This document shows positions 1 through 32,120 of a stretch of 32,120 nt of DNA, piece after piece; positions within the stretch are counted from its first letter, which is position 1, and each line of letters begins with the position of its first letter. Below the pieces are notes generated by a model that did not search any database, had not been told where the DNA came from, and worked only from the letters and a program-made list of their open reading frames with translations. The DNA lies in the IMG/VR virus record IMGVR_UViG_3300022198_001753, positions 1 through 32,120 of that record. One strand, 5' to 3'. This stretch comes from a virus. The position numbers and the translations under genes are program-made.

Positions 1-50
1 CGCCAGAATATGACCGGGGGGGAGTCGACTCAGCCGATCTTTCGAGAAAA

Positions 51-216
51 TCACCCAGAAACTCACCCAAAACTCACCCTCTATCTCACCCAAAAGTCAC
101 CCACGGGGTGAGTAAGGTGACAAGAGGGTGACATAGAAAACCCTATCTCACCCAAAACTCACCCTTGGAATTGCTTGATTTTACTGGGGTTTAGTGCTCT
201 AGGGTGAGAAGGTGAG
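51..216. repeat. TCACCC iteron cluster, candidate origin or regulator-binding region
   Basis: The hexamer TCACCC starts at 51, 63, 74, 86, 97, 148 and 159 on the plus strand. Its reverse complement GGGTGA starts at 106, 126 and 202, with weaker AGGTGA copies near 115 and 210. The spacing is 11-12 bases, about one helical turn, so a protein could bind the same face repeatedly. A 19-base stretch at 62-80 recurs exactly at 147-165. Such phased iterons are typical of replication origins or multimeric repressor sites; which applies here is inference. The run overlaps two reading frames open from the window edge (to 111 and to 131), so part may be the 3' end of a truncated gene. Apart from one more TCACCC at 298, positions 217-339 are AT-rich with nothing I recognise. 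Confidence 0.6.
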
Positions 217-339
217 ATATATTTCTTAAAAAGTCTATGTTCCAATTTTTGGTCAAAAAAGCAAAAAGGAAAGTTTCGCGAAAAAAAAGTCACAATGTCA
301 CCCTGACCACATTCGGATGGGTAACAGGTACTTTGTCAA

Positions 340-765
340 ATGGACCTCAGACGCAAAGGCAGACCCAAGCCATGGATCTCAAAGAAGAAAGGGCGTAACA
401 CTAGGAACATGAATACTGGTAAGCTCGTCAAGTCATTTACGGGTGGCGGCGTGGGCTCATCCTTCTATCAAACTCCTCAGTGGAGGGCGACGAGCAAGGC
501 GGTGTTGGATCGTGATGCGGTGTGTCAGTGGTGTGCAGCGTTGGGTGTGATCAAGGTGGCTAATCAGGCGGACCATATTGTACCAGTCGAACGTTGCGAT
601 GAATCAGGAATCAGTCCATACGACAAATCCAACATTGTAGCATCATGTCGCAGTTGCAATGCCAAACGTGCTTCGTATGAGGCGAGAGGAATTAGGATCG
701 ATAGCTACGATGGTTGGGTCAATTTTCTCAAGAAGAAGAGTAACGAAAAGAATACAGGCTTATGA
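340..765 (+). CDS. HNH endonuclease, packaging-associated
   Basis: A 141-residue HNH nuclease. The zinc-binding and catalytic pattern is visible in order: CQWC at residues 62-65, the DH pair at 78-79, Asn98, and CxxCN at 103-107. The basic N-terminus (residues 1-30) should help DNA binding. HNH proteins next to terminase genes are known in HK97-type phages to cooperate with terminase in genome cutting, and this gene lies about 1.2 kb upstream of the small terminase in the same operon. The start is uncertain: ATG at 340 gives the full frame, ATG at 409 would remove 23 basic residues, and neither has a clear ribosome binding site. A homing endonuclease is the alternative, but the position favours a packaging role. 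Confidence 0.9.
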   Translation: MDLRRKGRPKPWISKKKGRNTRNMNTGKLVKSFTGGGVGSSFYQTPQWRATSKAVLDRDAVCQWCAALGVIKVANQADHIVPVERCDESGISPYDKSNIVASCRSCNAKRASYEARGIRIDSYDGWVNFLKKKSNEKNTGL

Positions 766-1187
766 ACGACGATGAAATCGAAAGAATCGACAATCAGTTC
801 TACCTCGGCAACAAACCCAAGCGTAAGAACAAAAGCCCTGAACACGACATTCAAGTCAGGCTTATTCAACTATTAAAATCCATTGAACCAAAACCACTAC
901 ACTCGGCCACTGTAGGCGGAGTGAGGTTGGCAATGCACACAGCCAAGAAGATGAAGGAGGCTGGTTATTCACGCGGTATTCCCGATCTACTCATTTTTGA
1001 ACCACGCGGGATGTATGTTGGGCTGGCTATAGAAGTCAAAACAATAAAAGGCATAGCATCGCCTGAGCAGCGGGCATGGATTCGAGATTTGAACAGCCGG
1101 GGATGGCGAGCCGAAATTTGCAAGGGTTACGAATCAGCCGCCGCAATTATTAAAGAATACTTTCAAATAACAGAAAAAGATGTCTAA
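762..1187 (+). CDS. VRR-NUC domain nuclease
   Basis: A 141-residue protein covering one VRR-NUC domain of the PD-(D/E)XK superfamily. Visible motifs are Glu27 with the following helix, G-I-P-D at 72-75, E-V-K at 91-93 and Gln103 in the next helix, which is the standard metal-dependent active site. Stand-alone VRR-NUC proteins in phages are thought to cut branched DNA such as Holliday junctions, which would clear the replicated genome before packaging; the exact substrate here is inferred. The ATG overlaps the HNH stop in an ATGA arrangement, and the stop overlaps the next start by 8 bases, so the three genes are probably translationally coupled. Confidence 0.9.
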   Translation: MNDDEIERIDNQFYLGNKPKRKNKSPEHDIQVRLIQLLKSIEPKPLHSATVGGVRLAMHTAKKMKEAGYSRGIPDLLIFEPRGMYVGLAIEVKTIKGIASPEQRAWIRDLNSRGWRAEICKGYESAAAIIKEYFQITEKDV

Positions 1188-1575
1188 ATTAAAAGCAGCT
1201 CATAAAACAGTGTATACCATTGTAAGAGCAGCCATTGACACTTATGACGAGAATATTGTCGTAAGTGTTGGAGATAGAATTCAAGCTAATAAAGGGCCGG
1301 AGGTTATCATCAACCAATCTACGTTTGACGTAACCAACCTGTCCACTGCCGACTATTCGGTATTTGAATTTAATGTCAATTGTTACAGCAAGAACTACCT
1401 CATTGCGGCGGAGCTTGCTGACCTTGTCTATGATCAATGCCCTGCTTCAGACGAGGTTTATCCTTTCGAGTCAACCAACTGGCTCATTGATCCGCTTGAC
1501 TTGTTCATGGAATACTCTGATCGAGATGATTATCAAGCATCTGTATTGATCAGACTCAGAGACGCAGGAGAGTAA
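1180..1575 (+). CDS. Unknown protein, possibly tail-terminator-like
   Basis: 131 residues, coupled to both neighbours (8-base overlap upstream, TAATG overlap downstream). I do not recognise it firmly. The middle has the pattern of tail-terminator (DUF3168/gpU-like) proteins: a beta strand ending in Phe-Asn-Val-Asn-Cys-Tyr followed by an amphipathic helix (IAAELADLVYDQC). The residue makeup is acidic and mixed alpha/beta, with no membrane segment or signal. A tail-completion protein here would be displaced, since that role normally lies between the head-closure and tail-tube genes. No other tail-terminator candidate is obvious, apart from the gp10-like protein at 10970. The role is a guess. 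Confidence 0.75.
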   Translation: MSKLKAAHKTVYTIVRAAIDTYDENIVVSVGDRIQANKGPEVIINQSTFDVTNLSTADYSVFEFNVNCYSKNYLIAAELADLVYDQCPASDEVYPFESTNWLIDPLDLFMEYSDRDDYQASVLIRLRDAGE

Positions 1576-2072
1576 TGAATCCAAAAGGAGGTAACAAAGC
1601 CACGCTGCTTCAGCAGATGAAGGAGCAGGTAAATACGGCCAGCAAGGAAATCGACAAGGTTGTAAAGAAATCTTCTTCTACACCCACTAAAGACCTAAAA
1701 CCCATCGTCACGCTTGATGAAGAGGGTGAAGGTATGTTCCGCATGGTACTCAACTACCTAGATGACACTGGGTTGTTAGAGTCTGTCGATGTGGTGACTA
1801 TCACCATGCTAGCTAAGAACCTATCCATGTTCGTGATGCTGTCTCGCGAAATCCAAACGATCGACGACATAGTGCAGGTTTACGAGAACGGATCATCCAA
1901 TGTGAGCGGTAAAATGACTGCTTTGTCCAAAGTTCAGGGCGAAGTAGCTAAGTTGAGTGCCAAACTAGGGCTTTCTCCTATGGATAGAGCTAGGATGATG
2001 GGTGCTGCTGTGAACGCGGCTAATGCCAACAGCAAATCTGCTGAGGGTGACGAAATCGACAAACTTATGTAA
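1575..2072 (+). CDS. terS: Terminase small subunit (P27-like)
   Basis: 165 residues directly before the large terminase, one base apart. After a basic Ser/Thr-rich N-terminus come helices at about 50-105, then a C-terminal segment (about 120-150) with K-L-S-A-K-L-G-L-S-P-M-D-R-A-R-M, matching the conserved L-G-L-(T/S)-P-x-x-R-x-(R/K) end of P27-family small terminases (Terminase_4). Such proteins recognise phage DNA and load it onto the large subunit. The start ATG overlaps the upstream stop (TAATG) and is preceded by AGGAG, one of the few Shine-Dalgarno-like sites here. Family assignment rests on this motif, the length and the position. Confidence 0.85.
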   Translation: MNPKGGNKATLLQQMKEQVNTASKEIDKVVKKSSSTPTKDLKPIVTLDEEGEGMFRMVLNYLDDTGLLESVDVVTITMLAKNLSMFVMLSREIQTIDDIVQVYENGSSNVSGKMTALSKVQGEVAKLSAKLGLSPMDRARMMGAAVNAANANSKSAEGDEIDKLM

Positions 2073-2073
2073 G

Positions 2074-3834
2074 ATGAGTTCAGTAGACGTTAGCGCAATG
2101 ACTCGCATGTACGACTATGTAGAAGATGTCGTATTAGGCAATATTATGGCTGGAAAGTACCTAGTCAAGGCTTGCGAACGCTACTTGGACGACCTAGAGC
2201 GCATTTATTCCGACGACGAGTTCGATTGGGTCTGGGATCAGGAGGAGGCTGCTAGGTATATTAACTTCATAGAAAAAGTTTGCGTACACACTAGAGGTAA
2301 GTGGGCTGGTCAGCCGCTCATCCTTTCTCCGTGGCAAGTCTTCTTTTTAGGTCAGTTGTTCGGTTGGGTACATAAAAACGATGTCAAACGCCGCAGATTC
2401 ACGTCTGCTCATTTTTTTGTAGCAAGAAAGAGTGGTAAAACCCAGTTGGCGGCAGCTATCATCCTCGCTATGGCTGTGCTCGACAAAGACGGTGCTCCTC
2501 AGTTCGTAACTGCGGCTACCAAGCGCGACCAAGCGAAAGAAGTGTTCGATGAGGTGAGGCGATGCATCAAGCGTTCACCTCCTCTCTCCAAGCGTTTCGT
2601 AGCTCACAAAAACGAGGTTTTCGGTCCGGGTGACGGCACTATACGCCCTATCAGCTCAGACGCTAACACTTTGGACGGACTTTCACTCAATGTTGGGTGT
2701 GTAGATGAGATGCATGCTTTGCGTGACGGCGATCTGTACCGAGTTTTAGCTTCCTCCATGGGATCTAGAAAATCACCTTTGATGCTAGCCATCTCCACTG
2801 CTGGTTTCGTACTGGATGGTTTAGCTACACAATTCGTTCGTGGTGGCAAAGCGGTACTAGATGGGACCGCCAAGAACGATAGTTTGCTGTTTTTAATCTA
2901 TGAGATAGACAAAGAAGACGGCGATCAGTGGGATGACCCCAATGTTTGGCACAAAGCCAATCCCGGTCTAGGCAGCTCCATTGAGATGGACTATCTACAA
3001 AAACAATGCAATGCTGCCAAGTTATATGGGGGGAGGCACATCACGGAGTTCATGGTCAAGCACTGCAATCTGTTTGTCGGATCACAGGAAGTTTGGGTGC
3101 AGGATGATGACTGGATGGCTGAAGAGAACGTAAATATGCCATTCGATACCTCAAAAACTAAATATCCTGCATATATAGGTCTGGATTTGGCTGCTACTGA
3201 TGACGTTACTGCACTATGCATTGCTGTTGGCGATATAGATGACGGCGTTCAGATCGAGATGCACTACTTCCTACCTGAACGTGCTATAGCTAAAAAGTTA
3301 GAGCGCGACGAAAACCATGTGTATGCCAACGTATCCGACTACGACAACATACACGTAATCAAGGGAAATACAGTTGACTACAATGTCATTCGCCGTATGA
3401 TCAGCGGTCACTACGTCGAAGACGGCCAAGTCAGGTACGATCCAGACAATATCTGCGAACGCTACGATGTCAAGGGCATTGCTTATGACAGGTGGAACAG
3501 CTTAAGCATCATACGAGATCTAGGATCAGACGGTCTAGCAGAAAAACTCGACCCATTCGGTCAAGGTTTCGCTTCGTTGAGCTTCCCATCCAAAGCTTTT
3601 GAGAAACTGGCGATGGAGGGCAAGCTGCATCACGGTGGTGATGAATTCCTCAGATGGATGATGTCTAACGTAGTACTCCGCATCGACCCATCAGGCAACA
3701 TCAAACCCGACAAAGCCAAGTCTGGTGACAAGATCGACGGTGTGATGGCGGCTATCATGGCTATAGGTGAAATGCTCACTTACGAAGACGAAGACTCAGG
3801 TTTTACCTTCTTTATGGACGTTGTTGACTTGTAG
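2074..3834 (+). CDS. terL: Terminase large subunit
   Basis: 586 residues; ATPase-nuclease motor that packages DNA through the portal. The ATPase half has a Walker A-like R-K-S-G-K-T at 118-123 and a Walker B V-D-E at 210-212. The RNase H-like nuclease half has Asp371 (L-D-L-A-A-T-D-D), Asp472 (A-Y-D-R-W) and Asp555 (D-K-I-D-G), the usual metal-binding aspartates. This fits the Terminase_1/HK97-like group. An earlier in-frame ATG at 2023 lies inside the small-subunit gene; I chose 2074 because it follows that stop by one base, as is usual for the pair. A 29-base AT-rich gap separates it from the portal gene. Confidence 0.97.
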   Translation: MSSVDVSAMTRMYDYVEDVVLGNIMAGKYLVKACERYLDDLERIYSDDEFDWVWDQEEAARYINFIEKVCVHTRGKWAGQPLILSPWQVFFLGQLFGWVHKNDVKRRRFTSAHFFVARKSGKTQLAAAIILAMAVLDKDGAPQFVTAATKRDQAKEVFDEVRRCIKRSPPLSKRFVAHKNEVFGPGDGTIRPISSDANTLDGLSLNVGCVDEMHALRDGDLYRVLASSMGSRKSPLMLAISTAGFVLDGLATQFVRGGKAVLDGTAKNDSLLFLIYEIDKEDGDQWDDPNVWHKANPGLGSSIEMDYLQKQCNAAKLYGGRHITEFMVKHCNLFVGSQEVWVQDDDWMAEENVNMPFDTSKTKYPAYIGLDLAATDDVTALCIAVGDIDDGVQIEMHYFLPERAIAKKLERDENHVYANVSDYDNIHVIKGNTVDYNVIRRMISGHYVEDGQVRYDPDNICERYDVKGIAYDRWNSLSIIRDLGSDGLAEKLDPFGQGFASLSFPSKAFEKLAMEGKLHHGGDEFLRWMMSNVVLRIDPSGNIKPDKAKSGDKIDGVMAAIMAIGEMLTYEDEDSGFTFFMDVVDL

Positions 3835-3863
3835 TGGCGGATAAACAATAATATATTTTAAAC

Positions 3864-5186
3864 ATGTCGCAAAACAGCATTTTCGATGCTTTTAACCGTC
3901 TGATAGAGCAGACGATTACTAATGGCAAGGCGAACGAATACAACGAGTCACGTTTCTATGTGCCTTCTGGTTCGTTTACGCCAACTTCAGCTATTATAGG
4001 AACTGATATCAGATCGTTCCAAGGTGCTGATGCTTTACAAATCTCCACGGTTTACGCTTGTGTAGCTAAGATTGCAGACGAGATCGCTTCCATGGATGTC
4101 ATTGTTGAAAGAAAAACCAACAAAGGCGACATCGAGCCCATTGAAAACCATCCTATTTCATACGCAATGACCATCGAGCCCAATGAGCTTATGGGTGCGT
4201 TCGAATTGAAGCAGATGATGGTCAGCGACATGCTATTGTATGGCGTGGGTTATGGATACATCGACGAGAATAACGGTAAAGTATACTGGCTTCCTGCTAG
4301 CGATGTCACTTACGCCATCGATAAAAACACTGGAGAAAAGTATTACCATTATCCCGGAGCACCTACGCCTGTACCTTCCACCAACATGTTGGAGTTCAAG
4401 GCTTTCAGAACGCTTTCTCCCACCAGAACCCAGCTCAAGACACTCACTACAGCCAAGTCACTCATGGACTTTGGCAACAAGTTTTTTGATAACGGCGGTA
4501 TGCTCGGTGGATTGCTTACCACCAAAGAGCCGCTCGATACGGAGCAGATGCGTCAGATGACGGATTTCTGGAAAGAGCGTTACTCTGGAGCAGCCAATGC
4601 TCACAAGGTGGCTATTTTGGGTGGAGGTTTTACTTACCAGCCTTTATCTGTTCCGCTTGATCAGCTTCAATACATCGATAGTAAGAAGTACAGTTCAGAG
4701 GAGATCTGTCGTATTTATCAAATGCCTCCCGCTATGGTAGGTATTGAAACCAACACCTCGTACAACAGCTACGAGCAGCAGGTGCTTCAGTATATGCAGG
4801 GATGTATTGCTCCAAGGGTAAAAGCTATTGAGTTGGAATTGAGCAGAAAACTTCTGCCCAACAACAAACAGCTACACGTCAGAATGAACATCGATAGTAT
4901 GATTCGAGCTGACTACTCAGCCAAAGCCGAATACTACGGAAAAATGCTCCAGAACGGGGTCATGACAATCAATGAGGTAAGAAGAAAGGAGGGCATGATG
5001 AGAATCAGCTCTGGCGACAACAACTTCGTTCAGGTCAACCAGATTCCAGTATCTATGGCGCAGAAGTACGCTGAGTCTATCATCACAGATAAGAGCAAAG
5101 ATCCTAACACTGATAAGTCTAAGATCGACAATCAGGCGGGTGCTTTGACTAACGATAATGAAGTTAATCAACAAGAACAAGAATAA
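3864..5186 (+). CDS. Portal protein, HK97 family
   Basis: 440 residues; twelve copies would form the vertex channel through which DNA enters and leaves. Visible portal signatures are the N-terminal helix with T-V-Y-A-C-V-A-K-I-A-D-E-I-A-S-M (about 52-67), the segment L-L-Y-G-V-G-Y-G-Y-I (about 124-133), and E-I-C-R-I-Y-Q-M-P-P (about 282-291). The length is normal for Phage_portal (PF04860). The C-terminal 40 residues are polar, rich in Asn, Asp, Lys and Gln, and probably disordered. The leader has no Shine-Dalgarno sequence and is AT-rich. The stop overlaps the next start (TAATG). Confidence 0.96.
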   Translation: MSQNSIFDAFNRLIEQTITNGKANEYNESRFYVPSGSFTPTSAIIGTDIRSFQGADALQISTVYACVAKIADEIASMDVIVERKTNKGDIEPIENHPISYAMTIEPNELMGAFELKQMMVSDMLLYGVGYGYIDENNGKVYWLPASDVTYAIDKNTGEKYYHYPGAPTPVPSTNMLEFKAFRTLSPTRTQLKTLTTAKSLMDFGNKFFDNGGMLGGLLTTKEPLDTEQMRQMTDFWKERYSGAANAHKVAILGGGFTYQPLSVPLDQLQYIDSKKYSSEEICRIYQMPPAMVGIETNTSYNSYEQQVLQYMQGCIAPRVKAIELELSRKLLPNNKQLHVRMNIDSMIRADYSAKAEYYGKMLQNGVMTINEVRRKEGMMRISSGDNNFVQVNQIPVSMAQKYAESIITDKSKDPNTDKSKIDNQAGALTNDNEVNQQEQE

Positions 5187-5554
5187 TGGCTGAATATGTA
5201 TTCGCAGTAAGAAACTGCCGCGCCAAACACAGCACCAAAGCAACTGGTGACAAAGACAATCAAGCTCAGTTGAGCCAAGTACACTACGCTTCATATAGCG
5301 GCTCATGGGATGCTAATTCGCGTGATGCGATCGTTGCAGAGTTGAAGAGGAAGGCTCGTTTGACCGACCCTAGCTCAGGTATGGCTCTTGTAGTTGCAAC
5401 TGCCGCTGCTGCTGGAGCTGCTGGTACTCTTACTGCTACTACCGACACCTACCAAGAGCGTGTAGGTAAAGCAGTGATGCAAATCGGCATGGGTTACCAT
5501 GCATCTGACGCTGCGGCTGCTAAGGCCGGAATTGTCTGGTTAAATTTAGAATAA
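5186..5554 (+). CDS. Unknown small protein between portal and capsid genes
   Basis: 122 residues, coupled to the portal by a TAATG overlap and 3 bases before the capsid polyprotein. Not recognised. The N-terminal 65 residues are polar and basic; residues about 68-88 form an Ala/Gly/Thr-rich apolar stretch, too small-residue-rich for a confident membrane helix; the rest looks helical. In this slot phages usually encode the protease, a scaffold or a minor head protein. Because protease and capsid are fused downstream, a separate scaffold or minor capsid component is possible, but nothing in the sequence proves it. Confidence 0.8.
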   Translation: MAEYVFAVRNCRAKHSTKATGDKDNQAQLSQVHYASYSGSWDANSRDAIVAELKRKARLTDPSSGMALVVATAAAAGAAGTLTATTDTYQERVGKAVMQIGMGYHASDAAAAKAGIVWLNLE

Positions 5555-5557
5555 GAG

Positions 5558-7765
5558 ATGGCGCAAACTTACGGTGGATATCCTGATGCGGCTGTTAACG
5601 CAGCCAAGAGAGCTCTCAAGCACAGAGACGCTAACGGCACTAGCTGTGGCACTTCTGTTGGTTGGCAACGCGCTAACCAAATCGCTAAGAGAGAGAAACT
5701 CAGCATGTCCACCATCAAGCGCACCTTCAGCTTTCTCTCAAGAGCCAAGACTTATGATCAAGGCAAATTCACCGATGCTAACGGTAAAGACATTTGCGGA
5801 TCGATCATGTATGCGGCATGGGGAGGTGACAGCATGAAATCATGGGCTGAAAGGACGATTAAAAAAGCAGAACGAGAAATGAGTAAGAACAACTTGGAAG
5901 TACGCTCCCTTAATTCAGATTTTGAGGTAAGAGCAGAAGAAGGTAAGAATCCGGTTGTAGAAGGTTATGCTGTCAAGTTTGAAGATACCACAGTCATTGG
6001 GGGCCAGTTTTCAGAATCAGTTTCTAGAAACGCTTTCGAAAACGCTGATATGTCTAACGTGGTGGCTCTGTTCAATCACGATTGGAATATGCCCTTGGCT
6101 CGTACAGGTAAGGGGCTGGAGCTGGAGATCGATGAAATGGGTCTTAAGTACCGCTTTGAGCTTGGCGAACAATCATACGCAAAGGATCTTGCTGAAAACA
6201 TTCGTATGGGGAACGTCTCTACGTCCTCATTTGGTTTCACTATTAAAGATGACTCATGGGAAAAGAGGGACGGTATGAATCACCGAACGATCGTTTCAGT
6301 TGACAAGTTATATGACGTGTCACCAACGACTCAAGGCGCATATCCCACCACTGAAGTTGCTCTCCGCTCTATGGAAGCGGCCTTGGCTGTTACTGAAGAG
6401 TCCGAGGAGGAGGAGTTGGCCCAGTTGGTTGCACAAGAAGCTGATAATGAGCAACAGCCTGAGACGCAAGAAGTGGCTGAGGAAGTTGTTGCTGAGGCAG
6501 GAGCAACTGAAAGAGCAGACGAACCAACAACAACAGTAGAGGAAGAAGAAGAAGAGGAAGAGGAAGACGAAGACAACATGGAGGAAGAGAGGGTAGATAT
6601 TTTGATTGACAAATCCATCCTACCTCATCCTTTCGCTCTAGATGAACAAGTAAATAAAAACAAAGAGCCGGAGGCTCGAATTGATTCTAATATGGACAAA
6701 AACAAAGAAAAGAACGCTCCGGCCTACATCCAAGGCTTGGGCGACAGCGAGGCACGCGCTGCCTCCAAGTTTTCCTTCGGGAAGATGATTAAAGAAGCTG
6801 CACAGGGCCGTTTGACTGGCGTTGAAGCAGAGATGAACCAAGAAGGACGGAGCGAGTTCTCCAACGGCAAAGTAAATGTCGCTGGTGGCATCTGCATCCC
6901 TTCTTTCATCGTTAACCGTGCTGGTGAAGCCCTCGGTGTGGGTGCTGACGCAACCAATGTTTTGGCTAACTTTGGTGGTACAATTGGTACTAACGACAAT
7001 GGTCTTGTTGAGGCTTTTGCCCCCAACGATATCGCGTCTCAGTTGGGCGTTCGTAACTTGACGAACTTGACTGGTGATGTAGTTTTCCAAGTTCAAGGCA
7101 CTAAGATGACTGCTGGCAAGCCAGCTGAAGGTGTTGACCAAGCATCTGCAAACGTAGCTTTTAGCCCTGTTACCCTCGCTCCTGTTCGTTACAGCGCACA
7201 CACGAAAGTTACCGACCAGATGTTGGCGCAGTCAGCTCAGGACATGGGTGCTTTCCTTGCTATGGATATCCGCCGTGCTATCGACAAGAAGTTCAACGAT
7301 GACATTGTAGCTGCTATTCGCGCCGCCGCTGATGACAACGCAACTGTAGCTGGCACTTTGGATAACTATAATTCAGCTACAAAAAACCCAATGCACCTTG
7401 AGGAATACTTGCTCGGTCGTGATGTGGATTTGGCTGGCATTGTTACCTTGTCTGGAACGGCTGCTTACAGAGTTTTCCGTCAGTTGAGCCACGATGCAGG
7501 TAGTGGATTGCTGTTTGCTCAGAGCCCTCTGGAGCGCCGCAACGTGATTGGTTACCCAACAGTGATCTCTTCTTCTGTTGCTTCTGATGAGTTCTTTATG
7601 TTCCACAGAGAGCAATTGGTGAGTGGCACTTGGGGCGGATTAAACTTGATCATTGATCCTTACAGCGATGCCGACCATGGCGTTACTCGTATCGTAGCTA
7701 ACGTGTACCGTGATGTCAAGGCGCTTCAAACTGCCGCATTCGACGGTCTCGACGCTGTTCAATAA
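5558..7765 (+). CDS. Fused prohead protease / major capsid polyprotein with extra N-terminal domain
   Basis: 735 residues in three parts. Residues 1-107 form a small Cys/Trp-containing domain (two Cys-Gly pairs, an M-Y-A-A-W-G-G-D core) that I have seen in aquatic phage head proteins but cannot assign a function. Residues about 108-275 are an HK97-type S78 prohead protease: F-N-H-D-W with catalytic His174 and S-T-S-S-F-G-F with nucleophile Ser224. An acidic linker (about 276-345, with a run of Glu/Asp at about 6538-6580) leads to an HK97-fold major capsid protein at about 379-735. In-frame ATGs at 5879 (before the protease) and at 6578 and 6692 (before the capsid) could give separate products; otherwise self-cleavage must release the capsid. 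A terminator follows directly. Confidence 0.95.
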   Translation: MAQTYGGYPDAAVNAAKRALKHRDANGTSCGTSVGWQRANQIAKREKLSMSTIKRTFSFLSRAKTYDQGKFTDANGKDICGSIMYAAWGGDSMKSWAERTIKKAEREMSKNNLEVRSLNSDFEVRAEEGKNPVVEGYAVKFEDTTVIGGQFSESVSRNAFENADMSNVVALFNHDWNMPLARTGKGLELEIDEMGLKYRFELGEQSYAKDLAENIRMGNVSTSSFGFTIKDDSWEKRDGMNHRTIVSVDKLYDVSPTTQGAYPTTEVALRSMEAALAVTEESEEEELAQLVAQEADNEQQPETQEVAEEVVAEAGATERADEPTTTVEEEEEEEEEDEDNMEEERVDILIDKSILPHPFALDEQVNKNKEPEARIDSNMDKNKEKNAPAYIQGLGDSEARAASKFSFGKMIKEAAQGRLTGVEAEMNQEGRSEFSNGKVNVAGGICIPSFIVNRAGEALGVGADATNVLANFGGTIGTNDNGLVEAFAPNDIASQLGVRNLTNLTGDVVFQVQGTKMTAGKPAEGVDQASANVAFSPVTLAPVRYSAHTKVTDQMLAQSAQDMGAFLAMDIRRAIDKKFNDDIVAAIRAAADDNATVAGTLDNYNSATKNPMHLEEYLLGRDVDLAGIVTLSGTAAYRVFRQLSHDAGSGLLFAQSPLERRNVIGYPTVISSSVASDEFFMFHREQLVSGTWGGLNLIIDPYSDADHGVTRIVANVYRDVKALQTAAFDGLDAVQ

Positions 7766-7798
7766 TAATAATCGGTATTAGACTTATACCTTGGGGCC

Positions 7799-7845
7799 GG
7801 GGAGGGGGTACTGCGAGAGCAGTGAACCTCCTCCCCCTCTTTTTT
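7799..7845 (+). terminator. Intrinsic terminator after the capsid gene
   Basis: The outer arms GGGGAGG (7799-7805) and CCTCCCC (7830-7836) pair perfectly. The inner arms ACTGC (7810-7814) and GCAGT (7819-7823) pair around a GAGA tetraloop of the stable GNRA class. Six T residues follow at 7840-7845. With no promoter visible before the next gene, it probably acts as a partial terminator that makes capsid mRNA more abundant than the downstream connector mRNA. Confidence 0.85.
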
Positions 7846-7852
7846 AAATCAA

Positions 7853-8434
7853 ATGGCACAGATTAGAATCACAAACAATTACGTAGACGGAACACAGCTT
7901 GTGTCTCTCGCCGACATGAAAGATCACTTGAGAGTCAGCGGTACTGAAGAGGATGATTTGATCAAGGCTTACATGGATGCCGCATCCGATTACATGTCGT
8001 CTGTTGCCGGAAGAACCTTTAAGTACAGTGGAGGCGAAGCCAACGTGTACTTATACATGTCAAAGGGTGAGCTGTACGGAACGGTACGCAAGGCCGATGA
8101 CATTACTTTGTATCAAGCTAGATACAAGAACGATGCTGGTGGGTACAGCATTATGGATGCTGCTGACTATGTAGTAAACACCGAGACCTACCCAGCCACC
8201 TTTAAAATTAAGAACGTACCTGATGACATCGCTGATGATGATACTGATGCGATATATCGTATTTGGTTCAAAGGTGGAGAGGACGTTACGTTGCTACCCA
8301 AGCAGTTTAAGATCGCTATGATGCTGTTGGTATCACACTACTACACCAACCGCGAAGCTGAATATGTGGGTGGTATCACCACAGAGCTAAAAGAAGGTGT
8401 CAAGCGTTTGTTGAACACCGTAAAAAAGTTCTGA
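7853..8434 (+). CDS. Head-tail connector (HK97 gp6-like adaptor)
   Basis: 193 residues. The N-terminal half has the gp6/gp15-type adaptor pattern: a first helix S-L-A-D-M-K-D-H-L-R-V (about 19-29), an acidic turn E-E-D-D-L-I, then a long helix (AYMDAASDYMSSVAGRTF). A beta-rich middle of unusual length (about 60-135) is followed by a C-terminal helix (FKIAMMLLVSHYYTNRE) that also recurs in the family. Adaptors of this type form a ring under the portal. The ATG follows the capsid terminator by 7 bases, so translation must use read-through transcripts. The next gene begins after a single base. Confidence 0.9.
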   Translation: MAQIRITNNYVDGTQLVSLADMKDHLRVSGTEEDDLIKAYMDAASDYMSSVAGRTFKYSGGEANVYLYMSKGELYGTVRKADDITLYQARYKNDAGGYSIMDAADYVVNTETYPATFKIKNVPDDIADDDTDAIYRIWFKGGEDVTLLPKQFKIAMMLLVSHYYTNREAEYVGGITTELKEGVKRLLNTVKKF

Positions 8435-8435
8435 T

Positions 8436-8801
8436 TTGAAGAAGAGCATCGGCGCAGGTCAGATGGACCGCAAGGTAAGCTTTGGTCGTGTTTTCACAGA
8501 AATAGACTCCGACACGGGATCTAAGTCTTCTAGGTTTATGTATACTAGAAGCAACGTGTGGGCTAAGGTGGATTTCTTTGGTACACCTTCTGCTGGTGCT
8601 TCTGAGGATATGATTAACGACCAGAAGACTGGTAAAATCAAAATTGAGATCTACGTAAGATTTTTTGCTGACATCAAGTTTGAGGATTTTGTTGTATTTA
8701 AAGGTAGATACTACGAGGTATATTCCATTCAGATGGTAAACAATCGCGAGTATCTTGTTTTGAGAGCCGAATGGCGTGACGATTACGAACCACTAGCATA
8801 A
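8436..8801 (+). CDS. Head-closure / head-tail joining protein, copy 1
   Basis: 121 residues, beta-rich, resembling SPP1 gp16-type head-tail joining proteins (Phage_H_T_join): G-x-M/L-D/N-x-K-V/I-S near the start, V-W-A-K-V in the middle, a F/Y-x-V-x-S-I-Q strand, and a final R-A-E/E-W-R-D-D. It would plug the portal-adaptor ring and dock the tail. The start is taken as TTG at 8436 rather than ATG at 8463 because the downstream paralogue aligns over these first nine residues (K-K-S-I-G-A-G-Q against N-R-P-T-G-S-G-S). It stands one base after the adaptor stop and four bases before its paralogue. Confidence 0.9.
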   Translation: MKKSIGAGQMDRKVSFGRVFTEIDSDTGSKSSRFMYTRSNVWAKVDFFGTPSAGASEDMINDQKTGKIKIEIYVRFFADIKFEDFVVFKGRYYEVYSIQMVNNREYLVLRAEWRDDYEPLA

Positions 8802-8805
8802 CGAT

Positions 8806-10977
8806 ATGAACAGGCCAACAGGATCAGGATCTCTAAACCAAAAAATCAGCATTGTAGACAGGCAAAGTTTGCTTGACGATACAAATGGTTCTAAGGTTTT
8901 TAATGATGATACGGTCATTGCTAAAAAGGTTTGGTGTAACGTAAAGTATATCGGCACACCTTCTGCTGGTGCTTCCGAGGACAGGGAGGAATTGCAGCGC
9001 ACAGGTAAGGTCAAGATTGAGGCTAAGATGCGTTACCGTGAAGACATCAAGCACGATGACGTTGTGGTATTTATGGGCGGCTTGTTTGACATCTATTCCA
9101 TTCAGGAGCGGGGCAGGGATGAGTTCATTGTAATCCGTGCTGAGTCTCGCGACGACGACACTTATCAGATCGCAATTGCTGACGAGCAGTCGGAACAGTT
9201 TTACTTAGAGTACCCATATGGAGTAGAAGACCCCGCCGCCACTGAAGATGGTGCTACTAGGTTGTTAAGTGGTGCATTGATAAGATATGACGACACCATA
9301 TCCCCTATATATATAGAAACATCTGAAATAGATGACGCATCACTTCCATTTAACAGTAGTGATTTTTATATAGAGCTACCTATAGAATGGTTCAACGACT
9401 ATACTAAATCAGGACTCATCAATGGTGATCTGAATGACCTAGCTGTTCCTGCTTATGTAGACGATAATACAGCAACGCTTCATGATATATGGCCGGATGA
9501 GTCAGTATACAATACTTTCAACGGCATTAATGTGCTTGCCCAAACTGGCAGAAAAAGAGGAGGTATACGAATCCCAATGCCAAACAGCTCATCGGGAGAG
9601 AGCCCATGTAGTATAAGTTTTGATTTAAAAATCAATCCTACATATAGATGCTCGCTGCCTATACCGTATCAATTGATAGATGTTTCATCTATACCATATG
9701 AGGGTTTAAATAATTCCGCTTACCTGTCTAACCTTGATGACAAGATGGTATGCGCTACTTATAAGAAGTCATATTTAAATCCAATCGACTATACAGGTCA
9801 GGAGACAAATCCAAAACTAGCATACTATACACCCGTGATTGCTGTACGCCCATACATAGGAAGCAATCTATACAGAACTACTTATTACAATCCAAGTCCA
9901 TTCGGATCATCGACAATTGATATTCAAATAGGGATAGGAAGGTTTTTTAGCAACACACTTGATCCTCAATATTTGGGTTATGCCACAATAAACGATGTAC
10001 CTGTATTAAAAAGAGGTGACGTTCCTTGGGTTGACTTCAGATGGGGCGGAATACGTAGAAACTACACGGCTGGTTCTGTTAAGCAATATGACTCTTTAAA
10101 TGCTGATTTTACAAGAGACTTCTCTACACACCAGCTAGTCGATGATGGCTTATCGGTTTTAGATTATTGGGATGTAGAAATTGAGTCTGGCACGGTCACT
10201 GGAACCTCAAGGGTTTTATTAAGCCTCAGATATGGAAATAAGATGGGTGCTTTGCCTTATACTGTTACCGAGTCGGGCGGAACAACAGCAAGTTTCTATC
10301 CTGTCAACATGCATCACATAAATATTGCAGACGCATCCAACTCTACTGTAAGGGCTCAATTTTACCAACATTATACAGGTAGTGATTACGTTGCCACCGC
10401 GCCATCTGGTTGGGATTTAAGACGTGCCTTTGACACTACATTATATTTTGATGACTATGGCTTTTATAGATCCCCAAATGTGGCATTAGAGGATTTATAT
10501 ATTAGGATTAAAAACCCTCGTTTGATAGTTAACAAACTTAATCTTCCCGATGGATATCAAGATGGTGATGATTTGGTTTACGAGGAAGTAGAGTATAAGA
10601 TTGATGGTTACGAAATAGATCCAATAACTGGCGGTTTTGTTTCTAGTTCCACAGCTCAAAATAACCACCTAAACCAATTCTATGTATACGATAACATTCC
10701 GAGTGAGGTAAGGGATGAAAAACAAGCTACATGTGTTTTCAAGTTTGACGTAGAATATAGGCTCAAGCATTTCGTTGAAGACGACTCATTGTTCATGTTC
10801 TCCACCAACGATCGCTCTTTTGTTTCTCCACCAGATTCAGATCAGTATTTTAGCACTATTCAAGTACAAGAGGAGGACACCGTTAACGAGTTTGTTCTAC
10901 ACGGAGGTATGGAAGCTCAAAATCTATTCCCTTTCACTGTTACTCACGAAGTAAAAGTTAGAGACGCAAATGGCTAA
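8806..10977 (+). CDS. Head-closure paralogue fused to a large beta-rich extension (possible neck fibre)
   Basis: 723 residues. Residues 1 to about 122 are a second copy of the preceding head-closure protein; both carry G-T-P-S-A-G-A-S-E-D and share a 19-base exact match (ACACCTTCTGCTGGTGCTT). Residues about 123-723 are unlike any head-closure protein I know: Tyr-, Asn-, Ser- and Asp-rich and beta-like, with many ATA, AGA and TTA codons from about 9280 to 10690, so more AT-rich than the neighbours. The arrangement suggests a protein anchored in the neck ring that projects a fibre or decoration outward, possibly a receptor or glycan binder; that is inference. The last 90 residues (from about 10700) return to the usual composition. 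The stop overlaps the next gene by 8 bases. Confidence 0.9.
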   Translation: MNRPTGSGSLNQKISIVDRQSLLDDTNGSKVFNDDTVIAKKVWCNVKYIGTPSAGASEDREELQRTGKVKIEAKMRYREDIKHDDVVVFMGGLFDIYSIQERGRDEFIVIRAESRDDDTYQIAIADEQSEQFYLEYPYGVEDPAATEDGATRLLSGALIRYDDTISPIYIETSEIDDASLPFNSSDFYIELPIEWFNDYTKSGLINGDLNDLAVPAYVDDNTATLHDIWPDESVYNTFNGINVLAQTGRKRGGIRIPMPNSSSGESPCSISFDLKINPTYRCSLPIPYQLIDVSSIPYEGLNNSAYLSNLDDKMVCATYKKSYLNPIDYTGQETNPKLAYYTPVIAVRPYIGSNLYRTTYYNPSPFGSSTIDIQIGIGRFFSNTLDPQYLGYATINDVPVLKRGDVPWVDFRWGGIRRNYTAGSVKQYDSLNADFTRDFSTHQLVDDGLSVLDYWDVEIESGTVTGTSRVLLSLRYGNKMGALPYTVTESGGTTASFYPVNMHHINIADASNSTVRAQFYQHYTGSDYVATAPSGWDLRRAFDTTLYFDDYGFYRSPNVALEDLYIRIKNPRLIVNKLNLPDGYQDGDDLVYEEVEYKIDGYEIDPITGGFVSSSTAQNNHLNQFYVYDNIPSEVRDEKQATCVFKFDVEYRLKHFVEDDSLFMFSTNDRSFVSPPDSDQYFSTIQVQEEDTVNEFVLHGGMEAQNLFPFTVTHEVKVRDANG

Positions 10978-11401
10978 CAGGATTACCATCAACATGAATG
11001 ACCGTATGGCTCGCAAGAAGCTCGATAAGATGATCACATTCACTAAAGATCACGAGAAAGAGCTTCGTAAGATATTACGGGAGGCCGTTCAAATAGCCGC
11101 AAATGCCGTCAATGAAAGAATTTATTCTGGAGCTATAACACAGCGAACTGGTAAATTAGGCAAAGCCATGGGGGTTGGAACCTTTAAATCGGAACGTGGT
11201 GGGTATATTGGAGGTAAAGCAAGACCAAAAAAAGCATCTAGTAGAAATGGAGGTTGGAGAGTTCATTTTTTTGCTACACCAGCAGTTCAAATGAACAAGA
11301 AATACAGGTTTGATTTCCAGAAAGTATACAACAGTAAAGCCTCAGCTATTAGAAAAAAATTCACAAGCGACTTAAACAGACTACTTAAGAAAATCATATA
11401 A
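10970..11401 (+). CDS. Tail completion protein, HK97 gp10-like
   Basis: 143 residues with the pattern of the HK97-gp10/gpZ-like tail-component family: an N-terminal strand, then a long helix beginning near residue 25 (E-L-R-K-I-L-R-E-A-V) that continues through A-A-N-A-V-N-E-R-I-Y, the R-T-G-K-L loop at about 57-61, a Lys/Gly-rich stretch, and a final helix rich in Lys. It is strongly basic. In siphophages this protein joins the completed tail to the closed head. The position between head-closure and tail-tube genes agrees. It overlaps the upstream stop by 8 bases and precedes the tail tube by 3 bases. Confidence 0.88.
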   Translation: MANRITINMNDRMARKKLDKMITFTKDHEKELRKILREAVQIAANAVNERIYSGAITQRTGKLGKAMGVGTFKSERGGYIGGKARPKKASSRNGGWRVHFFATPAVQMNKKYRFDFQKVYNSKASAIRKKFTSDLNRLLKKII

Positions 11402-11404
11402 AAA

Positions 11405-11983
11405 ATGGCAACTATTTCAGCAAATGCGTTAGGTGTTTACGCAATTGACACTCCACAAACATCACCCCTCGATGTAGTTACATCAGCTACAATTGCAGGT
11501 GCTACCGTACCTTCTGGGCTTACTACTGGCGACTACGCGATCATCATCGATTCGACTGGAGCTTGGGTAGGTATCGGTAAGGTTGATAGTGGTGCTTTTA
11601 CAGATGGATCTGGCGATTTGTCTTTGATGACAGCGGCTACTTCAACCAACTTGGAGGCTTCAAACACAGTTAACGAGACCGTAGCTCGCAATGGATCAGG
11701 TGGCTCTACTACTTACATCGTAGGTGGAGCTATGTCATGGTCTATGAGTGTTGATGGTCTTCTCGATCTGAGCACTATAGGTGCGGGTTCTTCTGTTACC
11801 ATCATGGACGCAGCTAGAGCTAAGTACTACGTTATCGTTAAATTCGATACCGGAACTAACGTAAGCTATATCGGACAGGCTTTGATTGACTCTGTTTCTA
11901 TGAGCGGCGGTGTTGATGATATTGCTACTTACAGTGCTTCTTTCTCAGGCAACGGAGATCTGTACAAGGAGGTAACCCCGTAA
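11405..11983 (+). CDS. Major tail (tube) protein
   Basis: 192 residues, Ser/Thr/Gly/Ala-rich and almost entirely beta-predicted, as in TP901-1-type major tail proteins. Family features include the N-terminal strand, the M-S-W-S-M-S-V-D-G-L-L-D-L block at about 109-121, and the near-C-terminal A-T-Y-S-A-S-F-S-G-N-G-D-L. Hexamers of it stack to form the tail tube. Codons differ from the flanking genes by favouring GCT, GGT, TCT, ATC and TAC, as expected for a highly expressed gene and as seen in the capsid gene. The start lies in an A-run without Shine-Dalgarno sequence, and a strong terminator follows the stop. Confidence 0.92.
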   Translation: MATISANALGVYAIDTPQTSPLDVVTSATIAGATVPSGLTTGDYAIIIDSTGAWVGIGKVDSGAFTDGSGDLSLMTAATSTNLEASNTVNETVARNGSGGSTTYIVGGAMSWSMSVDGLLDLSTIGAGSSVTIMDAARAKYYVIVKFDTGTNVSYIGQALIDSVSMSGGVDDIATYSASFSGNGDLYKEVTP

Positions 11984-12000
11984 TAGTACGTTTAATCAAA

Positions 12001-12046
12001 ACCGGGGGTGGGATTTAAAGGAGCTCATCCCCGGTCTTTTTCTTTT
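12001..12046 (+). terminator. Intrinsic terminator after the tail-tube gene
   Basis: The perfect arms ACCGGGG (12001-12007) and CCCCGGT (12029-12035) are followed by CTTTTTCTTTT (12036-12046). It stands 17 bases after the tail-tube stop and 20 bases before the chaperone gene, with no promoter in between. Like the hairpin after the capsid gene, it probably lowers downstream expression. Confidence 0.85.
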
Positions 12047-12066
12047 CTCCTTTAATCACACACACA

Positions 12067-12426
12067 ATGGCTACTAGAAAAATCACAAAAGTTAACGAGC
12101 TGCGCGGTCAGTTCGAAGTAACTATCGACGGTAAAAATCTGATTGGCGTATCTTCAATGAACGCCCTTAGAATGTTTACCAAAGACAACGGTTACAAGCT
12201 CGATGAGCTTGACAAACACATGGAGGCGGATCCTATGGGAACTATCGCTGAGTTAGCTTATTACTCGTGCTTAAATAAAGCTCATAGAGATGATAAGGAT
12301 ATTGATGTGTCAAAAGACAAGTTCATTTCCTTCTTTTTGGACGACATTGATCAGATTCAGGAATTGTCTAAAACGATCATGATGTCTTTGTCTCCACAAA
12401 GCTCGACTGAAGAGCCAAAAAAGTAA
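12067..12426 (+). CDS. Tail assembly chaperone, zero-frame product (gpG-like)
   Basis: 119 residues, mixed alpha/beta then helical and acidic. Position (between tail tube and tape measure), length and the frameshift signal at its 3' end identify it as the short form of the tail assembly chaperone, equivalent to lambda gpG. It would coat the tape measure during tail assembly and is not expected in the virion. The sequence alone would not have been recognisable. The last codons are CCA AAA AAG TAA, so the slippery heptamer abuts the stop. The ATG follows the tail-tube terminator and has no Shine-Dalgarno sequence (ACACACACA leader). Confidence 0.88.
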   Translation: MATRKITKVNELRGQFEVTIDGKNLIGVSSMNALRMFTKDNGYKLDELDKHMEADPMGTIAELAYYSCLNKAHRDDKDIDVSKDKFISFFLDDIDQIQELSKTIMMSLSPQSSTEEPKK

Positions 12427-12463
12427 AGGGGGATGACTCACAAACAGACCAGAGTCAGCCCCT
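12417..12463 (+). promoter_or_regulatory. Programmed -1 ribosomal frameshift signal
   Basis: The heptamer A-AAA-AAG occupies 12417-12423 in the correct phase (zero-frame codons AAA and AAG), the most efficient bacterial -1 slippery sequence. After a 5-base spacer containing the zero-frame TAA, a stem-loop begins. GGGG (12429-12432) pairs with CCCC (12459-12462), TGACTC (12434-12439) pairs with GAGTCA (12452-12457), there is one A.G mismatch, and the loop has 12 bases. A -1 shift enters the frame of the next ORF without meeting a stop. Confidence 0.9.
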
Positions 12464-12767
12464 AACTATAAACTTGATTTATGATAGAGCACTTCAGTGC
12501 GGTGTGATGCCCTATGATTTTTGGGATTTCACTCTGCGTGAGGTGCTCTGTCTAATTGAGGGCGAAAGGTCTAGAGATGAAATGATGTGGAATCACACGT
12601 CATCATTATTGTCTATGACGGCTCAAGTTAACGCTAAAAAGGGAAAGACCTTCTCACCTGCGGATTTTCATCCATATATTTCAGAGAAGCGTAAAAAACA
12701 AAGCGAGTATGATGTTTCTAGTAAAGAGGGCATCATGAATTTAGCCGAAAGATTTAGAACCATATAA
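12423..12767 (+). CDS. Tail assembly chaperone, -1 frame extension (gpT-like)
   Basis: This frame is read as the continuation of the upstream chaperone after the -1 shift; the joined product would be about 233 residues (gpGT-like). It could only start by itself at TTG 12474, which lacks a ribosome binding site. The sequence is typical of the T domain: Y-D-F-W-D-F-T-L-R-E-V, then E-M-M-W-N-H-T-S-S-L-L, a basic segment and F-S-P-A-D-F-H-P-Y. In lambda the T part recruits tail-tube subunits to the chaperoned tape measure. The stop is one base before the tape-measure ATG. Confidence 0.85.
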   Translation, partial: VKGDDSQTDQSQPLTINLIYDRALQCGVMPYDFWDFTLREVLCLIEGERSRDEMMWNHTSSLLSMTAQVNAKKGKTFSPADFHPYISEKRKKQSEYDVSSKEGIMNLAERFRTI

Positions 12768-12768
12768 A

Positions 12769-15711
12769 ATGGCGAGTAGCAACAGAACAGTATTTGATCT
12801 CGTACTTAACTGGAAGCAGTTTGTAGAGGACACCAAAAATGTATCCAAAAACTGGAAGCGTATGGGGCAAGACATGACCTCTGTGGGTCGTGATCTTACT
12901 TTTGCATTAAGTGCTCCGCTTGCTCTGATTACTAAGAACAGTTTAGATACTGCTCGTGCTTTCGATTTGGCTGTAAGAAAGCTTCAAGGTCTTTCTGGCC
13001 CAAGCGTAGATATTACACCGCTCATTAAACAGGCTAGAGAGCTTGGGGCAACGACTGTATTTACAGCATTGGAGGTAGCTGAACTTCAGCTCTCGTTAAG
13101 GAGGCTTGGTCAGAGCGATAAAGAAATCGCTCAAATAACACCAGTAGTACTGAAGCTTTCATTGGCCCTTGGTAGTGACCTTGCCACCTCTGGTGAATTC
13201 GCTGTTCAGACTATCAATAGGATGGGCAAGAGCTTCGAAGGCTTTACTGATCAGGCTGCTAAAGCCGAATATGTAGCTCAAGTTTTTGCTATAGCAACAA
13301 AAGAATCGTCTCTTACTTCTGAAACATTAAGAACAGCATTAAACTATGTGGGAGCAGAAGCTAATGCTGCTGGACTTAGGTTGTCCGAGGTTTCTGCTAT
13401 CCTCGCTGTATTGGCTAAAAATGGATATACAGGATCTAGAGCTGGTACTCAACTTAGAAGGATTTTTGCTGAATTGACAAAAGAAGGCAAAGATGTATCT
13501 AAAGAATTTTTCGATATTGTAAAGTCGGGGGTTAGTTTTGAGCAAGCACTGGATAGAGTTGGCATAAGGGCTGCTGGTACTTTCGCGGCCTTGTCTGGCA
13601 ACACAGAAGAGATGTTTCGTTTAATAGATGCTTTTGATAACGGAGCTGACGTTGTTGATTATCTTCAGGAACAAATTGAAGGGGGTTTAGATGCTTCGTT
13701 TAGAAAAGTTACATCTTCTGCGGAAGAAATGTACCTTTCGTTTAATGAAGCTACTGAGCCAATGACTAGACTTGCTAATGACATCATTATTAGTATAAAC
13801 TTAGGTTTGGCTGAGATGTCACCCGCAATCAAAAGGGCCGTATTTGTTATGGGTGGGTTGGTAGCCATTCTGCCTGTAGTAACTATTTACGCTGGTCTTT
13901 ACACCAAGGCGGTTGCAGCAGCCACGCAAGTAACTGCTACCTTTGGTACTGTCATGAGAGTTGCCATTCCAGCCTTAACGATCCTTTCTACTATTTTTGT
14001 AGTGGTTGCTGGGGTTATGGGGCAATATAAGGAAAAATTACTTGAGGCCAATAACAACCTTCAGGACCATATTGATAAAACCAATGAGCTAGCTAGAACT
14101 GGCGATGCCTTTGGTGCTGTAGCGGAAAACTTCAAGAAGCAAGATGAGGCTGTACAAAATCTAAAAAACGCTCAGGAGAGGTTAAGCTCAAACACTCAAA
14201 AACTCCTTGAGATTGAAGAGCAGAAAAGCGCGATAATAGAAAATGCTAAGACTAAACTGATATCATACAGTACTGGTTATGATATAGCCACCACTGTTAT
14301 AAAGGATTACACTGATGAGGAGAAAGAAGCTTTACGTGTTTTAAATCAAAAACTTGAACTGCTTAGAAATGAGAATAATCAACTTAATGAAAACATTGCT
14401 CTCAGCAAGCAGGTTATTGACTTCACTAATAACTACCTCAGTGTAAATGAAGACTTAGTAAGCCGTTATCTAGCTAAACAAAAGTCAGAAGCCGAATCGA
14501 TTAAGAATTTAAAAGACCTCACAACACAATACAACGATTTAACCAAAAAAATAACAACACTCAGAAATGAGTTTAAAGAGAACGGAGGCAACTTAGAAGA
14601 GTACACTGAGAAGCTCAAGGCATCACAAGAAGAGTTAGATGCGCTAGTAAAGTTGTTCGAGTTATTTGGGATTAAAGTACCGGGTGTTGATGAAGACATT
14701 AACAAAAACGCCGTTAGCATCTCCAAACTTCAGGCAGAGTATGCAAAATTAACTGAGCAAATAGAAAGGCTGACTTCAGGTGATGTCATAAACTTTAACC
14801 AACTAGACAAGTTAAAGGCCAGACTTTCTGAAATTGAAGGCTTGCTTACTTCTTCTGGTAGGGGAACAGCAAAAGCCAAGGCTTCTTCTTTTCAAGATCT
14901 AGTAGATCAATATATACAAGCTCAACTACAACTAAAAACGCTTAGTAGGCAAGAACCGCTTGACTTGGGTAAGATTGAGAAAACTAATGAAAAATTAGAA
15001 CTACTCAGGACAATTTTAAATCAGCTCAATGTAGACTTGTCAGAACAAACAGGTACTCAAGAGTGGCTAGATGATCAAGCTGATATAGAAGAGAAATATT
15101 CAGAGCTTATTAGAAGCGTTACAAGGGGTGTTAGGGATATAACAACATCAGCAGACGAACAGGAATCCTCAATAAGGTCAATAACAGATCAAATACAAGA
15201 TTTCATTGACGCTAATGAAGATTGGGTCAATAGCGATGCGACCAAAGAGATTTTTGGAGATATGAGTCAATACATTGATGCGGTTAGAAAAAAATTGCAA
15301 GACTACTATGATGATCTAAACAAAACAAATCTTTTGACGCAACAAATGGCGTATGCAAACTATGTAGGTGAATTTGCATCTTCATGGGTAATTGCGTTTG
15401 GAGAAGCGGCCATGGGTGCTAGAAGTATGGGGGAAGTGATACAGGATGTATTAAAACAAATACTTCAAAAAGTTATTGCTCTTACTGTTGCATGGCTTGT
15501 TTTGAATGCTATCTCTCTAGGCGGAGCAAGAGGTGCTACTGGAGCTAGTGGTTTTGGAAGTTATCTGCAATCTGGAATTTTAGGCAACCTTTCTTTCTCT
15601 ACTTTTGCGACTAACAATCCAATTAAGAGTATTTCTGGAGCAATCTCAGGATCGAATCTTATAATTACTGAACAGAGGGGAATCACCGCATACGACAGAA
15701 CATATGGCTAA
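12769..15711 (+). CDS. Tail tape measure protein
   Basis: 980 residues. The N-terminal 300 residues match the TP901-type tape-measure core (PhageMin_Tail): R-D-L-T-F-A-L-S-A-P at about 38-47, L-G-A-T-T-V-F-T-A-L-E-V-A, and L-S-E-V-S-A-I-L-A-V-L-A-K-N-G-Y-T-G-S-R-A-G-T. Two hydrophobic segments follow at about 355-385 and 395-420, then long coiled coils (about 425-620 and 660-860) rich in Lys, Glu, Leu and Gln, and a third apolar stretch near 900-920. The hydrophobic parts could insert in the host membrane during DNA ejection. At about 0.15 nm per residue this predicts a tail near 150 nm. The stop overlaps the next start by 8 bases. Confidence 0.95.
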   Translation: MASSNRTVFDLVLNWKQFVEDTKNVSKNWKRMGQDMTSVGRDLTFALSAPLALITKNSLDTARAFDLAVRKLQGLSGPSVDITPLIKQARELGATTVFTALEVAELQLSLRRLGQSDKEIAQITPVVLKLSLALGSDLATSGEFAVQTINRMGKSFEGFTDQAAKAEYVAQVFAIATKESSLTSETLRTALNYVGAEANAAGLRLSEVSAILAVLAKNGYTGSRAGTQLRRIFAELTKEGKDVSKEFFDIVKSGVSFEQALDRVGIRAAGTFAALSGNTEEMFRLIDAFDNGADVVDYLQEQIEGGLDASFRKVTSSAEEMYLSFNEATEPMTRLANDIIISINLGLAEMSPAIKRAVFVMGGLVAILPVVTIYAGLYTKAVAAATQVTATFGTVMRVAIPALTILSTIFVVVAGVMGQYKEKLLEANNNLQDHIDKTNELARTGDAFGAVAENFKKQDEAVQNLKNAQERLSSNTQKLLEIEEQKSAIIENAKTKLISYSTGYDIATTVIKDYTDEEKEALRVLNQKLELLRNENNQLNENIALSKQVIDFTNNYLSVNEDLVSRYLAKQKSEAESIKNLKDLTTQYNDLTKKITTLRNEFKENGGNLEEYTEKLKASQEELDALVKLFELFGIKVPGVDEDINKNAVSISKLQAEYAKLTEQIERLTSGDVINFNQLDKLKARLSEIEGLLTSSGRGTAKAKASSFQDLVDQYIQAQLQLKTLSRQEPLDLGKIEKTNEKLELLRTILNQLNVDLSEQTGTQEWLDDQADIEEKYSELIRSVTRGVRDITTSADEQESSIRSITDQIQDFIDANEDWVNSDATKEIFGDMSQYIDAVRKKLQDYYDDLNKTNLLTQQMAYANYVGEFASSWVIAFGEAAMGARSMGEVIQDVLKQILQKVIALTVAWLVLNAISLGGARGATGASGFGSYLQSGILGNLSFSTFATNNPIKSISGAISGSNLIITEQRGITAYDRTYG

Positions 15712-18676
15712 GAGATTAGTAAACACTGTACTTAGGAATAATAACTACAAGTACAGGCTGGAGATAGTAGATCTTTATAGTTCTGCTTCAGATACAGATT
15801 ACAAAATCGAAATTTCAGTACCGGGGCCAGCCTTGTCGTATGATGGCGACCTGTCCAATCACACAACTCCCGTACTTGGGTCTTCGCTTCAGTTTACCGC
15901 ATTCCTTACTCAAGCACAGCGCAACGTGATCATGGGCACTATGTACTCTGACAAAGAGTATGCCCTAGCTGTTGGGTACTATTTGTATGACGAGAACGAT
16001 AGTGAGCACTTAGAATGGTCGGGGATAATATTGCCTGATGAGACAGTAGAAACGATAGAGAGCGGAGGGGGATATGTCACGGTGACTTTTAAATGCACTG
16101 ATGGACTGCCCGTACTTAACCACGTCAACTTCCTTACCGAAACGGGGCAATTTTATACAGGTGAGTACTCTCTTGCGTTTTGGTTAAAGGAGGTTTTTAA
16201 AAAGCTACCTCACTTTGCATATTACCACGGAGGAACAACACAGGAGTTTATGAAAGAGGTGGGGTTGCCCGTTCCTTCTGACGACACATACACTTTTGAC
16301 ACTACTGCCAACACCCTCGATTCATCATATGTCAGGGCTGGAACTTTTTATGGCGATAAAAAGCGATTAAACACTAAAAGAATCCTACCCACTCCTTCTG
16401 AATCTTTTTCCTCCACCTATTCCGTTTTAGAGGATATTATGTTGTCCATGGGGGCTTCTGTTATGCTCACAAGGGGATGTTGGTATGTGATAAATAGAAG
16501 CTATTTTGCTTTAGAGGTAGCTACCAGCGATCAAGTTCCAATTTCAGCATATAGCAACACTCAAGCTGCTCCATACTATGAGGTAAGTGACTACGATGAA
16601 TCATTTATTATAGACATAGGGGAACATGAAAATTTTGTTGTAAGCGGAGCTACTAGAACTGGTTTATTCCCTTATCGTGGGGCTACAATGATCCATAAAA
16701 ATGCGGGTTCAGATCTCATTTTTGCTAGAGGTGTAGGTTACAATGGTTACGATGGTTTAGATCCGATCATCAATCAACCAATGTTTAGCTCAGACGGATG
16801 GAGCACATCTTCTGATTATGACATGGATTATGTTGGGACTAATATAAACTCATCAAATATTGATGGTTTGAATATACCATCGGGATACAATGGTGTACTA
16901 ACCATTGCGATGAGCGGATACATTACTTTTGATAAGAAATCAAACGCAAGTTCATCTGCCAGCAGCACCCACGGGATAGGTGCTTGTCCTATTGTTAGAA
17001 ACCTAATACAAATTACAGACTCAAATGGCAAGTCGTGGAGATTAAAACGCCATGTTTTGACTCTGAATAGCTTTCAATGCCAAATAAATGAGTCCTCATT
17101 TATGGATACATTGGGTTATGTTTTGGGAGGTGGTAGTGGTGTAAGTAATGTATACTATCCTAAGTACTACGAAAACAATGGTGCGTATACTTGGGTTGGT
17201 GATGACGAGACAGGTTATAGCTCTACATACTTTGAAACCATGATCGGTTTAGATCCAGACGTGGTTGAAGAAGGGGCTACCGAGAGGTTTTTGGAGGTGG
17301 ATTATCTAAACACAAAATTCTATACTCCTATTAAAACCGAGGTTGGTGAAAATGATGAACCCAATGACAACGTATTGTCTGTAAGACATAATGAAGACAG
17401 AGCTAGGTACGTTTGGAAAATAAACAGCAATGTTGAAATGCCAACCCTTACAACAGGATATATTTCTGATTTTAATTGGGAGGCTCATCAATTGCTTGTT
17501 TACGCCCCTGAAAGGGGTATTAGACCGACTGGAGACGGAACATATACTATTAACACAGGAGTACATTTTACCACTGATAGTACCGATCATACAACGCCGG
17601 GGTATTCAGTCGTAAACAGTAAATATGAACCAATAGAATATATTGTATATGGTTGCAGTGTAAGAATTGGTGATGGTACAGAGGCCGCTGATTTACAATA
17701 TGTTGCATTTGATCTAAATAACAACGGCACTGAAGTACACTCTATTGGAGAAGGCAGAATAGGGTCTACTAAGGTCAATAGATACATGGGAACAAACGGT
17801 AAGATTTGGGCAAGGCTTTATGATGGGTCTACTCAGCTTACTGATAAAACAGACCTGCTAAACTGGTCTCCTAGATACGATATAGCCGAGAAGGAAGATG
17901 CGCTCCTGTATTTAAACTGCGCTGAGTTCATGCAAACCCGACACAAAACACGTCAGGTGATAAGTATGGGCATCATCAACAATTCTGGGATATATAACAA
18001 TTTTATTAGACCAATAAACTTACTTAGAACAAGTGTTTTAGCTTCTGGAGGCGAGGAGATACTGATGCCTATTGGTATTTCTAAAAATTTAGAAAATTTA
18101 TCTGCTGAGTTTATTAGGGTTGATTTTAGTAGAGACGCTTTACTTGAAGCTGTAGATGTTAGTGGAAAGGGGCCAGAAGGCAATAATCCCACTGGTCCGG
18201 GCATCACGGATGGTAATGATGATGGGCCTACTTCTATTTCTAACGTCAAAAGCTTGTTAGCTACAGCTAATAATAACATTGGGGCTAATACTTTAGCGAT
18301 CTCCAACCAGCTCGATCTTGTTAAGCAAATCTACGAGACGTACAACGTGGGTGGATTGGGAGGTCAAAACGAGACCAAGATCCTATACTCACAGAATCAA
18401 ACTGACGGTGGTTTGATCACCATGGGGCAGACATCCGTTTCGCTGTCTGCGGGGGCCACTACAGACGCGATCTCTATAAATAAGGCCAGTACATCCATTA
18501 ACTACGTTGGATTCAATAACGAGTCTCCTACGAGTGCTGTGGACGTGGTAGGCGACATCAAAGTGACGGGTACGGTAGATGGCGTGGATGTATCTGCGCT
18601 CAAGTCCACAGTTGATTCTTTATCTTCGGGCGATACCGGAACAAACGAGATGCTCATGATATTCCTTGAGAAATAA
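15704..18676 (+). CDS. Large tail-tip / baseplate-hub-like protein
   Basis: 990 residues immediately after the tape measure, where siphophages encode distal-tail and tail-tip proteins. The first 180 residues are beta-rich and include L-E-W-S-G-I-I-L-P-D-E, compatible with a Dit/hub-like N-terminal domain in which the protein docks on the tube end. The central 180-790 region is Tyr-, Asn- and Asp-rich with many AT-rich codons. The last 180 residues change to a fibre style, ending with A-V-D-V-V-G-D-I-K-V-T-G-T-V-D-G-V-D, a motif frequent in marine phage fibres, and a short helix. No peptidase or lysozyme motif was found. The stop overlaps the fibre start (TAATG). Confidence 0.85.
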   Translation: MAKRLVNTVLRNNNYKYRLEIVDLYSSASDTDYKIEISVPGPALSYDGDLSNHTTPVLGSSLQFTAFLTQAQRNVIMGTMYSDKEYALAVGYYLYDENDSEHLEWSGIILPDETVETIESGGGYVTVTFKCTDGLPVLNHVNFLTETGQFYTGEYSLAFWLKEVFKKLPHFAYYHGGTTQEFMKEVGLPVPSDDTYTFDTTANTLDSSYVRAGTFYGDKKRLNTKRILPTPSESFSSTYSVLEDIMLSMGASVMLTRGCWYVINRSYFALEVATSDQVPISAYSNTQAAPYYEVSDYDESFIIDIGEHENFVVSGATRTGLFPYRGATMIHKNAGSDLIFARGVGYNGYDGLDPIINQPMFSSDGWSTSSDYDMDYVGTNINSSNIDGLNIPSGYNGVLTIAMSGYITFDKKSNASSSASSTHGIGACPIVRNLIQITDSNGKSWRLKRHVLTLNSFQCQINESSFMDTLGYVLGGGSGVSNVYYPKYYENNGAYTWVGDDETGYSSTYFETMIGLDPDVVEEGATERFLEVDYLNTKFYTPIKTEVGENDEPNDNVLSVRHNEDRARYVWKINSNVEMPTLTTGYISDFNWEAHQLLVYAPERGIRPTGDGTYTINTGVHFTTDSTDHTTPGYSVVNSKYEPIEYIVYGCSVRIGDGTEAADLQYVAFDLNNNGTEVHSIGEGRIGSTKVNRYMGTNGKIWARLYDGSTQLTDKTDLLNWSPRYDIAEKEDALLYLNCAEFMQTRHKTRQVISMGIINNSGIYNNFIRPINLLRTSVLASGGEEILMPIGISKNLENLSAEFIRVDFSRDALLEAVDVSGKGPEGNNPTGPGITDGNDDGPTSISNVKSLLATANNNIGANTLAISNQLDLVKQIYETYNVGGLGGQNETKILYSQNQTDGGLITMGQTSVSLSAGATTDAISINKASTSINYVGFNNESPTSAVDVVGDIKVTGTVDGVDVSALKSTVDSLSSGDTGTNEMLMIFLEK

Positions 18677-21042
18677 TGACTAACCAATACAACACAGAAG
18701 TAACTAACATCACTACAACAGGGTCTGATGTTCTAGTTTTTACAGCATCAGCTACCACCACCCTGTTGAAGACGATTTCATGGTACAGCTCTTATACGGC
18801 TAGCATTCAGCTCAAGCTCAAGAAATACGGAGGAACAACTACCGAGATAACCTCTTTTTCTGCTGGGGCAAGCAAATCTACGCCGCTTTTTAGCGATCTG
18901 ATCGCCCTAAAAGCCAACGATGAGGTGTATATCCAAACAGATTCTCCGGGTTCTCTAACGATTGTAATGGTGACTAGCTCGGAGTCGCTTTCGGGTCAGT
19001 CTATCGATGTATTGATTGATGTCGACACCACGGGATCAGCTACTGGCGACCTGTTGGTTTACAATGGTACATCGTGGGTGGCGGATAGCGGGAGCTCAAG
19101 CCTGAACCTAACGGTAGGAGCAGTTGACTTCGAGCTCACCACACCACCTTCCCTTATTGATGGTAGATTGGCTTATGACATCGATCGCGAGTCGCTAATC
19201 TTCCAATCTGAGCATGGTGAGTTGGCTATTGGAGAGACATATAAGCCTGTATACAATAACACGGGATCAACTATTGCAAAGGGATCTACAGTAAAAGCCA
19301 CAGGTGTTTCTGGAGAGAAGTTTCTGATCGAGCTTTTCGATGCTTCATCTGGAGTTGATGAGGAGCTTTACTTCGTTGGAGTCACACAAGCTGACATCAA
19401 TGATCAGACAGCAGGAATCGTGGTGAGCGAGGGTTTGGTAAAACACCTCGACACAAGCACTTACTCTATTGGAGACATCCTATACGCAAGTGAGACCGCT
19501 GGTGGGTTGACGACAACTAGGCCGACATCACCAAATCTAGGCATCCCAGTAGCCATGGTAACAAAGGTGGATGGAACCAATGGAACTATTTACGTCAGAC
19601 CAAGCATCTACAACCACCTAGAAGAAATTCATGATGTCTCGATCTCGTCAGTTGCTAATAACCAGCTTTTAGCTTACAATTCGACAAGTGGAGTATGGCA
19701 GAACGTATCTGACATTACAATTAACAGTGCTATCGTTTTAACTGGTGGGGTAGCTAGTTTAGGTAATATAAGTACTACGGGCAGTTTGACTGCTGCCACA
19801 CTCAATGTTCCGGGTGCAGTAAGCTTTGGTCAAATTACATCTAGCATAGGTGTACTAACACCTTCAATCACATTTACTAATCCCGGACAATCAGTAATTG
19901 GCGTAGGAGGTTTAGGACCAGATGACCTCGTCATACAGTCTAATGGTAACGTAACTGTAGAGCTTGATGCTGACAACGATGAGACATCTCAGAAGTTTGC
20001 TGTAAACGATCCAAGCTCAACAGAGAGGTTTAGCGTTAGCGATACTGGTGTTGTAACTATTAACAGCGCATTTTCTCTACCAAGCTCAGATGGCACTTCA
20101 GGTCAGACTCTGCAAACAAACGGAACTGGAACTTTAACATGGGCGACCCCAAGCACTGGAGGTATTTCTGACGTAGTAAATGATACCACTCCGCAACTGG
20201 GTGGTGACTTAGACGCTAACGGGTATAACCTTGATATGACTAGCAATACAGCTAGTACATTGGTGATCACAGCTAACCAGTATGCATTTAGATACAAGTC
20301 TACTGGAGGGGTATTGCAGAGTACAGGATTGTATTTTAATGCTACTACAGGTCAGTATGAGTTTTTGAATGGGTCTGCTGTTTGTGTGTTCTGCATTAAA
20401 GCAGGAACAGGAGAAACTTCAATAGGTGGCGCAACAGGTTATACTTTACCTGTCACGGATGGTACTGCCAATCAAGTATTAAAAACCGATGGAAATGGAA
20501 ACGCTGATTGGACCACTTTAACCACACCTCCAAGTGTAATTGATGACCTTTCGGATGTTTTTGTTGCATCACCAGCTACTGGAGAGTTTTTAAAGTACGA
20601 TGGCTCAGAATGGACAAACGATAATGTTACGTTAAACGAGGTATTTGACGTAAACCTAACTAGTGTTGCGGATGCTCAGGTGCTTACTTATGATTCTGCA
20701 ACCTCAAAGTGGATCAATCAAGCACCAAATTACTTCTTTACTGTTTCAAGCAATTCCAACACGGCCATTACTCTCGCTTCAGGCGATGAAGGCAAGTACA
20801 TAAGGACTACAGCAACAACAGCAGTAACGGTAACTATTCCGTCTGGAGTTTTCTCTGTAGGTGATGAGATTCTCATCGAACAGGCGGCTGCTGGTCAAGT
20901 AACGGTTGCGGCTGGTACTGGTGTCACGTTAAACAATAGCGCAAGCAACACGGCTAAAACTGCCGAGCAATATGCGGTAGTTGGATTGAAATGTGTGGCT
21001 TCAGATGTATTTACTTTAACTGGCGAAAGAGAATTAGTATGA
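18676..21042 (+). CDS. Tail fibre protein with repeated modules
   Basis: 788 residues, Thr/Ser/Gly/Asn-rich and beta-like throughout. A degenerate module of about 25 residues (D-V-x5-9-G/N-x-L-L-x-Y-N/D-x-T/S-x-x-W) occurs near 19010, 19625, 20540 and 20635. A second module (P-x-x-D-G-T-x-x-Q-x-L-x-T-N/D-G-x-G) occurs near 20083 and 20450. These are typical of trimeric fibres of aquatic phages. A V-Y-N-N-T-G-S-T-I-A-K-G domain lies at about 19248-19620. The C-terminal 100 residues form an Ala/Thr/Val-rich beta domain. The likely role is host attachment with the lectin encoded next. The stop overlaps the next start (ATGA). Confidence 0.88.
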   Translation: MTNQYNTEVTNITTTGSDVLVFTASATTTLLKTISWYSSYTASIQLKLKKYGGTTTEITSFSAGASKSTPLFSDLIALKANDEVYIQTDSPGSLTIVMVTSSESLSGQSIDVLIDVDTTGSATGDLLVYNGTSWVADSGSSSLNLTVGAVDFELTTPPSLIDGRLAYDIDRESLIFQSEHGELAIGETYKPVYNNTGSTIAKGSTVKATGVSGEKFLIELFDASSGVDEELYFVGVTQADINDQTAGIVVSEGLVKHLDTSTYSIGDILYASETAGGLTTTRPTSPNLGIPVAMVTKVDGTNGTIYVRPSIYNHLEEIHDVSISSVANNQLLAYNSTSGVWQNVSDITINSAIVLTGGVASLGNISTTGSLTAATLNVPGAVSFGQITSSIGVLTPSITFTNPGQSVIGVGGLGPDDLVIQSNGNVTVELDADNDETSQKFAVNDPSSTERFSVSDTGVVTINSAFSLPSSDGTSGQTLQTNGTGTLTWATPSTGGISDVVNDTTPQLGGDLDANGYNLDMTSNTASTLVITANQYAFRYKSTGGVLQSTGLYFNATTGQYEFLNGSAVCVFCIKAGTGETSIGGATGYTLPVTDGTANQVLKTDGNGNADWTTLTTPPSVIDDLSDVFVASPATGEFLKYDGSEWTNDNVTLNEVFDVNLTSVADAQVLTYDSATSKWINQAPNYFFTVSSNSNTAITLASGDEGKYIRTTATTAVTVTIPSGVFSVGDEILIEQAAAGQVTVAAGTGVTLNNSASNTAKTAEQYAVVGLKCVASDVFTLTGERELV

Positions 21043-21776
21043 GTTTTTTTCAAGCAGTTGCATCATCAAGAAGGATACCTACGACGAGCGTAAGTATTGT
21101 AACAAGTGATATTATTCAATGGTTTGAACCTACGTTGCTAAATGGAACGACATGGGAGAACAAGTCATACGCTGACGGCTACAATACTAGCGTTCCGCAA
21201 TATGGGACATTGGTAAACGGAGCGGGAGAAGCTACCGATCCAAACGGAGTCAAGGCTTGTTATTTTGATGGGGTTAACGATAGGGCAAACCTACACTTCA
21301 ACACTTACAAGAGTTGGTATACGATTGACTCAAACAATACAGGATGGACGATTGAGTGTTGGGTTAGAAGCAATGGAAATTGGTTGAGTAATGGTAATAT
21401 TTGGAACTCATATCAAAACTCAGGGATACGATGCAGAACAACAAGCACAGGATCTTTTAACTATGCTTACATCAAAGGAGGTACAGCTCATACGGTAGGT
21501 ACGCTATCAACAAACTCATGGTATCAGATCGTAACTACATACGACCCGTCTGTAAATAAAATAAAGACATATTTTAATAATTCATTGATTACAGATCAAT
21601 CAAGTGGCTGGCAACCTGATTCATGGATTGGTGGAACTTGCTATATCGGAGGCTACAATTCAAGTCAAGAATCAGGTAGGTTTTACATGAGTACGTTCAG
21701 GGTTTATGAAAGACCATTAAGCGCATCTGAAATAAGTCAAAATTACAACGCTGACAAATCTTATCATGGACTATAA
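21039..21776 (+). CDS. LamG-like (concanavalin fold) carbohydrate-binding tail protein
   Basis: 245 residues from ATG 21039, chosen because it overlaps the fibre stop (ATGA); an upstream in-frame ATG at 20991 would lie inside the fibre gene. The jelly-roll lectin pattern (Laminin_G_3-like) is clear: A-C-Y-F-D-G-V-N-D at about 68-76, W-T-I-E-C-W-V-R-S at about 98-106, W-Y-Q-I-V-T-T-Y-D, F-N-N-S-L-I, and the terminal F-R-V-Y-E-R-P-L-S-A-S-E-I-S-Q-N-Y. Such domains bind glycans or calcium-dependent ligands; at this position it is probably the receptor-binding tip. It overlaps the next gene by 11 bases. Confidence 0.9.
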   Translation: MSFFQAVASSRRIPTTSVSIVTSDIIQWFEPTLLNGTTWENKSYADGYNTSVPQYGTLVNGAGEATDPNGVKACYFDGVNDRANLHFNTYKSWYTIDSNNTGWTIECWVRSNGNWLSNGNIWNSYQNSGIRCRTTSTGSFNYAYIKGGTAHTVGTLSTNSWYQIVTTYDPSVNKIKTYFNNSLITDQSSGWQPDSWIGGTCYIGGYNSSQESGRFYMSTFRVYERPLSASEISQNYNADKSYHGL

Positions 21777-21996
21777 AAAGTATAAAATAGTTGACGCTTC
21801 TGAACTAGAAACTATTGATTATAACTTGTTGTCTGATGATAGTATAGAGACAACTAGAATTAGTTTAGATGGTCTTAAGGCTGTCATAGAGTACAAAACA
21901 GAAGTGGAAGGAGGATATAGTGAGGCCGATATTGTTTCTTTTTTAGAGGAAAATTACAATGACTGGAATGAAGACACAACGGTTATAGAACAATAA
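21766..21996 (+). CDS. Small acidic protein downstream of the tail lectin
   Basis: 76 residues, strongly acidic (many Glu and Asp), with predicted strands then a C-terminal helix (Y-S-E-A-D-I-V-S-F-L-E-E-N-Y). Not recognised. Its 11-base overlap with the lectin gene argues that it is real and cotranslated; a tail-fibre assembly chaperone or accessory is possible from position only. It is followed by a 33-base AT-rich gap before the lysis genes. Confidence 0.75.
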   Translation: MDYKKYKIVDASELETIDYNLLSDDSIETTRISLDGLKAVIEYKTEVEGGYSEADIVSFLEENYNDWNEDTTVIEQ

Positions 21997-22029
21997 AAAC
22001 GTCAAATATTCTAATCTGAATATATCATT

Positions 22030-22467
22030 ATGAGAAATATAGATCAAATCGTTATCCATTGTTCGGCCACTAAACCCACAAGTGATATTGACGTGAATAC
22101 CGTCCGTAGATGGCATATGAAGGACAGGGGATGGCAGGACGTGGGGTATCATTTTTTTGTGAAGCTAGACGGAACCATAGAGCCCGGTAGACCTTTAGAG
22201 ATTGCTGGTGCTCATGTAAAGCATCACAATGCTAATTCTATTGGTATCTGTTATGCTGGAGGTATCGATGAAGACATGAAGCCGTGTGATACCAGAACAC
22301 AAGCTCAGAAAAGCTCACTAGAGATGCTTGTGTCTATCCTGCTAATAGTATATGGTGAGCACGTTGAAGTACTTGGGCATAGAGACTTCCCGAACGTAAA
22401 CAAAGCATGCCCCTCTTTTGATGTTAGATCGTGGTGGAAAGAAGTAAATAATGGAAAAGGAAACTAA
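22030..22467 (+). CDS. N-acetylmuramoyl-L-alanine amidase (T7 lysozyme-like endolysin)
   Basis: 145 residues, a single Amidase_2 domain of T7-lysozyme size. Zinc ligands are His10 (I-V-I-H-C-S-A-T), His117 (L-G-H-R-D-F) and Cys127. The K-A-C-P-S-F-D-V block at 125-131 is the T7-lysozyme active-site segment, and Tyr40 and Lys125 match its catalytic Tyr and Lys. It cleaves the amide bond between muramic acid and L-alanine in peptidoglycan. With no signal peptide, it must wait in the cytoplasm for the holin encoded next, whose start overlaps it by 17 bases. The leader is AT-rich without Shine-Dalgarno sequence. Confidence 0.95.
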   Translation: MRNIDQIVIHCSATKPTSDIDVNTVRRWHMKDRGWQDVGYHFFVKLDGTIEPGRPLEIAGAHVKHHNANSIGICYAGGIDEDMKPCDTRTQAQKSSLEMLVSILLIVYGEHVEVLGHRDFPNVNKACPSFDVRSWWKEVNNGKGN

Positions 22468-22891
22468 GATTAAAGACACGCGACTCGGTCAGTGGCTGAA
22501 GGAGAAAGCACCGAATGTATTGGAGACGGTGGGCGAACTGTTGCCAGATCAAGGCGCATTGGGAGTGGTGAAGAACCTGCTCGACAAAGAACCTAATGTA
22601 TCACCAGAAGAAGCCAAGGCACGGGTGGAGGCTGAGATTGCTTATCAGAACAACGTAACGGAGCGATGGAAGGCCGACATGGGATCCGATGTGAAACTAG
22701 CTAAGCTCATTCGCCCGATCACGCTCATCACCCTGATGGCAATGTTTTGCCTTACCATGGTGTTTGATAGCCTAGAAAATTGGCCTTTTAATGTGAAGGA
22801 TAGCTACGTCGATTTGTTGCAAGTTCTTATGCTCACTTCCTTCGGTGCGTACTTTGCTGGACGCACAATAGAGAAGACAAAGAAGGGTTGA
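22451..22891 (+). CDS. Holin, 3TM (GTA) type
   Basis: 146 residues. An N-terminal soluble helical part contains R-W-K-A-D-M-G-S-D-V near 74-83, followed by L-I-R-P-I-T-L-I-T-L-M-A-M-F and a second hydrophobic helix L-L-Q-V-L-M-L-T-S-F-G-A-Y-F-A-G-R-T. The R-W-x-A-D-M-x-S-D ... R-P motif is characteristic of the GTA_holin_3TM family. It would form inner-membrane lesions that release the endolysin. The C-terminus is basic (T-I-E-K-T-K-K-G) and probably cytoplasmic. It overlaps the amidase gene by 17 bases, which fits coupled expression. Confidence 0.88.
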   Translation: MEKETKIKDTRLGQWLKEKAPNVLETVGELLPDQGALGVVKNLLDKEPNVSPEEAKARVEAEIAYQNNVTERWKADMGSDVKLAKLIRPITLITLMAMFCLTMVFDSLENWPFNVKDSYVDLLQVLMLTSFGAYFAGRTIEKTKKG

Positions 22892-22934
22892 AAGAGCGGA
22901 CCGTTTAGGTTATATTATACTAAACTGATAGCAA

Positions 22935-23216
22935 ATGCAACTAGGGGAGAATACGGAGGTGACGCTGAATTTAAAGGCAGTAGTGGCTGTTGTGTTTTTT
23001 ATTATTTCTATGTCCAGCATGTGGTTTGCTCTACAAGCTGACATCGAAGAAGCCAAAAAACTACCTGAACCAGTAGTGTCAAGGACTGAGTACGATCTAA
23101 AGGACAAGCTCGTAAGAGAAACCATTATGAATACTCAGAAGAAGGTGGAAGAAAACGGGAAGAAACTCGATCTGATTGAATCTAGGTTGTATGAGTTAAG
23201 CGCGGAAAGAAAATGA
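22935..23216 (+). CDS. Single-pass membrane protein with coiled coil (spanin-like candidate)
   Basis: 93 residues: a short N-terminus, one hydrophobic helix at about 13-33 (A-V-V-A-V-V-F-F-I-I-S-M-S-S-M-W-F-A-L), then a polar helical tail rich in Glu and Lys that looks like a coiled coil. This inner-membrane anchor plus periplasmic coiled coil is the shape of an i-spanin (Rz), and the gene lies in the lysis cluster after the holin. No sequence family was recognised, so spanin is inference. It overlaps the next gene by 4 bases (ATGA), and that gene encodes an exported protein, which could be its partner. Confidence 0.8.
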   Translation: MQLGENTEVTLNLKAVVAVVFFIISMSSMWFALQADIEEAKKLPEPVVSRTEYDLKDKLVRETIMNTQKKVEENGKKLDLIESRLYELSAERK

Positions 23217-23533
23217 GACACGCATTTGCCATACTAGCTATAGCTTTATGCTCTATATGTGGAGCTCAAGATATCGTGGTGTTTCAAATCAACGCTAAAT
23301 GGAACACAAACAACACGAGAGAAGACTTGGCTTCGCTAAGTGGATGTGAATACCTATATGGCAACTTAGAAGACCAAAACCCAAGGATCATTGAGAGCGT
23401 AACCTGTGTGCCAGTAATAGTAGTTTATCAAAACGGCATAGCCAAAAGACAATTCGCAGCCGACCTTTCATTCCAGCTCAAAACTCCCAAGGAGGAGATA
23501 CAGAACTATATTGACGAGCTTAGGAAAAACTAA
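23213..23533 (+). CDS. Exported thioredoxin-fold protein lacking the CxxC motif
   Basis: 106 residues. Residues 1-18 are a signal peptide (R-H, then hydrophobic A-I-L-A-I-A-L, ending C-G-A before Gln19); Ala|Gln cleavage is common in Bacteroidota. The mature part follows the thioredoxin pattern: strand I-V-V-F-Q-I-N-A-K-W, then N-T-N-N at 31-34 in place of C-G-P-C, a helix, and V-P-V-I-V-V-Y-Q-N-G with the cis-proline at 67, then the last strand and helix. Redox catalysis is therefore unlikely, although Cys45 and Cys65 remain. As the last late gene, next to a spanin-like gene, it may act in the periplasm during lysis or envelope disruption. Confidence 0.85.
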   Translation: MRHAFAILAIALCSICGAQDIVVFQINAKWNTNNTREDLASLSGCEYLYGNLEDQNPRIIESVTCVPVIVVYQNGIAKRQFAADLSFQLKTPKEEIQNYIDELRKN

Positions 23534-23560
23534 CGATGTGTGTGGTGATTGGTGTGGCGT

Positions 23561-23597
23561 AAGGGGAGCGGGGTTTATTCCTCCTCCCCTTTTTCTT
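23561..23597 (+). terminator. Terminator ending the rightward late transcript
   Basis: The arms AAGGGGAG (23561-23568) and CTCCCCTT (23584-23591) pair around a 15-base loop, followed by T residues to 23594. It lies 27 bases after the last rightward stop. Its 3' arm is also the coding sequence for the Glu/Lys-rich C-terminus of the opposing gene, so one sequence serves both strands. Confidence 0.75.
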
Positions 23598-23880
23598 CTG
23601 GATCGCCGTACATGTCAGTGATCATATCAAAAGCCTCGTCATCATCTTCTACCTCAAACACATAAATGGGCGTTCCTTCTCCAGCCCATGTGCCGAGAGT
23701 GTTGTATGACAGGTAATCGCTGGCCTCCTCATATGTCAAGTCATCACGGTCCATGATGAGCCTCACCATGCGCTGGATGCTATACACTACCGCTCTAGTG
23801 CCTGTATTACAAGCTACACCGATTATGCAGTTTTCAAAATCATCTGCTACCAAGGGGTAGTCATCTTCTCTCGTAATCAT
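23575..23880 (-). CDS. Conserved phage protein of unknown function
   Basis: 101 residues; last gene of the leftward region. It has the pattern of a small family I have seen repeatedly in aquatic phages: C-I-I-G-V-A at about 18-23, a helix with V-V-Y-S-I-Q-R-M, the block L-T-Y-E-E-A-S-D-Y-L-S-Y-N-T at about 48-61, then W-A-G-E-G-T-P-I-Y-V-F. No function is known to me. The C-terminus is a run of Asp, Glu and Lys encoded by the terminator arm. It overlaps the MazG-like gene by 20 bases. Confidence 0.8.
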   Translation of the reverse strand: MITREDDYPLVADDFENCIIGVACNTGTRAVVYSIQRMVRLIMDRDDLTYEEASDYLSYNTLGTWAGEGTPIYVFEVEDDDEAFDMITDMYGDPEEKGEEE

Positions 23881-24178
23881 CGTTTTTTAAAAATACTCCG
23901 TTAACTGTTTTACCTTTCCTGTTGGCGATCTCGTTATATGCTGCTTCTAAACACAACTCAGGATCATAACCCAACTGTGCAGCTAAGATAATAAGAGTCA
24001 CAAAACTATCGCCAATAGCATCGACCGTTTCTATTTCCTTCCCTTTAGCAAGAGCCGCAGCTAGCTCACCTACCTCCTCCATCACCTTTAGCATTTGCCT
24101 GTTAGCGTTATCGCGGTGAATCAAGTTTCTTTTTTGAGCCCAGTCTATTGTGAGCTTCACTAACGTGTCCATGTTCAT
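23861..24178 (-). CDS. MazG-like nucleotide pyrophosphohydrolase
   Basis: 105 residues, all-alpha NTP pyrophosphatase type. The metal-binding signature is visible: E-E-V-G-E-L-A-A-A-L at about 35-44, then E-T-V-D-A-I-G-D-S-F-V-T-L, where the aspartates align with the ExxD helix. The family hydrolyses NTPs or dNTPs to monophosphate and pyrophosphate; phage versions may clean the dNTP pool or lower the host alarmone ppGpp, and the substrate cannot be told from sequence. It overlaps the upstream gene by 4 bases and the downstream gene by 20, so it is part of a tight operon. Confidence 0.9.
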   Translation of the reverse strand: MNMDTLVKLTIDWAQKRNLIHRDNANRQMLKVMEEVGELAAALAKGKEIETVDAIGDSFVTLIILAAQLGYDPELCLEAAYNEIANRKGKTVNGVFLKNDDYERR

Positions 24179-24468
24179 GATATTGGCTTATATCCCTTTT
24201 GAAACAAATCGTGTACTGATGTGTCCACGATGTTGTGGATGGCCCGATCGATAGACTGAAAGGTCTCTTCCTTTTCCATGTCGTCAATGAACTTGTAGGC
24301 CGTGTTTATTCTTTTAGTCAAGACCTTGTTGGTCTGGTTCAAAGTGGCTTTTACTTCGTGACGGTACAAGGTAGTGCCTTCTAGCTCATCGATCAACTCT
24401 AGTCCTGCTTGCATGCAGATGAGTAGCTTGATGAAGCTGTGTTGTGCTTTTTCTAAGTCTGCTTTCAT
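24175..24468 (-). CDS. Unknown small helical protein
   Basis: 97 residues, predicted almost entirely helical with amphipathic patterns (A-G-L-E-L-I-D-E-L-E; A-Y-K-F-I-D-D-M-E-K-E-E). Two Met/Cys-containing turns and no known motif. It overlaps the MazG-like gene by 4 bases and follows the kinase-like gene after 1 base, so it is cotranslated with them. Not recognised; a small regulator or binding partner of a neighbour is possible but unsupported. Confidence 0.75.
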   Translation of the reverse strand: MKADLEKAQHSFIKLLICMQAGLELIDELEGTTLYRHEVKATLNQTNKVLTKRINTAYKFIDDMEKEETFQSIDRAIHNIVDTSVHDLFQKGYKPIS

Positions 24469-24469
24469 T

Positions 24470-24823
24470 TTAGTACATTTTGGATACTCGCTCTGTTATT
24501 CCGTAATCAATCAAAACCAATCTACCATTGTACATGGCCCAGTTTTCTTTGTTGTACAAATCGCAGTATTTGACATTCAACTCTGGTATCTCGCGCTTAA
24601 TTGCATCAACTGGTAGTGATCGATACCGCGATGCCTTGCTTGCTCGTTTTTGGCATACTATACCGCCAAACCCCCAAACCACAGGTACTAGGCTGGGCGA
24701 TTGATATTTGCACCACAACTTCCGCTCATTGATGCCCTGCAACCATCCTCTGCGATCAATAGGTATCTTAACTGCATACCGTTTGGTGAGGAATACTACA
24801 CGAGTTGAAACTAGTATCTTCAT
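24470..24823 (-). CDS. Minimal protein-kinase-like fold protein
   Basis: 117 residues. Several marks of a kinase or phosphotransferase core are kept in order: Lys19 in Y-A-V-K-I-P (strand-3 lysine), Glu33 in I-N-E-R-K-L-W (helix-C glutamate), Asp88 and Asn94 in C-D-L-Y-N-K-E-N-W (catalytic loop), and Asp106-Tyr-Gly in L-V-L-I-D-Y-G (the DFG position). It lacks a glycine-rich loop and most of both lobes, being less than half the normal length. Whether it binds ATP, phosphorylates anything, or is a decoy is unknown. The start ATG follows the 44-residue gene by 2 bases. Confidence 0.8.
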   Translation of the reverse strand: MKILVSTRVVFLTKRYAVKIPIDRRGWLQGINERKLWCKYQSPSLVPVVWGFGGIVCQKRASKASRYRSLPVDAIKREIPELNVKYCDLYNKENWAMYNGRLVLIDYGITERVSKMY

Positions 24824-24825
24824 AG

Positions 24826-24960
24826 CTACCTACCTTGTCCTTTGTACTTTTTACGATATAGCTTAGATTGTTTATGGTTGGATGTTTTGCATTTAGAATG
24901 CACTCCGGGACGCGATATGTCTACCTTTTCCCTCTTTATTACTTCTTTTTGCTTTGCCAT
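24826..24960 (-). CDS. 44-residue basic peptide
   Basis: A short gene read from ATG (24958-24960) to TAG (24826-24828), two bases before the kinase-like gene. The 44 residues are very basic, about one third Lys or Arg. The core R-P-G-V-H-S-K at 17-23 and the end Y-K-G-Q-G-R resemble small basic proteins I recall from Bacteroidota phages. One Cys (Cys24) is followed by K-T-S-N-H. Nucleic-acid binding is likely from charge alone; function is unknown. It lies just downstream of the terminator that ends the tRNA unit, so its own transcription must come by read-through or from an unseen promoter. Confidence 0.7.
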   Translation of the reverse strand: MAKQKEVIKREKVDISRPGVHSKCKTSNHKQSKLYRKKYKGQGR

Positions 24961-24972
24961 TAGGATAAGTGT

Positions 24973-25005
24973 TAAAAAGCCCCCCACCGTTGTGGGCGGG
25001 CTTTA
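24973..25005 (-). terminator. Intrinsic terminator downstream of the tRNA gene
   Basis: Read on the minus strand, AAAGCCCGCCCAC pairs with GTGGGGGGCTTT (one bulged G) around a 4-base loop, then TTTTT at 24974-24978. It is strong for leftward transcription and would separate the tRNA unit from the gene block at 23575-24960. On the plus strand the T-run is weak. Confidence 0.8.
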
Positions 25006-25044
25006 AACTGAAAACTAACCCGCTTATAAAAAAGGGATTAAATA

Positions 25045-25063
25045 AATAGAGACTTTCTCTATT
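25045..25063 (-). terminator. Hairpin just after the tRNA 3' end
   Basis: A perfect 8-bp stem (AATAGAGA at 25045-25052 and TCTCTATT at 25056-25063 on the plus strand) with a 3-base loop begins two bases beyond the tRNA discriminator base. On the minus strand it is followed by TTTATTT. It could be a weak terminator or a stop for 3'-end trimming enzymes. Confidence 0.5.
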
Positions 25064-25065
25064 CG

Positions 25066-25139
25066 TACTCCAGTCAGGATTCGAACCTGAGACCTACGCA
25101 TTAGAAGTGCGTTGCTCTATCCTACTGAGCTACTAGAGT
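25066..25139 (-). tRNA. tRNA-Arg (anticodon UCU)
   Basis: A full cloverleaf folds on the minus strand. The acceptor is ACTCTAG with CTGGAGT (one G.U) and discriminator A; the D arm is GCTC...GAGC; the anticodon arm is ACGCA/TGCGT with loop CTTCTAA; the T arm is TCAGG/CCTGA with loop TTCGAAT. The anticodon UCU (plus strand 25103-25105) reads AGA and AGG. CCA is not encoded; the gene is followed by CGA. AGA codons are frequent in the phage's AT-rich structural genes such as 8806-10977, so it may supply a codon that the host uses less. It lies in its own promoter-terminator unit. Confidence 0.96.
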
Positions 25140-25144
25140 ATAAA

Positions 25145-25237
25145 GGCCGTCTTTTAGAGCAGTAAAACCTTAAAAAAACTACTCAAGGACATCGTCAATG
25201 AAGGGACACCAATAAACCCAAACGATTTTAGACGGCC
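25145..25237 (-). other. Candidate structured RNA leader (three-way junction) upstream of tRNA-Arg
   Basis: Three helices can form on the minus-strand transcript. P1 is 8 bp (25145-25152 with 25230-25237, GC-rich), P2 is 5 bp (25191-25195 with 25222-25226), and P3 is 7 bp (25157-25163 with 25178-25184). The 60/81 pair of P3 is G.U on the minus-strand RNA but C.A on the other strand, which favours a leftward RNA. Junction linkers are 3-6 bases. No ORF covers the stretch. Single 8-bp inverted repeats occur by chance in a window this size, so this is a hypothesis. Confidence 0.35.
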
Positions 25238-25261
25238 AAACCTGTCACTCAACCCAAAGCA

Positions 25262-25292
25262 CAAACATACAACAAACCAACTAATTCATAAA
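25262..25292 (-). promoter_or_regulatory. Bacteroidota-type promoter for the tRNA unit
   Basis: On the minus strand, TTTA (25289-25292), a 19-base spacer and TATGTTTG (25262-25269) match the Bacteroidota sigma-ABfr consensus TTTG-N19-TAnnTTTG at 11 of the 12 element bases (the two n positions match anything). Transcription would begin near 25255, just past the stop of the nuclease gene, and run into the tRNA. The only such match I found in the intergenic regions I inspected by eye. Confidence 0.5.
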
Positions 25293-26044
25293 GAGTCGCT
25301 GAACTTTTTAATCGCACTCCATGGCGATAAACTCAGCTCAATAATTTCTGATCCATAAGGACTAGCATCAAACTCACCGTCCCACAGCTTGAACTTATCA
25401 ATTAGGTGGTGAAGATAGGCTAAAGAAGCTTCGTAGTCCTCTGGCTTTTGCCAATACACCACGCAGTTGTGTGGCTCATTAGAATCAATAGCAATCCAAT
25501 AAAATTCCTTCTGCGTGATCGTAGAATAGATGGCTGCCTGTAGATGGTAGCCTAGTTTCTCTGCATCACGAGAGAAAGATTTGGGATCAATATCGGATGA
25601 GGTTTTTAGATCCGCAACGTAGCTGGGGCCAACGATGTCAGCATAGCCCTTAAATGGGTATCCATTGATGTCACCTTTGATCTCAACCTCGTAACCCTCA
25701 GCCATGTCGTAAACGAGTTTTTTAGCCCACTCGTTCTGATTTATGATGCTAGCCATTTTTGAAATACGCAAGAAGTCATCGTCGCTGATATACTCTTTGC
25801 CGGAATCCTGTATCTCCTTGGCTAGCTTTTTACCGTTCTCTGTTCTTTTATCGACTTTTGGCGCAACAAAGTATTTGTCATCAAAAGAAGATCGTTCCAA
25901 GATCCACTTGTGTGCTGCACTGCCGAATACCATAGCAGCGGAAGGTGCTTTGGTTTCCCTAGTTACATACTGGATGTAATGGTTAGGGCTCTTTTCAAAA
26001 GCTTTAAGGGAAGAGTAACTGAGGTATGATCTTTTGTGTGACAT
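25286..26044 (-). CDS. PD-(D/E)XK exonuclease, RecE/Cas4-like
   Basis: 252 residues. The family order is visible: an N-terminal Y-S-S-L-K-A-F-E-K-S-P segment, G-S-A-A-H-K-W at about 42-48 (metal-binding His), Y-A-D-I-V near 134, D-L-K-T near 145 (the D...D/ExK core), and the Q-A-A-I-Y helix at about 169. This fits the RecE-type (DUF3799/PDDEXK_1) phage exonucleases that resect DNA ends 5'-3' for recombination. No Cys cluster is seen, so it is not an iron-sulfur Cas4. It should pair with the annealing candidate at 30174 and the SSB-like protein at 29776. Its start overlaps the stop of the 29-residue ORF (TAATG). Confidence 0.88.
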   Translation of the reverse strand: MSHKRSYLSYSSLKAFEKSPNHYIQYVTRETKAPSAAMVFGSAAHKWILERSSFDDKYFVAPKVDKRTENGKKLAKEIQDSGKEYISDDDFLRISKMASIINQNEWAKKLVYDMAEGYEVEIKGDINGYPFKGYADIVGPSYVADLKTSSDIDPKSFSRDAEKLGYHLQAAIYSTITQKEFYWIAIDSNEPHNCVVYWQKPEDYEASLAYLHHLIDKFKLWDGEFDASPYGSEIIELSLSPWSAIKKFSDSL

Positions 26045-26133
26045 TACTTGATATGGATTGCTGTGAGTAGTGCAACGAGAGACACCGAGGCGTAATTGAT
26101 GTCGCTAAGAAGGTTGAGTGTTGTTTCTATCAT
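26044..26133 (-). CDS. 29-residue hydrophobic peptide
   Basis: A tiny ORF from ATG (26131-26133) to TAA (26044-26046). Its start overlaps the metallophosphoesterase stop (ATGA) and its stop overlaps the nuclease start (TAATG), exactly the coupling pattern of its neighbours, which is the main evidence that it is real. The C-terminal half (Y-A-S-V-S-L-V-A-L-L-T-A-I) could be a short membrane helix. Function unknown. Confidence 0.5.
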   Translation of the reverse strand: MIETTLNLLSDINYASVSLVALLTAIHIK

Positions 26134-27275
26134 GAGAAGTTGTGTGTGATGCGGAAGACCTGTCCGTTTTGCTTGTGATGCACAAAACCTTCAATAGCCT
26201 TTGGTGCGTGTTGATATCCCATTTTGTGGTGCCAAGAATCAGCACCGCTGGGTGAGCGTATGGATTCTATCGTTACTCCGGGATAATCCTTGGCTACTTT
26301 GTGGTGAATGTGATGCGTGTAGATGTATCGATTTGAGCACGATGCCCAAGCTTCTTTCGCCTCATTAGCCGCAAGCAAAGGGAGCATGTCCATTTTCGCC
26401 CCATCTCCATGTGTAGTTCCGATAAGGTTGTTATGATACCTGTAATATTTCCGATGAGAAATCGATGTGTCGAACGTGACACCATCAACTCCACGGAACC
26501 AAGCCTCCACAACTTGCGATAGTAAGTAGCCGTTGGCGTAGTCATGATTGGATGGGTTATAGATGAAATGAACTGGGGCAACGCAAGCAAGGTATTCAAT
26601 AATCCTTACATACGCATTCTTAGCATCATTAAAACTTTGCCACCACATACCGCTTACGTCTTGTCGCGTACCACGACTAGTGGCATTAGACGGCCCATCA
26701 ACGTGCAGGATGTCATTGCCTCCCACTAAAACGATCTGATCGATGTTAAACGGCAACGCGCTTTTGCAAATACTGATGACACCGCTCACTAATCTAGCGA
26801 CCGCCGTCTCCGAATCATAGTCATCACCCGTCTCATCCGCAACTGCCAACTTCCCAATATGAACATCAGCAGGGTCGATGATAAGAAGATGAGCATCCTG
26901 ATCGTTTTCTGGAGTTTTAAATTCACTGAAATTGTATTTAGGTTGCCAGCCAGTAATAGAGTCCTTGAGTTTATTAGCTACCTCCTCCAGAGTCAAAGAT
27001 TCCTCTTTAGGTACAGCTACATGAATGCTGTAGTTTTTGTCTTTGTACCAATAACCTTTGACTTGTCCGGGAGGAAGACCCACCTCGTATGCCTTGGCAG
27101 ACATGCCGGGATGTTCTTTTTTGATGATCCTTTCTACACGCTTTCTAGCAGCATTGCTTGTGATCTCAAGACCAAACTCATCGATGATCAATTTACCAAT
27201 CTCTGACTTGCTATGTCCAGAAGCAAACAGAGTGAGTACTCGATCAACAATATTCACTTCCTGATTTGATTTCAT
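26130..27275 (-). CDS. Metallophosphoesterase with N-terminal helix-turn-helix
   Basis: 381 residues. Residues 1-55 form a helix-turn-helix-like segment (S-G-H-S-K-S-E-I-G-K-L-I). The calcineurin-like phosphoesterase motifs follow in order: D-V-H at about 136-138, G-G-N-D near 185, S-N-H-D near 245, T-H-G-D near 290 and H-H-I-H-H near 320. All five metal-site blocks are present, though the second and third deviate slightly from GDxxD and GNHD. Phage proteins of this build are presumed DNA nucleases or phosphatases in replication; the operon (helicase upstream, exonuclease downstream) supports DNA processing. It overlaps the upstream gene by 32 bases. Confidence 0.88.
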   Translation of the reverse strand: MKSNQEVNIVDRVLTLFASGHSKSEIGKLIIDEFGLEITSNAARKRVERIIKKEHPGMSAKAYEVGLPPGQVKGYWYKDKNYSIHVAVPKEESLTLEEVANKLKDSITGWQPKYNFSEFKTPENDQDAHLLIIDPADVHIGKLAVADETGDDYDSETAVARLVSGVISICKSALPFNIDQIVLVGGNDILHVDGPSNATSRGTRQDVSGMWWQSFNDAKNAYVRIIEYLACVAPVHFIYNPSNHDYANGYLLSQVVEAWFRGVDGVTFDTSISHRKYYRYHNNLIGTTHGDGAKMDMLPLLAANEAKEAWASCSNRYIYTHHIHHKVAKDYPGVTIESIRSPSGADSWHHKMGYQHAPKAIEGFVHHKQNGQVFRITHNFS

Positions 27276-27825
27276 AGTTGTCTAGGATGTAGTTTAATGA
27301 ATCCTCATGGATGGGGTCTCCATGTTCTATAAAGAAGAGGATGTTAGCCAAATTGAACAACGTGCTGTTTCGAGGGGTGTGGTCGTACCAACTGACTTTG
27401 TTATGCTTGTCTACATGATTGCAGTAGTAGCTTGCTCCACAAAGCAAAGCCTCTTTTAACCTGAAGTCTACACCACGGTCTAAAAACACGTTATTTTTAG
27501 TTCCATAGTACTCATCAGCCACATGCTTGTAGTGATCGATGAGGTCGCAGTAGATGGGGTGCATACTGACAGGCGTTCCCTGTATAGAATCTTGCAGGGT
27601 AAAAACGGCTTCGGCAGCAGAAGAACCCCCCTTGTATTCCAACACTTTTGAGATAAGTGAGAAAGGCAAGTAATGATGATATCGAAGAAACCAAGCAATG
27701 AGATGTCTGTTTTTACATGTCGAGGGTGAGGTGACATGTTCCTCGTCGATGATATCTGCTACCAGCATCTCAATATCGATCTCGGTTAAGAACTCTGTTT
27801 CTCTCAGTTTCTTAAGACTGTTCAT
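27244..27825 (-). CDS. Unknown replication-region protein with DnaA-domain-IV-like segment
   Basis: 193 residues. Residues about 38-80 (R-H-L-I-A-W-F-L-R-Y, L-P-F-S-L-I-S-K-V-L, then S-S-A-A-E-A-V) follow the spacing of the DnaA C-terminal DNA-binding domain (R-x-x-A-M-Y-L-x-R ... L-x-x-I-G ... H-S-T-V), although the hallmark D-H-S-T is not conserved. The rest is helical with Tyr/His/Cys-rich parts and no known motif. The gene couples to the SF3 helicase gene (ATGA), so a role in origin binding or helicase loading is reasonable but inferred. Confidence 0.8.
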   Translation of the reverse strand: MNSLKKLRETEFLTEIDIEMLVADIIDEEHVTSPSTCKNRHLIAWFLRYHHYLPFSLISKVLEYKGGSSAAEAVFTLQDSIQGTPVSMHPIYCDLIDHYKHVADEYYGTKNNVFLDRGVDFRLKEALLCGASYYCNHVDKHNKVSWYDHTPRNSTLFNLANILFFIEHGDPIHEDSLNYILDNYEIKSGSEYC

Positions 27826-29255
27826 TTTAGGGGTGTAATTGCGTAAAATGCATTCCTGTATGCTTTCTCGTCCACAACATCAAACAGCATCTTGTGTTGA
27901 CGCTTGCCCGCGCCCTCTCGGATGACTCCGTGAGTTTCGCATTTACCTTTTAAAGTACGCATAGAACCTGTTTGATTTCCGTTCATGCCGCAATAATAAT
28001 TGTATGCTGAAAACAATGATGACTGATGTATCCACTCTTGACTATTATTTTTCCCACTTTTAATCTCGCTGGCTATATCCAAACCTGAACTGCCTATGAA
28101 GCTTAGGAAGCTGTCACCGTCGAAGCGCATGTCGTCAAGAACTTGAGATAGCTTGTCAGGACGCACCATCTTGCCGTATTTCTGTTGCATATCGATCAAG
28201 CAGTCAAGCATGTCCATAATCATCTCTCGCTGCTCGTTGTCGTAAGCCAGCTTCTCTCCTATAAAAGGGTCGCGGTCTTGTTCCGATACAGGATTCTTAA
28301 ACTGTATGATGTCAATGCGTCGACTGATGCCACTGTCGCCAAGAGCGTGGGTAAAACCTATCTCGTTAGAGGCCACGAGCAGTGAAGCCCTAGGAACAAA
28401 GTATTCAACTTCCTTATAAAGCCGTCTACCACTGATCTCCTCCTTAGACACGATTTGCTTGAGTACGTCCTTGTTGCCAAGGTTGCCTGAAGCATCACCG
28501 CAAATACATAGTATGTGGTTGGCAAGATCTATCCTATAGCGAGATTCGTCTTTCGTGAGGTTGCGTAGATCGTCGACGCGACAGGCGTTCTTTTTTCCTA
28601 TCGCATTGACTACTGCGTCGATGAGTGTGGACTTACCGCTGGCCCCTACGCCCATAAGCAAAAGCATACGTTGCGCATTCATAGGGTCTCCAGCAATAGC
28701 ATTAATGAAGCTAGTGAGGGTATAACGCCTCATCTCCTCGTCAGGTATGATCTGAGTGATGAACTTAGACCATACTTTACTTTCTTGTCGTTCGCCGTGA
28801 TACCTAAAGGGAAGGCAGTAAGTGAAAACGACATCCGGTGTGTGTCCTTCTTGAAAGGATATATCCTCTCGTGTAATGAAGAGTGTGCCGTCTTGGAAGT
28901 TTAGGCCGCGTGGGTTTTCAACAATGTTGGTCCCGTAGCGGTCTACGCAAGAGTTAAGGCTCTTCTCCACCTGTCTGATGAAGTCGGGATCTACTGAGAG
29001 GGAAATAGGGCAACCAAGAACGTGGAGTGTAGCTTCGGTAATATCGTACATCCTAGTGCTCTCATAATGAGTTCCGCACCAAGCGTGTACCACTTGACCT
29101 ATAATACGAAGCGGTGTTCCTACGCTATTGGCTGCCCAATTGATAACGGTCGCTACAGACGATGGCATAGCCTTGACCGCTATCTTGTATTCCCCTACGA
29201 GTCGATTGCGAACGTCATCCGGTAAGGACTGGATCTTCGCAATGACTTCGTTCAT
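27822..29255 (-). CDS. SF3 replicative helicase (D5/P4 primase-helicase type, helicase part only)
   Basis: 477 residues. The SF3 core has Walker A G-V-G-A-S-G-K-S-T at about 202-210, Walker B in H-I-L-C-I-C-G-D, and motif C A-S-L-L-V-A-S-N-E, followed by an Arg-containing S-R-R-I-D-I-I-Q. The 200-residue N-terminus resembles the D5_N linker region; no archaeo-eukaryotic primase or zinc motif is seen, so priming must come from elsewhere, unlike full-length P4-type proteins. It would unwind the phage origin as a hexamer. It overlaps both neighbouring genes by 4 bases (ATGA). Confidence 0.92.
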   Translation of the reverse strand: MNEVIAKIQSLPDDVRNRLVGEYKIAVKAMPSSVATVINWAANSVGTPLRIIGQVVHAWCGTHYESTRMYDITEATLHVLGCPISLSVDPDFIRQVEKSLNSCVDRYGTNIVENPRGLNFQDGTLFITREDISFQEGHTPDVVFTYCLPFRYHGERQESKVWSKFITQIIPDEEMRRYTLTSFINAIAGDPMNAQRMLLLMGVGASGKSTLIDAVVNAIGKKNACRVDDLRNLTKDESRYRIDLANHILCICGDASGNLGNKDVLKQIVSKEEISGRRLYKEVEYFVPRASLLVASNEIGFTHALGDSGISRRIDIIQFKNPVSEQDRDPFIGEKLAYDNEQREMIMDMLDCLIDMQQKYGKMVRPDKLSQVLDDMRFDGDSFLSFIGSSGLDIASEIKSGKNNSQEWIHQSSLFSAYNYYCGMNGNQTGSMRTLKGKCETHGVIREGAGKRQHKMLFDVVDEKAYRNAFYAITPLK

Positions 29256-29494
29256 TTATCCTGCTTGTCGCTGTTTCGTTTGTTGAGATATTCAGCGGTA
29301 CTGTCGACGGCAGTTTTAATCAGTGCCAACACAAACAATAAGAAGTAATATCCAATGACAGGAGATACGACTTCCAGCCACGACATGTCAGGCGAGATAA
29401 AGATTTTCCTTGCTGCAAACAGAATGGTGATGACCATGACTGTTGTGTATTCAAGACTCCAGCTACGTTGTGAGCTATTTAGAGGATCTTTCAT
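29252..29494 (-). CDS. Small membrane protein
   Basis: 80 residues with two hydrophobic segments at about 18-30 (T-V-M-V-I-T-I-L-F-A-A) and 42-62 (V-V-S-P-V-I-G-Y-Y-F-L-L-F-V-L-A-L-I), and a charged C-terminus (N-K-R-N-S-D-K-Q-D-K). Not recognised. It sits inside the replication operon, 4-base overlap with the helicase and 20-base overlap with the upstream gene; a membrane anchor for replication or a superinfection-exclusion factor are both possible. Confidence 0.75.
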   Translation of the reverse strand: MKDPLNSSQRSWSLEYTTVMVITILFAARKIFISPDMSWLEVVSPVIGYYFLLFVLALIKTAVDSTAEYLNKRNSDKQDK

Positions 29495-29798
29495 TTTGAT
29501 TCAATTTTCTTTCGATGAAACTTACGCGGTCCATAAGCAGAGCCACCAACTCTTGGAAGTTTTCGAGTTGATCCTCATAATCGCTCGATGGGTCGCTTAT
29601 AACAATATCGCCATTGATGTCTTGAGCTATAAAGGGAGGTGAGATAGCATCGCGCATGCTACGCAAGTGATCGAGCGTGTAAGCACAAGCTAAGTCATCC
29701 ATGTAGTCCTCTCCAATGATGGTTTCGTAGCCCACCTCAAGAGATCGCATGGCAATGTTTATCGTGTTGACGACCTTAGAACGGCAGTCCTTCGTCAT
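29475..29798 (-). CDS. Unknown small protein
   Basis: 107 residues, acidic, helical at both ends with a C-terminal amphipathic helix (E-L-V-A-L-L-M-D-R-V-S-F-I-E-R-K-L). Its middle contains a D-I-N-G-D-I-V-I-S turn. No known motif. It overlaps the SSB-like gene by 24 bases and the membrane-protein gene by 20, both in different frames, as is common in this compact operon. Confidence 0.75.
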   Translation of the reverse strand: MTKDCRSKVVNTINIAMRSLEVGYETIIGEDYMDDLACAYTLDHLRSMRDAISPPFIAQDINGDIVISDPSSDYEDQLENFQELVALLMDRVSFIERKLNQNERSSK

Positions 29799-30105
29799 TA
29801 GACGCAGATGCTACGGGTGAGGGTGGCGTACCTTGATGGGTAGCTTGAGCGCGTTCTCCGCTCCATGCCTTGCAATTGCCTAAAATAGGTGTCTCAGGCC
29901 ATTGACCAGTTTGCTTACACTGCGCTCGTGTTTCCTTGTCAACGTCTTGGGTAATCATGTAGTCGTTACCATAGTTGTTGTCGGGAGTGAACTTAAACCT
30001 CAAGTTCACATAGCGTTTGCCGTTGTACTCAAAGATGTACTTCTTGTCTATCTTGTCAAGGCAGATACTGCCTGACATAGATGAGGGAAAAATGTCTTTC
30101 ATCAT
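29776..30105 (-). CDS. SSB-like DNA-binding protein with acidic aromatic tip
   Basis: 109 residues. The N-terminal two thirds are beta-rich with aromatic and basic residues (K-K-Y-I-F-E-Y-N-G-K-R-Y-V-N-L-R-F-K-F), as an OB-fold would be. A Pro/Ser/Ala-rich linker leads to the ending N-D-E-G-L-P-F, close to the D-D-D-I-P-F tip with which SSB proteins bind partners. Size and tip suggest a phage single-stranded DNA-binding protein, but the fold is not proven. The position between the annealing candidate and the helicase fits. The start could be either of two adjacent ATGs (30105 or 30102). Confidence 0.8.
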   Translation of the reverse strand: MMKDIFPSSMSGSICLDKIDKKYIFEYNGKRYVNLRFKFTPDNNYGNDYMITQDVDKETRAQCKQTGQWPETPILGNCKAWSGERAQATHQGTPPSPVASASNDEGLPF

Positions 30106-30173
30106 GTGGCTAATATAAACGATGGGCGTTAGTGGTCGTAGATTACTTTTCCACTCTTGATGGATAGAACAGC

Positions 30174-30647
30174 TTATTTCGCTCTTTGAGCAGGTGAGCT
30201 TGCCATTCGTTGAAGTCCTTCGGTGGGTCGGTTGGGTATACGCTGCTCTGAACCAGAGGCTTCGTCCTCACCCATGACTTCGAGTTGGTAGAGCTCCGAT
30301 GCTTTGAGAACAGCTCTCGAAAGAGCCCGTTTTTCAGCCATTGCCACGGGGTATCCTTTGGCCCCTCCTTTGGTGTTAATTGGGTTAGATTCGCCATAAG
30401 TTTCGATGTAGATGTTGGATTCTTGATTGCTAGCGATCGCCTTGACGCAGACGTGCGACTCTTGGATGTTTGTTAACAAGGGCTCGATGTAATATGACAC
30501 CCTTAAACCCATCTTCGTTTGTATCTTCTCGATACCTCTTCTTGAGATGATAGCCCAGCCTTGAGGACTAAACCAAAAGTCGTCCTTGACATTCAGGCCG
30601 TATTTATCCGTCAGTTCCCTGAACCTCTTCTTTTCTGATTCTTTCAT
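30174..30647 (-). CDS. Putative single-strand annealing / recombination protein
   Basis: 157 residues from ATG 30645-30647; an earlier ATG at 30752 would lie deep in the neighbouring gene and is less likely. Recognisable pattern: G-W-A-I-I-S-R-R-G-I-E-K-I-Q at about 29-42, a beta-rich middle, E-T-Y-G-E-S-N-P at about 83-90, and Y-P-V-A-M-A-E-K-R-A-L-S-R-A-V-L at about 101-116. I recall this block in many phage proteins near SSB genes and suspect a Rad52-like annealing role, but have no firm family name. With the RecE-like nuclease it would complete a recombination pair. The 3' end may be affected by a frame change (see findings). Confidence 0.75.
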   Translation of the reverse strand: MKESEKKRFRELTDKYGLNVKDDFWFSPQGWAIISRRGIEKIQTKMGLRVSYYIEPLLTNIQESHVCVKAIASNQESNIYIETYGESNPINTKGGAKGYPVAMAEKRALSRAVLKASELYQLEVMGEDEASGSEQRIPNRPTEGLQRMASSPAQRAK

Positions 30648-30819
30648 ATTCCTTGAATTGATGAAGTAAGTTGATTGCTCGTTCTCGAAGTAGGTACTGG
30701 TGCTCGTAGTCGCTGTCAACGAATACATCACGAGTAAATACCTCATCGTCAATGCGGGGATAGCGGATACTGGCTACCCACTCGATGTCAAATTCTTGAT
30801 CGTCGTCTTCTGGATTCAT
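30604..30819 (-). CDS. Unknown small acidic protein
   Basis: 71 residues: an acidic N-terminus (P-E-D-D-D-Q-E-F-D), a strand (V-A-S-I-R-Y-P-R), and a helix at about 40-62 (Y-L-L-R-E-R-A-I-N-L-L-H-Q-F-K). Not recognised. Its stop lies 44 bases inside the annealing-candidate gene, and its ATG is one base downstream of the preceding stop, which supports expression. Confidence 0.7.
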   Translation of the reverse strand: MNPEDDDQEFDIEWVASIRYPRIDDEVFTRDVFVDSDYEHQYLLRERAINLLHQFKEYERIRKEEVQGTDG

Positions 30820-30820
30820 G

Positions 30821-31105
30821 CTACACGTCAGGAGAAGAGAGCACCCCCAAGAGTCTGTCTTGTAGTTTGGCGTTCTCTAACCTCATCTCGTGTGCTAAGA
30901 TCATAGCTTCGTTCCGGAGCTCGTAAAGCTCGTACAGGGCGCGTGAGGCATCGCCTAGGATCTCAGCGAGTTCAGCCCAGTTCTTGAACTTGTCAGGTGG
31001 AAGAAGATGACCCTTTTCTTTTAGGAAGTCGTTGATAAAGTACCTCTGCGCAGAACAACGACTCTTGATCGTTTGGTACTGGGCTTCCGTTATTTTCGGT
31101 GTCAT
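30821..31105 (-). CDS. Unknown helical protein
   Basis: 94 residues, nearly all helical. The C-terminal half (A-E-L-A-E-I-L-G-D-A-S-R-A-L-Y-E-L-Y, then E-M-R-L-E-N-A-K-L-Q-D) has heptad character and may dimerise as a coiled coil. Not recognised. Its first 113 bases overlap the DUF3310 gene in another frame, unusually long for this phage; both frames read like protein. Confidence 0.7.
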   Translation of the reverse strand: MTPKITEAQYQTIKSRCSAQRYFINDFLKEKGHLLPPDKFKNWAELAEILGDASRALYELYELRNEAMILAHEMRLENAKLQDRLLGVLSSPDV

Positions 31106-31286
31106 GGTTGGCTATGATTTTGTCAATGTAAACTTTCGCCTTCCTCAAATCATCCAGTCCTCCTTTGTCGCGCCATCGAGTGACGTACTTGATCACGTTA
31201 CCTTCGCAAAAAGGTATGTCGTTAGCAAGTATGTAGTCCACGGGCTCGATTTTGAGCTTCTTGTAATGCTGGTCTTTCTTCATCAT
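30993..31286 (-). CDS. DUF3310 family protein
   Basis: 97 residues. Residues about 7-58 match DUF3310, a small helical family frequent in phages: H-Y-K-K-L-K-I-E-P-V-D-Y-I, F-C-E-G-N-V-I-K-Y-V-T-R-W, and G-G-L-D-D-L-R-K-A-K-V-Y-I-D. The family is often annotated as nucleotide-kinase-like without direct proof. The last 38 residues (from Asn60) are not part of the domain, are Ser/Pro/Asn-rich, and overlap the next gene, so they may be a late extension. The ATG lies 65 bases inside the upstream gene. Confidence 0.88.
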   Translation of the reverse strand: MMKKDQHYKKLKIEPVDYILANDIPFCEGNVIKYVTRWRDKGGLDDLRKAKVYIDKIIANHDTENNGSPVPNDQESLFCAEVLYQRLPKRKGSSSST

Positions 31287-31731
31287 TTAAGTATATTGAT
31301 TCAATGAGGTCGTAAGTACCCATACTGAACTTAAACCTAACACGAGCAGTTACCATGTCAGGGCAGTCCCAAGACTTATATACGAATATCTTATCAGGAG
31401 TGCCGGGCTGTGGATCGTGTAGCGTTTGTTTCTTGAAGTCAAACTCGCATAACTCTTCATTCCAATCGTCTTCCTCGATCAACCCATACGCCACTTCCTT
31501 GCCTTTGATGATTTCTTCTTCGGTGACTGGTAGATACATATCGTAGAAATGATTCAAACCAGCTTTTCTTGCTGACTCGTAATCATACTTGCCAAGCTCA
31601 TCCTTGAATCCATTCTTGTACAGGTCTTCGTAATGCCAGAGCACATCGTGATGGTTTCTTGGGTCACTGTCGTTAGTACTCCACCCTCGACTAGGCCGAG
31701 AGAGGAGTACCTGATTGATAAATCTAAACAT
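31222..31731 (-). CDS. Unknown protein
   Basis: 169 residues, rich in Asp, Glu, Tyr and Trp. Patterns such as L-P-V-T-E-E-E-I-I-K-G-K-E-V-A-Y-G (about 67-83) and C-P-D-M-V-T-A-R-V-R-F-K-F-S-M-G-T-Y-D-L (about 123-142) look globular, but I recognise no family. The ATG overlaps the stop of the upstream 45-residue gene (TGATG). The 3' end overlaps the DUF3310 gene by 65 bases. Confidence 0.75.
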   Translation of the reverse strand: MFRFINQVLLSRPSRGWSTNDSDPRNHHDVLWHYEDLYKNGFKDELGKYDYESARKAGLNHFYDMYLPVTEEEIIKGKEVAYGLIEEDDWNEELCEFDFKKQTLHDPQPGTPDKIFVYKSWDCPDMVTARVRFKFSMGTYDLIESIYLNDEERPALQEAQNRARGLHTC

Positions 31732-31868
31732 CAGTTCTGTGATTCTAGGTTTTTGAGATGCATTTCTACTGCGTCTTCGAGGGTCTTGACGCTCAGGCCA
31801 TTGACCTTGTATGTTTCTGCAATAGTGATGACTTGTCCGTCATCTAGGGTGATTTTTGTTTTTGTCAT
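31731..31868 (-). CDS. 45-residue small protein
   Basis: A short gene read from ATG (31866-31868) to TGA (31731-31733). It begins with a basic strand (T-K-T-K-I-T-L-D-D-G-Q-V-I-T-I) and ends with a helix (T-L-E-D-A-V-E-M-H-L-K-N-L-E). Both ends couple to neighbours: TAATG upstream and TGATG downstream. Not recognised; the strand-turn-helix layout could be a small regulator. Confidence 0.65.
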   Translation of the reverse strand: MTKTKITLDDGQVITIAETYKVNGLSVKTLEDAVEMHLKNLESQN

Positions 31869-32008
31869 TATTGGTTTGGGTTGGGCCAGCCGAGTTCGAT
31901 CTTGGCTTCGTAGTCACAAACGTAAGCATAAAGTCTGATGTTGTCAAGTGACTCGTCGTTGATGGCATTGACAAGTCTTTTCATATACTCAAGTTTATTT
32001 CTGTCCAT
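31868..32008 (-). CDS. 46-residue small protein
   Basis: Read from ATG (32006-32008) to TAA (31868-31870), overlapping the next ATG (TAATG). Mostly helical (L-E-Y-M-K-R-L-V-N-A-I; D-N-I-R-L-Y-A-Y-V-C-D-Y-E) with a Trp-Pro ending. Not recognised. Its ATG overlaps the upstream truncated gene by 14 bases, which fits the dense packing here. Confidence 0.65.
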   Translation of the reverse strand: MDRNKLEYMKRLVNAINDESLDNIRLYAYVCDYEAKIELGWPNPNQ

Positions 32009-32120
32009 AACCTAACATTTGGTTGAACATGATTGCAGCTTTCGTGCTGTCGAAACTACGGAAATACAGCCAGTATGCAGCGGATAAACACTCCTGCTCC
32101 GTCTTGTACTCTTGGTTCTT
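31995..32120 (-). CDS. Partial unknown protein, 5' end beyond the window
   Basis: The last 41 residues of a leftward gene whose start lies beyond the right edge. The visible part is helical with aromatic residues (Y-W-L-Y-F-R-S-F-D-S-T-K-A-A-I-M-F) and ends with G-Y-G-Q-K. The frame is open to the edge. Too little remains to identify it. Confidence 0.6.
   Translation of the reverse strand, partial: KNQEYKTEQECLSAAYWLYFRSFDSTKAAIMFNQMLGYGQK

Follow-up and report, generated by a model that had tools for sequence, protein, structure and literature searches.

A tandem pair of head-closure genes in a siphophage, with one copy extended by a candidate neck appendage

Why should a siphophage carry two adjacent head-closure genes, and what might be the role of the large C-terminal region that only one of them bears? 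Stoppers form rings that seal the DNA in the head, and typical head-closure proteins are about 100–130 aa long, present once and without a large C-terminal module. The question is raised by the virus record IMGVR_UViG_3300022198_001753, whose whole stretch of 32,120 bases was analysed and is referred to here as the window. It carries a siphophage structural cassette in the order large terminase, portal, capsid, adaptor Ad1, head closure, Neck1-like protein, major tail protein, tape measure and a 990-aa tail protein, in which the terminase, portal and capsid were named from tblastn matches together with position. All neck genes of the window lie on the plus strand. The head-tail adaptor Ad1 (193 aa; 7853–8434; PF05135, E=1e-11; PHROG 40, E=2e-20) is located directly 5′ of a plain head-closure protein (Hc1, stopper) of 121 aa with a TTG start (8436–8801), hereafter HC-A, which is adjoined by an intact single open frame of 723 aa with an ATG start (8806–10977), hereafter HC-B. 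The end of HC-B is overlapped by a Neck1/tail-completion-like protein of 143 aa (10970–11401; PHROG 5, E=0.0014), the same gene as is found 3′ of head closure in relatives, and the major tail protein lies at 11405–11983 (PF06199, E=9e-7; PHROG 1407, E=4e-12).

The original prediction, made from the letters alone, held that the head-closure gene is duplicated and that the second copy has about 600 extra residues. Both points were borne out: HC-A and HC-B are 43% identical across 117 aa (E=8e-27), the same tandem recurs in a second phage (locus L005), and HC-B consists of a second copy of the head-closure domain (residues 1–120; 8806–9165) and a C-terminal extension (residues 121–723; 9166–10977). 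The DNA identity of 19 bases that had been noted between the two copies is likewise present, with its length corrected to 20 bases: the run ACACCTTCTGCTGGTGCTTC, which codes for TPSAGAS in HC-A (8583–8602) and recurs in HC-B (8956–8975), is the longest common to the two genes and sits within a 56-nt repeat of 75% identity. HC-A exceeds the cut-off of Pfam PF05521 (34.3 bits; cut-off 25) and is matched by PHROG 25 ‘head closure Hc1’ (E=6e-11). No Pfam or PHROG profile matched the window HC-B by itself, and its ortholog in L005 lies above the PF05521 cut-off (27.1 bits); membership of the PF05521/Hc1 family is thus found directly for HC-A, and for HC-B through its identity to HC-A and through the L005 ortholog. 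The conserved motifs TPSAGASED and QRTGK are retained in the HC-B domain, and the position between Ad1 and Neck1/major tail protein, in the window as well as in relatives, is that of Hc1. Judged by sequence, the first 120 residues of HC-B are therefore a member of the head-closure family; they, and the whole of HC-A, resemble the Hc1 stoppers (PF05521 Phage_HCP; PHROG 25; SPP1 gp16, lambda gpFII) also in gene order, while HC-B as a whole differs from typical stoppers in its module and in being a second copy.

The second phage, contig IMGVR_UViG_3300027612_000032 (loci L005/L009), carries a tandem of a 122-aa plain and a 739-aa extended copy. Between the window and L005, the plain copies are 65% identical and the extended copies 32% identical by BLASTP over nearly the whole length (E=2e-82), the head-closure domain standing at approximately 58% and the extension at 33%, whereas the adaptor, HC-A, Neck1, major tail protein, portal and terminase share 61–80% identity. 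These pairwise identities suggest that the duplication most likely predates the split of the two phages. The pairing of HC-A with HC-B is weakly supported (89/22), and an origin of HC-B by duplication of HC-A and one by acquisition are both compatible with it. At 33% identity, against 58–80% for most of its neighbours, the extension changes faster than any other part of the neck region, and comparable change was found further downstream only in a 119-aa protein at 12067 and in the tape measure; such rapid change could reflect a lack of constraint and not selection. The sequence family of the extension is so far common to L005 only. The same 723-aa frame also stands in the contigs of L003 and L004, which differ from the window by 2 and 6 nucleotides over the pair.

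Several further features of the two phages were observed. The TTG start of HC-A lies 1 base past the adaptor stop codon both in the window (8436) and in L005 (8127), and no obvious Shine-Dalgarno sequence was seen at any neck gene. L005 has two tandem major tail protein genes of 193 and 220 aa (L005:11148–12391), where the window has one. A 131-aa ORF 5′ of the terminase (1180–1575) looked tail-terminator-like by eye and had no match in a Pfam search; a tail terminator is otherwise absent from the window neck cluster. The 735-aa ORF at the capsid position (5558–7765), conserved in L005 (748 aa, 78% identity), by eye resembled a single-chain combination of a protease and a major capsid protein that has an additional domain at its N-terminus. 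The tail genes end with a 261-aa protein (20991–21776) that has a Laminin_G_3 lectin-type domain (E=1.4e-12) and whose start overlaps the end of a 788-aa ORF; it is likely a tail-tip receptor-binding protein.

In searches of Pfam, PHROG, the PDB and cultured phages, the window extension had no match; cultured relatives were likewise not found by tblastn, nor credible sequence relatives in the PDB, and no lectin, CBM or fibre-shaft domain of the kind present in two relatives described below (L067 and L163) is recognisable in it by sequence. The beta-rich character that had been ascribed to the extension is plausible from its composition (41% V/I/Y/F/W/T/L) and gained nothing from structure prediction, as the AlphaFold model of HC-B, built from a two-sequence alignment, had a mean pLDDT of 31.5 and was unusable. 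A moderate model (mean pLDDT 59) was obtained for a family of extended relatives with 20 sequences (L044 type). Structural matches to its head-closure domain were SPP1 gp16 from the connector complex (7z4w, Z 11.2), the necks of Milano, XM1 and Pam3 and a gene transfer agent, and this domain dominated the matches of the model in BFVD and the PDB; the L044 extension gave only Ig-like matches at Z of approximately 5, which is background level.

To place the pair among related loci, the neighbouring major tail protein, and not head closure, was used to recruit relatives, so that the sample is independent of the gene under study. In total, 48 non-redundant loci with a head-closure gene were obtained, half of them plain (118–134 aa) and half extended (402 to 1,051 aa, with three of the 24 extended proteins running off a contig end and hence of uncertain true length). 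Because ‘non-redundant’ here means not identical and several loci are close variants, 24:24 is a rough proportion and not a count of independent lineages. The relatives inspected share the gene order Ad1, head closure, Neck1, major tail protein. Of the 24 loci with an extended protein, 22 have it as the sole head-closure protein found across the stretch compared, some of these stretches covering several kilobases on either side. Its standing alone between Ad1 and Neck1, the canonical site, indicates that an extension is compatible with the normal job of the ring-forming domain. The two-copy arrangement was met only in the window lineage and L005; the duplication is thus special to these, and having an extension is general, about half of the related loci carrying one. 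The related viruses are mostly marine, and a scan of genome contigs gave no match to a host of the window phage.

By BLASTP, the extensions fell into seven groups without clear mutual similarity, with that of L163 being a further type, and profile comparison gave only weak hints between groups 0 and 3 and between groups 2 and 6. They begin where the plain protein ends: the plain L018 protein closes with ‘...DDDTPKLPTGADLS’, and the L067 protein continues as ‘...DDDTPALPTGAIMDATAQ...’. The head-closure domains of L057 and L058 are 97% identical and their extensions unrelated; between L029 and L031, identity falls from 95% in head closure to 26% in the extension; and L067 and L059 share 93% in head closure and 67% in the shaft, with differing tips (L059 being cut by the contig end). 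Interchangeable C-terminal modules on a conserved anchor thus occur across the relatives. In the L057/L058 pair (L057:3765–4889; L058:4892–6985), the swap lies just past the domain, and in L057 a further ORF, to which no putative function was assigned, replaces the Neck1 gene. When plain and extended states were placed on a tree of head-closure domains, five changes were required, with strongly supported branches forcing at least three, and a single origin of all extensions was rejected on these grounds; a gain followed by losses is still compatible with the tree. From their sequences, the extensions appear to behave like receptor-binding modules, exchanged in the manner of tail-fibre modules.

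Two of the relatives bear lectin-type domains on their extensions. The 1,051-aa protein of L067 (L067:634–3789) comprises the head-closure domain, a middle domain, repeats of the type ‘LSGNTLTLTMSDGSTVDV’, which we take to resemble tail-fibre shafts, and a C-terminal Laminin_G_3 domain (E=6e-13). The second clear fusion of head closure to a lectin-type domain is the 444-aa protein of L163 (L163:1682–3016), in which a PF05521 domain (E=2e-14) precedes an ArabFuran-catal-like domain (PF09206; E=4e-13) that also occurs in phage proteins with minor tail or virion structural annotations. In D63, a cultured Vibrio phage, the middle domain of L067 is a separate protein two genes past Hc1, and homologs were found near the adaptor Ad3 in Vibrio phage 234P9 and near tail-fibre genes in VP16T. 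Since the parts are separate in D63 and fused in L067, a physical association of this domain with the neck is suggested, although the VP16T homolog lies near tail-fibre genes. The D63 and 234P9 homologs, neck-region proteins of 539/548 aa, are not similar to the window extension. They belong to a three-gene set of 83/131, 539/548 and 1060/1051 aa in the neck cluster (L122:6287–11344 in D63; L125:7109–12318 in 234P9), which adjoins Hc1 in one phage and Ad3/Hc3 in the other and is a candidate mobile neck-appendage module.

The original prediction further knew of no described fusion of head closure to a fibre. A described head-closure fusion of such a kind was not found in the literature searched (mostly non-subscription papers). 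One catalogued family, PHROG 10356 (852 positions, ‘virion structural protein’), has a head-closure-like start and an ArabFuran-like region. L163 matches both of them, the window matches the head-closure part only and does so in HC-A (positions 5–102, E=0.001), and in the cultured phages tested the match is confined to the lectin-type region, with no member bearing a head-closure start being found among them. Because PHROG 10356 holds both regions, at least one protein of this architecture was probably catalogued earlier, apparently without comment.

Among known systems, the lactococcal neck passage structures (NPS) of the 936 and P335 groups likewise have a conserved N-terminal part that anchors them at the neck, and their C-terminal modules, several of which bind carbohydrates, are interchangeable (PMC6669499). 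In the NPS, anchoring is by a BppU-like domain within a separate collar protein, whereas the predicted anchor here is the head-closure protein itself; no BppU-like anchor was found in HC-B, whose N-terminus is a head-closure domain with no other Pfam or PHROG match. HC-B is thus not assigned to the NPS family, and the likeness would be one of working and not of descent. Fibres at the neck are also known from T4 (whiskers) and from Anabaena phage A-1(L), whose fibres have a distal carbohydrate-binding module that did not bind the host (PMC10966104); unlike the HC-B fusion, these are separate proteins docked on the neck. What sets HC-B apart from both NPS and neck fibres is therefore its putative anchor, the head-closure domain.

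Based on these comparisons, we favour, with slightly better than even confidence, the interpretation that HC-B is a stopper subunit with a large C-terminal neck appendage, most likely an accessory host-surface adhesin and probably glycan-binding. The adhesin role is assigned to the window extension by analogy with its relatives, because of the swapping, the speed of change and the lectin-type tips seen among them. The idea that the neck ring displays fibres fares in the same way: the neck position, and the relatives that fuse head closure to fibre-like repeats or lectin-type domains, speak for it, while the window extension itself has no recognisable domain. HC-B would be located in the virion neck, where HC-A would probably build the conserved closure ring and HC-B would either be mixed into that ring or form a second ring or collar, such that the duplication would separate DNA sealing from display. 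The stopper ring of Staphylococcus phage 812 has an open channel 4 nm wide (PMC12886913). With this diameter and an assumed height of 4 nm, the channel volume is approximately 50 nm3, whereas 6 to 12 extra chains of 66 kDa would occupy approximately 480–960 nm3; since these cannot fit the channel, the extension of a ring-bound HC-B would have to be external to the neck. There it would bind the host surface reversibly before the tail tip engages, similar to what was proposed for the turrets of HFTV1 (PMC12494034) and for the lactococcal NPS (PMC6669499).

The main rival to this interpretation, which we consider unlikely and yet take seriously, is a structural collar or capsid clamp, in which the extension would wrap the neck or touch the capsid vertex and stabilise the head-tail joint without host binding. 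Precedents exist: the phage 812 stopper has, like the extended stoppers here, an extra external beta-sandwich domain, and the neck decoration proteins of that phage are thought to reinforce the joint (PMC12886913), although in 812, a myophage, this is one small domain, and the available part of that report mentions neither swapping nor lectin-type tips. The adaptor of the marine siphophage R4C is likewise a neck ring with an extra domain, a peripheral Ig-like one that contacts the capsid and is thought structural (PMC10276861), though it is single, small and on the adaptor instead of the stopper; and in Milano, neck and sheath are crosslinked by the collar (PMC10491603). The weak Ig-like matches, the only ones given by the best model for an extension in a relative, would also accord with a clamp. 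A clamp should, however, co-evolve with the conserved capsid and adaptor, yet near-identical head-closure domains bear unrelated extensions, half of the relatives lack one, and two carry lectin-type domains.

Considerably less probable is that HC-B stands outside the closure ring in the window phage, as an assembly factor that arose after duplication or as a minor virion protein, for example on the tail or capsid surface. The complete plain HC-A would leave HC-B free to change its role, and head-closure and tail-tube-like barrels are related folds, which makes a move of this sort conceivable; but in other phages the extended protein is the sole head-closure protein found, so the architecture works in a ring, and the HC-B domain has kept both conserved motifs. 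Lastly, a frame or assembly error near 9170 joining unrelated genes, or an extension that is hub-derived or an internal tail protein, both named with the original prediction as what would undo it, can practically be set aside, because the same open frame occurs in the two near-identical contigs and the same tandem in a different phage that is homologous along nearly the whole protein (32% identity), extended head-closure ORFs occur in many independent contigs, and the extension shows no profile similarity to the hub, 788-aa or 261-aa tail proteins.

With so many different, swapped extensions at exactly this place in the relatives, the neck of the virus probably serves to mount additional attachment devices. 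Stoppers are commonly viewed as small conserved seals. If half of this phage group bears large, fast-exchanging and sometimes lectin-bearing modules on them, host recognition would not be confined to the tail tip, the capsid or separate collar proteins, and labels such as ‘head closure’ or ‘hypothetical’ would miss a class of possible receptor-binding proteins. More generally, and as a proposal that we regard as evenly poised, the stopper ring may serve in largely uncultured siphophages as a general mounting plate for swappable adhesins, with about half of these phages carrying a module of their own and the window lineage having duplicated its stopper, one copy of which would seal the DNA while the other displays; the duplicated case would then be a natural separation of sealing and display.
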